From Desulfovibrio sp. A2 (GTDB lineage: Bacteria > Desulfobacterota > Desulfovibrionia > Desulfovibrionales > Desulfovibrionaceae), in the NCBI RefSeq assembly GCF_000226255.1, contig NZ_AGFG01000068.1:1-54918 (forward strand): a stretch of 54,918 nt of DNA, given 5' to 3'. Made by a program: the position numbers and the translations under genes. The notes under the pieces are model-generated. The model ran no database searches. It saw only the letters and a list, made by a program, of their open reading frames with translations, and was not told the origin of the DNA. Below are positions 1-54,918 of this stretch, in pieces; position 1 is the first letter of the stretch; the number at the start of each line of letters is the position of its first letter.

Positions 1-25
1 CCCCAAAACGTTTCCATTGGGGGGG
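1..25 (+). repeat. Partial 3'-end hairpin element (tail motif only), copy G
   Basis: The first bases contain CAAAACGTTTCCATTGGGG, close to the tail motif that follows five of the complete hairpin elements in this window (for example at 10612-10630 and 32902-32920). The hairpin it would belong to lies left of the window, so the orientation implies an unseen plus-strand gene ending there, convergent with cbiO. The assignment rests on the tail alone. Confidence 0.5.
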
Positions 26-56
26 AGGAGAGGTGCCTCGCAGCCGGTAGCTGAAG

Positions 57-194
57 CCCCTATTGAAAAGTTTGGAAGGATGGAGAGGGGGGGGCGGGGG
101 AGAGGAAGGGAACTTTTGCGGCAGCCGTTAGGCGAGCTTGCGAGCCTTATGGATGGCGACCGCAGCGCGCAAAAGTTCCCTTCCTCTCCCCCGC
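57..194 (-). repeat. 3'-end hairpin element, long form, copy A (downstream of cbiO)
   Basis: Bases 94-120 and 168-194 are perfect 27-bp inverted arms around a 47-nt core (121-167), 101 bp in all. Read from cbiO, the hairpin begins 18 nt after the stop codon, and the tail motif (bases 57-75, complement of CCAAACTTTTCAATAGGGG) follows. The core is nearly identical to the reverse complement of 10522-10568 (copy B), while the arms differ in step on both sides. No T-run follows the stem, so it is not a standard intrinsic terminator. A role as mRNA 3' end, transcription barrier or REP-like repeat is inference. Confidence 0.85.
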
Positions 195-212
195 ATTCTT
201 TTTCTCTTTGTT

Positions 213-1088
213 CTACCCGTGATGATGGTGCACGTCGCCGCCGGTGTGGGTGTGCACGTGGGTGTGGGGGGTATGGGTGGCGATGCGGACGCTGCCGTCC
301 TGCACGCTGAGAAAGCTGTCGCAGGTCTGGGCCAGAAAGTCCCAGTCGTGCGAGATGATCAGGTGGGTGGGGCTGTGTGCGGCCAGGATGGCGATGAGCC
401 GGTCGCGGGTGCGCGGGTCGAGGTCGTTGGTGGGCTCGTCCAGCAGCAGGGCCTGTGGCTGCATGGCCAGCACGGCGGCCAGGGCGATCATCTTCTTTTC
501 GCCGCCGGACAGGCGATGGGTGACCCGGCTGCCGAACCCGGCAAAGCCCAGGCGCTCCAAGGTGGCCTCGGCCACGGCGCGGGCTTGTGCGGGCGATGCG
601 CCGTGGTTCAGCGGGCCGAAGGCGACATCCTCCAGCACGGTGGGGCAGAACAACTGGTCGTCGGAATTCTGGAACAGGAACCCCACCTCGCGGCGCAACG
701 GCCCGAAGTCGGCCTCGCGCGCCAAGGGCACGCCCCGGTGCAGCACCCGACCAGCCTGCGGCCGTAACAACCCCATGAGCAGATGCAGCAGGGTGGACTT
801 GCCGCTGCCGTTGTGCCCCAGAAGGCCGACGCGGCGGCCCGGCCGCAGGGCCAGCGACGCCCCGCGCAGCACGGGCGCCGCGCTGCCGGGATAGGTGAAG
901 TGGATGTCCTCCACCGCCGCCAGCGGGGGCGTGGCGTCGTCGGCATGGGGGGCCGGATGGGGGTGTGGATGCTCGTGCCCGTGCTCGTGCCCATCCGCAT
1001 GCTCGTGGTCATGCTCGTGATCATGTTCGTGGCCTGGAGCGTGGGCATCCGGGTGTCCGTGATTCGGGGGCGTGGCGGCGGTGCTCAT
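213..1088 (-). CDS. cbiO: Cobalt/nickel ECF-type ABC transporter, ATP-binding protein CbiO, histidine-rich ends
   Basis: A 291-aa ATPase that would power cobalt or nickel uptake with CbiQ and CbiM. Walker A GHNGSGKST is at residues 91-99, followed by the ABC signature LSGGEKK, Walker B LLLDEPTND and an H-loop in LIISHDWDF. The start codon overlaps the cbiQ stop (ATGA), which supports this start over a longer in-frame extension inside cbiQ. Unusual are the histidine-rich ends: 16 His within the first 48 residues, mostly in HEH/HDH pairs, and 9 His in the last 22 or so, ending HHHHG. Such tails probably bind or buffer metal (inference). Last gene of the cbiM-cbiQ-cbiO operon. Confidence 0.93.
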   Translation of the reverse strand: MSTAATPPNHGHPDAHAPGHEHDHEHDHEHADGHEHGHEHPHPHPAPHADDATPPLAAVEDIHFTYPGSAAPVLRGASLALRPGRRVGLLGHNGSGKSTLLHLLMGLLRPQAGRVLHRGVPLAREADFGPLRREVGFLFQNSDDQLFCPTVLEDVAFGPLNHGASPAQARAVAEATLERLGFAGFGSRVTHRLSGGEKKMIALAAVLAMQPQALLLDEPTNDLDPRTRDRLIAILAAHSPTHLIISHDWDFLAQTCDSFLSVQDGSVRIATHTPHTHVHTHTGGDVHHHHG

Positions 1089-1882
1089 GGCAGTTTCGCG
1101 AAGGGGTGAAGGATGTCGGCGGCCAGCAGGACGGCCGCGCACAGGATGATGGCGGCGGCCAGCAGCCGGTCGCCGGGGTGCCCGGCGGGTTCGGCCAGCA
1201 TGTGGAAGCGCCCGGCAAAGCCGCGCAGACGCATGGCCTGGGCCACGCGCTCGGCCCGGTCGAAGCTGCGCACCAGCACCATGCCCGCAAGGTTGGCGTA
1301 GGTGCGGTAGGTGTGCAGGTTGGTGCCGGGGGTGAAGCCGCGCACCTTCGCGGCGGTGCGCAGGCGGTGGTATTCCTGGGCCACCACGTGCAGTTGCCGC
1401 CAGGTGAACAGCAGCAGCAGGGCCAGTTTGTCCGGCAGGCCCAGCCCGGCCACGGCGTGGCCAACGGCGGTGACGTCGGACGTGCCCGCCAGGGCGATGA
1501 AGGCCAGCACGATGGCGTTGGACTTCAGGGTGACCAGCACGGCCAGGGCCACGCCCGCGTCTGTTGCGGCCAGGACCAGCCAGTCCGGCAGTCCGGGAAC
1601 GGGACCGATGCGCAGCAGCGGCGCGCCGGGCAGGGAAAAGGGCAGGAACAGCCACAGCAGGGCCACGAATACGTTGACGGCAGCCAGCCGCCGCAGCAGG
1701 CGGGGCAGGGGCAGGCGCGCCCAGGCGCACAGTGCCGCGCCGAGGGCCAGCGCCACGGCGGCCACGCCGGGCGTGCGCAGCAGGGCCACGCACACGGCGA
1801 AGGCCATCGCGGCCGCCAGTTTGCAGCGCGGGTCGGCCAGGTGCAGGCGCGATGCGCCCCGGCTGAAGGGTTCGTCCAGCAC
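1085..1882 (-). CDS. cbiQ: Cobalt/nickel ECF transporter transmembrane protein CbiQ
   Basis: A 265-aa membrane coupling subunit. Hydrophobic segments occupy residues about 22-55, 65-85, 95-135 and the C-terminus. The two coupling-helix motifs typical of the family are visible as KVRGF and MRLRGF; these dock onto CbiO. It begins 9 nt after the cbiM stop and overlaps cbiO by 4 bp, so the three genes are translationally linked. The family handles Co2+ or Ni2+, and the sequence does not tell which. Confidence 0.92.
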   Translation of the reverse strand: MLDEPFSRGASRLHLADPRCKLAAAMAFAVCVALLRTPGVAAVALALGAALCAWARLPLPRLLRRLAAVNVFVALLWLFLPFSLPGAPLLRIGPVPGLPDWLVLAATDAGVALAVLVTLKSNAIVLAFIALAGTSDVTAVGHAVAGLGLPDKLALLLLFTWRQLHVVAQEYHRLRTAAKVRGFTPGTNLHTYRTYANLAGMVLVRSFDRAERVAQAMRLRGFAGRFHMLAEPAGHPGDRLLAAAIILCAAVLLAADILHPFAKLP

Positions 1883-1891
1883 GCAGCGCCG

Positions 1892-2506
1892 CTAGCCGTG
1901 CGCGGTGGAGGTGAAGGCCAGCATTTCGGGCCGCACCCGCGCGATGAACGACACCACCAGCGCCGTCACCACGCCTTCCACGATCATGACCGGGATGTGC
2001 GCCAGCATCAGCGCCCGCGCGGCGGGTATGAACGCCTCGCCGGACATCCCCAGGGATACGGCGGTAAGCAGGGCGGAAGCGCCCACGGACAGGAAACCGC
2101 AGGCAAAGGCCGCGCCGCCTCGCAGGCGGGACGGGCCGGTCAGCATGGGGCGGAAGGCGTAGAAGCATAGCACCGGCGGCACGGCCATGTTGAAGGTGTT
2201 CACCCCCAGCACGGTGAGCCCGCCGAACTGAAACAGCAGGGCCTGCAACGCCAGCGCCACGAAAATGGCGGGAAAGGCGGCCCAGCCCAGCATGACGCCC
2301 AGCAAGCCGTTAAGCACCAGATGCGCGCTGGCGGGGCCGATGGGCACGTGGATGAGCGAGGCCACGAAAAAGGCGGAGGACAGGATGGCCACGGTCATCA
2401 GGCGATCGTAGTCCACCCGCTTCAGGCCCGCCGTGACGCCAAGGGCGGCTAGCGCCGCGCCCGCGCCGAGCACCGCCGGAGAAAGCACCCCTTCGGAAAT
2501 GTGCAT
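1892..2506 (-). CDS. cbiM: Cobalt/nickel ECF transporter substrate-binding membrane protein CbiM
   Basis: A 204-aa membrane protein that binds the metal. It starts MHISEGVL; in this family the N-terminal amine and His2 are metal ligands, so the N-terminus must be exact. This rules out the long in-frame upstream extension and fixes the start at 2506, with GGCGAGG as ribosome-binding site. Further conserved parts are HVPIGPASAHLVLNG and FNMAVPP. No cbiN or nikN/nikL-like small subunit is seen beside it, so this is a minimal MQO set. The hydrogenase maturation genes 33 kb away make nickel plausible, but cobalt is not excluded. Confidence 0.92.
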   Translation of the reverse strand: MHISEGVLSPAVLGAGAALAALGVTAGLKRVDYDRLMTVAILSSAFFVASLIHVPIGPASAHLVLNGLLGVMLGWAAFPAIFVALALQALLFQFGGLTVLGVNTFNMAVPPVLCFYAFRPMLTGPSRLRGGAAFACGFLSVGASALLTAVSLGMSGEAFIPAARALMLAHIPVMIVEGVVTALVVSFIARVRPEMLAFTSTAHG

Positions 2507-2769
2507 GCATGCCTCGCCTGTCTGCGCGCCCGTCGCGGCGCGCGGAAAATCCGGCGTCACGGGCGTGCCGAAAGGGGTAGCAGATGGCACCCGGAGCGTC
2601 AACGTGTTACGAATCCGCAAGGCGTGCCGGGGGGGCGTTGCCGTCGAACTCTCCGGGTCTTCTGGTGTTTGCCTGGGATGTAACGGGGCCGGGCCGACTG
2701 CGGGAACAGGATGCCGCAGGCTGGGTGCGGTCGGTGCACCCTTATCAGCCCCCTGCCTGGCCGTTGCAA
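2507..2769 (-). other. Leader region upstream of cbiM, no riboswitch recognised
   Basis: The gap between cbiM and the transporter terminator. I looked for a cobalamin riboswitch and for a NikR operator. No B12 box in the right order was found. A single GTGTTAC half-site lies at 2604-2610 without its partner at the expected 13-14 nt. No confident promoter is visible. Confidence 0.4.
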
Positions 2770-2808
2770 CGAAAACCGCCCCCGCACGCGCGTGGCATGC
2801 GGGGGCGG
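2770..2808 (-). terminator. Intrinsic terminator of the NhaD-like transporter gene
   Basis: Read on the minus strand, CCGCCCCCGCA (2808-2798) pairs perfectly with TGCGGGGGCGG (2786-2776) and is followed directly by TTTTCG. It lies 28 nt after the transporter stop codon and upstream of cbiM, separating the two transcription units. Confidence 0.85.
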
Positions 2809-2835
2809 CGTAAGCTGCAATGCGGTGCGCGGGCG

Positions 2836-4269
2836 CTACATGAAGAAGACCAGCGTCACCAGGACGAACGACGGCACCAGGATGCCGCACGACCAGGCCA
2901 TGTAGCCGAAGAAGCTGGGCATCTTCACGCCCTGTTCTTCGGCGATGGAACGCACCATGAAGTTGGGCGCGTTGCCGATGTAGGTGTTGGCGCCCATGAA
3001 CACGGCACCGGCGGAAATGGCCAGCAGCGTCTGGGCCATGTCGTGCATCAGGTGCATGGCGTCGCCGCCTGCGGTGTTGAAGAACACCAGGTAGGTGGGC
3101 GCGTTGTCCAGGAAGCTGGACAGCAGGCCGGTCAGCCAGAAGTACATGACGTTCACCGGCTGGCCGTCGTGGGTCACCATCTGGATCACCGAGCGCAGCG
3201 CGCCGTTCTCGCCCGCCTTCAGGATGGCGATGGCCGGAATCATGCTGACGAAGATGCCCGCGAACAGCTTGGCCACTTCGGCGATGGGGCCCCAGCTGAA
3301 ATCGTTCTTGATGCGCGATTCGGGGTCGGTCAGCTTCAGGGACAGCCCGGCGATGACCAGCAGGATGATGTCGCGCACGATGTTCTGGAGTTCCACCGGC
3401 ACGTGGTACACCACGAATTCCACGCCCGGCTTCCAGAAGCCGCTCATGAGCACCGCGGCAACCACGCCGCCCAGCAGCAGCAGGTTCACGCTGCCTTCCA
3501 GGCCCAGCTTTTCACCGCCGCCTTGCTGCGGGGGCACGGGGCGGCCTTCCTTGCCGAACAGCACGGTGTCCAGCGCGAAGAACACGGCCAGCAGCAGCGC
3601 CGAAACCAGCAGCATGGGAGCGAACATGTGGACGGTGGTCCAGAAGAACGAGACGCCCTTGAGGAAGCCGAGGAACAGCGGCGGGTCGCCCAGCGGCGTC
3701 AGCGAACCGCCGATGTTGGCCACCAGAAAGATGAAGAACACCACCGAATGCACCTTGTACTTGCGGTGGGCGTTGGCGCGCAGCAGCGGGCGGATCAGCA
3801 GCATGGCCGCACCGGTGGTGCCCATCCAGCTTGCCAGCACGGTGCCGATGGCCAGCAGCAGGGTGTTGACCATGGGCGTGCCCACCAGCGAACCGGTCAG
3901 GCGCACGCCCCCCGCTACGGTGAACAGCGCGAACAGCAGGATGATGAAGGGGATGTATTCCAGCAGCAGGGTGTGCAGCACTTCGTACAGCGCCAGCGAA
4001 GCGCCGAACTGCAAGGCGAAGGGCACAAGGAAGGCCAGGCCCCAGAACGCCGAGACCTTGCCGAAGTGATGGTGCCAGAAGTGTGGCGCAAGCAGGGGCA
4101 GGATGGCGATGGACAGCAGCATGCAGGCGAACGGCACCGCCCACAGGCCGCCGAGCAGGGCACCGTCGAGGTGGGGCGCACCCGCGCCAGCGGCGAACGC
4201 CATGCCCGGGAGCATGGCCATGACGGCGGCCACAAAGGCCATTGCCGCCTTCTGGATCTGAATGTTCAC
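2836..4269 (-). CDS. NhaD/CitM-type sodium:proton antiporter or ion permease
   Basis: A 477-aa polytopic membrane protein of the ion-transporter superfamily that includes NhaD Na+/H+ antiporters and citrate/arsenite permeases. A cleavable signal-like segment (PGMAFA, residues about 21-26) precedes at least ten hydrophobic helices. The paired re-entrant signatures are visible as IGGSLTPLGDPPLFLGF and FLDNAPTYLVF. The start is GTG at 4269 with AAGGAG a few bases upstream. It is a single-gene unit with its own terminator. The ion specificity cannot be read from the sequence; NhaD-like is the best guess. Confidence 0.8.
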   Translation of the reverse strand: MNIQIQKAAMAFVAAVMAMLPGMAFAAGAGAPHLDGALLGGLWAVPFACMLLSIAILPLLAPHFWHHHFGKVSAFWGLAFLVPFALQFGASLALYEVLHTLLLEYIPFIILLFALFTVAGGVRLTGSLVGTPMVNTLLLAIGTVLASWMGTTGAAMLLIRPLLRANAHRKYKVHSVVFFIFLVANIGGSLTPLGDPPLFLGFLKGVSFFWTTVHMFAPMLLVSALLLAVFFALDTVLFGKEGRPVPPQQGGGEKLGLEGSVNLLLLGGVVAAVLMSGFWKPGVEFVVYHVPVELQNIVRDIILLVIAGLSLKLTDPESRIKNDFSWGPIAEVAKLFAGIFVSMIPAIAILKAGENGALRSVIQMVTHDGQPVNVMYFWLTGLLSSFLDNAPTYLVFFNTAGGDAMHLMHDMAQTLLAISAGAVFMGANTYIGNAPNFMVRSIAEEQGVKMPSFFGYMAWSCGILVPSFVLVTLVFFM

Positions 4270-4709
4270 TTGGGAGCCTCCTTGGCGTCTCGTTGTATGG
4301 AGTCGGTCCGGCCGGTGGCACGGCGACAGCGTTGTCGCTGACCGGTATGATTCATGAATCTGATGCGGCCCGGCGCGGGAATGCGACTGCTGTGTCGTTC
4401 AGGAGGAATGGGACGCCGCGCGCCAGAGCCTGTAGTAACGGGAGTGCGCCATCTTATCAATAAGGGCTTGTTGCGGCGCGTTGCAGAGGGGCATGCTGCG
4501 AACCCGGTTGGCACACCCCGGATGGATAAGTGTGGCAGTGGAATCGCCAGCGCGAGCAACGCTCCGCTCCGGTTATGGAACAACATGATTTGATTGGTCA
4601 AGCGGGAAGGTGACATTTTGTCGAAACGGGGATACACAGAAGCCCCGCGCGCAGGCACCCACGGCGTTTTTGCCCCCTTAACCCCCGAACAAACCTTACC
4701 GGCGGCAGC
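4270..4709. other. Divergent intergenic region between the NhaD-like transporter and trmH
   Basis: 440 bp without a credible gene. It should hold promoters for both directions, but no strong -35/-10 pair stands out. A palindrome TTGATTGGTCAA at 4590-4601 resembles CRP/FNR-family half-sites (TTGA-N4-TCAA) about 110 bp before trmH. With one site only, a regulatory assignment is speculative. Confidence 0.4.
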
Positions 4710-5300
4710 ATGGCACGACAGATAACCCCCCGGCGCATGGAACGCATCCGCCGCGTTCTCGGCTGGCGGCAGAAGGATCTGACCCTTGTGCTGGCCAACA
4801 TCCACGACCCGCACAACGTTTCGGCCATCTACCGCAGCTGCGACGCCTTCGGCGTGGCCCAGGTGCACCTGTACTACACCGACACCGCCTTTCCCGTGCT
4901 GGGCCGCAAGTCGTCGGCCTCGGCCCGCAAGTGGGTGGACACGGTGCGCCATTCCGACGCCCAGAGCCTGATGCGCACCCTGAAGGAAGGCGGCCACCGC
5001 GTGCTGGCCACCAGCTGCACCCCGGCGGCGCGCCCCCTTGGCGAGTACGACATGACCCAGCCCACCGCCATCATCATGGGCAACGAGCATTCCGGCGTGG
5101 CCCCGGAACTGACCGCGCTGGTGGACGGCGAAGTATACATCCCCATGTACGGAATGATTCAGAGTTTCAACGTGTCGGTGGCGGCGGCGGTGATCTTGTC
5201 CGAGGCCTCGCGCCAGCGCGTGCTGGCGGGCATGTACGACCGGCCCTCCTGGCCCGAAGAGGAACTGGAGGCCCGCATCGCGGCCTGGGTGGAGAAGTAG
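4710..5300 (+). CDS. trmH: tRNA (guanosine-2'-O)-methyltransferase TrmH (SpoU family)
   Basis: A 196-aa SPOUT methyltransferase. TrmH transfers a methyl group from S-adenosylmethionine to the ribose of G18 in the tRNA D-loop. Motif 1 is ANIHDPHNVSAIYRSCDAFG (residues about 29-48), motif 2 is IIMGNEHSGV and motif 3 is YGMIQSFNVSVAAAVILSEA, which includes the deep-knot SAM site. The overall match to Escherichia coli TrmH is clear, including the AGMY near the end. The upstream Shine-Dalgarno is weak. A plain hairpin terminator follows, so it looks monocistronic. Confidence 0.88.
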   Translation: MARQITPRRMERIRRVLGWRQKDLTLVLANIHDPHNVSAIYRSCDAFGVAQVHLYYTDTAFPVLGRKSSASARKWVDTVRHSDAQSLMRTLKEGGHRVLATSCTPAARPLGEYDMTQPTAIIMGNEHSGVAPELTALVDGEVYIPMYGMIQSFNVSVAAAVILSEASRQRVLAGMYDRPSWPEEELEARIAAWVEK

Positions 5301-5328
5301 CGGGCGAGAAAACGTTGTCCCGCAAACG

Positions 5329-5375
5329 CGACAGCGGCGCATCCGGATGGTTCCGGGTGCGCCGCTGTCGTGTTT
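5329..5375 (+). terminator. Hairpin terminator after trmH
   Basis: CGACAGCGGCGCA (5329-5341) pairs perfectly with TGCGCCGCTGTCG (5358-5370), and an inner TCCGG/CCGG adds to the stem. It is followed by TGTTT. It lies between the convergent trmH and glycosyltransferase genes, 29 nt past the trmH stop. Confidence 0.75.
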
Positions 5376-5479
5376 GGCGGGTGTGGCGTGGGCAATGGCG
5401 GCATGGGTTTTCACCTGCCCGGCGCGGCAGTGGCCGTTGCCGGGCAAGCTGTGCGCGTCATTCGCCCGCGCCGTCCGTG

Positions 5480-6754
5480 CTATTCGTCGGGTCCATCGGA
5501 GGCGTCACCTTCCAGCGGCAGGCCAAGGTCGGCCAGCCAGCCTTCGTACAGCGCGCCCACCTCGCGCTCGTTCGCCCGCCGTGCCCAGCGGGCCAGCCCG
5601 CGCGCCTTGCGCACCAGCCGCTCCGGGTCCTCCAGCAGGCCGGTGACGTGCTCTATCTTGCGGGCCGCCTGCCCGGCCAGGTCGGGGTTGCCCGCCTGCG
5701 CCGCCGTTAGGGCCAAGCGGCGGTACCCCGGCAGGGTGGGGAAGAAATAGCAGTGCAGCAGCCGCACGCCGGACGCTTCCAGATATCTGCCGTGGCCCTC
5801 CAGAAACGCGGCCAGCAGTTCGTAGCCGGGCTGCCACAGCGGGTCGGCCTGCAGGGCCTGCCAGCAGCGGCCGGGCTCGAAGTCGGCGTGTTCCGCCATC
5901 AGTTCCGCCGTGCGCGCGGCAGGCAGGGTCAGGTAGGTTTCCAGCCACGGGGTCAGGGCCATCTCGAAGCCGTCGCGCCGGGCCAGCTTGTGCAGGTCCG
6001 GCCCGAAGCAGCCGGAGCAGCGCCGGTTGAGCCGGGCGGCGTTGGCGGCGTCGTGGTCGCGGCGGCCGGGGGTGCGGCTTTCCAGGTGGTACACCCGGCT
6101 TTCCGCCGCGCAGGCCACCTTCAGTCCCCGTTCGCGGATGCGCCAGCACAGTTCCAGATCTTCGCTGCCGTTCAGATACCCTTCATGGAACCCGCCGCAG
6201 TCCGCGAACAGGCCGCGCCCCATGAGCAGGGCCGCGCCGGTGATGGCCTGCAACGGACGCCGCGCGGCCACCGCCGGGTGCGCGGCGGGAAAGTTGGCGT
6301 ACAGGTGCTCGGTGGACAGTGACGGCGTGAAGGCGATGCCGCAGTGCTGCACCCTGTCCGTATCCGGGTAGAGCAGCAGCGGCCCCACGGCCCCCAGCCG
6401 GGCGTCGTCGTCCAGCGCCCGCAGCAGCGGCGGCAGCCAGCCGGGCGTGGCCAGGGTGTCGTTGTTCAGGAACAGCAGCCTGGCCGCGCGGGCCTGCGCC
6501 GCGCCAAGATTGCTGGCCACGGCGAAGCCCTTGTTTTCCGGCAGGCGCAGCGCGCGGAACATGTCGCCGAACAGGGGGCGGCCCAGCGGTTCCAGATCGC
6601 TGGCCGTGGCGTCGGTGGAGCCGTTGTCCACCACGATGACTTCCAGCAGGCCGCCGGGCGTGTGCGCGTGCAGGCTTTCCAGACAGCCGCGCGTGAGGTC
6701 CCAGAGGTTCCAGGCGGGGATGATGACGGAGACGAGGGGTGCTTTGGCGGTCAT
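5480..6754 (-). CDS. Glycosyltransferase family 2 with C-terminal helical extension
   Basis: A 424-aa protein that starts MTAKAPLVSVIIPAWN, the classic N-terminus of inverting GT-A glycosyltransferases. It shows VDNGSTDAT (nucleotide-sugar binding), LFLNNDTLATPGWL (the DXD position, here NND) and NGSEDLELCWRIRERG (catalytic base region), as in rhamnosyltransferase-like members. Residues about 270-424 form an Arg/Ala/Leu-rich helical region of unknown function. The start lies 62 bp after the next upstream gene, also a glycosyltransferase, so they are probably cotranscribed. The acceptor is unknown; surface polysaccharide or flagellin glycosylation are both possible. Confidence 0.82.
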   Translation of the reverse strand: MTAKAPLVSVIIPAWNLWDLTRGCLESLHAHTPGGLLEVIVVDNGSTDATASDLEPLGRPLFGDMFRALRLPENKGFAVASNLGAAQARAARLLFLNNDTLATPGWLPPLLRALDDDARLGAVGPLLLYPDTDRVQHCGIAFTPSLSTEHLYANFPAAHPAVAARRPLQAITGAALLMGRGLFADCGGFHEGYLNGSEDLELCWRIRERGLKVACAAESRVYHLESRTPGRRDHDAANAARLNRRCSGCFGPDLHKLARRDGFEMALTPWLETYLTLPAARTAELMAEHADFEPGRCWQALQADPLWQPGYELLAAFLEGHGRYLEASGVRLLHCYFFPTLPGYRRLALTAAQAGNPDLAGQAARKIEHVTGLLEDPERLVRKARGLARWARRANEREVGALYEGWLADLGLPLEGDASDGPDE

Positions 6755-6816
6755 GCGGATAGGGCTCGTGGGGGTGGGTAGCGTGTGGATGCCGGGGAAA
6801 CGGAGGCGCGGGGCGG

Positions 6817-8649
6817 TTATTCCGCGTCCGGCGGCAGCGTCGCCGCCAGCGCGGCGGCCTTGCGCAGCAGGTCCTGCCGGGCCAGCGCGGCGGACGCCTC
6901 GCGCGCCTGCCTGGCCTTGTTTGCCGGGTGCAGGTGTTCCAGCTTGATGCGGTTGCCGAAGACATGCGCGCTGCGCGCCCGGCTGGTGGCCTGGCGCAGG
7001 CTGGAATGCTGCATGTGGCGCACCCGCACCGTGCCCGCGTACCATACCGGCAGTCCGGCCAGCGTGCAGCGGATGTCCCGTTCGAGATCGTCGAACTGGC
7101 TGGGGGTGAAGCGCACGTCGAACGGCCCCACATCGCGCACCGAGGCCATGGACACCATGTGGCAGCAGCCGGAAACGGACAGGCAAGGCCGCGAATAGGC
7201 GGTGAGCAGGGTGTCGGCGCTGCCCGCCGAGTTGCCGTGGATGTGCCAGTGCTCGTCGAGGTCGGCGAAGCTGCGGGTGCCCATGTCCGGCGGCAGGGCG
7301 AAAAAATCGGCGCATTGCAGCGCGTGCGGCGGGGTGTGGTCGGTGACGGCGCAGCCGATGGCCCCCCAGCCGGGCCGGGCGTGAGCCACGGCCAGCAGGC
7401 CGTCCAGCCAGCCGGGATCCAGCAGCACGTCGTCGTCCAGGAACACGGCGTGCTCGCGCTGGCGCACTTCCGGCAAGGACAGCAGCCAGTTGCGGGCGGC
7501 GGGCGCGCCCACGTTCACCGGCAGGCGCACCACCGTGAACGGCGAGCCCCAGTCCGCCGCCATGGCCCGGAACATGTCTTCCGTGCCGTCCTGCGAGCCG
7601 TTGTCCAGCGCGAAGACCGGCGTGCCACGGAACCCCGCCGCGCGCAGCGAACGCAGGGTCTGCGCGGCCAGGTCGCGCTTGTTCCAGGTGTACAGCAGGA
7701 TGGCGGGGGCGGGCATGTCCGCAGGTGGCGCGGGCAGCGGGTGCAGCAGTTCGTGCAGGGCCAGCGTGAGGTTGGGGTGGTACGGGGCCTCGCGCCACAG
7801 GGGCAGCAGCAGGGCGGCGGCGTCCGCCGCGTGGCCCGGCCTGTTCGGCCTGTCCGAACTGAACGGCCGATCCAGCCGGGTCAGCAGTTCGGCGCGGCGT
7901 AGCGCGTACCATGGGGCAAAGGGGGATGGTTCGCCGGATGCGGCACCCCGTGCGGCCAGACCGTCCAACTGCCGTAACGCATCGCCCGTGGGCAGGCGGC
8001 GCAACGCCCATTCGGCGCGCAGCCGGTCCGCCAGAGCGGCGGGCAGCGCAAGTTCTCCGGGCAGGGCCATGGCGGCGCGCAGCAGGGTTTCCAGCGTGGC
8101 GTCATCAGGAGTCGGGGGCGTGGGAGCCGTCGTGCCGTCCCCGGTCGGGCTCACGGAATTTTCATGGCGGATGCACCATTCCATGCCGCGCGCCAGCCAG
8201 AACAGGCCGTGTGGCGGGTCGGCCAGGCGGGGCAGCACCACGTCCAGCATCACTCGCGCCGGAGCGGCCGCCGGGCCGCCGTGGGCAGTAAGGACTGCGT
8301 CCAACCCGCCGAAGTCGGCGGGCACGCGCAGCCTGTCATGCAGGCGGGCCACCAGTTCGCGCAGGGTCGGGTCGAACGCCTGCGGGGCGTCCTCCATGAT
8401 GGCGCGCAGCAGGGCGGCAAGGCGGGTGTCCAGCGGGTTGTCGCGCCAGCCCCACAGGGCCATGCCCACCCCGGCCGCCACCATGCCGGGGTCGCCCCCC
8501 GCGTTTTCGATGGCCCCGCGCGCCAGGCGGAACTGGTTGTCCGCGCCCATGGCCCCGCATTCCCACGTGGGCACGCGGTTCATGAGGGCGGACAGCAGCG
8601 CGGGGGCCTGGGCCGGGTCTGGTGCGGGGATGCCGTGCGGATGCGCCAT
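6817..8649 (-). CDS. Two-part protein: N-terminal helical region plus family-2 glycosyltransferase domain
   Basis: A 610-aa protein. Residues about 1-330 are helical and not recognised. Residues about 335-560 form a GT-A domain beginning AILLYTWNK, with FALDNGSQDGT, GAPAARNWLLSLPEVR, the DXD-like FLDDDVLLDPGWL, SVSGCCHM and GPFDVRFTPSQFDDLE. The domain is paralogous to that of the divergent gene at 8754-10478, block for block. The start MAHPHGIP at 8649 was chosen because upstream codons run into the divergent promoter space; no strong Shine-Dalgarno is visible. Probably cotranscribed with the glycosyltransferase downstream. Confidence 0.78.
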   Translation of the reverse strand: MAHPHGIPAPDPAQAPALLSALMNRVPTWECGAMGADNQFRLARGAIENAGGDPGMVAAGVGMALWGWRDNPLDTRLAALLRAIMEDAPQAFDPTLRELVARLHDRLRVPADFGGLDAVLTAHGGPAAAPARVMLDVVLPRLADPPHGLFWLARGMEWCIRHENSVSPTGDGTTAPTPPTPDDATLETLLRAAMALPGELALPAALADRLRAEWALRRLPTGDALRQLDGLAARGAASGEPSPFAPWYALRRAELLTRLDRPFSSDRPNRPGHAADAAALLLPLWREAPYHPNLTLALHELLHPLPAPPADMPAPAILLYTWNKRDLAAQTLRSLRAAGFRGTPVFALDNGSQDGTEDMFRAMAADWGSPFTVVRLPVNVGAPAARNWLLSLPEVRQREHAVFLDDDVLLDPGWLDGLLAVAHARPGWGAIGCAVTDHTPPHALQCADFFALPPDMGTRSFADLDEHWHIHGNSAGSADTLLTAYSRPCLSVSGCCHMVSMASVRDVGPFDVRFTPSQFDDLERDIRCTLAGLPVWYAGTVRVRHMQHSSLRQATSRARSAHVFGNRIKLEHLHPANKARQAREASAALARQDLLRKAAALAATLPPDAE

Positions 8650-8753
8650 GCGTGTTGCGGGGATGCGGGTTGGCGGGATACAACGCGCCGAAACGTGTGC
8701 CCGTCGCGGCGGGCGGATCGACCGATGCGGCACTGTGGGCGGTAACGCCCGGA

Positions 8754-10478
8754 ATGTCAATTGAACCCGCCGGAGCTCCCGTGACCTCTCCCGCCCTTGT
8801 ACGCCCCCGCTGGCGTTCCCTGCCCGGCAATCTCGCCGCCGCCCTGCTCAAGGGCGGGGTGGGGCAGTTGCACCTCGTCGGCATTGCCGAGATGGCCTTG
8901 GCGGCCATGAACACCCCGGAAGGCGCGGCGTATGGCGCTCCCGCGCTGTTCGCGCTGGGGGCCGACGCCCTGTGCGCCGCGTGGGAGGGCGACCTGCTGG
9001 ATGGCCGTACGGCCGGGCAACTGGCAGCGCTGCACAAGGCCCGGCCCTTCCTGCCCACGCCGGTGTTCCGGGTGGCGGAGCTGTTGTCCACCCTGGACGT
9101 GCCTCCGCCGGATGCCGAGGTGCGCCAGCTGGTGCAACTGCTCCAGCAGCGCGACGCGGACGCCACGTGCCGCCTGCTGGACCGCCAGCGCCGCGCCCAG
9201 CCGGGCAACACCTTCTGGCTGCGGCAGGCCCTGGTGGTGGGCATGACCGAGGCCCGCCACCAGTGGCTGGACGCCTGGCTGGCCGGGCTGCCTTCCGGCC
9301 TTCGGGATGGGGGGAACATTCCCGCGCCCGCGGTGTCCGCCCTGCGGGGCGACGTGGCCTTCGCGCGGGGGGACATGGCCGGTGCCGCCGCCCTGTACGC
9401 CGCCGCCAGCAAGGCCCTGCCGCTGCCCACGTGGCAGGCGCGGCACGCCGAGTGCCTGTATCGCGCGGGCGACCGGGAGGGAGCACTGGCTCTGTGGAGT
9501 GTGGCGACAGAAGCCCGGCCCTGGCAGATCAATCTTCTGCTGCGCCGCGACGACGTGGCAAAGGGCCGCGACCTGCCGGGCGATCTGCCCGCCGGGCGCG
9601 GCGCGGTGCTGTTCTACACCTGGAACAAGGCCGAATGCATCGACGAGGCGTTGGCCTCCGTGGCCGCGTCGGACCTCGGCGATGCCCGCGTGGTGGTGCT
9701 GGACAACGGCTGCACGGACGAAACCCCCGCCGTGCTGGCCCGTTGGGCGGAACGCGCACCCGGTCGTTTGGGCGAGCGGCTGCACACCGTCACCCTGCCG
9801 CTGAACATCGGCGCGCCCCCCGCCCGCAACTGGCTGTTGACTCTGCCGGAAGTGCGCGCCTGCGACTGGGTGGCCTTTCTGGACGACGACGCCACCGTGC
9901 CGCCCCACTGGTTGCGCCTGTTCGGCGCGTCCATGGCCGCGCACCCCGCCGCCAACGTCCACGGCTGCCGCGTGGTGGACTACTCGGTTCCCATGCTGCT
10001 CCAGTCCGTGGACCTGCATCTGGACCCCGGCGGCGACATGGCCGCCGCGCCCGAGAACGCCCCCGGCTACCGCCGCCGGTTTTCCGTCTCCGACCTGCAT
10101 CTGCAGGAACTGGACTTCGGCCAGTTTTCCTACCTGCGCCCGTGCGTGTCCGTCACCGGCTGCTGCCACCTGTTCCGCCGCGCCGTGTTCGACGCCGTGG
10201 GCCCCTTCGACCTGCGCTACGCCCCCAGCCAGTACGACGACCTGGAACACGACCTGCGCCGCAGCCTGCGCAACGACCTGCCCGTCTACCAGGGCCATCT
10301 GGCCGTGCGCCACATGAAGCGCACCGGCCGCGCCTCGTGGACCGACCCCGCCCAGTTCTCCAACGCCTGGGCCAACATGTACAAGCTCCAGTACCGCTAC
10401 GCCCGACCCGACTTCGATACCCTGCGCCAGCACGACCACGCCGCCCTGCTGGCCGATGTGGAGGCAAGAGGTTTTTGA
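8754..10478 (+). CDS. Two-part protein: N-terminal helical region plus family-2 glycosyltransferase domain (divergent paralogue)
   Basis: A 574-aa protein with the same architecture as the neighbour at 6817-8649. The first 280 residues are helical, with TPR-like stretches such as GDMAGAAALYAAASKALP. A GT-A domain follows: AVLFYTWNK, VLDNGCTDET, GAPPARNWLLTLPEVR, FLDDDATVPPHWL (DXD), SVTGCCHLF and GPFDLRYAPSQYDDLEHDLR. An alternative GTG start at 8781 has a better ribosome-binding site (GGAG, 5-nt spacing) and would give 565 aa; the two cannot be separated by eye. About 105 bp divide it from its divergent paralogue. Its 3' end carries hairpin element copy B. Confidence 0.78.
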   Translation: MSIEPAGAPVTSPALVRPRWRSLPGNLAAALLKGGVGQLHLVGIAEMALAAMNTPEGAAYGAPALFALGADALCAAWEGDLLDGRTAGQLAALHKARPFLPTPVFRVAELLSTLDVPPPDAEVRQLVQLLQQRDADATCRLLDRQRRAQPGNTFWLRQALVVGMTEARHQWLDAWLAGLPSGLRDGGNIPAPAVSALRGDVAFARGDMAGAAALYAAASKALPLPTWQARHAECLYRAGDREGALALWSVATEARPWQINLLLRRDDVAKGRDLPGDLPAGRGAVLFYTWNKAECIDEALASVAASDLGDARVVVLDNGCTDETPAVLARWAERAPGRLGERLHTVTLPLNIGAPPARNWLLTLPEVRACDWVAFLDDDATVPPHWLRLFGASMAAHPAANVHGCRVVDYSVPMLLQSVDLHLDPGGDMAAAPENAPGYRRRFSVSDLHLQELDFGQFSYLRPCVSVTGCCHLFRRAVFDAVGPFDLRYAPSQYDDLEHDLRRSLRNDLPVYQGHLAVRHMKRTGRASWTDPAQFSNAWANMYKLQYRYARPDFDTLRQHDHAALLADVEARGF

Positions 10479-10494
10479 GAAGAAAGAATGCGAA

Positions 10495-10630
10495 TCGGGG
10501 AGGGGAAGGAAACTTTTTGCGCTTTGCGGTCGCCATCCGTAAGGCTCGAAGACTCGCCTAACGGCTGCCGCAAAAAGTTTCCTTCCCCTCCCCGAACCCC
10601 ACCCCTTCCTTCCAAAACTTTCAATAGGGG
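10495..10630 (+). repeat. 3'-end hairpin element, long form, copy B
   Basis: Perfect 27-bp inverted arms at 10495-10521 and 10569-10595 flank a 47-nt core, 101 bp in total, exactly the dimensions of copy A. The core is the near-identical reverse complement of copy A's core, differing at about five positions around a small apical loop. The C-rich stretch and the tail CCAAAACTTTCAATAGGGG (10612-10630) follow. It begins 16 nt after the glycosyltransferase stop. Relative to the upstream gene, its orientation is the same as copy A's. Confidence 0.88.
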
Positions 10631-10730
10631 TGGAAGCAGATGGGCAGGTTGGGCACAGAGCCAAGAGGTCGTGCGTTAGTTTGCACCAATAGTTTATCCC
10701 TACAAATAAAAAATTTGCGGGGGATGGGGT

Positions 10731-10770
10731 TCGGGGAAGGGGGAGCTTTTCAAAGCTCCCCCTTCCCCGA
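10731..10770 (-). repeat. 3'-end hairpin element, short form, copy F (downstream of trmFO)
   Basis: Perfect 19-bp arms at 10731-10749 and 10752-10770 with a 2-nt loop. The outer part reads TCGGGGAAGG as in other copies; the inner part is GGGAGCTTT. It begins 21 nt after the trmFO stop on the minus strand. The stretch beyond it (10729-10709) reads CCCCATCCCCCGCAAATTTT, a diverged version of the usual tail. It faces copy B, so both convergent genes end in the same kind of element. Confidence 0.8.
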
Positions 10771-10791
10771 TTCGTCTTTGTTATTCTTGTT

Positions 10792-12129
10792 CTATTTCTC
10801 CAACCCCGGCACGCCTTCAAGCCAGGCGGCAAAGCTGGCACGGGCGCGTTCGGCGTAGAGGGCCTTGCGGTCGCGTTTGCGGGCGCGTTGGGTCAGTTCG
10901 GGCATGAGGCCGAAGTTGACGTTGGAGGGCTGGAAGTTCTTGGCGGGGGTGCGCAGGTGGTGGAGCAGCGCGCCGAGGGCGGTGTGCACTGGGGGCTGGG
11001 GCAGATCGCGGCCCAAGGCGCGGGCGGCCAGCAGCATGCCCAGCCACAGGCCGCAGGCGGCGGATTCCACGTAGCCTTCCACGCCGGTGATCTGCCCGGC
11101 CAGATGCACGTGGCGGTGGGGCCGCAGGGCCAGGTCGTCGGCAAGCACGAGGGGCGCGTTGACGTAGGTGTTGCGGTGCATGGAGCCGTGGCGCACGAAC
11201 TCGGCATTGGCGAGGCCCGGGATCATCCGGAACACGCGTTCCTGCTCACCGTACTTGAGCTTGGTCTGGCAGCCCACCAGATTGTAGGCAGTGCGGTTCA
11301 GGTTTTCGGCGCGCAGTTGCACGATGGCGTAGGGGCGCAGGCCGGTGCGCGGGTCGGTGAAACCCACGGGCTTGAACGGCCCGAAGACCAGGGTGCGTTC
11401 GCCGCGTTCGGCCAGGGCTTCGATGGGCATGCAGCCCTCGAAGTGGATTTCCTTCTCGAACTCGTGGGTGGGGGCCTTTTCGGCGGCCAGCAGGGCGGCG
11501 TGAAAGGCCTCGTACTCCTCGCGGTTCATGGGGCAGTTCAGGTAGTCGCCCTCGCCCTCGTCATAGCGCGAGCCCTGAAAGGCGATGGTGGTATCGATGG
11601 ATTCGGCGGCGATGATGGGCGCGATGGCGTCGTAGAAATACAGATGGTCCGACCCGACCACGGCGGCCAGCGATGCGGCAAGCGGCGCGCTGGCCAGGGG
11701 GCCCGCGGCCACCACGGCAACGTCGGCGGCGGCCAGTTCCGGCGCGTGGATGGAGGAAATTTCGCGGCGCACCACGGTGATGTTCGGTTCCGCCTCCATG
11801 GCCTCGGTCATGCGCCGGGCGAACAGTTCGCGGTCCACTGCCAGGGCCTTTCCGGCGGGCACGCGGGTGGCCTCGGCCACCTGCATGACCAGGCTGTCCA
11901 GTTCGCGCATTTCCTGCTTCAGCAGCCCGACGCCGGAAGCGATGTCGTCCGAGCGCAACGAATTGGAGCACACCAGCTCGGCAAGGTCTGGGCTGGTGTG
12001 GGCCGGGGAATAGGAGCCGGGCTTCATTTCGTACAGGGTGACGGCGACGCCCGCGCGGGCAAGCCTGCGGGCGCATTCGCAGCCCGCGAGGCCTCCACCG
12101 GCGATGGCGGCGGTGACGAGTGCGGTCAA
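10792..12129 (-). CDS. trmFO: Methylenetetrahydrofolate-tRNA-(uracil-54-C5)-methyltransferase TrmFO
   Basis: A 445-aa FAD and folate enzyme that makes ribothymidine at position 54 of tRNA. The FAD-binding GGGLAGCECARRLA is near the N-terminus, and other family blocks are visible: EMKPGSYSPAH, ELVCSNSLRS, LNCPMNREEYEAF, FEGCMPIEALAERG, GPFKPVGF, MHRNTYVNAP, GQITGVEGYVES and PSNVNFGLMP. The start is TTG at 12129, preceded by GGAGG with 6-nt spacing; no ATG or GTG fits, and a longer extension adds a Pro/Arg-rich stretch foreign to the family. Stop is followed by hairpin element copy F. Confidence 0.93.
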   Translation of the reverse strand: MTALVTAAIAGGGLAGCECARRLARAGVAVTLYEMKPGSYSPAHTSPDLAELVCSNSLRSDDIASGVGLLKQEMRELDSLVMQVAEATRVPAGKALAVDRELFARRMTEAMEAEPNITVVRREISSIHAPELAAADVAVVAAGPLASAPLAASLAAVVGSDHLYFYDAIAPIIAAESIDTTIAFQGSRYDEGEGDYLNCPMNREEYEAFHAALLAAEKAPTHEFEKEIHFEGCMPIEALAERGERTLVFGPFKPVGFTDPRTGLRPYAIVQLRAENLNRTAYNLVGCQTKLKYGEQERVFRMIPGLANAEFVRHGSMHRNTYVNAPLVLADDLALRPHRHVHLAGQITGVEGYVESAACGLWLGMLLAARALGRDLPQPPVHTALGALLHHLRTPAKNFQPSNVNFGLMPELTQRARKRDRKALYAERARASFAAWLEGVPGLEK

Positions 12130-12261
12130 GATGTCCTCCGGAACGGCTGGCGGATGGGATGAAAACGGCCGGTCGCGCGGCGGGCGCGGCGGCCTGCGGG
12201 TGAGGTAGGGCATTTCAGCCCGGCAGGCAAGGGAGGACCGGCGGCAGGGCGTCGGCGAAGG

Positions 12262-13221
12262 CTAGCGCGTATCGGGCTGCGGCATGGCGCACTGGCTGGC
12301 GATCTCGCCGTACAGCTCGTCCAGCCTGCCCGAGTTGCGCAGTTTTTCCAGCCCGGCGTCGAAGGCCTGGCGCAGCTGGCCGTTGCCCTGATGCCAGCGG
12401 GAAAAGCACAGGTGCAGGGTGGGTTCGCCCAGCGGCGGGGCAAATTCGGCAAGGGGCAGGGGCGCAAGGCCCGGCGTGCTGCGCAAGATGTGCCCGACCA
12501 TGCAGCGGTCCGCCGCGAAGGCGTCGATGCGGCCCGCGAACAGCTTGCGCAGGTTGGAGACGTCGTCGTTGGCCTGCTCCTTGGTCAAAAAGTCCGCCGC
12601 GTCGAATGCGTCGGTGTGCCCGTACCCCCGGGTCACGCCTATGCGCAGCCCGGCAAGTTCGCGCAGGTCTTTCCAGCGGCGTCCCCGCCCCGGCATGGCG
12701 AGCAGCACCAACGGCCCGCCCGGAAAGGGGGCGGAGAACACGCAGTCCTTGTCGCGCGCCGCATTGCGGTAGACCGGCGCGGCCACCATGATTTCTCCGG
12801 AGCGCAGCAGCGTCACGGCGCGGGCCCAGGGCATGAAGTCGAAGCGCACCGACAGGCCCGAGGCCGCCAGCGCCTCGCGGATGACCTTGGCCACGTAGCC
12901 GTTGTCGGGCAGGTCCGTGCCGATGTACGGGGGCCACTCCAGCGTGGCGATGACCAGCGAGTTTCTCTGGGGGGATGCGCCGCCGCCCGGTGCGCCTGAT
13001 GCGCTTGGTCCGGCTGATGCGCCTGGTCCGGTTGATGCGCCCGGCTTGGCCAGAGCACCCGGCTCGCCAGCACCCGCGAGGGGCTCTTCCGCCTGCGCGG
13101 CATCCGGCCCGGTGCAGGCGGCCACGGCGCACAGCAAGACGAGGAAGACGCGCAGGGCCTTCCGGACAGCTTGCGCCCCCCGGTGCGGGGCGCCGCAGGG
13201 GTGCCCCGGATTGGTCTGCAT
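12262..13221 (-). CDS. Periplasmic solute-binding protein, family 3 (amino-acid type), probable lipoprotein
   Basis: A 319-aa exported protein. A positively charged start, hydrophobic core (FLVLLCAVAAC) and a lipobox-like VAAC suggest lipid anchoring; an alternative cleavage is AQA|EE. A low-complexity Gly/Ala/Pro/Ser linker at residues about 47-85, encoded by short direct repeats, leads to the binding domain (LVIATLEWPPYIG ... GYVAKVIREALAASG). No permease or ATPase adjoins, so it may serve as an orphan binding protein or sensor. AGGAG precedes the start. It lies 132 bp upstream of trmFO and 13 bp after glycogen phosphorylase, so it may share that gene's transcript. Confidence 0.78.
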   Translation of the reverse strand: MQTNPGHPCGAPHRGAQAVRKALRVFLVLLCAVAACTGPDAAQAEEPLAGAGEPGALAKPGASTGPGASAGPSASGAPGGGASPQRNSLVIATLEWPPYIGTDLPDNGYVAKVIREALAASGLSVRFDFMPWARAVTLLRSGEIMVAAPVYRNAARDKDCVFSAPFPGGPLVLLAMPGRGRRWKDLRELAGLRIGVTRGYGHTDAFDAADFLTKEQANDDVSNLRKLFAGRIDAFAADRCMVGHILRSTPGLAPLPLAEFAPPLGEPTLHLCFSRWHQGNGQLRQAFDAGLEKLRNSGRLDELYGEIASQCAMPQPDTR

Positions 13222-13234
13222 GTTCCGGACTCTC

Positions 13235-15805
13235 CTAGGCGGGCGAAGCCCAGCGGATCAGCCCCAGGGAGTGCGGGTCGGCCAGCAGCGGGTGCACCGG
13301 GGCGGCCCGCACGGTGAAGCCGAAGCGCCCGGCCTCCGCCGGGCGGGTGCTGCCGCTGAATAGTTGCCAGCCGTCGCGCCGTTCGCCTTCGGGAGCCATG
13401 ACCGTAAGCTGGCGCTGGGCGAAGGAACCGTCCTGCGCCAGCGGCCCGGCGTACAGCTGGACGAGCACGTGCTCGGCCGCGATGTCATCGAGGTACAGTT
13501 CCGCCTCCACCCGCAGCGAATCGCCCACGTGCAGGGTGTCCTCCACCCGGCTGTGCACGTTGCGGATCTGCACGGCGCTCCACTTGGTCATCATCTCCAT
13601 GCGCCAGTCGGACAGTTCGCGCGCCGGGGTGAAGCCGTCGCGCGCGAGGCGCATGTAGTAGCCGTGGGCCGGGGAATAGGCCGTGCCCAGGTAGTCCAGC
13701 ACCATGCGGTGCGAGTTGTAGCGGGGGGCCAGTTCCTTCAGCGCGGCCTTCATGCGGCGTATCCACGAGCGGGGCAGCCCGCCCCGTCCGCGATCGTAGA
13801 ACTCGGGAATGATGTCGTTTTCCAGGATGTTGTAGAGCGTCTGCATCTCCACGAAGTCCTGGTAGTCCGGATCGTCGTATTCCTCGCCCTTGCCGATGGC
13901 CCAGCCCAGGCTGTTGTCCGGGCGGTAGGCCTCGTCCCACCAGCCGTCCAGCGTGGAGAACTGCACCACGCCATTGAGCATGGCCTTCATGCCGCTGGTG
14001 CCGCATGCCTCCAGCGGGCGGCGCGGGTTGTTCAGCCACACGTCGCAGCCGGAAATCAGGTACGAGGCCACCTCCATGTCGTAGTCCTCGATGAAGACCA
14101 CGCTCATGTACGCCTCGCGCGAGCGGCTGAAGGCTATCAGGTCCTTGATCAGCTGCTTGCCTTCCTGGTCCTGCGGGTGCGCCTTGCCAGCGATGATGAA
14201 CTGCACCGGTCGTTCGCGGTCGGCCAGCAGGCGTTGCAGCCGTTCGCGGTCCTGCAGCAGCAGGTTGGCGCGCTTGTAGGTGGCGAAGCGCCGGGCGAAG
14301 CCGATGGTCAGGGCCTCCGGATTCAGCATTTCCTCGGCCATCTGGATGTCTTGCCGCCGTGCGCCCTGCGCCGCCAGCTGGCGGCGCAGCCGTTCGCGCA
14401 CGAAGTCCACCAGCCGGGCGCGCAGCCGTTCGTGGGTGCGCCAGAACTCGGCGTCGGAAATGGTGTCCACCTGGCTCCACGCGCGGGCGCAGTCCGGGTC
14501 TTCGCGCCAGTTGGAGCCAAGGTAGCGGTCGTACAGCATGCCGATGTCCTGGGCCACCCAGGTGGGAGCGTGCACCCCGTTGGTCAGCGCGCCGATGGGC
14601 ACGTCCTCCATAGGGAACTGGTGCCACACCTGCTTCCACATGTTGCGCGAGACGCGGCCGTGCAGGGTGGACACCCCGTTGTTGGAGCGCGACAGGCGCA
14701 GGGCCAGCACGGTCATGCAGAAGGGTTCGGCGTCGTCGTGCGGGGCCTCGCGCCCAAGGGCCATGAACACCTTGAAGGCCAGGCCCATGTCGCGGGCGTA
14801 GGATTCGAAGTAGCGGTGCATGAGGTCGGGCGCGAAGCGGTCGTTGCCCGCGGGCACCGGGGTGTGCGTGGTGAAGATGGAGCCGGAGGCGGCAACCTCG
14901 GTGGCGGCCTCGAACGACATGCCGTGCTCCTTCATGAACACCCGCACCCGCTCAAGCCCCGCGAAGGCCGAATGGCCCTCGTTCATGTGGATGACCTTGG
15001 GGTCTATGCCCAGCACCTTCAGCGCCTTGATGCCGCCGATGCCCAGCAGGATTTCCTGCCACAGGCGCATCTCGATGTTGCCGCCGTACAGCCGCTCGGT
15101 GATCTGGCGGAAGTCGGGCGGGTTCTCCGGCAGGTTGGTGTCCAGCAGGTACAGGGTCACCCGGCCCACGGCCACCTGCCAGATGCGCGCCGCAAGGGGG
15201 CGGTCGCCCACGTCCAGGCGCACCACGGCGGGCTGGCCGTCGGGGGTCAGGGCCGGGCGCATGGGCATCTGCTCGAAGTCGTAGACGGGGTAGCGTTCCT
15301 GCTGCCAGCCGTCCGGCGTCATGTACTGGCGGAAATACCCCTGCTGGTAGGCGATGCCGACGCCCACCAGCGGCACGTTGAGGTCGCTGGCGGATTTCAG
15401 GTGGTCGCCCGCCAGGATGCCGAGCCCCCCGGAATAGATGGGCAGGCACAGCGCCAGGCCGAATTCCAGGCTGAAGTAGGCCACGGCGGGCGTGCCCTGG
15501 GCCACCCCGTCGAACCTGTGCGGCGAAGGGCTGTCCACGTACTGGCGCAGTTGCTGCACCGCATCGGCCAGCCGCGCCTTGAAGAACGTGTCGCGCGAAA
15601 GTTCCTCCAGCGTGCGCTGGGGCACGTGGTTCAGGAACCATACCGGGTTGCGGTAGCTTTCCTGCCACAGCCGCTGGTCCATCTGCGAGAAGATGGTCTC
15701 GATGTCGCTGTTCCACGAGAACCAGAGATTGTAGGCCAGTTCCCACAGTCCTTCGAGCCCTTCGGGCAGCTTGGGGATGACGCTGAAGACCTTGAGCGGC
15801 TGCAT
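13235..15805 (-). CDS. glgP: Alpha-glucan (glycogen) phosphorylase, DUF3417-containing type
   Basis: An 856-aa enzyme that releases glucose-1-phosphate from glycogen using phosphate and pyridoxal phosphate. Residues about 1-120 form the N-terminal DUF3417-like region (ELAYNLWFSWN). The glycosyltransferase-35 core shows YFSLEFGL, SGGLGILAGDHLKSASDLN, HMNEGHSAF, NGVHAPTW and FARRFATYKR. The cofactor lysine lies in EACGTSGMKAMLNG at about residue 600. This matches the bacterial/archaeal short phosphorylase group, not the E. coli GlgP type. GGAGG lies 9 nt upstream of the start. The UDPGP-family gene at 41.7 kb would work on the same glucose-1-phosphate pool. Confidence 0.9.
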   Translation of the reverse strand: MQPLKVFSVIPKLPEGLEGLWELAYNLWFSWNSDIETIFSQMDQRLWQESYRNPVWFLNHVPQRTLEELSRDTFFKARLADAVQQLRQYVDSPSPHRFDGVAQGTPAVAYFSLEFGLALCLPIYSGGLGILAGDHLKSASDLNVPLVGVGIAYQQGYFRQYMTPDGWQQERYPVYDFEQMPMRPALTPDGQPAVVRLDVGDRPLAARIWQVAVGRVTLYLLDTNLPENPPDFRQITERLYGGNIEMRLWQEILLGIGGIKALKVLGIDPKVIHMNEGHSAFAGLERVRVFMKEHGMSFEAATEVAASGSIFTTHTPVPAGNDRFAPDLMHRYFESYARDMGLAFKVFMALGREAPHDDAEPFCMTVLALRLSRSNNGVSTLHGRVSRNMWKQVWHQFPMEDVPIGALTNGVHAPTWVAQDIGMLYDRYLGSNWREDPDCARAWSQVDTISDAEFWRTHERLRARLVDFVRERLRRQLAAQGARRQDIQMAEEMLNPEALTIGFARRFATYKRANLLLQDRERLQRLLADRERPVQFIIAGKAHPQDQEGKQLIKDLIAFSRSREAYMSVVFIEDYDMEVASYLISGCDVWLNNPRRPLEACGTSGMKAMLNGVVQFSTLDGWWDEAYRPDNSLGWAIGKGEEYDDPDYQDFVEMQTLYNILENDIIPEFYDRGRGGLPRSWIRRMKAALKELAPRYNSHRMVLDYLGTAYSPAHGYYMRLARDGFTPARELSDWRMEMMTKWSAVQIRNVHSRVEDTLHVGDSLRVEAELYLDDIAAEHVLVQLYAGPLAQDGSFAQRQLTVMAPEGERRDGWQLFSGSTRPAEAGRFGFTVRAAPVHPLLADPHSLGLIRWASPA

Positions 15806-15942
15806 GCTGCGTACCTCCGGGGGATGCGGCGTCGGCGTGCTTTTGACTTGCCAGCGAGAGTGGCATAGGAACAGACGGTCCGGCGGACCCCACGTTCATG
15901 AGGCCTGCGGATATGATGGTATTCTTTCACAGGAGCTTTTTC

Positions 15943-16452
15943 GTGACAAGTGCAAGCAGCGTTAGAGAGGGTACTCCGTCGTTGCGCGTGCGGGTGCGCT
16001 ACCTGCGCGACGCGCGCGAACTGTACGCTCTCGGCGATGGCCCCGGCGGCCTCGCACCGGCCACGCCGCTTGCGGCGGGCATGGATTTGCGCGCCTGCAT
16101 GGACGCGGAAGAGGCGGTCCTGCCCGCCGGGTCGCGGCTGGCCATCCCCGCCGGGGTGGCCGTGGAGCCGCTTGCGCCCGGCGCGGCCGGGTTCGTGTAT
16201 TCGCGCAGCGGGCTTGGGGCGCGCATGGGGCTTACCGTCAGCCAGGGGGTCGGCGTCATCGACCCCGACTATCGCGGCGAGATCGTGGTCTCGCTGCTGA
16301 ACACCTCTGGCGAGGAACGACGAATTCGCCGTGGCGAGCGCATTGCGCAGCTAGTGTTCCAGCCGTATTTCCACGCCCTTGTCGAAGAGGCCGATGCCCT
16401 CGGCGAGACGGCGCGCGGCGTGGGTGGTTTTGGCCATACCGGCAGTCTTTAA
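15943..16452 (+). CDS. dut: Deoxyuridine 5'-triphosphate nucleotidohydrolase (dUTPase)
   Basis: A 169-aa homotrimeric dUTPase that cleaves dUTP to dUMP and pyrophosphate, keeping uracil out of DNA. The five family motifs are visible: AAGMDLRA (1), SRSGLG (2), GVGVIDPDYRGEI (3), RIRRGERIAQLVF (4) and ARGVGGFGHTG (5, P-loop-like). The start was set at GTG 15943 because AGGAG lies at suitable distance; ATG codons at 15898, 15913 and 15916 would add a hydrophobic stretch not seen in the family. It is divergent from glycogen phosphorylase and 75 bp upstream of argD. Confidence 0.9.
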   Translation: MTSASSVREGTPSLRVRVRYLRDARELYALGDGPGGLAPATPLAAGMDLRACMDAEEAVLPAGSRLAIPAGVAVEPLAPGAAGFVYSRSGLGARMGLTVSQGVGVIDPDYRGEIVVSLLNTSGEERRIRRGERIAQLVFQPYFHALVEEADALGETARGVGGFGHTGSL

Positions 16453-16527
16453 GGGATACCCGGCGCTTTTGCCGGGCTGCCGCCCCCGCCGCATCCGATA
16501 CTTCTTCCCATTCTCCGGAGACACGCC

Positions 16528-17736
16528 ATGAGCGAACGGTTCGAGGCGCTGAAAGCGCGCGAGGAATCTCTGTTGTGCCGCACCTACGGCCGGTACCCCA
16601 TTTCCGTGGTCAAGGGCAGCGGTTCGCGCCTGTGGGACGTTGACGGCCGCGAATACGTGGACCTTTTGTCCGGCATCGCCGTGACCTCGCTGGGCCACTG
16701 TAACGAGGAACTGGCCGAGGTGGCCGCCGCCCAGGCCCGCAAGCTGGTGCACGTGAGCAACCTCTTCTATCAGGAAGAGCAGCTGGACCTGGCGGAAAAG
16801 CTGCTGTCCACCAGCCACTGCACCAAGGCGTTCTTCTGCAATTCCGGCGCGGAGGCCAACGAGGCGGCCATCAAGCTGGCCCGGCGCTACATGCAGCGCG
16901 TGCAGGGGCGCGAGGCGTACGAGATCATCACCCTTTCCGGGGCCTTTCACGGGCGCACCCTGGCCACGGTGGCCGCCACCGGGCAGGCCAGGTTCCAGGA
17001 TGGCTTTCATCCCATGCCGGAAGGCTTCCGGCAGGTGCCCCCGGGCGACATCGAGGCCCTGCGCGCCGCCATCGGCTCGAAGACGGCCGGCGTGCTGGTG
17101 GAGGTGGTGCAGGGCGAGGGCGGCGTGTGCCCGCTTGACCCGGACTACGCCCGCGCCGTGCAGGCCCTGTGCCGCGAGAAGGGCGTGCTGTTCATGACCG
17201 ACGAGATCCAGGCGGGCATGTGCCGCACCGGCCGGTTCTGGTCCTTTCAGAACTACGGGCTGGAACCGGACATCGTCAGCTGCGCCAAGGCCCTGGCCAA
17301 CGGCCTGCCCATGGGGGCCATGATGACCACCGACGAGGTGGCCAGGGGCTTCGTGGCGGGCAGCCACGCCACCACCTTCGGGGCGGGGGCGCTGGTTTCC
17401 GCCGTGGCGGCCAAGACCGTGGAGATCATGCTGCGCGACGACCTGGCCGGGCGGGCCGCCATGGAAGGTTCGCGGATCATGGACCGCTTCCGGGCCATGG
17501 GCGAAAAGCTGCCCGGCACCATCGACCACGTGCGGGGCCTGGGCCTGATGATCGGCGTGGTGCTTGCCTTCCCCGGCAAGGAGGTGTGGCAGGCGCTCAT
17601 CGACCGGGGCTTCATCTGCAACCTGACGCAGGACTGCGTGCTGCGCCTGCTGCCCGCGCTGACCATCCCCCGCGCCGACCTCGACGCCTTCGCCGACACG
17701 CTGGAGGACATCCTGCGCGCGCGCAAGCCTGCGTAG
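16528..17736 (+). CDS. argD: Acetylornithine aminotransferase
   Basis: A 402-aa class III pyridoxal-phosphate aminotransferase. ArgD converts N-acetylglutamate semialdehyde and glutamate to N-acetylornithine in arginine synthesis and often also serves lysine synthesis. Visible are FFCNSGAEANEAAIKLAR, the cofactor-stacking segment SGAFHGRT, LMTDEIQAGMCRTG style DEIQ, and the Schiff-base lysine in SCAKALANGLPMGA (about residue 255). GGAG precedes the ATG. Downstream is a strong terminator. Other class III transaminases cannot be fully excluded, but length and motifs favour ArgD. Confidence 0.9.
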   Translation: MSERFEALKAREESLLCRTYGRYPISVVKGSGSRLWDVDGREYVDLLSGIAVTSLGHCNEELAEVAAAQARKLVHVSNLFYQEEQLDLAEKLLSTSHCTKAFFCNSGAEANEAAIKLARRYMQRVQGREAYEIITLSGAFHGRTLATVAATGQARFQDGFHPMPEGFRQVPPGDIEALRAAIGSKTAGVLVEVVQGEGGVCPLDPDYARAVQALCREKGVLFMTDEIQAGMCRTGRFWSFQNYGLEPDIVSCAKALANGLPMGAMMTTDEVARGFVAGSHATTFGAGALVSAVAAKTVEIMLRDDLAGRAAMEGSRIMDRFRAMGEKLPGTIDHVRGLGLMIGVVLAFPGKEVWQALIDRGFICNLTQDCVLRLLPALTIPRADLDAFADTLEDILRARKPA

Positions 17737-17786
17737 CCAAGCGACGCGAGGAAAGGGGCGGCTCTTCCTGTTCCATACGACACAGC

Positions 17787-17815
17787 GCCCCGCCGGACCT
17801 CCGGCGGGGCGTTTC
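17787..17815 (+). terminator. Intrinsic terminator after argD
   Basis: GCCCCGCCGG (17787-17796), loop ACCT, CCGGCGGGGC (17801-17810), then GTTTCC. A perfect 10-bp stem 50 nt after the argD stop. Confidence 0.85.
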
Positions 17816-18009
17816 CATTGACGTGGTGCGGCGTGGCGTTCCGTTTCGTTTCGCGGCGGCGCGGGCAAAATAATGGCGTGACCGCGTTGCCAGACCTATT
17901 GTATTCACCGAACATGGGGAAAACCGTGCGGCGGGACGTGTGCCGCCCGGTACACGCAGTGCGCGCCGCAAGGCACGGATGCCGGGGGCGCGCGAAGGAG
18001 GCGAGGGGC

Positions 18010-18345
18010 ATGAGCGACCTCGGCGTGTCATCCGCCAGCATGGTCGGCGGTTCTGGAGTATGGGACAGCCAGACCTTTGGCGCGGCGGTGGTGAGCAGGA
18101 CCCTGGACACCATGAACGGCGTGTCGTCTTCCTCGATGCAGGCCGCGCCGTGGGACAAGCAGACCTTTGGCGCGGCCGTGGTCAGCAAGACGCTGGACTA
18201 CATGAACTCGCCCGGGTTGGGCGGTTCGGGCAACTCGGGTTCTTCGGGCTGGTCGGGTTCCATGAGCGCTGATTACGATTTCCAGAAGTCGGTACTGGGA
18301 GCGGCCTATTCAGGCAAGGGCGTCCTGTTCGACGGGTTCGCCTGA
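18010..18345 (+). CDS. Small Ser/Gly-rich protein with duplicated QTFGAAVVS(R/K)TLD motif
   Basis: A 111-aa protein of unknown function. Two copies of a roughly 19-residue unit sit exactly 30 residues apart: WDSQTFGAAVVSRTLDTMN (18-36) and WDKQTFGAAVVSKTLDYMN (48-66). A degenerate third, YDFQKSVLGAAYSGKG, lies near the C-terminus. The linker at 67-88 is Gly/Ser-rich. No signal peptide or membrane helix. GAAGGAGGCGAGG lies ahead of the ATG, and a strong terminator follows, so it is a real single-gene unit. The repeat weakly recalls YjfB-like motility proteins (AVxVLKKxLD), but I would not assign that function. Confidence 0.72.
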   Translation: MSDLGVSSASMVGGSGVWDSQTFGAAVVSRTLDTMNGVSSSSMQAAPWDKQTFGAAVVSKTLDYMNSPGLGGSGNSGSSGWSGSMSADYDFQKSVLGAAYSGKGVLFDGFA

Positions 18346-18429
18346 TCTCGCGGACGCGCCGCGCGCCAAGCCCAAGGCCTTTCAGGGCCGCGAATGCGCG
18401 GCCAGGCGACGCCCTCGTGGCCAGTCTCC

Positions 18430-18470
18430 GGCGTCCGCCCGCACTTGGGCGGACGCCGTTTCTCGTTTTT
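18430..18470 (+). terminator. Intrinsic terminator after the small repeat protein
   Basis: GGCGTCCGCCC (18430-18440), 6-nt loop, GGGCGGACGCC (18447-18457), then a T-rich stretch GTTTCTCGTTTTT. A perfect 11-bp stem. Confidence 0.9.
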
Positions 18471-18574
18471 ACGCCTGCGGGAAGGGGTTCGGGGCGTGTC
18501 CCGTGCGCGCCGACCGAATGTGGCCGCAATGTCCCGTCGATACAGGCTGTTTACGTTTTTGTTAATGATTTCGC

Positions 18575-18604
18575 TTGACAGCGCTTCAAAGCGTCCGCTA
18601 CAAC
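18575..18604 (+). promoter_or_regulatory. Sigma-70-type promoter for the amino-acid ABC transporter operon, with internal palindrome
   Basis: TTGACA (18575-18580) and TACAAC (18599-18604) are separated by 18 bp, a perfect -35 and a good -10 (4 of 6). A/T-rich DNA lies just upstream (TTTACGTTTTTGTTAATGATTTCG). Between the boxes is a perfect small palindrome, CGCTT-CA-AAGCG (18582-18593), well placed for an operator. The leader of about 270 nt to the ATPase start (18605-18882) is GC-rich and holds no recognised gene or riboswitch. Confidence 0.65.
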
Positions 18605-18882
18605 ACCGCAACACGCCTGTAGAAACGTGCGACACTGCTTGCGACCGACGCGGGGGCTTTCCCGTGTCGGCGGCGCGGCTTTCGCGGCGCGGGGGTCCGC
18701 TGTGACGGACAGGATCACCCCGCGCGTGTATCGCCGCGATGCGCAGGGGCACCTGCCGTTCCGGCCGGGGCATCATCCCGCGCTGGGGCATCGTCCCGCC
18801 GCGCGGGGCGCATCTTCGACAATCTGGTAAAAAGACGGCGGCGGCCCGCGCCATCGCCGGTACAGAATACGGACGGCCGCGC

Positions 18883-19611
18883 ATGGCGATGATCGAATTC
18901 CACGACGTGCACAAGTGGTACGGCGAATTTCACGTGCTCAAGGGCATCACCCAGAAGGTGGAGAAGGGCGAGGTGCTGGTCATCTGCGGCCCCTCCGGCT
19001 CTGGCAAGAGTTCCTTCATCCGGTGTCTGAACCGGCTGGAGCCCATCCAGAAGGGGCAGATTCTGCTTGAAGGCAAGAGCATCCACGACAAGAGCGTGGA
19101 CGTGAACGAACTGCGCACCGAGGTGGGCATCGTCTTTCAGCAGTTCAACCTGTACCCCCATCTTTCCGTGCTGCACAACGTGACCCTTGCGCCCACCAAG
19201 GTGCGCAAGATGCAGAAGGCCAAGGCGGAATCCATCGCCATGGAACTGCTGGAGCGCGTGGGCATTCACGACCAGGCCCGCAAGTACCCCGTGGAGCTTT
19301 CCGGCGGCCAGCAGCAGCGCGTGGCCATTGCCCGCGCCCTGGCCATGCAGCCCAAGGTCATGCTGTTCGACGAGCCCACCAGCGCGCTTGACCCCGAAAT
19401 GATCAACGAAGTGCTGAACGCCATGAAGGACCTGGCCCGCGCCGGCATGACCATGCTCTGCGTGACCCATGAAATGGGCTTCGCGCGCGAGGTGGCGGAC
19501 AGGGTCATCTTCATGGACGGCGGCAAGGTGATCGAAGAGGCTCCGCCGGACGTCTTCTTCTCCAACCCTCGGCACGAGCGCACCCAGGCCTTCCTGCGCG
19601 AGATTCTCTAG
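18883..19611 (+). CDS. Polar amino-acid ABC transporter ATP-binding protein (GlnQ/GltL type)
   Basis: A 242-aa ATPase that drives uptake of a polar amino acid. Walker A is GPSGSGKSS, the Q-loop lies in [12 protein letters not shown], the signature is [16 protein letters not shown], Walker B is [14 protein letters not shown] and the switch His lies in CVTHEMGFA. The start ATG at 18883 (MAMIEF) is supported by family length; the second ATG at 18889 is equally possible, and the Shine-Dalgarno is weak. First gene of the four-gene operon ATPase, binding protein, permease, permease. Substrate (glutamate, glutamine or another polar amino acid) is not determined. Confidence 0.9.
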
Positions 19612-19753
19612 CCGGGCGGCGCGCCGCGCCCCGGCCACCCACGCGACACCCCCGGCGACGGCGCACGCGCCAGCGCGCCGGGTATGGACGACGGACGAAA
19701 GCCCATCCCGGGGGCCTGCGGCCCCCCGAACCGCATCAGCAGGGAGAACTCTC

Positions 19754-20569
19754 ATGAAGCGTCTTGTGCTACTGGCCGTGGCCCTGTGCGTGGTGCTTTC
19801 CGGCACCCTCGCCCACGCGGGCAAGATCGACGACATCAAGGCCCGCGGCGCGCTCGTCTGCGGCGTCAAGGACTCCACCGTGCCCTTCGGGTTCATCGAC
19901 GAGCAGTCCAAGCAGGTGGTCGGCTTCGACATCGACATCTGCAAGGCCGTTGCCGACAAGCTGGGCGTGAAGCTGGAACTGAAGACCGTCACCAGCGCCA
20001 CCCGCATCCCCATGCTGACCCAGGGCTCCGTGGACATGGTGGCCGCCACCATGACCCACAAGTTCGAGCGTGACGACGTCATCGACTTCTCCATCACCTA
20101 CTTCATGGACGGCCAGAAGCTGCTGGTGAAGAAGGGCGGCGGCGTGAAGAGCGCGGCCGACCTCAAGGGCAAGAAGGTCGCCACCGTGAAGGGCTCGACC
20201 TCCGAAAAGAACATCAAGGCCGCCCAGCCCGACGCCATGGTCATCTCGTTCGACGAGTACCCCCAGGCGTTCCTGGCCCTCAAGCAGGGCAAGGCCGAAG
20301 CCGTCACCACCGACTCCACCATCCTGCTCGGCCTGCGCAACTCCGACCCCGAACCCGAAAAGTGGGAAATCGCTGGCGACTACATCGCCGCCGAACCCTA
20401 CGGCCTGGGTCTGGTCGAGAACGACTCCAAGTTCCGCGATCTGGTGAACCGTACCCTGGTGGACCTGTGGAACACCGGCGAATACACCAAGATCTACGAC
20501 AAGTGGTTCGGTAAGGACACCAAGTACTACCTGCCGCTCACCTGGAAGATGGAAACCTGGCCCTACTAG
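19754..20569 (+). CDS. Polar amino-acid ABC transporter periplasmic binding protein
   Basis: A 271-aa exported binding protein. The signal peptide MKRLVLLAVALCVVLSGTLAHA is followed by the family-3 domain: GALVCGVKDSTVPFGFIDE, VGFDIDICKAVADKLG (family signature), TSATRIPMLTQGSVDMVAATM, and FDEYPQAFLALKQGKAEAVT. The pattern resembles glutamate/aspartate-binding GltI, but ligand residues were not checked against a structure. GGGAG precedes the ATG. Between it and the first permease lies a terminator-like hairpin, which would let the binding protein be made in excess. Confidence 0.9.
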   Translation: MKRLVLLAVALCVVLSGTLAHAGKIDDIKARGALVCGVKDSTVPFGFIDEQSKQVVGFDIDICKAVADKLGVKLELKTVTSATRIPMLTQGSVDMVAATMTHKFERDDVIDFSITYFMDGQKLLVKKGGGVKSAADLKGKKVATVKGSTSEKNIKAAQPDAMVISFDEYPQAFLALKQGKAEAVTTDSTILLGLRNSDPEPEKWEIAGDYIAAEPYGLGLVENDSKFRDLVNRTLVDLWNTGEYTKIYDKWFGKDTKYYLPLTWKMETWPY

Positions 20570-20585
20570 CACGCATCAACCCGAC

Positions 20586-20620
20586 GGGGGACGCGGCGGC
20601 TTCGCCGCGCCCCCCGTTTT
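20586..20620 (+). terminator. Terminator-like attenuator between binding-protein and permease genes
   Basis: GGGGG-A-CGCGGCG (20586-20598), loop GCTT, CGCCGCG-C-CCCCC (20603-20615), then GTTTT. Stem of 12 paired bases with one A/C mismatch. It lies inside the ABC operon, 17 nt after the binding-protein stop and 15 nt before the permease start, so partial read-through is implied. Confidence 0.7.
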
Positions 20621-20635
20621 CACGCGGATACCGTC

Positions 20636-21337
20636 TTGCAGTACACCTTCGACTGGAAACTCGTTCTCTCCGGCGAATACCTGCGGTGGATCATCGACGG
20701 CGTCGTGGTCACCTGCCAGCTCTCCGCCATTTCGCTGGTGCTCGCCATGGCCATCGGCACTCTCATCGCGGTGATGCGCCTTTCCGGGGTGCGCCCGCTG
20801 GTGTGGTTCAGCGCGGGCTTCACCGAGTTCTTCCGCAACACGCCGCTGCTGGTCCAGATCTTCTTCTGGTACTTCGGTTCCGACGCAGTGTTGCCCGCCG
20901 TCGTCAACCAGTGGCTGTACAAGCAGAATTTCGAATTCGCGGCCGGGGTCATCGCCCTTTCGGTGTATACCGCCGCGTTCATCGCCGAAGAGATACGCTC
21001 GGGCATCTTCTCCATTCCGCGCACGCAGCTTGAAGCCTCGCGCGCCTGCGGCCTCACCTTCCTGCAGGCCATGCGCTACGTCATCCTGCCGCAGGCGTTC
21101 CGCATCATCGTGCCGCCGCTCATCTCGCAGGCCCTCAATCTGTTCAAGAACTCGTCGCTGTGCATGACCATCGGGGTCATGGAGCTGACCTACATGGCCC
21201 GCCAGATCGAATCGTACACCTTCCACGGGTTCGAGGCGTTCACGGTCAGCACGCTGATCTACCTGACCATCTCGCTGGCGGTGTCGTTCAGCATCACCCA
21301 GTACAACAGGCACTTTCTGCGGACCATCAGGTACTGA
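20636..21337 (+). CDS. Polar amino-acid ABC transporter permease (His/Glu/Gln/Arg/opine family), first subunit
   Basis: A 233-aa inner-membrane permease with about five helices. The family features are FTEFFRNTPLLVQIFFWYFG and the EAA loop EASRACGLTFLQAMRYVILPQAFR, which docks on the ATPase. The only start that keeps the N-terminus (QYTFDWKLVLSGEYL) is TTG at 20636, with a weak ribosome-binding site; poor initiation plus the upstream hairpin fits low expression relative to the binding protein. Pairs with the second permease to form the channel. Confidence 0.88.
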   Translation: MQYTFDWKLVLSGEYLRWIIDGVVVTCQLSAISLVLAMAIGTLIAVMRLSGVRPLVWFSAGFTEFFRNTPLLVQIFFWYFGSDAVLPAVVNQWLYKQNFEFAAGVIALSVYTAAFIAEEIRSGIFSIPRTQLEASRACGLTFLQAMRYVILPQAFRIIVPPLISQALNLFKNSSLCMTIGVMELTYMARQIESYTFHGFEAFTVSTLIYLTISLAVSFSITQYNRHFLRTIRY

Positions 21338-21474
21338 CCGAAGCCGCCGTCCGCCCCGCCATCCTCCCGGCGGACCGGTCCGGCCACCCCGGCCACCCCG
21401 GCCATCCCGTTCACGCGGCACCGCCGCATGCCGCCCGGCGGCAGTTTCAGAATCAGTCGTAAGGAGCAACCGGC

Positions 21475-22164
21475 GTGCAGTGGGACGTCGTCTGGAGAAA
21501 TTTCGATTACCTGCTCGTGGGCTCGTGGCCGCAAGGACCGCTGGGCGGCCTTGCCATGAGCGTGGTGCTGGCCATCGGCGGCATCTTCGGGGCGTTCTGG
21601 CTGGGCCTTGGCTTTGGCCTGCTGCGCCTTTCCGACCGCTGGTGGCTGCGCCTGCCCTCCATCATCTACGTGGAAGTCATCCGCGGCATCCCGCTGCTGA
21701 TGCTGATCTTCTGGTTCTATTTCCTTGCGCCCATCGTGCTCGGCCACACCCTGCCCGAGGCGGAAAGCGCTCTCGTGGCCTTCATCGTGTTCACCGGGGC
21801 CTACATCGCCGAAATCGTGCGCGCCGGGGTGCTGGCCTTGCCGTCCGGCCAGATGGAGGCCGCGCGCGGCACCGGCCTGTCCAAGTCGCAGGCCATGGTC
21901 TACGTCATCCTGCCGCAGGCCCTGCGCAACATGATTCCCTCGTTCGTGAACCAGTTCGTCAGCTTGACCAAGGACACCTCGCTCGCCTACATCATCGGCG
22001 TTTCCGAACTCACCCGCACGGCCACCCAGATCAACAACCGCGAGCTGACCGCTCCGGCCGAACTCTTCTTCACCATCGCCGTGCTGTACTTCATCGTCTG
22101 CTGGACCCTGACCGCCGCAAGCCGCAGGCTGGAAAGGCAGATGGCCCGTTATCAGGCAAGGTAG
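21475..22164 (+). CDS. Polar amino-acid ABC transporter permease, second subunit
   Basis: A 229-aa inner-membrane permease. It has EVIRGIPLLMLIFWFYFLAP, FTGAYIAEIVRAGVLALPSG and the EAA loop EAARGTGLSKSQAMVYVILPQALR. The start is GTG at 21475 with AAGGAG upstream. The 137-bp gap from the first permease contains a threefold GGCCACCCC-type direct repeat at about 21380-21410 without other visible function. Its stop is 4 bp before prmA, so the methyltransferase may be cotranscribed. Confidence 0.88.
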   Translation: MQWDVVWRNFDYLLVGSWPQGPLGGLAMSVVLAIGGIFGAFWLGLGFGLLRLSDRWWLRLPSIIYVEVIRGIPLLMLIFWFYFLAPIVLGHTLPEAESALVAFIVFTGAYIAEIVRAGVLALPSGQMEAARGTGLSKSQAMVYVILPQALRNMIPSFVNQFVSLTKDTSLAYIIGVSELTRTATQINNRELTAPAELFFTIAVLYFIVCWTLTAASRRLERQMARYQAR

Positions 22165-22168
22165 CCAC

Positions 22169-23029
22169 GTGTCCGATCTTATCCGCATCAGCATCGTCAT
22201 TCCCGCCGACTGTCCCGAAGACCTCGAAACCGCCGACGGCGTGCTGGCCCTTGCCGTGCCCTTCGGCTGGGAAGAGGAAAGCCTGCCCGACGGCTCCGTG
22301 CGCCTGCGCGTGCACACCGACAACCCCGCCTTCTGCGAACAGGTGCTGTCCAGCCTGCGCGCCGGGCTGCCCCGCGCGGAAATAACCCGCGACTCCGTGC
22401 CCGACACCGACTGGACCCTGGCCTGGCGCGACTTCTTCACGCCCGTGCCGTGCGGCGCCCACTTCATGGTCATCGCCCCGTGGATGACCGACACCGTGGA
22501 CCTTCAGGGCCGCACCCCCATCGTCATAGAGCCCAAGACCGCCTTCGGCACCGGGCACCATCCCACCACCGCCCTGTGTCTCGGCAGCGTCTCCGAGCTT
22601 GCCGCCTCGGGCCGGATTCGCGCGGGCCTGCGCTTTCTCGACCTCGGCACCGGCTCCGGCATCCTCGCCATCGGCTGCGCCAAGCTGGGCCTTACCGGCG
22701 TGGCCACCGACATCGACATGCTGGCCGTGGAAAACGCCGAGGAAAATCGCGTCATCAACGCCGTGGCCCCCGCCATCGACGTGCGCCTCGGCAGCACCGA
22801 AGCCGCCCAGGGCGAACGCTACGACGTGGTGCTGGCCAACATCCTCGCACAGCCCCTGAAAGACCTCGCCCCCGACATACTCGCCCTGCTTGCCCCCAAC
22901 GGGTGTCTCGTCCTCTCCGGCCTGCTCGCCGTGCAGGCCGATGGCGTGGAAGCCGCCTACACCAGCCTCGGCATGCCCCCCGCGCGACGCCGCGTGGAAG
23001 GCGAATGGGCCGCGTTGATCTGGGAGTAG
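22169..23029 (+). CDS. prmA: Ribosomal protein L11 methyltransferase
   Basis: A 286-aa SAM-dependent methyltransferase that trimethylates ribosomal protein L11. The conserved EPKTAFGTGHHPTT block is at residues about 121-134, motif I (LDLGTGSGILAIG) follows and then VLANILAQPLKDLAP. The N-terminal substrate domain is more diverged, as usual. Start GTG at 22169, 4 bp after the permease stop, with AAGG upstream. The 3' end carries hairpin element copy C. Functional linkage to the transporter is not expected; the closeness suggests readthrough. Confidence 0.88.
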   Translation: MSDLIRISIVIPADCPEDLETADGVLALAVPFGWEEESLPDGSVRLRVHTDNPAFCEQVLSSLRAGLPRAEITRDSVPDTDWTLAWRDFFTPVPCGAHFMVIAPWMTDTVDLQGRTPIVIEPKTAFGTGHHPTTALCLGSVSELAASGRIRAGLRFLDLGTGSGILAIGCAKLGLTGVATDIDMLAVENAEENRVINAVAPAIDVRLGSTEAAQGERYDVVLANILAQPLKDLAPDILALLAPNGCLVLSGLLAVQADGVEAAYTSLGMPPARRRVEGEWAALIWE

Positions 23030-23061
23030 GGGAGAGAAGAGTTTTTGGGAAAGAAGAATTT

Positions 23062-23131
23062 CCGGGGGAAGGGACCCTTTGAAAAGGGTCTCCTTCCCCC
23101 GGCCCCCCATCCCCCCAAACTTTTTAATGGG
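23062..23131 (+). repeat. 3'-end hairpin element, short form, copy C (downstream of prmA)
   Basis: CCGGGGGAAGG... (from 23062) pairs with ...CCTTCCCCCGG (to 23102); the inner stem is GACCCTTT/AAAAGGGTC with one bulge. The C-rich stretch and tail CCAAACTTTTTAATGGG (23115-23131) follow. It begins 32 nt after the prmA stop. Unlike the other copies it is not part of a convergent pair; the next gene is on the same strand. Confidence 0.82.
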
Positions 23132-23232
23132 AGTAGTGAAGGGGGAGGCCGAGAAGTTTTGTGCCGCGTTACTTGATGTAGTGATGCGGTTTTTTTATTG
23201 GAAAAATACCCCTGTGATTCTTTTAAGGGGGT

Positions 23233-23253
23233 GCAGGGGGCCATGCCCCCTGC
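23233..23253. other. Perfect 9-bp hairpin with 3-nt loop upstream of the glycosylase gene
   Basis: GCAGGGGGC (23233-23241), loop CAT, GCCCCCTGC (23245-23253), preceded by TTTTAAGGGG and followed after 20 nt by a run of seven A (23267 on). It lies in the 352-bp gap between prmA and the glycosylase gene. The rest of that gap, apart from hairpin copy C, shows nothing recognised. It may be a repeat or a minus-strand terminator. Confidence 0.5.
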
Positions 23254-23381
23254 CCGCCGGAGGCGTAAAAAAAGACACGACCTGCTGCCAGAGGCATACA
23301 AAAAACGTCCCGCGACAGCCCCCGGAACGGAGACGCGCCATCGGTTGCGGGGCATGCGCGATGAGGCTAGGGTGTCGGCCT

Positions 23382-24053
23382 ATGCGAGGGAAACGGGAGC
23401 GCCTGTTGCGCGAGATGTACGCGGCCATGCACGCCCGGCTGGGGCCGAGCGGCTGGTGGCCAGGCGAGACGCCGCTGGAAATCTGCGTGGGCGCGGTGCT
23501 GACCCAGAACACCGCGTGGACCAACGTGGAAAAGGCCATCTACCGCCTGCGGGACGCGGGCGCGCTGGCCGACGGCCATACCCTGCTGTCCCTGCCCGAG
23601 GTGGAGCTGTCCGAACTGATCCGCCCGGCGGGGTTCTTCCGGCTGAAGGCGGTGCGCCTGCGCAACCTGCTGCGCTTTTTGGACGACGCCTGCGGCTTCG
23701 ACTTCGGCGTGCTGGCCGGGCAGGATCTGGACGACCTGCGTCCCCGGCTGCTCAAGGTGTCTGGCATCGGGCCGGAAACGGCCGATTCCGTGCTGCTGTA
23801 CGCCGTGGGGTTGCCCACCTTCGTGGTGGACGCCTACACCCGGCGAATCCTGCACCGCCATGCCATGGTGCCGGAAGACATCACCTACCACGACCTGCGC
23901 GACGTGTTCATGGACGTGCTGGACCCGGACGTGCCGTTCTACAACGAATATCACGCCCTCATCGTGCGGGTGGCCAAGGACTGGTGCCGCGCCCGCGCCC
24001 CGCGTTGCGCCGACTGCCCGTTATGCCCGTTCCTTGACGGCGGGGCGGCCTGA
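23382..24053 (+). CDS. Endonuclease III-related HhH-GPD DNA glycosylase (COG2231/MagIII-like)
   Basis: A 223-aa base-excision-repair-type protein. ETPLEICVGAVLTQNTAW and VEKAIYRLRDAG match the family; the helix-hairpin-helix is KVSGIGPETADSVLLYA and the catalytic Asp lies in FVVDAYTRR. The lysine that makes endonuclease III a lyase (GRKTA in E. coli) is replaced by Glu (GPETA), so a monofunctional glycosylase, such as MagIII for 3-methyladenine, is more likely. The four C-terminal Cys have spacing C-X6-C-X2-C-X2-C, not the usual final X5. Start at 23382 chosen by family length; an ATG at 23361 is possible. Stop lies 3 bp before the next gene. Confidence 0.82.
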   Translation: MRGKRERLLREMYAAMHARLGPSGWWPGETPLEICVGAVLTQNTAWTNVEKAIYRLRDAGALADGHTLLSLPEVELSELIRPAGFFRLKAVRLRNLLRFLDDACGFDFGVLAGQDLDDLRPRLLKVSGIGPETADSVLLYAVGLPTFVVDAYTRRILHRHAMVPEDITYHDLRDVFMDVLDPDVPFYNEYHALIVRVAKDWCRARAPRCADCPLCPFLDGGAA

Positions 24054-24056
24054 GCC

Positions 24057-25427
24057 ATGTGGTCGGCGCTGCGCCCGCGTGCAGGTGTCAGCACTGCTCT
24101 CCGTGGCGGGGTGCGGCGCATCGCCCCCCGCAGCCTTGCGCTGGGCTGCGTGCTGTGCCTCCTGCTTGCCGCATCGGTGTGGCTTGCCGCTCATCCCGTC
24201 CCCTCCCATGCCGCCACGTCCGGCTCCATCGGCAAGGCGGGGCCGCTCCGGCCCGCTCCGGATGACGATGCCGGTGACGATGCGCCCGCGCCGTCCGGCC
24301 CGTCTGGCCCGTCGGGCAAGGGGGGCAAGGGCGCTCCGCAGCGCCAGGAGGCGCGCGGCAAGGCCGCGCCCGTGGGGCAGCTGACCACCGAAGAAGACAT
24401 CCGCAAGGCGCTGGAGGCCCAGCAGGCCCGCCTGCGCGCCCGGCAGGAGAGCATCACCAAGCTTTCCGTGCAGGAGCGCGCCCTGAACACCGACCTCGCC
24501 ATGGCCGAGGACCGCATCACCGCGCTGGAGGCCAAGGTGGCCCGGCAGGAGCAGGAACTGGCCCAGTTGGAAGCCGCCGCCACCGACGTGCGCGCGGCCT
24601 ACGAGCGCCTTGCCGCCGAGCGGTCCCGCACGGAAGAATCCCTGGCCGGGCTGCTGCAACTGCTCTGGCCGCTGTACGTGCGCCAGAAGGGGGTGGGCGC
24701 GCGCGACCTGACCGACTGGCGCATGGCCGAGCGCGACTACGCCTGGACGCAGGAAATCTACAAGGTCATCGGCGAACGCCAGCAGGAGCTGCACGCCCAG
24801 GAAACCTCCATGGCCGAGGCCCTGACCCGGCGCGAGGCCCTTTCAGAGCAGGTGCGCAAGCAGGTGGAGGCACTGGGAGCCGACCGGTCGAAGCTGCTGG
24901 CCGACAAGCAGCGCTTTCGCCAGTCGCTCTCCGCCGTGCGCCAGCAGCGCGAGGACGCCGAGGCGGAACTGGCCGACCTGTTCGAGATGATCCAGACCCT
25001 CAACGCCCGGCTGGAGCAGGCCTTGTCGCGCGGCGACATAGAGAAGCAGAAGGGCCGCCTGCCGTGGCCCGCCAAGGGCCGGGTGGTGCGCCGCTACGCG
25101 CCGGAGGCCAAGCCGCCGGTGCGCGGGCTGGGCCTGACCGTGGGCCAGGGCGACCCGGTGCGCGCCGTGGCCTATGGCCGCGTGGTGCACAACGACACCA
25201 TGCGCGGTTTCGGCCGCGTCGTCATTCTGATGCATGGCCAGGCCTATTATACCTTGTACGCCTTTCTCGCCGACAGTCCGTTGCGCCTCGGCCAGGAAGT
25301 GGGCGGAGGCCAGCAGGTGGGCACCGCCGGATTCTACCCGGACGCCAATGGCCCCGGAGTCTATTTCGAATTGCGTTTTCACCAAAAAGCCATTAACCCT
25401 GATGCGTGGCTCCTTTCAGCAAATTAG
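24057..25427 (+). CDS. EnvC-like murein hydrolase activator (coiled coil plus degenerate LytM/M23 domain)
   Basis: A 456-aa exported protein. An Arg-rich start and a hydrophobic segment (residues about 28-47) end in SHAATS. A Pro/Gly-rich linker, then long coiled coil (about 115-330), then a LytM domain (about 345-456) with GRVVHNDTMRGFGRVVILMHG and GVYFELRFHQKAINPDAWL. The zinc ligands of active M23 peptidases are missing: the HxxxD region reads VRGLGL and the HxH position is LYAFL. E. coli EnvC has the same loss and activates amidases, so that role is inferred. The ctpA start follows 29 bp later. Confidence 0.85.
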   Translation: MWSALRPRAGVSTALRGGVRRIAPRSLALGCVLCLLLAASVWLAAHPVPSHAATSGSIGKAGPLRPAPDDDAGDDAPAPSGPSGPSGKGGKGAPQRQEARGKAAPVGQLTTEEDIRKALEAQQARLRARQESITKLSVQERALNTDLAMAEDRITALEAKVARQEQELAQLEAAATDVRAAYERLAAERSRTEESLAGLLQLLWPLYVRQKGVGARDLTDWRMAERDYAWTQEIYKVIGERQQELHAQETSMAEALTRREALSEQVRKQVEALGADRSKLLADKQRFRQSLSAVRQQREDAEAELADLFEMIQTLNARLEQALSRGDIEKQKGRLPWPAKGRVVRRYAPEAKPPVRGLGLTVGQGDPVRAVAYGRVVHNDTMRGFGRVVILMHGQAYYTLYAFLADSPLRLGQEVGGGQQVGTAGFYPDANGPGVYFELRFHQKAINPDAWLLSAN

Positions 25428-25456
25428 CCTCATTTCAGGCTTTCGGAGGATTCATT

Positions 25457-26755
25457 ATGCGTGTGACGCTGTGGACGGCCACGCTGCTCACTCTCGGCGT
25501 GCTCGCGTTTTCCGGCGGGGCGGCCCTTGTGCCGGGCACTGTCGGTGCGGCGGGCGAAGAGGGCAAATACGACTCCCTGAAGCGCTTCAGCCAGGTGCTC
25601 GACCTGGTGGAGCGCTATTACGTGCGCGACGTGCCCCGCAAGGACCTGATCAACGGCGCGGTCAAGGGCATGCTGCAGGGGCTTGACCCCCATTCGACGT
25701 TCCTTTCGGTGGAGGAATTCAAGGAGATGCAGGAAAGCACCTCCGGCGAATTCTTCGGCATCGGCATCGAGATATCCAGCGAGAACGGCCAGCTCGTCGT
25801 GGTGGCCCCCATCGAGGACACCCCCGCCCACAAGGCGGGCCTGAAGAGCGGCGACATCATCCTCGCCGTGGACGGCGTGCCCACCCAGGACATGACCACC
25901 CAGGAGGCGGTCAGCCGCATCCGGGGGGCCAAGGGCACCGAGGTGGAACTGTCCATCCTGCACCGCGACGCCAAGGCCCCCGAAGTGGTGCGCCTGGTGC
26001 GCGACGCCATTCCGCTCATCAGCGTGAAGTCCAAGATGCTCGAAGACGGCTACCACTGGGTGCGCCTGACCCGGTTCAGCGAACGCACCACCGGCGAACT
26101 GGTGGACGCGCTGAAGGAAGCCAACAAGAAGGGCATGAAGGGCATCATCCTCGACCTGCGCAACAACCCCGGCGGGCTGCTGGACCAGGCCGTGAGCGTG
26201 TCCGACACCTTCCTCAAGGACGGGGTCATCGTGTCCATCCGCGGCCGCATGGAAGACGCCAGCCGCGAGTACCGCGCCAAGGCCCAGCCCGGCGACGTGT
26301 CCGTGCCCATGGTGGTGCTGGTCAACGCCGGTTCCGCCTCGGCGTCGGAAATCGTGGCCGGGGCCCTGCGCGACCACAACCGCGCGCTCATCCTTGGCGA
26401 ACGCACCTTCGGCAAGGGCTCGGTGCAGAACGTCATTCCGCTGTCCGACGGCGCGGGCCTGAAGCTGACCGTGGCCCTGTACTACACGCCCAACGGCCGC
26501 TCCATCCAGGCCGAGGGCGTGGACCCTGACTTCGAGGTGCCCTTTGAACTGCCGCGCGAAGAAGAAAAGGCCCACCGCCTGAACATGGTGCGCGAAAAGG
26601 ACCTGAACCGGCACATCGAGAACGGCACCTCGGGCAAGGATGCCCGCCCCGCCAGCCGCGCGGACGACGTGAAGCAGGCCCTGGAAAAGGACAATCAGCT
26701 GCGCATGGCGTTGCAGTTCGTGAAGCGCCTGCCCCGCCTCAAGGATATCCAGTAA
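25457..26755 (+). CDS. ctpA: C-terminal processing peptidase, S41 family
   Basis: A 432-aa exported serine protease. The signal peptide spans about residues 1-31 (LTLGVLAFSGGAALVPG). GMLQGLDPHSTFLS is followed by a PDZ domain (IEDTPAHKAGLKSGDIILAVDG) and the S41 core: LDLRNNPGGLLDQAV, the catalytic Ser in NAGSASASEIVAG (about residue 292) and the Lys in GERTFGKGSVQ (about 319). Start at 25457 chosen because GGAGG sits 7 nt upstream; an in-frame ATG at 25406 lies inside envC. The order EnvC-like, CtpA, deacetylase recurs widely in proteobacteria and suggests a joint role in cell-wall turnover. Confidence 0.93.
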   Translation: MRVTLWTATLLTLGVLAFSGGAALVPGTVGAAGEEGKYDSLKRFSQVLDLVERYYVRDVPRKDLINGAVKGMLQGLDPHSTFLSVEEFKEMQESTSGEFFGIGIEISSENGQLVVVAPIEDTPAHKAGLKSGDIILAVDGVPTQDMTTQEAVSRIRGAKGTEVELSILHRDAKAPEVVRLVRDAIPLISVKSKMLEDGYHWVRLTRFSERTTGELVDALKEANKKGMKGIILDLRNNPGGLLDQAVSVSDTFLKDGVIVSIRGRMEDASREYRAKAQPGDVSVPMVVLVNAGSASASEIVAGALRDHNRALILGERTFGKGSVQNVIPLSDGAGLKLTVALYYTPNGRSIQAEGVDPDFEVPFELPREEEKAHRLNMVREKDLNRHIENGTSGKDARPASRADDVKQALEKDNQLRMALQFVKRLPRLKDIQ

Positions 26756-26760
26756 GCTGA

Positions 26761-26824
26761 CCGCCGCGCACGCGGCGGGCTGTCGATGATTCGCAAGCCC
26801 AGGGGCGCGGGAAACCGCGCCCCT
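26761..26824. other. Two perfect hairpins between ctpA and the deacetylase gene
   Basis: CCGCCGCG-CA-CGCGGCGG at 26761-26778, and AGGGGCGCGG-GAAA-CCGCGCCCCT at 26801-26824. The second is a 10-bp stem closed by a GNRA tetraloop. Neither has a T-run, so they may stabilise or process the mRNA and not end transcription. Confidence 0.55.
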
Positions 26825-26876
26825 GCCATGTAAGCAGGTATGGCCGCCCGCCCCGGGCGGCGGAGCAGGAGAGTGC

Positions 26877-28511
26877 ATGGCTGGGGAAAAGACCCCCACG
26901 AGAAAGGCGCCCCGCAAGGATGACCCCAAGGGGGGCAAGGGACGCAAGGCCGCTCCTTCGGGGAAGGCGGACAAGCCGGGCGGCAAGGCCTCCGGCGCGT
27001 CCGGCGCGTCCGGCGGGCGTTCCCGCTCCGGCGGCCGACGCGGCAAGCGCACCCTGACGCCGCTGGTGGCGCGGGCCGTGCTGTCCATCTGCATTGCCGC
27101 CACGCTGCTGGTGGTGCTGCTGTTCGTGTTCGGTTCGCCCTTCAAGTCTCTTGACGGCGACGCGCAGCGCAAGCCTGCCGTGGCCGAGCGCGGCGAGAAG
27201 AAGGCGCAACCCGCGCAACAGGCGCAACAGGCCCGCAAGCCCCAGAACGGCGAGGCCCGGCGCGGCGAGCAGGCCGAACTGCCCCAACTGCCGCAGTTTC
27301 CGCAATTGCCCCAGCTTCCGCAGACCCCGGTGGGCGAGCCCCCGAAGGGGGACGGTCGGCCAGGTGACACGAAGGGCGACGCCGGGGCGGATGCCGCAAG
27401 CGGCACTTCCCAGTCCGCGCCCGCGCAGGCGGAGCGCCCGGGGGGCGACGCGGGCGTCGAGGTGCGCCAGCCCGTCACCCCCGGCAACCTGCCCTACGAG
27501 GAAACCCTGGACGCTCCCGTGGAGGCGGGCGTGAAGCAGGTGGACTACGCCCTGGTCCAGACCGTGACGCGCCTTGGCCTTGGCCGCGACCGGCTGCGCC
27601 TGGCCTCCATCGAGAACCGCCAGACCAAGGGGCAGAGCTTTCACTTCCAGCGCATGGAAATGCGCCTGGACGGCGCGCCCGACCGCTTCGTGCAGGCCCT
27701 GAAGGAAACCCTGGCCGCATGGTCCGACACCGCCAACGTAGAGCAGCGGGCCGACGACCTGCTCATCGTCACCGTGGACGGGCTGCCTACCCACGAGATT
27801 TCGCTGCTGCTCTACGAGGGCGCGCCGCCCCCGGTGGCGGTGGTTCCCGGCGGCGCGCGGCTGGCCATCGTCATCGACGACATCGGCGAAAGCATGTCCG
27901 CCGCGCGTGAACTGGCCGCCCTGGACTACCCGGTGACCTTCTCGGTCTGGCCGCGCAGCACCCACGCCCGCGAGGCGGCGGAACTGGCCCACAGGGCCGG
28001 GCGCGAGGTGATGATCCACCTGCCCATGGAGCCGGTGCGCTACCCTCAGGTGAAGCCGGGGCCAGGGGCCATCCTGACCGGCCAACAGCCGCAGGAGATG
28101 GCCGCGCTGGTGCGCGAGGCCGTGCGCCGCGTGCCCCACGCCGTGGGGCTGAACAACCACATGGGCTCGCGCGCCACCCAGAACGGGGCGGCCATGCGCA
28201 CCGTGTGCGAGGCCCTTGACGGCACCGGCATGTTCGTGCTCGACAGCATGACGCACCAGAATTCGAAACTGTACTTCGAGGCGAAGCGCGCGGGGCTGCC
28301 CGCCTACAAGCGGAACGTGTTCCTAGACGTTATCGCCGACAAGCGCAACATCATGTTCCAGTTGGACAAGGCGGCCCGCATCGCGCAGGCCGAGGGGCAG
28401 GCCATCGCCATCGGCCACCCCCTGCCGGAAACCGTGGCCGCCCTGAAGGAGTGGGAGCGGACGCGGGATCGCAGCGTTACCATCGTGCGGGTCCGGCAAC
28501 TTTCCCACTGA
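26877..28511 (+). CDS. Divergent polysaccharide deacetylase (YibQ-like), membrane-anchored
   Basis: A 544-aa protein. A Lys/Gly-rich cytoplasmic start, one membrane helix (about 65-87), then a long Gln/Pro/Ala-rich linker with QLPQFPQLPQLPQTP and the catalytic domain from about residue 325: LAIVIDDIGES, VTFSVWPRSTHARE, MIHLPMEP, GLNNHMGSRAT and AIAIGHPLPETVAAL. Residues about 215-320 form a predicted periplasmic domain without a recognised match. The fold is that of NodB deacetylases but with divergent metal-site residues. GGAGCAGGAGAG lies before the ATG. Third gene of the envelope cluster; the actual substrate is unknown. Confidence 0.83.
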   Translation: MAGEKTPTRKAPRKDDPKGGKGRKAAPSGKADKPGGKASGASGASGGRSRSGGRRGKRTLTPLVARAVLSICIAATLLVVLLFVFGSPFKSLDGDAQRKPAVAERGEKKAQPAQQAQQARKPQNGEARRGEQAELPQLPQFPQLPQLPQTPVGEPPKGDGRPGDTKGDAGADAASGTSQSAPAQAERPGGDAGVEVRQPVTPGNLPYEETLDAPVEAGVKQVDYALVQTVTRLGLGRDRLRLASIENRQTKGQSFHFQRMEMRLDGAPDRFVQALKETLAAWSDTANVEQRADDLLIVTVDGLPTHEISLLLYEGAPPPVAVVPGGARLAIVIDDIGESMSAARELAALDYPVTFSVWPRSTHAREAAELAHRAGREVMIHLPMEPVRYPQVKPGPGAILTGQQPQEMAALVREAVRRVPHAVGLNNHMGSRATQNGAAMRTVCEALDGTGMFVLDSMTHQNSKLYFEAKRAGLPAYKRNVFLDVIADKRNIMFQLDKAARIAQAEGQAIAIGHPLPETVAALKEWERTRDRSVTIVRVRQLSH

Positions 28512-28849
28512 CTTCAAGCGGGCCTTCCGCCCGTTGGCGTCGTCAAGCTTTGCCTGCCATGTCGGTCGAATACGATAAGAGTATACTCCCTCATGTCAGG
28601 CTCGCTTTCCTCGCCAACGAACGGAAATCCCGCTTGAAGGCACCGCGCGCGCGGCTCGTCCTCCTTGCCGGAGAACGAAATCTCCGCAGCGTGGCGGGTG
28701 CGTGTAGTGCAGACTGAAACCGCAAGTGAGTGAGGCGTTTCAGTTCGGCCTGCCGCACCTGATGGCATGTCCCCTGTACGGGCGCGGGTGAACAGTTCCG
28801 TTGCCGCCCGCGCCGCAACCGCAACCCTTGCAGTATCCGGAGGAAATGA
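28512..28849 (+). other. Leader region upstream of ndk
   Basis: 338 bp with no credible gene. A TATACT hexamer (28582-28587) could be a -10 box, but no matching -35 is seen. ACTGAAAC (28713-28720) and GTTTCAGT (28737-28744) form an 8-bp inverted repeat with 16 nt between, about 105 nt before the ndk start, which may fold in the mRNA leader. Confidence 0.4.
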
Positions 28850-29269
<420 letters not shown>

Positions 29270-29273
29270 CGAC

Positions 29274-30095
29274 ATGACCGGCACCACGGGCACCGTCATC
29301 GGCTGCATCGGCTGCGGCAACATGGGGGCCGCCATCCTGCGCGGTCTTTCCGGCCGCGAGGGGCTTTCCCTGCTGGGGTACAATCCCACGCCCGCCAAGG
29401 TGCTCGCGCTGGCCGACGCCGGCGTGCGCGCCATGCCCGACGCCGCCGCGCTGGCCTCGCAGGCCGACGTGGTGCTGTTGGGGGTGAAGCCGTACATGGT
29501 GCCCGAGGTGCTGCGCGCCATCGCGCCGTCCCTCGCGCCGGGCAAGGTGGTGGTGTCCATCGCCTCCGGCGTGTCCATCGCGGCCATGAAGGCCGCCATC
29601 GCGGAAGCGGGCGGCCCCGAGTGCCCGGTGGTGCGCGTCATGCCCAACACCCCCGCCATGGTCGGCAAGGGCGTGTACGCGCTGTGCTTCGAGGATCCGG
29701 CCCTTGGCCCGGCGCAGCGCGACATGGTCCGGGGCCTGTTCGAGGCCATCGGTACGGCCATCGTGCTGCCCGAGTCCAAGTTCACCGCCTTCACGGCGGT
29801 GGTGGGCTGCGGCCCGGCCTACGTCTTCTACTTCATGGAGGCGGTGACCGAGGTGGCCGTGACGCTGGGCTTCACCCGGCAGGACGCCACGGAACTGGTC
29901 AAGGGCCTGTTCTCCGGCTCGGTGGCCCTGGCGGAACAGTCCGGCACGCACCTTTCGGTGCTGCGCGAACAGGTCTGCTCGCCCGCGGGCAACACCATCG
30001 CCGCCATGAACCAGCTGGACCGCGAGGCCGTGCGGGGCCGCATCATGGATTCGGTGCTGGCGGCCTACAAGCGCGGGCTGGAAATGGAGAAGTAG
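29274..30095 (+). CDS. proC: Pyrroline-5-carboxylate reductase
   Basis: A 273-aa reductase for the last step of proline synthesis. The Rossmann motif is IGCIGCGNMGAAIL, and MPNTPAMVGKG, AVVGCGPAYVFYFMEA and CSPAGNTIAAMNQLD are conserved family blocks. The start ATG at 29274 is 4 bp after ndk; a longer reading frame inside ndk was rejected because the Rossmann fold begins here. A bidirectional hairpin follows. Confidence 0.93.
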   Translation: MTGTTGTVIGCIGCGNMGAAILRGLSGREGLSLLGYNPTPAKVLALADAGVRAMPDAAALASQADVVLLGVKPYMVPEVLRAIAPSLAPGKVVVSIASGVSIAAMKAAIAEAGGPECPVVRVMPNTPAMVGKGVYALCFEDPALGPAQRDMVRGLFEAIGTAIVLPESKFTAFTAVVGCGPAYVFYFMEAVTEVAVTLGFTRQDATELVKGLFSGSVALAEQSGTHLSVLREQVCSPAGNTIAAMNQLDREAVRGRIMDSVLAAYKRGLEMEK

Positions 30096-30165
30096 CGGGC
30101 CATCCCGTCCGTGATGCCCGGCTTCCCTCGGCACGATGCCGCAGGGAAGGCCATTGAACGTGAAG

Positions 30166-30193
30166 TCCCCCGTCGCGGCAACGCGGCGGGGGA
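30166..30193. terminator. Hairpin between convergent proC and the Smr-domain gene
   Basis: TCCCCCGTCGCG (30166-30177), loop GCAA (GNRA), CGCGGCGGGGGA (30182-30193), a 12-bp stem with one T-G wobble. It is symmetric enough to serve both genes. Confidence 0.7.
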
Positions 30194-30229
30194 TTCATGC
30201 ATGCAGGGCGGGGGAACCCGCCGCAGCGT

Positions 30230-31567
30230 CTACAGGAACAGGTCGGCGTCCGTGGGCGTGCGGTCCCACTGGATCTTGCCGCGCGACTTCTTGTACTTGC
30301 GCAGCAGCACGTACAGCGCGCCCGCGCCGCCGTGGGCGGGCTGGGCGGTGCAGAAGGCCAGCACCACCCGCTTGAACGGGTCGTGCGTCAGCCAGGCCTG
30401 CACCTTCTCGCGCAGCACGCCCATGCCGTCGGGGGAGTTTTTGCCCCGGCCCGGTATGACCAGCACGGTGCGCATGCCCTTGTGGTAGGCGGCGCGCATG
30501 AAGCCGATCATGGCCTCGTAGGCTTGCAGGGCGTTCATGCCGTGCAGGTCCAGGTGGCCTTCCGGGCTGTACTGCCCGGCGCGCAGCTTGCCCACGGTCA
30601 GCGCATCCAGGCCCACCACGTGGCCTTCCAGATATTCGTCGGTGAATTCCAGCGCGAATTCCACCGCGCCGTCCATGAAGTCCTGCAACGGGTGCCCCAC
30701 GGCGGGCGCTGCCGCCTCGCGCGGGGCGGTTTCCGGCGGCACCTCGCGGCCCTTGCCCGCCAGCGTGCGCACGCCGGACATGGCCTTGGAGAACAGGTTG
30801 TCCTCGTCGGGGGGCGGGGTGTGCTCGCGGTCGGCCACGGCCTCGCGGGAGCGCTGGCGTACCGCTTCCTTCCGTTCGGAGGCGGTGACCGGCGCTGCGG
30901 CGGGCTTGCCGGGCGCGGCTCCGGCGGAGAAGGCGGGCGCGGGGGCGTTCGGAGCTTTCTCGGCAGAGGCAGGACCGGTGTCTTCAGGCGTGTCCGCGCC
31001 GCGTTCCAGCAGCCTTTTGAATCCCGGCTGATCCTGCAACACAAAGCCGTTGCGGGCCGCGTCCGCGTCCAGCCTGGCCGCCGTCGAGGACGCCAGCTTG
31101 TCGCGCTCGGCGGCGCGGAGCGTGGACGTGGGGGGTGCAGGTTGCGCGGGCTGTGTTGCGCCGGGCATGGCTTCGGCGGTCGGCACGCCCGTCGAGGGTG
31201 TCGGGCGCGTCGTTGCCCTGGCGGCCGCCGGATTGGGCGTTCCGGCCGGGTGCCCCGCCGTCCGCCTGTCCGCCCTGTCCGGCCTGTCCGCCCTGACAGT
31301 GGCCTGGGCATGCTGCTTGGCCTTTGCGGGCTTTTTCGGCGCGTCCAACCGTTGCACCGTGCCCATGGCGAACAGGAACGCCTCGGCGTCCTCGGACGAA
31401 AGGGTCTCGTCCTGCGGCTTCTGCCCGCCGCCATGACGTGCCCCCGCCTTGGGCGCGGAAGGTGCGGGCTGCGTGGTTTTGGGCGCGCGGGCATCGCGGA
31501 AGGCGCGCTTGTTCAGGGAGCGGAACGGGTTGGCGCTGTCGAAATCGTCGTCACGGGTATCGGCCAT
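30230..31567 (-). CDS. Smr-domain protein with long disordered N-terminus
   Basis: A 445-aa protein. Residues about 1-300 are rich in Ala, Pro, Thr and charged residues and look disordered. The Smr domain at about 340-445 shows GHLDLHGMNALQAYEAM (the LDLHG signature) and VLVIPGRGKNSPDG, as in the C-terminus of MutS2 and in stand-alone Smr proteins, which nick DNA or cleave RNA. In this protein no MutS part is present. GGAG precedes the ATG at 31567. Divergent from sppA. Confidence 0.8.
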   Translation of the reverse strand: MADTRDDDFDSANPFRSLNKRAFRDARAPKTTQPAPSAPKAGARHGGGQKPQDETLSSEDAEAFLFAMGTVQRLDAPKKPAKAKQHAQATVRADRPDRADRRTAGHPAGTPNPAAARATTRPTPSTGVPTAEAMPGATQPAQPAPPTSTLRAAERDKLASSTAARLDADAARNGFVLQDQPGFKRLLERGADTPEDTGPASAEKAPNAPAPAFSAGAAPGKPAAAPVTASERKEAVRQRSREAVADREHTPPPDEDNLFSKAMSGVRTLAGKGREVPPETAPREAAAPAVGHPLQDFMDGAVEFALEFTDEYLEGHVVGLDALTVGKLRAGQYSPEGHLDLHGMNALQAYEAMIGFMRAAYHKGMRTVLVIPGRGKNSPDGMGVLREKVQAWLTHDPFKRVVLAFCTAQPAHGGAGALYVLLRKYKKSRGKIQWDRTPTDADLFL

Positions 31568-31808
31568 GGGCGTCTCCGGGCTATGTGGGCGGTGCGGGCT
31601 GGCGCGCAAAGCGGCGCACCGGCCGCCCCCGATGGAATGCGTGATGGTGCCAGGTGGGGGATTCTCCGTGCGGGGCGGGGTGGTGTCAAGGCCCGCGCTC
31701 CGTCCGGAACAGCCGCCGGCCCGTTACATGGTGTTACACGTCCGCAAACGGCCGTGCATTGTCCACGGGCCGCCGAATGTGGTAGCACCAGCGCAACGGA
31801 GGTTTCTC

Positions 31809-32816
31809 ATGACCACATCGCATTCCCCGCGCCTTCGCGCGCGTTCCCTGCCGGTTCTCGTTCTGCTGTTGGCTTTTTCCACCCTGCTTGCCGGGTGCGG
31901 CGCGCGTTCGTCGTTTTTCGGCGGGCCAGACCCGTTCGGCGAAGAAACCGTGTTCGGCCAGGGCCGCGACAAGGCCGTGCTCATCAACGTCACCGGCGTC
32001 ATCGACAACCGGGCCAAGTCCGGCCTGTTCCGTGAACGGCCGGGCATGGTGCAGGAGGTCGTCGCCCAGTTGCGCCTGGCCGCCGAAGACCCGGACGTGA
32101 AGGCCGTCATCGTGGCCATCGACAGCCCCGGCGGCGGAGTCACCGCCAGCGACGTGCTGTACCACGAATTGATGCGCCACCGCGAGCGCACCGGCCAGAA
32201 GGTCGTGGCGCTGATGCTGGATACCGCCGCCTCGGGCGGCTACTACACGGCGCTTGCCGCAGACCGCATCGTGGCGCACCCCTCCACCGTCACCGGCAGC
32301 ATCGGGGTCATCTTCCTGCGGCCCGAGGTGGCCGGGCTGATGGACAAGATCGGCGTGCGCGCCGTGGTGGCCAAGTCCGGCGAGCACAAGGACATGGGTT
32401 CCCCCTTCCGCGAGGGCACCGACGAGGAACGCGCCCTATTTCAGTCCATCATCGCCGACATGAACGGCCGGTTCCAGGGGCTGGTGCACGAGCGCAGGCC
32501 CGCCAGCCACGGCCGCGAGGCGCAGTTCGCCGACGCGCGCATCCTCACCGCCCGACAGGCCCTGGCCGCAGGGCTTGTGGACCGCATCGGCTACTTCGAG
32601 GACGCCCTGGCCGAAGCCGCCAGCTTGACCGGCGCCAGCGACCTGCGCGTGGTCACCTATCGCCGCGACCCCCTGCCCGGCGCCACCGAATACGCCACCG
32701 CCACCACTCCCGCCGGGTCCGGCCGCATGGCCCTCATCGACCTTGGCCTGCCCGGCATGGAGGCTGCCTCGCGCGCCGGGTTTCATTATTTGTGGCTGCC
32801 CGAGGCTGGGATGTAG
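31809..32816 (+). CDS. sppA: SppA-like signal peptide peptidase, S49 family, lipoprotein
   Basis: A 335-aa short-form S49 protease. A signal peptide with lipobox LLAGC (Cys at about residue 27) anchors it. The core shows IVAIDSPGGGVTASD, the nucleophile Ser in DTAASGGYYTALAAD (about residue 141), GSIGVI, and the general-base Lys in AKSGEHKDMGSP (about 192). The single S49 domain is as in the archaeal/Gram-positive enzymes, in contrast with the double-domain E. coli SppA. GGAGG precedes the ATG. The 3' end carries hairpin element copy D. Confidence 0.88.
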   Translation: MTTSHSPRLRARSLPVLVLLLAFSTLLAGCGARSSFFGGPDPFGEETVFGQGRDKAVLINVTGVIDNRAKSGLFRERPGMVQEVVAQLRLAAEDPDVKAVIVAIDSPGGGVTASDVLYHELMRHRERTGQKVVALMLDTAASGGYYTALAADRIVAHPSTVTGSIGVIFLRPEVAGLMDKIGVRAVVAKSGEHKDMGSPFREGTDEERALFQSIIADMNGRFQGLVHERRPASHGREAQFADARILTARQALAAGLVDRIGYFEDALAEAASLTGASDLRVVTYRRDPLPGATEYATATTPAGSGRMALIDLGLPGMEAASRAGFHYLWLPEAGM

Positions 32817-32837
32817 GAAGGAGAGATGAAGAGTAAT

Positions 32838-32920
32838 CGGGGGAAGGGGAGGAAAATTTGGAAATTTTCCTCCCCTTCCCCCGCCCCCCCCATCCCCTCC
32901 TTCAAACTTTTCAATTGGGG
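32838..32920 (+). repeat. 3'-end hairpin element, short form, copy D (downstream of sppA)
   Basis: Perfect 22-bp arms (32838-32859 and 32862-32883) with a 2-nt loop; outer part CGGGGGAAGG, inner part GGAGGAAAATTT. A C-rich stretch and the tail TCAAACTTTTCAATTGGGG (32902-32920) follow. It begins 21 nt after the sppA stop and faces copy E. Confidence 0.88.
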
Positions 32921-32988
32921 GGAGGGTAATGAAAAATGGCCCCTGCCTGTAATGGCTGGGGCTGCTTTTATCTATAAACCATGCAGTA

Positions 32989-33055
32989 CAATTGAAAGTT
33001 TTTGGGGGAGGGGGTTCGGGGGAGGAGACCCTTTTCCAAAAGGGTCCTTCCCCCG
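32989..33055 (-). repeat. 3'-end hairpin element, short form, copy E (downstream of mrp)
   Basis: The stem spans 33017-33055: CGGGGGAGGAGACCCTTTT pairs with AAAAGGGTCCTTCCCCCG with one bulge. On the minus strand a C-rich stretch and the tail (32989-33008, complement of CAAAAACTTTCAATTG) follow. It begins 26 nt after the mrp stop and faces copy D across about 70 bp. Confidence 0.85.
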
Positions 33056-33081
33056 AATACAGGTAAAGACGGTTGGTGCAA

Positions 33082-34032
33082 CTACCCCTGCGGCGCGTCC
33101 GCTTCCACCAGCGCGTCCACGATGGTGCGCAGCACGGTGGCGGCGGGGCGTTCGGGGTGCGAGGCGATGTAGATGTTGCCCTCGTCGCCCGCGCGGACGA
33201 TTTCCGGGTCCAGCGGCACCGCGCCCAGGAAGGGCACGTTCATTTCCTTGGCCAGGCGTTCGCCGCCGCCCTGTCCGAACAGCGATTCCACGTTGCCGCA
33301 CTTGGAGCAGACGATGCCGCTCATGTTCTCGATGACGCCCAGCACCGGCACGTTCAGGTCTTCGCAGAAGCCCAGCGAGCGGCGCACGTCGTCCACGGCC
33401 ACGGCCTGCGGCGTGGTGACGATGAGCGCGCGGGCCGCTTCGCCCAGCAACTGGAGCACGGACAGCGGCTCGTCGCCGGTGCCGGGGGGGCAGTCCACCA
33501 CCAGAAAGTCCAGTTCGCCCCAGGCCACGTCGGACAGCAGCTGCTTGATGAAGCCCATCTTCACCGGGCCGCGCCAGATCACCGCCTGGCGGCCGTCGGG
33601 CAGGAAGAAGCCCAGCGACATGACCTTCAGCGAAACGTCTTCGCGCCACAACACGGGCTGGATGGTGTCGCCGTCCACGTCGGCCTGGGCCGCGTCCAGC
33701 TTCAGCAAGCGGGGAATGGACGGGCCATGCACGTCCACGTCCAGCAGGCCCACGCGCTTGCCCGCCAGGGCAAGGCCGGCGGCGATGTTGGCGGCGGTGG
33801 AGCTTTTGCCCACGCCCCCCTTGCCGGACATGACCACGATGGTGTTGCGGATGTGCGACAGGGTGGCTTGCAGACGGGCCTCTTCGGCCTGTTGTTCCGG
33901 CGTGGGGCCGCCGCACCCGCCGCCGCAGCCGGAGCTGGCGGCAGAAGAAGACGAGGGGCAGCCCTCGGGATTTCCGGCGGAGCCGCAACCGGCCGCGCTG
34001 GGGCAGCCCTGACAGGAAGAAGAATCGCTCAT
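33082..34032 (-). CDS. Mrp/NBP35-family iron-sulfur carrier P-loop ATPase
   Basis: A 316-aa ATPase of the kind that carries and transfers Fe-S clusters to client enzymes. A cysteine-rich N-terminus has six Cys within 42 residues (CQGC and CGGGC among them). The deviant Walker A is MSGKGGVGKSS, and later come DVDVHGPSIPRLL, DCPPGTGDEPLSV and a CSKCGN metal site. Start MSDSSSC at 34032 has GGAGG upstream. It lies downstream of hypA and hypB on the same strand but 472 bp away behind a palindrome, so it is probably a separate unit. Confidence 0.88.
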   Translation of the reverse strand: MSDSSSCQGCPSAAGCGSAGNPEGCPSSSSAASSGCGGGCGGPTPEQQAEEARLQATLSHIRNTIVVMSGKGGVGKSSTAANIAAGLALAGKRVGLLDVDVHGPSIPRLLKLDAAQADVDGDTIQPVLWREDVSLKVMSLGFFLPDGRQAVIWRGPVKMGFIKQLLSDVAWGELDFLVVDCPPGTGDEPLSVLQLLGEAARALIVTTPQAVAVDDVRRSLGFCEDLNVPVLGVIENMSGIVCSKCGNVESLFGQGGGERLAKEMNVPFLGAVPLDPEIVRAGDEGNIYIASHPERPAATVLRTIVDALVEADAPQG

Positions 34033-34307
34033 GGGGTGTTGCCTCCGGCAATGGCATACCCCCGAGCCGTCCATGCACGAACGACGTGCCGAACGGGCCG
34101 GGGGGTGAATTCGACGTCGGAACGGGGAAATTGCCCGACGCAATGTACAGTAACCACGTGCCCGCCCTATCGCAACCCCGTGGCCGGGTTTGCGCCGGGC
34201 TCATTTCCTTCATGTGTCGGGTTGTCCTGCCGCCTTTTCTCCGCATATGCCGCGTCGGCCTTGCGGCCCGGCTGGCTGGTGCGGTCGGGATGCAAGGGAT
34301 TACGACT
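34033..34307 (-). other. Region upstream of mrp
   Basis: Part of the 472-bp gap between mrp and hypB. Apart from the nested palindrome described separately, no gene or confident promoter is visible. It probably contains the mrp promoter. Confidence 0.35.
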
Positions 34308-34401
34308 TTTTCCGCCGGGCAAGAAAGCGCGAGGTTTTGGCGCGGAGCGTACTTGCGTACGTGAGCACCAAAACCTCGATCTGACGCCGCCCGGCGGAAA
34401 A
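34308..34401. repeat. Nested palindrome downstream of hypB
   Basis: Outer perfect 13-bp arms TTTTCCGCCGGGC (34308-34320) and GCCCGGCGGAAAA (34389-34401) enclose perfect 11-bp arms CGAGGTTTTGG (34330-34340) and CCAAAACCTCG (34368-34378). A further small GTAC/GTAC hairpin sits in the middle (GCGTACTTGCGTAC). It lies about 100 nt past the hypB stop. It is unrelated in sequence to the GA/CT-rich hairpin elements. It could be a terminator, a REP-type repeat or a cruciform. Confidence 0.75.
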
Positions 34402-34504
34402 GGGCGGATTCCGCGGGCAGCCTGTCCGCGATAGCGGAGACACCACGAACGAAGTGCCGGAGGATGCCCGCCAGCCCCCCAAGGGGCGGGGCGTCTGTCG
34501 GCGC

Positions 34505-35161
34505 TTACCCGCGCTTGGCCGCCCGCGCCGCGCGCAGCCAGTCGTACCAGCCTTCCAGGCCTTCGCCGCTGCGGCAGGACATGGGGAAGATGGCCAGTTC
34601 CTTGTTCAGGTGGGTGGCGAAGCGCTTGGCCCGTTCCACGTCAAAGTCCACGTAGGGCAGCAGGTCCACCTTGTTCAGCAGCATGACCTTGGAAAGATTG
34701 AACAGGAGCGGGTACTTCTCGGGCTTGTCGTCGCCCTCGGTCACGCTGAGCAGGGCCACCTTGTGGTCTTCGCCGCAGTCGAATTCCACCGGGCAGACCA
34801 GGTTGCCCACGTTCTCGATGAACAGGATGTCGATGTCCGCGAGGTCGAAGTTGGACAGCGCCTCGAGGATCATGTTGCTGTCCAGGTGGCAACCGCCGTC
34901 GGTGTTGATCTGCACGGCCTTGGCCCCGGTGGCGGCCACGCGGCGGGCGTCGTTGTCGGTCTGCAGGTCGCCTTCGATGACCGCCATGCGGAACTCGCCG
35001 CGCAGGTCGGCCAGGGTGCGTTCGAGCACCGAGGTCTTGCCCGCGCCGGGCGAGCTGATCATGTTCAGGACCAGTATGTTGTGCCGGGCGAACAGGCTTT
35101 TCAGTTGCACGGCCATCTTGTCGTTGGCTTCCAGCACGTTCCTGACCACGGGTATTTCCAC
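34505..35161 (-). CDS. hypB: Hydrogenase nickel incorporation GTPase HypB
   Basis: A 218-aa GTPase that loads nickel into [NiFe]-hydrogenase large subunits. P-loop SSPGAGKTS, GDLQTDNDARR, the metal-site Cys/His in GGCHLDSNM, FIENVGNLVCPVEFDCGEDH and the base-binding NKVDLLPYV are visible. It lacks both the N-terminal CXXCGC nickel site of E. coli HypB and any poly-His tract, so storage must rely on other proteins. The start is GTG at 35161, 9 bp after the hypA stop. Confidence 0.93.
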   Translation of the reverse strand: MEIPVVRNVLEANDKMAVQLKSLFARHNILVLNMISSPGAGKTSVLERTLADLRGEFRMAVIEGDLQTDNDARRVAATGAKAVQINTDGGCHLDSNMILEALSNFDLADIDILFIENVGNLVCPVEFDCGEDHKVALLSVTEGDDKPEKYPLLFNLSKVMLLNKVDLLPYVDFDVERAKRFATHLNKELAIFPMSCRSGEGLEGWYDWLRAARAAKRG

Positions 35162-35170
35162 GGGGGCCCC

Positions 35171-35524
35171 CTATTCGGCTTCGATGTGTTCGACGTACAG
35201 CTCGCGCCCGGCCAGCACGTGGTGCCCGGCTTCCTCGCCGCAGGCGGGGCAGGGCGCGAACAGCAGTTCCTTGCCCTGCGGCTCGAACTCCTTGCCGCAG
35301 CCGCCGCACAGCAGCTTCACCGGGGCCATGGCCAGTTCCAGTTTGGCCCCCTCGAAATCGGTGCCGATGGTCATGGCCTCGAAGGCGAATTCCATGGCCT
35401 CGGGAACGAGGTTGGCCAGCGCGCCGTAGCGCACGCGGACCAGCAGCAGCCGGGTGGCGGAGTGCTTGGCCAGCTCTTCCTGAACGATGGAGATGACGCT
35501 GGATGCGACGGACATTTCATGCAT
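35171..35524 (-). CDS. hypA: Hydrogenase nickel incorporation protein HypA
   Basis: A 117-aa nickel chaperone partner of HypB. It starts MHEMSVASS; Met1-His2-Glu3 make up the nickel site, so the start at 35524 is fixed despite a longer open frame and a weak ribosome-binding site. A structural zinc site CGGC ... CPAC lies at about residues 73-96. It is the first gene of hypA-hypB and is divergent from the TPR-protein gene, with a 249-bp shared upstream region. Confidence 0.93.
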
Positions 35525-35773
35525 CCGGCATGGATAAAGCAAAAGCCATGGCGCGTCCAGAGAGGCCGGGGCCGGACCTGGCCCGCGGGGGCGGATGCCC
35601 TGTTTGCGGGTTTCGCACGTCGGGCTGCACCTGTCCCGGACTGCGCGGCCCAGCGTGCCCCGGCCCGTTTGCAACGCCCGCGAAAAAGGGTACATCTGAC
35701 CCCGACGCGCCCGCGCCACGCGGCGCGCCGGGGCGCTTCCACCCGGTGTTCGCGGGCCGAGACAGGAGCAGAT

Positions 35774-36592
35774 ATGGAGACCGGCATCTTCAAGGGCGTC
35801 TATTCCTCCGTCGAGCCCCGCCAGGCAGGCAGGGCGGGCGGAGCCGCGCCGGGGCGCAACGCCGCGCGCAAGCGTTACTGGTTCGTGTGGGAACACGACG
35901 CCGGCGGCTACGTGGTGCAGCCCCTGTCGGCCAGCATGCAGCCCACTGGCGAGCGGCGCGCCCTCAGCGCGGCGGAACTGGCCAAGGGCTACGCCTTCGA
36001 GCCGGACATCCTGGCCGCGCCCATCAGGCCGGGCGTTGCGGGCATGCAGGCCGCGCGCGACGGCAAGGCGCAGCCGGAAGAGCCGATTGCGGCCGCCCCC
36101 GCGCGCATGGCCGCCAGCCGCGACGCCACCCGACGCACCGGCGACATCGCCGGGCACGAGGTGGGCGCGCAGACCGAGCGTTCGCTGCGGGCCGATTTCG
36201 CCACCGCGCTGGCCCAGTTGCGGCGCGGCGACCGCGACCGCGCCGTGCGCGCGCTGGAGCGGCTGGCCGAGGCCCCCGGCGAGTTCGTGCCATCACATCG
36301 CCACATGTTCACCGATTTCGGCATCAACCTGCGCAAGAGCAAGCTGCCGCGCATCGCCATCCGGCACCATCTGCGCGCGCTGGATCTTTCGCCGGGCGAC
36401 AGCCACGTGCATTTCAACATTGCCCGTGCCTACTATGACATGGGCGATACGGAACGGGCCGAGAAGCACCTGCGCGAATCGCTGGAACTGACGCCCGACC
36501 TCGACGCCTCGCGCCGCTTCCTCGACTTTCTGCTGGAGCGGAAGGCTGGCGCCGCCAACGATGAAGGGCAGGGCCGCAAGGCCGCCCGGTAA
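35774..36592 (+). CDS. Tetratricopeptide-repeat protein of unknown function
   Basis: A 272-aa protein without signal peptide. Residues about 1-80 hold a small domain ([20 protein letters not shown]) not recognised elsewhere. An Ala/Arg-rich linker follows, then two to three TPR-like units from about residue 135 ([20 protein letters not shown] ... [23 protein letters not shown]). AGGAG lies before the ATG. The next gene, an AMIN-domain membrane protein, starts 15 bp later, so the pair is an operon. Role unknown; TPRs suggest a scaffold. Confidence 0.75.
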
Positions 36593-36607
36593 GGAGACTT
36601 TCGCGAG

Positions 36608-37477
36608 ATGAACAGAACCATCGCCATGCTGATCCCCACCGTCGTGCTGTTCGCCATGGCGCTCATCGTGCTCAACCACTTCAGCTCCGGTGACGACAAG
36701 CCCGCGCCTGTGGAAGGCCCGTCGGTGCAGGCCCCCATGCAGACTCCGGGGCAGCCGGGCATGCCCTACTTCGAGCAGGGCGGGCAGGGCGCCCTGGCTC
36801 CCGGACAGTCGCCCTCCGCCCCAGCGGGCCAGCCCGGCAGCGCCATGACCGAAACCCCCGCGGGCATGGTTTCGCCCGGCGAGGGGGAACCGGCTGGCGT
36901 CGCCACGGCCCCCGCGGGCCAGGCCGCGCCGGGTGAACCGCGCACGGCCCTTGGCCGCATGGCGTCCAAGTCGGGCGCGGACCTTGCCACGCCGCTGGAA
37001 GCCAAGAAGAAGGAACCTGCCAAGGGAACCGAAAAGGCCGCGCCAGCGCCCGCCAAACAGGCGGAAAAGGCCGCCCCCGCACCCACGGTCAAGGCGGAAA
37101 AGGCCGCCCCGGCCCCGGCCAAGGCCGCCGCGCCCGCGCCCGCGCCTGCCGCAACGCCGCAGACGGCCAAGGGCGACCACGCCATCACTTCGGCCACCAT
37201 CAAGTTCTCGGGCAGCACGGCCATCCTGCACCTGCAGGGCGATGCGCCCATCCAGTACAAGTACATCGTGCTGCCCAACCCCGACCGCCTGGCCCTGGAC
37301 CTGACGGGAGCCTGGTCGGTGACCGCGCCCGCCGTGCCTTCCAACCGGGTCATTGAAAAGGTGCGCGTGGGCCGCTACGGCGAGAACACCCGCATCGTGC
37401 TCGACCTGAAGGCCGCGCCCACCAAACATGAAGTGGTGAAGAGCGGCGACAAGGGCATTGAGGTCCGCGTGCAGTAG
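36608..37477 (+). CDS. Membrane-anchored AMIN-domain protein
   Basis: A 289-aa protein. The N-terminal helix (TIAMLIPTVVLFAMALIVLNHF) serves as anchor or uncleaved signal. Residues about 35-190 are Pro/Ala/Lys-rich with repeated KAEKAAPAPA-like units. The C-terminal AMIN domain (about 195-289: ATIKFSGSTAILHLQG ... VRVGRYGENTRIVLDL) binds cell-wall or pilus components in other proteins. AAGGAG precedes the ATG; cotranscribed with the TPR gene; strong terminator after. Probably a periplasmic wall-associated factor. Confidence 0.8.
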   Translation: MNRTIAMLIPTVVLFAMALIVLNHFSSGDDKPAPVEGPSVQAPMQTPGQPGMPYFEQGGQGALAPGQSPSAPAGQPGSAMTETPAGMVSPGEGEPAGVATAPAGQAAPGEPRTALGRMASKSGADLATPLEAKKKEPAKGTEKAAPAPAKQAEKAAPAPTVKAEKAAPAPAKAAAPAPAPAATPQTAKGDHAITSATIKFSGSTAILHLQGDAPIQYKYIVLPNPDRLALDLTGAWSVTAPAVPSNRVIEKVRVGRYGENTRIVLDLKAAPTKHEVVKSGDKGIEVRVQ

Positions 37478-37563
37478 GGGCGCGCGCGGGGCGCGGTTGC
37501 GGACACTGGCGGGCGAAACTGCCCGCGGGTCCGTGGCGTCCTTGCGGGAAAATCGAAAACGCG

Positions 37564-37596
37564 AAAAGCGGGACGGCATGGCCGCCCCGCTTTTTC
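37564..37596 (+). terminator. Intrinsic terminator after the AMIN-domain gene
   Basis: AAAAGCGGG-A-CGGC (37564-37577), loop ATG, GCCG-C-CCCGCTTTTT (37581-37595). A/C mismatch inside, T-run directly after the stem, A-run before it, so it could work in both directions (copZ converges here). Confidence 0.85.
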
Positions 37597-37646
37597 GTTG
37601 CGTGGAGCTTGGTGGGGGCCGCCGCATGGCGGCAGCCCGGAAGGCG

Positions 37647-37844
37647 CTATTCCGTGTCGAACCCGGCCTTGCGGATGGCGGCCTTCACGGCTTCCACGTC
37701 CACGGGGGCCGATTCGGTCCAGACGGCCTCGCCCTTTTCCAGGCTGACGTCCACGTCCTTCACGCCGGAAACCCCGGCAACGGCCTTGGTCACGGACATC
37801 TTGCAGTGATTGCAGGACATTCCCTTCACGGTAACGCTGGGCAT
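37647..37844 (-). CDS. copZ: Heavy-metal-associated-domain copper chaperone, CopZ-like
   Basis: A 65-aa single HMA domain: MPSVTVKGMSCNHCKMSVTK, with the metal-binding MSCNHC. It probably passes Cu(I) to the divergent CopA ATPase. The start at 37844 (not an upstream ATG that would add a His-rich leader) is set by AAGGAG and family length. The 201-bp region shared with copA would hold a common copper-responsive operator, but I cannot point to a clear one. Confidence 0.88.
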   Translation of the reverse strand: MPSVTVKGMSCNHCKMSVTKAVAGVSGVKDVDVSLEKGEAVWTESAPVDVEAVKAAIRKAGFDTE

Positions 37845-38045
37845 GGTCAGGCTCCTTGCGGGTGGCTGGTGGTGATGTGGCGCACGCACCCTTGCCTTGC
37901 GGGGGGCGCGGGATTACTTGAGTGAGAACGCCTTTCAACAACATAGGCTCCGGGGGGCGGTTTGGCAACACGCCGCCGCGGTTCGGAGCCGTCGTTTCGG
38001 CCAGCGCGCGCCGCTTTGCCGCCATGCGCCGACCCGGGAGCCCAC

Positions 38046-40796
38046 ATGACCACGCCCGATGCTTCTTCCGCCTCCTCTTCCCCCGCCGCCAAAGCTCCGG
38101 CCCCAGCCTCCGGGCCATCATCCGGCCCAGCATCCGGCCCAGCATCCGGTTTGGCGGGCGGTCCGGGTGGCGGCGTGGCCCCCGATCTGTCCCGGCTGGT
38201 GCTGCCGGTGCGGGGCATGACCTGCGCGGTGTGCGCGGGCCGCATAGAACGCATGGTGGGGCAGATGGACGGGGTGTCGCGCATCAGCGTGAACCTGGCC
38301 ACAGAGACCATGGACGTGGCGTGGAACCCGGCCGCCCTGCATCTGGACGACATCGCCGAACGGGTGAAGGATCTGGGCTTCGAGGCCGTGCTGCCCGACC
38401 CCGCGTCGGCAGCGGACCCCGGCGACGGCCTGCTGCGCTATGCCGTGCGCGGCATGCACTGCGCCGCCTGCTCGGCGCGCATCGAGCGCGCCGTGGGCCA
38501 GATGGAGGGCGTGGGAGCCGTCACCGTCAGCCTGGCCACGGAAACGGCGCAGGTCACCCCCGCCCCCGGCCTTGGGCCGGACGAGGCGCAGGCCCTTGCC
38601 GCCGCCATTCCCGCGCGCATCGCGGAACTGGGCTTTTCGGCGGAACGCATCCTGCCCCGGCAGGATTCCGGCACGGCCCTGTGGGAAGCCCAGCGCGAGG
38701 AAGCCGCCGCGCGCCTTGCCCGGATGCGCGGCAAGCTGGCGCGCGAATTCGCCTTCACCATCCCGCTGCTGGTGCTCTCCATGGGGCACATGGCGGGCCT
38801 GCCCCTGCCCGCCTGGCTCGACCCGCACCACGCGCCGCTGGCCTTCGCCCTGGCGCAGCTTTTCCTGACCCTGCCGGTGCTGTGGTTCGGGCGCGACTTC
38901 TACCGCATCGGCTTCGGCAACCTGGCCCGCCGCGCCCCCAACATGGATTCGCTGGTGGCCGTGGGCACGGGCGCGGCCTTTGCCTACAGCCTGTGGAACA
39001 CGGTGGAGATCGGCCTTGGGGTGGAAGTGGCCCGGCGGGTCATGGACCTGTACTACGAGTCGGCGGCGGTGCTCATCGCGCTGGTGTCGCTGGGCAAGTA
39101 TTTTGAGTTGCGTTCGCGCACCCGTACGTCCGAGGCCATCAAGGCCCTGATGGAGCTTGCGCCGGACACCGCGCTGCGCATGGAGGACGGCGAGGCGCGG
39201 GAGGTGCCCGTGGCCTCCGTGCGTGCCGGTGACCGGTTGCTGGTGCGGCCCGGCGCGCGCATCGCCGTGGACGGCGTGGTGGAGGAGGGCAGCAGCAGCG
39301 TGGACGAGGCCATGCTGACCGGCGAAAGCCTGCCGGTGACCAAGAACCCCGGCGACCCTGTGGCGGGCGGCACCATCAACCGGCACGGCTCGTTCGTCAT
39401 GCGGGCGGAACGGGTGGGCGCGGACACCGTGCTCGCGCGCATCATCCGGCTGGTGCAGGACGCCCAGGGCTCCAAGGCCCCCATCGCCAACCTGGCCGAC
39501 CGGGTGAGTCTGTGGTTCGTCCCGGCGGTGATGGCGCTGGCGGTGCTGGCCGGGGTGGCGTGGTATGGCTCCGGCGCGGAATTCACCTTCGCCCTGCGCA
39601 TCTTCGTGGCGGTGATGGTCATCGCCTGCCCGTGCGCCATGGGTCTGGCCACCCCCACGTCCATCATGGTGGGCACCGGGCGCGGCGCGCAGCTGGGCGT
39701 GCTGATCAAGAGCGGCGAGGCGCTGGAACAGGCCGGGCGGCTGACGGCACTGGTGTTCGACAAGACCGGCACGCTCACCGTGGGCAGCCCGCGCCTGACG
39801 GATGTTGTGCTGCTGGCCGACGTGATGACCCCGGGAGTGGGGGAAGGCGTTGCGTCGGCCCCCGACGAAGCCACGCTGGTGCGACTTGCCGCCTCGCTGG
39901 AGGCCCTTTCCGAGCATCCCCTGGCCGAGGCCGTGGCCGCCGGGGCCACGGAGCGCGGCCTGGCCCCATGGCCGGTGGAGGACTTTCTGGCCGTGCCCGG
40001 CAAGGGCGTGCGCGGCCGGGTGGTGACTGATGACGGCGCGCGGTTTTTCGTGGCCATCGGCAACACGGCGTTCATGGCGTCGGAAGGCGTGGCCGGACAC
40101 GATGCGCCCAGCGTCACCGCCCGCGTAAACGCGCTGGCCGAGCAGGGTCGCACCCCGCTGTACATGGCCGTGGACGGCCGCATGGCCGCCCTGCTGGGCG
40201 TGGCCGACCCGCTGAAGCCGGAAGCGCCCGAGGTTGTGCGCCGCCTGCGCGCCATGGGCGTGCGCGTGGTGATGCTGACCGGCGACAACCGCCGCACCGC
40301 CCTGGCCGTGGCCCGGCAGGCGGGCATCGACGACGTGCGGGCCGAAGTGCTGCCCGACCAGAAGGAGCAGGCCGTCAGCGCGTTGCAGGCCGAAGGGCAC
40401 GTGGTGGGCATGGTGGGCGACGGCATCAACGACGCCCCGGCCCTGGCCCGCGCCCATGTGGGCATCGCCATGGGCACCGGCATCGACGTGGCGGTGGAGG
40501 CGGGCGACATCGTGCTGCTGCGCGGCGGGCTGGACGGGGTGCTCACGGCCCTTGCCCTCAGCCGCGCCACGGTGCGCAACATCCGCCAGAACCTGTTCTG
40601 GGCCTTCGGCTACAACGTGCTGGGCATACCGGTGGCGGCCGGGGTGCTGCACGCCTTTGGCGGGCCCACCCTGTCGCCCATGCTCGCGGGCGGGGCCATG
40701 GCTCTGTCGTCGGTTTCCGTGGTAGGCAACGCGTTGCGGCTGCGGTTTTTCACGCCGTCGGGCGGGCCGGAGGGCGGCCAGGCCAGGCAGGCCTGA
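38046..40796 (+). CDS. copA: Copper-exporting P-type ATPase CopA
   Basis: A 916-aa P1B-1 ATPase that exports Cu(I). After a Ser/Pro/Ala-rich start with SGPASG repeats come two HMA domains, GMTCAVCAGR (about 56) and GMHCAACSAR (about 135). Then follow eight expected helices, the membrane site ACPCAMG (about 527), phosphorylation motif DKTGTLT (about 571), the SEHPLAEA motif, and GDGINDAPAL. Start at 38046 has GGGAG upstream; an upstream in-frame ATG is less likely. Divergent from copZ. A strong bidirectional hairpin follows. Confidence 0.93.
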   Translation: MTTPDASSASSSPAAKAPAPASGPSSGPASGPASGLAGGPGGGVAPDLSRLVLPVRGMTCAVCAGRIERMVGQMDGVSRISVNLATETMDVAWNPAALHLDDIAERVKDLGFEAVLPDPASAADPGDGLLRYAVRGMHCAACSARIERAVGQMEGVGAVTVSLATETAQVTPAPGLGPDEAQALAAAIPARIAELGFSAERILPRQDSGTALWEAQREEAAARLARMRGKLAREFAFTIPLLVLSMGHMAGLPLPAWLDPHHAPLAFALAQLFLTLPVLWFGRDFYRIGFGNLARRAPNMDSLVAVGTGAAFAYSLWNTVEIGLGVEVARRVMDLYYESAAVLIALVSLGKYFELRSRTRTSEAIKALMELAPDTALRMEDGEAREVPVASVRAGDRLLVRPGARIAVDGVVEEGSSSVDEAMLTGESLPVTKNPGDPVAGGTINRHGSFVMRAERVGADTVLARIIRLVQDAQGSKAPIANLADRVSLWFVPAVMALAVLAGVAWYGSGAEFTFALRIFVAVMVIACPCAMGLATPTSIMVGTGRGAQLGVLIKSGEALEQAGRLTALVFDKTGTLTVGSPRLTDVVLLADVMTPGVGEGVASAPDEATLVRLAASLEALSEHPLAEAVAAGATERGLAPWPVEDFLAVPGKGVRGRVVTDDGARFFVAIGNTAFMASEGVAGHDAPSVTARVNALAEQGRTPLYMAVDGRMAALLGVADPLKPEAPEVVRRLRAMGVRVVMLTGDNRRTALAVARQAGIDDVRAEVLPDQKEQAVSALQAEGHVVGMVGDGINDAPALARAHVGIAMGTGIDVAVEAGDIVLLRGGLDGVLTALALSRATVRNIRQNLFWAFGYNVLGIPVAAGVLHAFGGPTLSPMLAGGAMALSSVSVVGNALRLRFFTPSGGPEGGQARQA

Positions 40797-40866
40797 TCCA
40801 GGTCACGTCCGCCTGCCTTCCAACGCACGCGCTGGCCTGGCGGGGTGCGGACCCATGGGGGAAACG

Positions 40867-40903
40867 CAATGGGCGCCGGATCATGACGATCCGGCGCCCA
40901 TTG
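40867..40903. terminator. Perfect 16-bp hairpin between copA and the unknown gene
   Basis: CAATGGGCGCCGGATC (40867-40882), loop ATGAC, GATCCGGCGCCCATTG (40888-40903). It lies between convergent genes, 70 nt past copA and 65 nt past the next gene's stop. No T-run on either side, but symmetry and placement suggest a bidirectional stop. Confidence 0.7.
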
Positions 40904-40967
40904 CCGTTCGTTGCGGCCCGCGCCCGTCCCCTTGCATGCGCGAGAGGCGGCGGCGGGCCAAAACGGC

Positions 40968-41390
40968 TCAGTATTCCTTGATGTATTCGTCCAGGCTGTC
41001 GGCGGTGCAGTTGCGGCTTACCCAGTAGGCGGCGGCCCAGACCATCAGCGCGGTGGCCTGCGTGTCGTCCAGCCGTTTTAGCTTGGCCTCCAGGCTGGCC
41101 TTGCTGGCCCCGTGCTTGGTGTGCACCATGCCCACGTCGCAGGCGTCCATGACCCGCAACAGCAGGTAGGACAGCCGCGTGTGGTCGGGCAGCAGGCGCA
41201 GATCCTTGTGGGCCTCGATGATGGTCTTGAGTTCGGGCCCCGAAAAGATGCTCTTGATGGAGGAAATGGCGCGGAAGAAGGTGTCCACGGCCCACGGCAG
41301 GATGAATTCCGCCCCGGCGCTCTTGGTGCGGAAGTAATCCTTGAGCCAGCGTTCCTGCTCCGACGATATCCTGGCGGCAACCTGAGGCAT
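40968..41390 (-). CDS. Conserved-looking protein of unknown function
   Basis: A 140-aa soluble, largely helical protein (MPQVAARISSEQERWL ... DSLDEYIKEY). No signal peptide or membrane helix. It contains repeated aromatic/basic helices (WLKDYFRTKSAGAEFILPW, SYLLLRVMDACDVGMV) and no metal or nucleotide motif that I recognise. GGGAGGG lies ahead of the ATG. Coding character (bias toward G/C in third positions) supports a real gene. It stands alone between two transcription stops. Confidence 0.7.
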   Translation of the reverse strand: MPQVAARISSEQERWLKDYFRTKSAGAEFILPWAVDTFFRAISSIKSIFSGPELKTIIEAHKDLRLLPDHTRLSYLLLRVMDACDVGMVHTKHGASKASLEAKLKRLDDTQATALMVWAAAYWVSRNCTADSLDEYIKEY

Positions 41391-41576
41391 GTTCGCCCTC
41401 CCTGCTCGGGGTGCGGCTGTCGTCCTGCATGGCGGTGGACGGCGGCACACGGCGCACGGGCCGTGGCGGGGCGTCCCCGTTCCGGCGGGCCGGGCTGCAT
41501 GGCCTGCATGCGCGCCCCGTGGCCGTGGCGCACGCATGCCCTCAAGCATGCCCCAGACACACCGGTCTCACGGGGC

Positions 41577-41605
41577 ACGTTAGGTCAGACGGAAAAAAAG
41601 CTCAA
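41577..41605 (-). promoter_or_regulatory. Candidate promoter for the unknown 140-aa protein
   Basis: On the minus strand TTGAGC (41605-41600), 17 bp, TAACGT (41582-41577), within A/T-rich DNA unlike its surroundings. Matches to consensus are 4 of 6 and 3 of 6, so weak. The rest of the 337-bp gap (41391-41727) has nothing recognisable. Confidence 0.35.
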
Positions 41606-41727
41606 GAAAAAATCTAGAAATGGCCGCGCGTGGTTAGCATGGGGGACAGGGCCGGGTGCATGCGCCTGGGCGCGGGAGGGCAAGTGGGTGCTGCCGTGGA
41701 TGCAGGTGGCCGCGTTCAGCGGCGCGG

Positions 41728-43233
41728 CTACAGGTTCACCTCGCCTTCCAGCACCGTGCCGTGCGGCACCACGGCCTGCATGCACGAGGGGTTGCGCACC
41801 ACCACCCGGCCGCGCGCGGTCACGTCGCGGCCGAACAGCACGTCGCCGTGCACGGTCAGCGCGGCGCAGTGCAGCAGCGATGGCGCGCCGTGGGGAAAGC
41901 GGGCCATCAGCCGGTCCCACGTGCCGTAGTGCGCGCCGTCCAGTTCCACCAGCACGTTGTCGGTGGTGCAGTCGGGGTTGGGGCGCACGCGGCCGTCGGG
42001 CTCCAGCAGGGTGCGGTCGGACCACAGCACCAGGAGGTCGCTGCACCGTTTCACCGGCAGAAAGCGTTCGCGCCGGGTGACGATGGCCCGCGCCTTTGGG
42101 AACAGGCCGATGGCCGCGCCCATGGCCGTCTCCACCTGCCAGACCTTCTCTGAATCGGGGTCGCGGGGGTTCACGGTCTTGGGGTTGCGGATCATGGGCA
42201 GACGCAGCAGGCCGTGTTCGTCGATGTGGCGGCGCAGCGCGCGCAGGTCCAGCCAGATGTTGTTGGTGTTGAACAGCCCGTAGCGCACGATGTCCTGGAA
42301 GCGGGGCAGGTCTTCGTCGGGGCACTGGGCCAGTTCGCGCAGCGCCAGCCCCCCGTCGCGCGAGCGGGCCAGGTGCCCCCCCTTGCGGTCGGACGCGGTG
42401 CGCGGCGCGCATTCCATCAGGAAGGGGATGTCCTCTTCCATGAGGTAGCCGAGGATGGCCGGGTCCAGCGTGGCGCCCAGGTTGTCGGCGTTGGAGATGA
42501 GCGCGTAGCGGCGGCCCGCCTCCAGCAGCCTGTCGAGATGGCCGGAAAGGGCCAGCGCGGCGTAGATGTCGCCGTGGCCGGGGGGGTTCCATTCCAGATC
42601 GGGGTTTGCCGGGTAGTCAACGGGCCGTAGCGTGTCCCGCGACACCTTGGGAAAGCGGTGCTGCAGGAAGGAGCCCGGCCTGCCGGTGTGGTGCAGCCCC
42701 AGCACGTCCAAGGCGCGCTGGGTGTCCTGGTGGGTGGAGAAGCTGTTCATGAACAGCAGCGGCGAAGGGCCACCGTGGGTGCGGCGCAGGTGCTCGGCCT
42801 GGCGCACGATGAGTTCCAGAAAGGTGGCCCCGTCCTTGGCGGGCAGCAGCGACTTGGCGTGGGTCATGCCCATGCCGGTTCCCAGGCCCCCGTTCAGCTT
42901 GATGCAGGCCGCCTCGCGCAGGCGGGCGCGCCCGGTGGCGGCATAGGGGGCCAGGTCGTCCAGCGCGGGCAGGTCGTCGCGCCCCACGGGCAGGATGTCG
43001 GCTTCGGGGATCAGCCCGGTGCGCCCGCAGGCCAGTTCCTCGAGATACGAGGCGAACAGCGCCACCAGTTCGGACGGCAGCCCGGCCTGGGCCATCTTGG
43101 CCGCGAAGGGCCGCAGGGAAACGGAACATACGTTGGTATCCGCGTCCGCAGGCCCGGCAGGGGCAGAGGCGTGGACGGACGTAATGCCGGGGGCGGCGGG
43201 CCGGGTCAGCAGCTCGGAGCCGGAATGGGGCAT
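41728..43233 (-). CDS. UDPGP-family UTP--sugar-1-phosphate uridylyltransferase (eukaryotic type)
   Basis: A 501-aa nucleotidyltransferase. The UTP-binding loop CIKLNGGLGTGMGMTHAKSLL resembles that of eukaryotic UDP-glucose pyrophosphorylase, unlike bacterial GalU. Further blocks are LLFMNSFSTH, NPPGHGDIYAAL, YALISNADNLGA and GLFNTNNIWLDL; a C-terminal left-handed beta-helix ends in GTVLEGEVNL. It likely converts glucose-1-phosphate and UTP to UDP-glucose; UDP-N-acetylglucosamine or UDP-galactose forms cannot be excluded. Start at 43233 chosen with AGAGG upstream. Separated from ubiD upstream by a terminator. Confidence 0.82.
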   Translation of the reverse strand: MPHSGSELLTRPAAPGITSVHASAPAGPADADTNVCSVSLRPFAAKMAQAGLPSELVALFASYLEELACGRTGLIPEADILPVGRDDLPALDDLAPYAATGRARLREAACIKLNGGLGTGMGMTHAKSLLPAKDGATFLELIVRQAEHLRRTHGGPSPLLFMNSFSTHQDTQRALDVLGLHHTGRPGSFLQHRFPKVSRDTLRPVDYPANPDLEWNPPGHGDIYAALALSGHLDRLLEAGRRYALISNADNLGATLDPAILGYLMEEDIPFLMECAPRTASDRKGGHLARSRDGGLALRELAQCPDEDLPRFQDIVRYGLFNTNNIWLDLRALRRHIDEHGLLRLPMIRNPKTVNPRDPDSEKVWQVETAMGAAIGLFPKARAIVTRRERFLPVKRCSDLLVLWSDRTLLEPDGRVRPNPDCTTDNVLVELDGAHYGTWDRLMARFPHGAPSLLHCAALTVHGDVLFGRDVTARGRVVVRNPSCMQAVVPHGTVLEGEVNL

Positions 43234-43473
43234 GGCAACCTCTGTAGGCGGTACGAAGGCATTCCGATGGCGTGCAGGCGGCCCGCACGAAGCGAACGCC
43301 AAGGCCACGGGCACGCGACAATGCACGAAATGTAGCATAACTTCAAGAAAAGGACAGCAGAAAAGGGCAGTTGCGCATGGCATGGCGGTGACGGAGGGGT
43401 GACGGAACCGAACAGGCTGGGCTGCGGAAATAGGCGAAAACAAATGTTCGTAAATGGTTGCCGACGCAAAAAG

Positions 43474-43502
43474 GCGGCGCGACGAACTGGCCGCCGCGCC
43501 GC
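43474..43502 (-). terminator. Intrinsic terminator after the ubiD-family gene
   Basis: Minus strand: GCGGCGCG, 13-nt loop, CGCGCCGC, then CTTTTTG. It lies 75 nt after the UbiD stop. Another hairpin GCCCCC-GCC-GGGGGC is at 43541-43555, closer to the stop. The remaining 43234-43473 should include the promoter of the UDPGP gene; an AT-richer stretch near 43330-43460 is seen but no clear boxes. Confidence 0.7.
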
Positions 43503-43576
43503 GAAAGGATTGAAAAGGAATGGGGAGCACGGAGCTTCCTGCCCCCGCCGGGGGCAAGGAGCGCCTTGCGCGCTCG

Positions 43577-45457
43577 CTACAGGTAACCGTGCAACGGCCC
43601 GCCCGGAGCGGCCAGCGCGTCCACGCGGCGCTCCACCTCGGGGTCGGTTTCCAGCGCCGGGGCGTGGAACGACTTCAGCCGGGCGTCGATGACCAGCGGC
43701 CCGGTGCATCCCCAATGCTTGCAATGGGTGAATTCGCCCGCGCCGTACATGTCGGTGGCCGGGTCCGACCGGGTGAACACCACCCACAGGAAGTTGTCCC
43801 AGTTGGCGGCGGTGAAGGCCGGGTCGTCCACCACCACGAACAGCGGCAGGCCGTCCAGGCCGTGGGCGTGGGCCAGCCGGGCGGCCAGTTCGTGCATGGC
43901 GGGGTCGTGCTCGTCGCGCCTTGCCGTGTGCTTGGGCCCGCGCAGCACCACGACGCCCCGACCGAACAGGCGCGGATCGCCGAAGTTGCCCGCCGTTGCG
44001 CCATCCCCGGCCCGCGCGTCCCCGGAACGTACATCCAGCGGCAGGTCGCCGGGCAGGTTGTCGGCCAGTTGCCGCTTGCGGGGTCCCGCCGCCGCCCACA
44101 CCAGCTTGGAGCCCTGATTCAGGCTTATGCCGGTGTAGTCCAGGGTGTCTATGGTGGTGCGGGTGATGAAGTGCAGATCGCGGGTGAAGTCGGTGCGCTC
44201 CAGCATGTGCGTGAAGAAGCCGGGGAAGTCGTGCGTGGACAGGGAGGGCGCGTCCTCGTGGGCCATGATCAGCACGTACTTGGAAAGGGATGTCTGGGTG
44301 GACCCCAGCAGGGCCATGCCGCAGGTGATCAGTTCCTGCGGCTGGCGTTCACCGGCGTAGGGCACGTAGCGCTCGCTGCCGATGGCCAGCAGCAGCGGGT
44401 GCACTCCGGCGGCGTCCACGGCGTGGATTTCGCGCACCCCCGCGAACACCTGGGGCACCAGGTCTGCCGTAAGCTGGTGGATGAAGTCGCCGAACACGGT
44501 GTCTTCCTGCGGGGGGCGGCCCACCGTGGTGAACGGCCAGATGGCGTCCGGGCGGTGGTGCACCGCGTCCACCCGCAGCACCGGAAAGTCGTGGGCCAGG
44601 CTATAGTAGCCCAGGTGGTCGCCGAAGGGGCCTTCCGGCTTCTGGTACGGGGCGATGGTGCCGCTGATGCAGAAATCGGCCTCAGCCAGCATGGGCAACC
44701 CGCCGGGTCTGCGCACCATGGGAATGCGGAACCCCGCCATGGCCCCGGCGAACAGGATTTCGGCAAGGCCTTCCGGCAGGGGCATGACGGCGGCCAGGGT
44801 CATGGCGGGCGGCCCGCCCACGAAGACGTTCACCTTCAGCGGCTCGCCCCGGCGCAGGGCCTGGGCGTGGTGATACCCGATGCCACGGTGGATCTGGTAG
44901 TGCAGGCCCACCTCGCGGTCCTTCTCGTAGTCCGGGCCGTCCAGTTGCACCCGGTACATGCCGATGTTGGACTGCATGGGGCCGGGCGCGTCGGGGCTTT
45001 CGGTGTACACCTGCGGCAGGGTGACGTAGCCGCCGCCGTCCATGGGCCAGGAGACCAGGCGCGGCAGATCGCTGATGGCGCAGCGGTGGCGCAGCACCGG
45101 GCCGTCGGATACCGATTTCGGCAGCATGGACCACAGGGCGCGCGGCACGCCGGTGTAGCGCAGGGGGTGGCGGAAGGCGTCGAAGGGGTCCAGCTTCAAA
45201 CGGAAGATGCCTTCCACGGCGCGCAGGGTGTCGCGGAAGATGAATTTCGTGCGCTCCATGGTGCCGAACAGGTTGGCCAGCATGGGAAAGCGGCAGCCCT
45301 TCACCCGGGTGAACAGCATGGCGGGCGCGCCCGCGCGGTAGGCGCGGCGCTGGATGGCGGCGATTTCCAGGTTGGCGTCCACCTCAGCGTCGATGCGCAC
45401 GAGGTGCTTGTGGCGTTCAAGGTCGGCGACGCATGCGGAAAGATTGCGGTAGGTCAC
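43577..45457 (-). CDS. UbiD-family (prenyl-FMN-dependent) decarboxylase
   Basis: A 626-aa enzyme, longer than E. coli UbiD (about 497). UbiD enzymes use prenylated FMN to remove carboxyl groups from aromatic or unsaturated acids, for example in quinone synthesis. Visible are VGLHYQIHRGIGYHHAQAL, VFVGGPPAMTLAAVMPLPEG, EADFCISGTI and PEGPFGDHLGYYS. Start GTG at 45457 has GAGGA at proper distance; the longer in-frame start runs into a Pro/Arg-rich stretch. No UbiX-type prenyltransferase lies nearby. A menaquinone (futalosine pathway) role is possible in this lineage but unproven. Confidence 0.85.
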   Translation of the reverse strand: MTYRNLSACVADLERHKHLVRIDAEVDANLEIAAIQRRAYRAGAPAMLFTRVKGCRFPMLANLFGTMERTKFIFRDTLRAVEGIFRLKLDPFDAFRHPLRYTGVPRALWSMLPKSVSDGPVLRHRCAISDLPRLVSWPMDGGGYVTLPQVYTESPDAPGPMQSNIGMYRVQLDGPDYEKDREVGLHYQIHRGIGYHHAQALRRGEPLKVNVFVGGPPAMTLAAVMPLPEGLAEILFAGAMAGFRIPMVRRPGGLPMLAEADFCISGTIAPYQKPEGPFGDHLGYYSLAHDFPVLRVDAVHHRPDAIWPFTTVGRPPQEDTVFGDFIHQLTADLVPQVFAGVREIHAVDAAGVHPLLLAIGSERYVPYAGERQPQELITCGMALLGSTQTSLSKYVLIMAHEDAPSLSTHDFPGFFTHMLERTDFTRDLHFITRTTIDTLDYTGISLNQGSKLVWAAAGPRKRQLADNLPGDLPLDVRSGDARAGDGATAGNFGDPRLFGRGVVVLRGPKHTARRDEHDPAMHELAARLAHAHGLDGLPLFVVVDDPAFTAANWDNFLWVVFTRSDPATDMYGAGEFTHCKHWGCTGPLVIDARLKSFHAPALETDPEVERRVDALAAPGGPLHGYL

Positions 45458-45670
45458 GGGTTCCTCGTCATGACGGCGTGCTGGCCATGGTTCGCGCGGG
45501 CCGGGCGGGCGTCCGCAGGGGGCGGAGCGGCCGGGGACGGGGCACGGCGGGGTTCGGGAATGCGACAATGCGACAAGCTTGCCCGCGACGCAAGCCCGGA
45601 ATGGGGCCGGTATGGACGGAACGGCAAGCGGGACGCGGGGCGGTGTTGGCGGCAGGCGCGGGGCGTGGCG

Positions 45671-46405
45671 TCAGTCCGTCTCCAGCCGGTAGCCCACGCC
45701 GCGCACGGTGCGCAGGCGCGTGCCTCCCCGGCTGCCGGGGGGGGCGTCGCGTTCCAGCGCGCGGCGCAGGCGGGATACCAGCACGTCAACTGCATGGGGT
45801 GCATGGGGTGCATGGGGCGCATGGCTGTCCGGCGTCGTCGCGTAATCCAGGCACCAGCGGGCGATGTCCCCCCGCTGCACCACCGTGCCCGCCCGGCGGA
45901 GCAGCAGTTCCAGCAGCAGCCGTTCCTGCGGGTGCAGGGCAAGGGGGCGAAAGTCGCGGGTGACGCGCCCGGTGGCCGGGTCGAACACTATGTCGCCAAG
46001 GGCCAGCACCCCGGCGGCCAGCGGCCCCCGGCCGGGCGGGGCCACCAGCCCCGCCGCGCGCAGGGCCGCCACCAGCGCCCCGGCGGCGAACGGCACGCGC
46101 AACAGGCGGGTGGACGGGGGCAGTCCGGCGGCGCGCACGCGCCGCAGTTCCTGCCGGGCCGTGGCGGCATGCAGCAGGACCACCGGAATGCCCGGCGGAA
46201 CGGGATGCGGGGGCAACGCGGGGGACGCGTCACTACCTGGCGGGATCAGCAGGTCGAGGTCCGCCACCAGCGCGTCGGGCGCGGCATCGGGGGCAGCGTC
46301 AGGCGCGGCATCGGGCGGCGTGACCAGCCGCAACCCGGCCTCGGCCAGGGGGACGGCCATGTGTGCGGCGATGCGCGCATCGGCGGTTCGCAGGTGGATT
46401 AGCAT
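45671..46405 (-). CDS. OmpR-like winged-helix regulator with degenerate receiver domain
   Basis: A 244-aa DNA-binding protein. Residues about 1-125 resemble a receiver domain; the phospho-acceptor position may be in ADLDLL, but the domain is poor in conserved acidic residues and carries the repeat PDAAPDAAPDAA. The C-terminal winged helix (about 145-244) has LALHPQERLLLELLLRRAG and DVLVSRLRRALERD ... RTVRGVGYRLETD, as in OmpR/PhoB proteins. A HAPHAPHAPHA insertion lies just before the recognition helix. No histidine kinase is adjacent. Start ATG at 46405 lacks a visible Shine-Dalgarno. ubiD lies downstream. Confidence 0.75.
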   Translation of the reverse strand: MLIHLRTADARIAAHMAVPLAEAGLRLVTPPDAAPDAAPDAAPDALVADLDLLIPPGSDASPALPPHPVPPGIPVVLLHAATARQELRRVRAAGLPPSTRLLRVPFAAGALVAALRAAGLVAPPGRGPLAAGVLALGDIVFDPATGRVTRDFRPLALHPQERLLLELLLRRAGTVVQRGDIARWCLDYATTPDSHAPHAPHAPHAVDVLVSRLRRALERDAPPGSRGGTRLRTVRGVGYRLETD

Positions 46406-46499
46406 GCGGGTGGTGGGGTGGCGGGGTGCGCGTGCATACCCCCGGATACTGCAGCGCGCCGTCGGTGTCGAGGCGCTGCCGCCAACCGGCAAAACGACG

Positions 46500-46532
46500 G
46501 GAGGGCCCCGGTGGTGCACACCGGGGCCCTCC
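46500..46532 (-). terminator. Hairpin terminator after rubrerythrin
   Basis: GGAGGGCCCCGGTG (46500-46513), loop GTGCA, CACCGGGGCCCTCC (46519-46532), a perfect 14-bp stem. On the minus strand it is followed by CGTCGTTTTG. It lies 30 nt after the rubrerythrin stop. Confidence 0.8.
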
Positions 46533-46562
46533 GAAGGGACGCATGGCCCGTGCAGGGGCGAG

Positions 46563-47057
46563 CTACGCGACCTTGTAGAAAGCGGACGCCGCGGCGTTGC
46601 AGATGGGGCACTTGTCGTCGTGCGGGCCTTCGTGGGTGTAGCCGCACACGGAACACACGTAGTAGTCCACGTCGGCCAGGGCCGAGGGATTTTCCAGGGC
46701 CTTGCGGTAGAGGTTGGCGTGCACCTCTTCCACGGCGTTGGCCCAGCCGAAGTAGCGCGCGGGCACCTTTTCGCCTTCGGCTTCGGCCTCGGCGATCATC
46801 TGGGGGTACATCTTGGTGAATTCGTAGGTTTCGCCGTCGATGGCGGCCTTCAGGTTGTCGAGGGTGGAACCGATCTTGCCCGCGTTGCGCAGATGCCCGT
46901 GGGCGTGGATGGTTTCCGCCTCGGCGGCGGCGCGGAACAGTTTGGCGACCTGCGGCAGGCCTTCCTTGTCGGCCTGCTTGGCGAAGGCGAGGTACTTGCG
47001 GTTGGCCTGGGATTCACCGGCAAAGGCCGCCATCATGTTCTCATGGGTCTTGCTCAT
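46563..47057 (-). CDS. Rubrerythrin
   Basis: A 164-aa iron protein that reduces hydrogen peroxide in anaerobes. The N-terminal ferritin-like diiron domain shows NRKYLAFAKQADKEG, EAETIHAHGHL and EEVHANLYRKAL (the E-x-x-H ligands). The C-terminal rubredoxin-like site is VCSVCGYTHEG ... KCPICNA (two CxxC). AAGGAG precedes the ATG. A monocistronic unit with its own promoter candidate and terminator. Confidence 0.93.
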   Translation of the reverse strand: MSKTHENMMAAFAGESQANRKYLAFAKQADKEGLPQVAKLFRAAAEAETIHAHGHLRNAGKIGSTLDNLKAAIDGETYEFTKMYPQMIAEAEAEGEKVPARYFGWANAVEEVHANLYRKALENPSALADVDYYVCSVCGYTHEGPHDDKCPICNAAASAFYKVA

Positions 47058-47086
47058 CGATATGCTCCTTTTGGTTTCGTAGTTGG

Positions 47087-47137
47087 GTTCCTTGTCAGGA
47101 ACAATTCCTGTTTAGCTTCCATCCATGGACTTGTAAA
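47087..47137 (-). promoter_or_regulatory. Candidate rubrerythrin promoter with palindromic operator
   Basis: On the minus strand TTTACA (47137-47132), 17 bp, TAAACA (47114-47109): 5 of 6 and 3 of 6 matches. Directly at the expected transcription start lies the palindrome GTTCCTTGTCAGGAAC (47087-47102, 6-bp arms, 4-bp spacer), 30 nt before the ATG. A peroxide-responsive repressor could bind there, but the sequence is not a textbook PerR box. The rest of the gap to topB holds nothing recognised. Confidence 0.42.
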
Positions 47138-47346
47138 GTGCTTTTTGAAATTTGCGGAAAGAAATCGTCATGAGCATACGCCATCCACCCGGATGGGGGA
47201 AGGGCGGGCGCGTGGAAACGGGGAACGCGCAAAGGCCGCGAGCGGGGCGCGGCGAGGCAGGGAGAGGGCGCAAGGGGCGGGAGCGGAAACGGCACTGCGA
47301 ATTGCCGCCACGCAGAACGGAGCGGGGCGTGGCGAGGGGCGTCTGG

Positions 47347-49887
47347 CTAGATGTCTGCGATGTCGGGCGTGCCCGACATGCCCGACATGCCAGACATGTC
47401 GGACGGGCCAGACGGGCCAGCTGGCTCAGACGGGCCGGAGGTACCCGGATTGCCCGGGGTGGCATGGTCGGCGCGCGGGGCGGTTTCATCCGCCTGTTGC
47501 GGTGCGGGAGTGGCATCCGAAGCCCGGCGAGGTCCGTCGGGCACGAATTCGGGACGCAGACGGCCGCCCTTCAGCACCAGATGCGCCCGGAACGGCTTGC
47601 CCTGGCGCGAGGTGAAGTCCATGGCCTGCGCGGTGCGGCCGGTGGCCAGCAGTTCCCGCGCCGTGGGCTCGTCCAGTTCGCGGCCGAAGGTGGTGCGCCA
47701 GAGGATGAACGGGCACCGACCGCCGTTGGCGGCGACGGGTTCCGCGCCACCATCAGGCATCGCGCCTTCCGCGTCGGCCTGCTTCGCGCCGCGTTTGGCG
47801 CGCGCGGTTCCTTTCTCCGTGCCGCCGTCCCCATCCCCGGCCGCCTTGCCGCGCTTCTTGCCGGAAGAGGCGGGCGGCTGCCCGGTGCAGGCCCAGCCGC
47901 GCGGGGTTTCGCGCACCTCGCCGCCGCACAGGGGGCACAGGCCGTCGGGCGTGCGGGCGTACCGTTCGGACGCCGTATCCAGCAAACGATCCAGGTTGCG
48001 TCCGCCCACCCGCTTGATGCGGTGCACGCCGTGCCACACGCTTTCGCGTATCCCGTGCATGAATTGCGGGTAGGTGGCGGTGCCCGCCTCCATGTCCTTG
48101 AGGGCCTTTTCCCACGTGCCGGTCAGTTCGGGCGAGGCCACGTCGGGCAGCAGCGCCTCGATGACCTCGGCCACCTGCATGCCCCGGTCGCTGGCGATGA
48201 GCCGCTTGCCCTGCCTGCCCACGTAGCCGCGCTGGAGCAGCGTTTCGATGACTTGGGCGCGGGTGGCGGGGGTGCCCAGGCCGCGTTCCTTCATGGCCTG
48301 GCGCAGTTCCTCGTCTTCCACCAGCTTTCCGGCGGTTTCCATGGCCGCGAGCAGGGACGCATCGGTATAGTGGGCGGGGGCCTTGGTCTGGCGCGTCACC
48401 CGGCGGATGTCCCGGGTATGCAGCTTCGCGCCCTTGCGCAGGGGGGGCAGGGGGGTGTCTTCCGCCGCGCGCCAGGGTTCCACGGCCAGCCAGCCCTTTT
48501 CCTTGAACACCTTGCCCCGCGCGATGAAGGCGTGCTCGCCCACCCGCACCGTGACGGTGGAGGTGGAGAACCTGGCCTCGGCGCAGAAGGCCGCGATGAA
48601 CCGGCGGCAGATCATCTCGTAGACCTGCCGTTCCGCCTGCGAGAGGCGGGCCGGGTCGCCCTTGCGGGCGGTGGGGATGATGGCGTGGTGGTCGGTGACC
48701 TTGCGGTCGTCCACGCAGGCGAATTTGACCTTGCCGGACTTGATGCGCGTGACCGCCAGCATGGTCTCGTCCGAGTACAGGTGGTGGATGGCCCGGAAGT
48801 GGTTGAGGATTTCCGCGAACAGTTCCTTGGTCAGGTGGCGGGAATCGGTACGCGGGTAGGTGATCAGCTTGTGCGTCTCGTACAACGCCTGGGCGTGGGC
48901 CAGGGTGTCCTTGGCGGACAGGCCGAAGCGGGTGTTGGCCTCGCGCTGCAGGGTGGTCAGGTCGAAGGGCAGGGGCGGCTGCTGGCTGCCCGCCTTGCTG
49001 ACGACCGATTCCACCACGCCTTCGCGCCCGGTGCAGTCGGCGGCAATGGCCGATGCCTCGTCCTCGCTGTCCACGCGGGTTTCGCGCAGTTCCGGCGGGC
49101 GGTGCCACACGGCGGGAAAGGCGTCGGACGTGCCGGAAGGCGCATCGGAAGGGGCGGCGGCAGCGGCGTCATCGGCGTCGTCGTCTTGCGATGCGCGGGC
49201 CTTGGCCGCGCCGGAGGGGGCGAACACCCCTTCCACAGTCCAGAAGTCCTGCGGCACGAATTCTTCGATCTCGCGGCGGCGGGCGGCCAGCAGGCATAAC
49301 ACCGGGGTCTGCACGCGCCCCACCGAGACAAGGCCGCCGGTCTTCACCGTGAACAGGCGCGAATAGTTCATGCCCACCAGCCAATCGGCCTCGGCCCGGG
49401 CGAAGGAGGCAAGTCCCAGGTTGCGCTTTTCCGCGTCGGGCAGCAGACGGGCCAGGCTCTTGCGCAGGCCTTCTTCGGTCATGTCGCTGGCCCACAGTCG
49501 GCGCACGGGCTTGGCGCATTCGGCCATCAGGTAGATGCGCCGAAAGATCAGTTCGCCCTCACGCCCGGCGTCGGTGGCGTTGATGACGCCGGTGACGCGC
49601 TCGTCGGCAAGCAGGCGCTGCAGCACGGCGAACTGGTCCGCCGTTTCCGGCAGCACCCGCAGCCGGAAGCGCGGCGGCAGCATGGGCAACTGGTCCAGGG
49701 TCCAGCGACCCGCCCAGGCCGGATCCTGTTCCTCCGGCTCGGCGATGCCCACAAGGTGGCCCACGGCCCAGCTTACCAGATGGTCCGGCCCTTCCAGAAA
49801 GCCCGCGCGGCGCTGCGTGGCGCCCACGAGGGGGGCCAGTTCGCGCGCGACGGAGGGCTTTTCGGCGATGATCAGGGTCTTGGGCAT
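47347..49887 (-). CDS. topB: DNA topoisomerase III (type IA)
   Basis: An 846-aa enzyme that relaxes or decatenates DNA through a 5'-phosphotyrosine. TOPRIM motifs LIIAEKPSVARELA and NATDAGREGELIFRR, SVGRVQTPVL, the active Tyr in ITYPRTDSRHL (about residue 344), and RGLGTPATRAQVIE are visible. A CPLCGG metal-ribbon half lies near residue 655 without a complete partner set, followed by a Lys-rich linker, a FGRELDEPTARELL-like repeat and an odd tail DMSGMSGMSGTPDIADI. An Asp/Ala-rich insertion lies at about 235-255. Start MPKTLI at 49887 has a weak ribosome-binding site. Confidence 0.9.
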   Translation of the reverse strand: MPKTLIIAEKPSVARELAPLVGATQRRAGFLEGPDHLVSWAVGHLVGIAEPEEQDPAWAGRWTLDQLPMLPPRFRLRVLPETADQFAVLQRLLADERVTGVINATDAGREGELIFRRIYLMAECAKPVRRLWASDMTEEGLRKSLARLLPDAEKRNLGLASFARAEADWLVGMNYSRLFTVKTGGLVSVGRVQTPVLCLLAARRREIEEFVPQDFWTVEGVFAPSGAAKARASQDDDADDAAAAAPSDAPSGTSDAFPAVWHRPPELRETRVDSEDEASAIAADCTGREGVVESVVSKAGSQQPPLPFDLTTLQREANTRFGLSAKDTLAHAQALYETHKLITYPRTDSRHLTKELFAEILNHFRAIHHLYSDETMLAVTRIKSGKVKFACVDDRKVTDHHAIIPTARKGDPARLSQAERQVYEMICRRFIAAFCAEARFSTSTVTVRVGEHAFIARGKVFKEKGWLAVEPWRAAEDTPLPPLRKGAKLHTRDIRRVTRQTKAPAHYTDASLLAAMETAGKLVEDEELRQAMKERGLGTPATRAQVIETLLQRGYVGRQGKRLIASDRGMQVAEVIEALLPDVASPELTGTWEKALKDMEAGTATYPQFMHGIRESVWHGVHRIKRVGGRNLDRLLDTASERYARTPDGLCPLCGGEVRETPRGWACTGQPPASSGKKRGKAAGDGDGGTEKGTARAKRGAKQADAEGAMPDGGAEPVAANGGRCPFILWRTTFGRELDEPTARELLATGRTAQAMDFTSRQGKPFRAHLVLKGGRLRPEFVPDGPRRASDATPAPQQADETAPRADHATPGNPGTSGPSEPAGPSGPSDMSGMSGMSGTPDIADI

Positions 49888-50006
49888 GCGGTATCGGGGA
49901 GGCGTCAGGGGTGACGGGTGAAATGTTGCAATGCGGGACGCCGGGGCGCGGGGTATTCCGGCAGGCACCTTGACCCGCCACCGGCGGGCGGCTACAGCCG
50001 GATGCC

Positions 50007-50825
50007 ATGGCCGACCAGCGTATTTCTACTCCATCCGGTATCCTATCCGGAACAGGGCCGGAAGCGGACGCCGCAACGGGCGAATCTGCACCTGCTGCGG
50101 CACGGCGCGCCCCAGCCCGTTATCCGGTGCCCCTGCTGCCCGACCAATCGGGCGGGGCGGGTGCGGCAGGGCTGGAGACGTTGGCGCAGGGGGCCGCACT
50201 GGTTCGCGTTACCGGGTTTGCCGGGGGCGTGTACCGGCGGGAAGACTCCATCAAGCGCAGCCGGTTCATCGTCAGCGTGGCCCACGCGCCGGACACGGCC
50301 ACGGCGCGAGCCTTCATCGAAGCGATGCGCGGCGAATTTGCCGACGCCACCCACAACTGCTGGGCCTTTGCCGCCGGGCCGCCGGGCGACACCGCCCGCA
50401 TCGGATGCAGCGACGACGGCGAACCCCACGGAACCGCCGGACGCCCCATGCTGCAACAGTTGCTGCACGGCGGCGTGGGCGAGGTGGCGGCGGTGGTGAC
50501 ACGATATTTCGGCGGGGTCAAGCTGGGCACTGGCGGGCTGGTGCGGGCCTATGCGGCCATGGCCCGGCTGGGGCTGGACGGGCTGCCCCAGCGCCAGCGC
50601 ATCGTGCCCGCGCGGGTGTCCGTGGTGCTGGCCCACGGTCGGGCCGGGGCGCTGCGGCGGCTGCTGCCCGCGTACGAGGCGTCCATCCTGTCCGAAGTGC
50701 ATGGGGCCGACGTGGAGTGCATCATCGGCCTGCCCGTGGAGCACGCCGCCGCGTTCATGGCCGCCGTCATCGACATGGCCGCCGGTGAGGCGCTGGTGGA
50801 CGTGCTGCCGCCTGCTGAAGACTGA
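50007..50825 (+). CDS. YigZ/IMPACT-family protein (UPF0029)
   Basis: A 272-aa protein. Residues about 65-180 match the Impact domain: SRFIVSVAHAP, THNCWAF, SDDGEPHGTAGRPML and the signature VVTRYFGGVKLGTGGLVRAY. The C-terminal domain is ferredoxin-like. The first 50 or so residues are an Ala/Pro-rich extension absent from E. coli YigZ (about 204 aa); an internal start cannot be excluded. Family function is not firmly known. Divergent from topB, convergent with pgl. Confidence 0.82.
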   Translation: MADQRISTPSGILSGTGPEADAATGESAPAAARRAPARYPVPLLPDQSGGAGAAGLETLAQGAALVRVTGFAGGVYRREDSIKRSRFIVSVAHAPDTATARAFIEAMRGEFADATHNCWAFAAGPPGDTARIGCSDDGEPHGTAGRPMLQQLLHGGVGEVAAVVTRYFGGVKLGTGGLVRAYAAMARLGLDGLPQRQRIVPARVSVVLAHGRAGALRRLLPAYEASILSEVHGADVECIIGLPVEHAAAFMAAVIDMAAGEALVDVLPPAED

Positions 50826-50842
50826 CACGAAGCTGTAAGTCG

Positions 50843-51580
50843 TTAGCCTTTGGCCGCGCCTTCGTCGACAATCCACACCAGATCCCCATTGGTGGGCTTC
50901 ACGAACTGCGCGGGCAGGGTGGGTTCGGCCAGCAGGTCCAGGGCCTTTGCCAGTACGGGGTGCTTTTCCCCTCCCGACACCAGGAACACGCAGCAGCGGG
51001 CGTTGTTCAGCACCGGCAGGGTCAGGGTAAGCCGGTCGCTCTTGGTGGCCAGCACGTACTGGTCGATGACCAGGCGCGAGCGCTCGGCCAGCCCCGTGCC
51101 GTCGGGGAACAGCGACGCGGTGTGCCCGTCCTCGCCCATGCCCAGCAGCACCATGTCGAAACGCGGCCAGGCCCCGTCTTCCAGGTCGAAATGCTCGCGC
51201 AGCAGCGATTCGTAGGCGGCCGCGCCCTCCACCGGGTCCATCTCGCCCTTCATGCGGTAGAAGCGGGTGGCGGGGGCCAGGGACAGCAGTTCGCGCCGGG
51301 CCACGCCGTAGTTGCTCTGCGGGTTGTCCGGCTCCACGCAGCGCTCGTCCACCCAGTACACGGCAATCTTCTCCCACGGCAGACGGTCGAGCCAGGCCGG
51401 GGTGGCCAGCAGCCGGAACAGCGGGATGGGCGTGCTGCCGCCGGACAGCGCCAGGGTGAACACCCCGCGCGCGGCCACGGCGCGCTCGCAGCGGTCCAGC
51501 AGCAGTTGGGCGGCCTTTTCGGCCATGGCGGCCGGATCCTTCATGACGTGCAGGGCGAGATTGATGGAACGGTTGGACAT
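50843..51580 (-). CDS. pgl: 6-phosphogluconolactonase
   Basis: A 245-aa enzyme of the DevB/Pgl family, second step of the oxidative pentose phosphate pathway. It shows TLALSGGSTPIPLFRLL, VYWVDERCVEPDNPQSNYG and the signature GMGEDGHTASLFPDG. Start MSNRSIN at 51580 has GGAG upstream. No zwf or gnd gene adjoins. It might instead belong to a related glucosamine-6-phosphate isomerase-like group, but the length and motifs fit Pgl. Confidence 0.9.
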   Translation of the reverse strand: MSNRSINLALHVMKDPAAMAEKAAQLLLDRCERAVAARGVFTLALSGGSTPIPLFRLLATPAWLDRLPWEKIAVYWVDERCVEPDNPQSNYGVARRELLSLAPATRFYRMKGEMDPVEGAAAYESLLREHFDLEDGAWPRFDMVLLGMGEDGHTASLFPDGTGLAERSRLVIDQYVLATKSDRLTLTLPVLNNARCCVFLVSGGEKHPVLAKALDLLAEPTLPAQFVKPTNGDLVWIVDEGAAKG

Positions 51581-51763
51581 GGCGGCTCCGGTGGCGGCGA
51601 TTCTGGTTGGCGGTTCGTGTGCGGGGGCGGCCCGCGTGGCGGAACTGCTCCCCATGGCGGATATGTTGGCGATGACGAATCTGCCACAGGACCGCCCGCG
51701 AGGGAATGGGCAAAGCTGGCGGATGCCGCCCGGCGGCGCAAGTCTACCCCGGAAATGCGGCAG

Positions 51764-51799
51764 CGCCGTGGCGCCATGGTGGACCATGGCGCCACGGCG
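51764..51799 (-). terminator. Perfect 16-bp hairpin between osmC-like gene and pgl
   Basis: CGCCGTGGCGCCATGG (51764-51779), loop TGGA, CCATGGCGCCACGGCG (51784-51799), about 70 nt after the OsmC-like gene's stop. No T-run follows, so termination is likely only by placement; the remaining 51581-51763 shows no other feature. Confidence 0.55.
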
Positions 51800-51870
51800 T
51801 TGCGAAGAAAGACAGGAAACGGACGGGCAGGCACGCGGCGCATGTCGCCGTGCCGGGCAATTAAGGACGG

Positions 51871-52320
51871 CTAGGCCAGCACCACTTCAAAGGCAGGCGG
51901 CGTCATGATGTGCTTTTTCACGGCGCACAGTTCCACGGCGCGCACCAGCGCATCGCGGTATTCGGCCGGAAAGCCCTGCGGCGGCGTGACCACGAAGGTC
52001 ATGCGGGTGACCTGAAAGCCCTTGGGCGCGAATTCGCAGCCCACGCGGATGCCCAGGCCTTCCGTCGATATCTTGCGCGCCTCGCAGAAGCGCTGGGCGT
52101 ACACGCCCGCGCAGGTGGCCAGCGATGCCAGGAACAACTCGAACGGGGTGGGGGCGGTGCCCTCGCCGCCGTCCTTCACCGGCTGGTCGGTGCGGATGAC
52201 GGTGTCCGGGGTGGCGGGCGCGTCCTGTCCGGCTGGGGCGTCGGCGGTGACGGCGGGGTGGAGTACGGCGTCGATCTTCATGCCGCCGTTGAAGGCGACG
52301 TCGATGAACTTCATGGGCAT
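51871..52320 (-). CDS. OsmC-family peroxiredoxin-like protein
   Basis: A 149-aa protein of the OsmC/Ohr family, thiol-based hydroperoxide reductases. The redox Cys pair is visible in LASLATCAGVYAQRF and AVELCAVKKHIMTPP. An Asp/Ala/Pro insertion lies at about 25-45. AGGAG lies before the ATG. It sits 100 bp downstream of the metallo-beta-lactamase gene on the same strand, perhaps one unit. Confidence 0.85.
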   Translation of the reverse strand: MPMKFIDVAFNGGMKIDAVLHPAVTADAPAGQDAPATPDTVIRTDQPVKDGGEGTAPTPFELFLASLATCAGVYAQRFCEARKISTEGLGIRVGCEFAPKGFQVTRMTFVVTPPQGFPAEYRDALVRAVELCAVKKHIMTPPAFEVVLA

Positions 52321-52420
52321 GCTGCGGCTCCTGTGGATGTTCCAGCGTTCAGGCGCGGTGGAGCGGGCGCGGGAACGGCGCGCCGCATTCCTGTGCGAAT
52401 GGTGACGAGGGTCGCGCCGG

Positions 52421-53167
52421 TCAGCCGATGGTTTCCATGCGGGCGAAGCGCGGTTCGTGCAGCGGGATGACGATGTCCGCCGCCTGCTTCACCTTAAGCA
52501 TGATGTCGTAGCCCTGCTTGGGGTTGATGCAGGTGCCGGGAGGAATGACCTCCATCTCCATGCCCTTGATGGCAGCGGGCGGGTCCATGTTTTCGTCGAT
52601 GATGCAGAACCCGGTGATGGCGGCGGCTCCCTGTTCCGTGTCCACGAACACGGTCAGGCCGCCCTCGGTGTGCACCGGGGTATGCACCACCCGGATGCCG
52701 GGCAGGATTTCGCGTTCTTGTTCCGTGATCACGCGCAGCTGACCGTTGTCTTCCACGTCGGTGATGTAGTCCTCAAGATAGCGGAAATCCAGCGGATGCG
52801 GGTTGTGAATCGACTCCAGTTCCTTCTCGTGCACCCAGATTTCCGCGTTTTCGCACTTGTAGTCGTTTTCGCAGTGATCGTTGTGCAGGTGGGTATGGAT
52901 GATCACGTCGATGTCCGCCGGGGTGAGCCCATACTTGGCCAGCCCCGCCTCGAAGGTGTAGATCCTGCCGCCCAGCGCCGCCTCGCGGTCCGGGGAGACG
53001 ATGGGGTTCAGTTCGCCGGTGTCCACCAGGATGCGCTTGTCGCCGCCCTCGATGTACCAGGTGTAGATGGGGATGGTGTAGGGCGTGCCGTAGTCGTGCT
53101 GGTAGGTCATCATGCCCTTGTCGAAGACCTTGGAGCCCATGACGATGGGGTGGATGCGGTACTTCAT
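52421..53167 (-). CDS. Metallo-beta-lactamase-fold hydrolase, N-acyl-homoserine-lactonase-like
   Basis: A 248-aa metallohydrolase. The zinc signature HTHLHNDHCEND (H-x-H-x-D-H) and later His (VHTPVHTEGG) and Asp (ITGFCIIDEN region) fit the binuclear MBL fold. The N-terminus MKYRIHPIVMGSKVFDKGMM resembles AHL-lactonase-like members. Start at 53167 has GAGGCG upstream. The true substrate is unknown; a lactonase role would be surprising here and is only a name by likeness. Confidence 0.82.
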   Translation of the reverse strand: MKYRIHPIVMGSKVFDKGMMTYQHDYGTPYTIPIYTWYIEGGDKRILVDTGELNPIVSPDREAALGGRIYTFEAGLAKYGLTPADIDVIIHTHLHNDHCENDYKCENAEIWVHEKELESIHNPHPLDFRYLEDYITDVEDNGQLRVITEQEREILPGIRVVHTPVHTEGGLTVFVDTEQGAAAITGFCIIDENMDPPAAIKGMEMEVIPPGTCINPKQGYDIMLKVKQAADIVIPLHEPRFARMETIG

Positions 53168-53483
53168 GCGACGCCTCGCGTGCTGACGGTTGCCGGAAGA
53201 CGCCCGGACCCACGGCAAGCGCGCGGCCGGGCGGGGTGCCGGGCGCGTCCCACATGCGTCCGGCCAATGACGGCGCGCGATTGCCCCCGGAACTTGTCGT
53301 GCATCCGTGGGCCGTTGCGGTCCGTGGATGCACTGCCGAAAGGGGCGCGCCCGCCACGGGGCAGAGAGTAAGCACTTCGGCCCCGGTTGTCACGATTTCC
53401 TCCCGTTTCGGTGGGAAATGGTCGCGATGCGGGCGACTGCACGGTGCTGGCCGTACGGGGCGGCTCCGCATGGCGCACGCGAA
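53168..53483 (-). other. Region upstream of the metallo-beta-lactamase gene
   Basis: A gap without gene. It contains an inverted repeat GTGCATCC (53299-53306) / GGATGCAC (53326-53333), 130 bp before the start, which could be an operator or mRNA hairpin. No clear -35/-10 pair is seen. Confidence 0.4.
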
Positions 53484-53514
53484 ACGCCCCGACATCGCGG
53501 GGATGCCGGGGCGT
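53484..53514 (-). terminator. Hairpin after the chemoreceptor gene
   Basis: ACGCCCCG (53484-53491) pairs with CGGGGCGT (53507-53514), with a second, alternative CCCCG/CGGGG pairing inside. On the minus strand it is followed by TTTCGCG. It lies 38 nt after the chemoreceptor stop. Confidence 0.6.
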
Positions 53515-53552
53515 GGAGCGTCTTGCGGGGCCAGAGGCCGTGCGCCGGGTGG

Positions 53553-54918
53553 CTAACTGCCTTCCTTCAGGTCGCGGATGACGTCCTGCAGTTCCGACGA
53601 CAGGCGGGCAAGCTCGCCCACCTCGCGGGTGGACTGGGCCATGGCCTCGGCCATTTCCGAAGCGATGCGGTTCACCTCGTCGGTGCCCCGGTTGATCTGC
53701 TCGGACGCGGCGGACTGTTCTTCCGACGCGGTGGCGATGGAGCGCACCTGGTCGGCCGTGGCTTCCACGATGGACACGATGCGCGCCAGCGCCTCGCCCG
53801 CGCGGGAGGCCAGGTCGGTGCTGCGCTGCACCACCTCGGCCGCTCGGCCCATGCCGGTGATGTTTTCCTGCGTGCCGCGCTGGATGGCGGTGATGGCGTC
53901 GCCCACTTCCTTGGTGGCGGTCATGGTCTTTTCGGCCAGCTTGCGCACCTCGTCGGCCACCACGGCAAAGCCGCGCCCGGCGTCACCGGCCCGGGCCGCC
54001 TCGATGGCGGCGTTCAGCGCCAGCAGGTTGGTCTGGTCGGCGATGTCGGTGATCACGGTCATGATGTGGCCGATGCCCTCGGCCCGCTTGCCCAGTTCGC
54101 CAAGGCCGGTGCTCATTTCGCGGGTGAATTCGTCTACCTTGCGGATGCTGTCCACCACATCGCGCACAATGGTGCCGCCCGCTTCGGCCTCGACCCTGGC
54201 GCTTTCGGCGCTTTCGGCCGCGCGCGAGGCGTTGGCGGCAACCTCCAGCACGGATGCGTTCATCTGTTCCATGGCGGTGGCGGCCTCGGCCGTGCGGGCG
54301 CGCTGCACCTCCGCCCCGGATCGGGCCTCGTCCACCTGACCGGCCAGTTCGTGCGAGGCGTTGCGCACGTTGGACACGATGCCCTCAAGCCGTTCGGCGG
54401 TATGGCGGATGCCGTCCATGCGGGCCTGTTCGCCGCGCAGGCGGGCTTCCTCGGCCTCGTGCAGGGCCTGCTCGGCCTTGCGGGTCTGCTGCTCCGCCTC
54501 GGCGGTCTTGGCCTTGCCCGTGGCCAGTAGGTCACCCAGATTCGTCACCATGGTCTTGAGGCTGCTGTGCAGGTCCAGCAGTTCGCCAGAGAAGTGGCGC
54601 GCGTCGGGCAGCGCGTCGAAATCGCCGGACGCCACGCGGCCGGAGGCGGTCACCAGCATCTGGATGGGATTGGCCACGGAACGCGCCAGCAGCCACGCCA
54701 CGATCATCAGCGCCACGGCGATGCCCACGCCCACCATCAGGATGTAGTTCACCACGCTGGCGGACTGGGCGTATACCTCGGCCTTGTCGATGATGGCCAC
54801 CAGCTTCCAGCCCTGGTAGCCGGTATGCACGGTGACCAGCTTGTCCACGCCGTCCAGGGCCGCCTCGAAGGTGCCGCGCTGCATCTTCATGATCTGGGCA
54901 AGGGCGGGGGAGCCGGTG
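53553..54918 (-). CDS. Methyl-accepting chemotaxis protein, 3' part (truncated by window edge)
   Basis: At least 454 codons are present; the reading frame stays open to the window edge, so the N-terminus and most of the sensor domain are missing. Visible are the end of a periplasmic sensor ([16 protein letters not shown], as in Cache domains), one membrane helix ([20 protein letters not shown]), a HAMP domain ([24 protein letters not shown]) and the signalling domain with the highly conserved tip ([36 protein letters not shown]). It would control CheA activity and methylation-dependent adaptation. No C-terminal CheR-binding pentapeptide. The Met at 54890 is not the real start. Confidence 0.92.

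Follow-up and report, generated by a model that had tools for sequence, protein, structure and literature searches.

How nearly identical loops came to sit on different, well-paired arms is the question raised by two hairpins in contig NZ_AGFG01000068.1 of Desulfovibrio sp. A2, whose 54,918 nucleotides are referred to here as the window. The hairpins occupy 94–194 (copy 1; arms 94–120 and 168–194) and 10495–10595 (copy 2; arms 10495–10521 and 10569–10595). Each has perfect 27-bp arms and a 47-nt loop, and the two 47-nt cores align in opposite orientation, which confirms the coordinates and the 101-bp geometry reported in an initial annotation of this DNA. The host genus is Nitratidesulfovibrio, in which TrmFO orthologues 95–96% identical to that of the window are found in N. 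oxamicus (L077), in N. liaohensis (L078, a partial protein) and in a metagenome-assembled genome (MAG; L076).

The two hairpins of the window

On the minus strand, a CbiO-like frame has its end at 213, which leaves 18 nt to the edge of copy 1 at 194; on the plus strand, a glycosyltransferase frame reaches its end at 10478, and copy 2 starts at 10495, 16 nt further on. The annotated placement 16–18 nt after a stop codon, in the same orientation to the gene, was therefore correct, and the core is antisense to the upstream gene in both copies. The gene upstream of copy 1 encodes a CbiO-like ABC ATPase (its best NCBIfam match, cbiO, fell below the curated cut-off, and PF00005 above its cut-off); that upstream of copy 2 encodes a family-2 glycosyltransferase, and TrmFO faces copy 2. 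Whole-genome blastn with copy 1 as the query recovered copy 2 at an E value of 6.5e-22, which rules out chance likeness. By covariance model, the window holds exactly two good copies, the next-best match reaching 12.8 bits (E 0.33).

The near-identical loops on different, well-paired arms are best explained by one unit that sits at the tips of two terminator-like hairpins. The core would then be a non-autonomous mobile element that resides in the tips of host hairpins and is moved in trans as a folded single strand, a reading to which we assign a probability of about 0.7. The initial annotation had attributed the co-varying arms to selection on a folded structure or to arm-to-arm correction. 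Selection on the fold was borne out for the core, in which compensating changes occur between copies; the arms differ because they belong to two separate host hairpins, and correction between arms is not needed to account for them. Judged by their sequence, the host hairpins are terminator-like stems at gene ends. A pattern scan for terminators, which looked for G+C-rich stems with a T run immediately after them, found 7 sites in the window against 6.6 expected in shuffles and, among the hairpins considered here, listed only that at 10731–10770, its loop limit being too short to include the 101-bp hairpins. The features of the window are collected in Table 1.

Table 1. Mobile units, host hairpins and related sites in the window.
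Feature	Position	Strand	Remarks
Mobile unit copy 1, 51 nt, GC..GC, subtype GACCGCA	118..168	+	Model R1 match 117-169, 77.1 bits; edges from empty site in G066
Host hairpin 1, left arm	94..117	.	Pairs with 171-194; identical arm with 2-nt loop in G066 L180
Host hairpin 1, right arm	171..194	.	169-170 = GC between unit and arm
Mobile unit copy 2, 51 nt, GC..GC, subtype GACCGCA	10521..10571	-	Model R1 match 10520-10572 minus, 77.9 bits
Host hairpin 2, arm	10495..10518	.	Pairs with 10572-10595
Host hairpin 2, arm	10572..10595	.	Pairs with 10495-10518
Uninvaded hairpin, 19-bp stem, 2-nt loop, downstream of TrmFO	10731..10770	.	Terminator-like on plus strand in pattern scan
Second uninvaded hairpin, 22-bp stem, 2-nt loop	32838..32883	.	
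Empty junction A^T (GGGGGA^TGGGG, plus-strand reading)	10724..10725	-	Unit present in L076 and L077; empty in window and L078
Uninterrupted ~100-nt repeat copy (GGCAAGGAA type), unit-carrying elsewhere	28523..28622	-	

Abundance of the core

Blastn with copy 1 gave 45 matches in the genome, in which the core of ∼50 nt was common and the surroundings differed. With the covariance model, at least 120 matches at E ≤ 0.01 were obtained in the host Nitratidesulfovibrio genome. In the closed genome of a relative (G038) all 150 of the 150 scored candidates matched, giving at least 150 copies. These per-genome counts are lower bounds, as up to 150 candidates were scored in the host genome and in G038 and far fewer in the surveys of the family and the class. 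The search of relatives by covariance model, a check proposed in the initial annotation, thus found copies in abundance, and not the lack of further copies that had been named there as the adverse outcome.

Among 119 Desulfovibrionaceae genomes surveyed, 54 had a match at E ≤ 1e-3. A draw of 297 genomes from the class gave matches at E ≤ 1e-6 in 95, spanning 17 of 53 genera; among the class-draw matches listed, all genomes belong to the Desulfovibrionaceae (the number of out-of-family genomes in the draw is not stated). Distant blastn against collections of plasmids and phages found no match to the unit at E ≤ 0.01.

Filled and empty sites in relatives

Flanking sequences of 32 sites with a unit were traced in relatives. 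The script failed to recognise site L040, so 31 sites were compared, with one relative each for L014 and L018; a site was taken as alignable when flank identity reached at least 55% over 30 nt on each side. The 118 site-by-relative comparisons comprised 24 filled, 23 empty and 65 not alignable, with 6 otherwise. An empty relative was found for 13 of the 31 sites, and in 7 of the 23 empty comparisons each of the two flanks was at least 90% identical. Without its unit, L053 is identical to the relative G100 at 44 of 44 nt and copy 1 to G066 at 43 of 44 nt, the differing base lying in the loop; L056 matches G038 at the junction and shows two changes farther away. Since copy 1 without its unit matches G066, its arms also occur closed by a loop of 2 nt.

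An empty orthologue of copy 2 was not found; at that place N. liaohensis (L078) has a unit between imperfect arms. Downstream of TrmFO, the window and N. liaohensis are empty; L076 and L077 are filled, the unit lying between A and T. At L014 the unit alters the last residues of a reading frame, which ends in HIMGARGSR-stop as against HIMGARAKA-stop in G038. Flanking target duplications, which the annotation had suggested looking for, were absent to within 1 nt from the nine empty sites inspected. At five of these nine (L010, L013, L014, L020 and L022) the relative is 1 nt longer than the host genome (G000) minus the unit; either the unit edge is off by one, or a base was lost, or the loop has drifted. 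The unit has been gained, or cleanly lost, at single sites.

The annotation had also remarked on a resemblance to a small mobile inverted-repeat element. Mobility was upheld; the mobile part is the core and not the 101-bp element, as long stems of the same kind as these arms occur with 2-nt loops in place of the core, both in the window (10731–10770 and 32838–32883) and, for copy 1, in G066. A 101-bp inverted-repeat element whose arms are kept alike by arm-to-arm correction would account for the perfect 27-bp arms of the two copies, and an inverted loop found between nearly identical arms (L005 vs L255, in the comparison L005/G066) fits recombination between arms. Against such an element stand the core-free arms of copy 1 in G066, the differences between the arms of the two copies and the fact that most units have no such arms, and we regard it as hardly credible. 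Perfect arms are not general even at terminator-like tips: those of L008, L021 and L023 are mismatched, and so are those at the site orthologous to copy 2 in N. liaohensis (L078). The inverted loop would indicate that arms may also recombine with each other.

Sequence and fold of the unit

The core corresponds to a dispersed unit of 50–57 nt, mostly 51 or 56 nt. All 56 units of the set lie within this range; the set is what remained of 67 matches once 5 duplicates (2 at L017, 3 at L055) and 6 weak matches belonging to a divergent subtype had been taken out. The ends are GC..GC in 52 of the 56. In an alignment of 46 copies (47 less one false regex hit, L021 at 881) the unit folds into one imperfect hairpin with 92.5% of cells paired, compared with at most 35.8% when one side was slid. 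The compensating base changes that the annotation had proposed to look for are present in the core: two-sided changes were counted in 51 cells, where shuffles gave 13.7 and sliding no more than 21, and were present in 8 of the 17 pairs. Several unpaired positions are conserved, namely A/G opposite A, U opposite U, two tandem G-A and the tail GAC(C/A)GCANNGC, which suggests a recognised shape. A second alignment, of 61 distinct rows, contained 24 G-T cells and 4 A-C cells, so the written strand is probably the folding one.

Two subtypes are distinguished by the tail. Units of the GACCGCA subtype follow a T in 33 of 39 cases and stand before a G in 37 of 39; those of the GACAGCA subtype follow an A in 12 of 14 and stand before a T or C in 10 of 14; 3 of the 56 units belong to neither. 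Between relatives, substitutions amounted to 18 of 504 at paired sites against 18 of 447, and were thus not lower when paired (18 comparisons of equal length with no flank filter, 11 of unequal length being left out). Two-sided pair changes between relatives numbered four, three of them in L008/G085, where the two units look different although they share a site, and the fourth in L010/G066.

The covariation, the conserved unpaired positions and the presence across genera would also suit a structured RNA module that selection maintains at hairpin tips because it serves the host, for instance by binding a protein or ligand or by regulating termination, and that spreads by ordinary duplication without being mobile. 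Such a module would not explain the empty orthologous sites, the insertion into a reading frame, the nesting of units in one another or the occurrence of both orientations at one site (L005 vs L255). The window also has no Rfam match at the gathering score, and at E ≤ 1 six unit-bearing loci gave three weak matches, all below the gathering score and off the units. An immobile RNA module is accordingly an improbable explanation compared with a mobile element.

Places occupied by the unit

A text rule assigned 16 of the 56 units to terminator-like tips; a ∼100-nt repeat accounted for 23, at two of its sites (15 and 8), and the sequence GGGGGA^TGGGG for 3. A further 3 lay inside other units (L036, L040 and L004) and 11 elsewhere. 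One of the units classed as elsewhere (L022 at 1758) occupies a terminator-like tip with extra bases. A flanking stem of at least 8 pairs, with G-T allowed and the stem within 6 nt of the unit, was present at 16 of the 56 units; when the flanks were permuted 500 times, the number averaged 4.3 and never exceeded 11. The ∼100-nt repeat is represented by 21 uninterrupted copies (by row count), and others break near position 41, 64 or 83 of 102. Filled repeats can spread whole, so the unit copies within them are not all independent.

A possible mechanism of transfer

Mobility of the unit is well supported, and from the data above we infer how it might be achieved. The unit would be recognised as a folded single strand and joined into the exposed tips or junctions of other hairpins with no target duplication, by an enzyme supplied in trans. 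The stem is retained, so the effect of the unit on the host hairpin is probably small. Single-stranded DNA would be a somewhat likelier substrate than RNA, a weakly grounded preference that comes from the want of a common reverse transcriptase and from a slight replication-orientation bias in G038. In that genome, 58–61 of 94 single-strand clusters are oriented with replication (p 0.005–0.03 by choice of boundary, 9 mixed clusters left out), a weak bias that may be confounded by gene orientation. Reverse transcriptase (PF00078) was detected in 2 of 8 genomes of the genus and not in the host genome. Y1 transposase (Y1_Tnp) was likewise absent from the host genome and occurred in 2 of 8 genus genomes, both partial and one with a stop. 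RAYT/Y1 transposase and reverse transcriptase are therefore unsupported as partners of the unit, neither being found in the host genome.

The same mobile unit could instead move via RNA, as a transcribed hairpin that is joined into the loops of other transcripts or copied into target DNA. Its targets are gene-end hairpins that would be transcribed, G-T cells exceed A-C cells, and a route of this type was reportedly proposed for the small dispersed repeats of cyanobacteria. DNA tolerates G-T mismatches too, however, the distribution of PF00078 in the genus offers no enzyme in the host, and the orientation lean in G038, although weak and perhaps following gene orientation, is not predicted by RNA. 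We therefore hold the RNA route to be rather unlikely.

A more specific and still tentative proposal is that of a loop-homing element of ∼51 nt. The folded unit would be the transposing substrate, its 3′ tail (GACCGCA or GACAGCA) would go with the junction (T^G or A^Y), and an enzyme common to the Desulfovibrionaceae would join it into exposed single-stranded hairpin tips. If true, this would be a form of transposition that does without terminal repeats and a linked gene and leaves no duplicated target.

Relation to known repeats

The closest known kind is the small dispersed repeats (SDR) of cyanobacteria. Those of Nostoc and its relatives, reportedly described by Elhai et al. in 2008, are said to be 21–27 nt long. 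SDR are non-coding, have a covarying fold, are nested in other repeats and in themselves, and are without a linked gene. The unit is likewise dispersed, non-coding, far below 100 nt, provided with a covarying fold and without a linked gene. It is embedded in other repeats (23 of 56 at the two sites of the ∼100-nt repeat) and in itself (3 of 56) by the text rule, and it shows recent mobility, being filled or empty between species of one genus. It differs in its length of 50–57 nt, in its Desulfovibrionaceae host and in its preference for the tips of long terminator-like hairpins; its sequence and fold probably differ as well. Miniature inverted-repeat elements (MITEs) are similarly short, non-autonomous and of high copy number. 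The unit, by contrast, has no terminal inverted repeats beyond GC..GC and no target duplication was seen, and its long arms are part of the host hairpin. The string GTTAGGC brought integron attC sites to mind, but they were dropped, since in attC the boxes come in the opposite order.

REP sequences have stems of 5–13 bp (PMC3733652, PMC3116915) and a tag of GTAG or CGTC type beside a simple stem (PMC3733652). Like REPs and REPINs as described there, the unit is a small, palindromic, extragenic repeat of high copy number (PMC3733652, PMC3116915), and its GCAG ahead of the inner stem recalls a degenerate GTAG tag, as might be expected of a REP/REPIN family moved by a RAYT (Y1) transposase. Its paired positions nevertheless extend beyond stems of 5–13 bp, and the supposed tag lies inside the covarying helix, where columns 5–6 pair and covary with columns 45–46. 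The host genome has no Y1_Tnp, and the two matches in the genus are partial, as described above. Assignment to REP sequences thus fails on the transposase and probably on the tag, and we consider it very improbable. Insertion sequences that target REP palindromes (PMC1525189) resemble the unit in inserting into palindromic DNA; they carry a transposase gene, whereas the unit is 51 nt and non-coding.

No literature on this unit or on such repeats in Desulfovibrio was found, most subscription papers being outside the reach of the search, so that absence is unproven. The present family bears on the open question of how repeats with no room for a gene, or for two transposon ends, spread through bacterial genomes. 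It is abundant, with many comparable filled and empty sites and two subtypes of different junction preference, and the two enzyme classes tested (Y1 transposase and reverse transcriptase) yielded no shared candidate; with it the question can be put to the test in sulfate reducers that are in culture. In these genomes, a hairpin with a 47-nt loop of this kind is likelier to be an insertion than a dedicated regulator.

Related units in other genera

In other genera, the same kind of fold lies inside other repeats; its tail reads GACAGC in four of five genomes shown and GAGAGC in the fifth. A longer, autonomous version of the unit was considered in view of these larger repeats, which share pieces of up to ∼270 nt that can be aligned from locus to locus (30 loci in 7 genomes, with 21 loci in 5 genomes shown). 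In one genome (G056) several contigs end inside the larger unit-bearing repeat.

The host repeat and its units

The units, folded non-coding stretches of 50-57 nt that are taken as a small mobile element, are carried in the Desulfovibrio sp. A2 genome mainly by a ~100-nt repeat of the type GTTGGC-AAGGAAAAC-..-GGGAGTGTACTC-..-GCCAAC. This repeat forms a hairpin and is a dispersed family in its own right, with uninterrupted copies at 21 places genome-wide.

Uninterrupted copy of the ~100-nt repeat in the window
Feature	Position	Strand
~100-nt repeat	28523-28622	(-)

At two A2 loci the unit is reversed in a relative at the same position of the terminator-like hairpin; the arms are nearly identical in one pair (L005 and L255) and differ in the other (L010 and L244). 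At another A2 locus (L014, near 1500), the unit sits within the final codons of a reading frame, to which it gives a new stop codon.

Units in other genomes

The genome of another genus (G063) contains 127 unit matches at E<=1e-5, many of them equal in score. The matches sit within a repeat that can be aligned across about 190-225 nt (loci L328, L335, L342, and L349), and these repeat-borne copies look like a recent burst.

In the closed genome of a relative (G038), the apical loop of the core holds a different, longer nested unit at L224 and L237, the sites corresponding to L022 and L002 of A2. GC skew of the G038 chromosome, sampled at 20 places over 12 kb each, switches sign near 0.55 and 2.7 Mb, yet the chromosome record has a DnaA frame at its start; the replication origin may be located away from dnaA.
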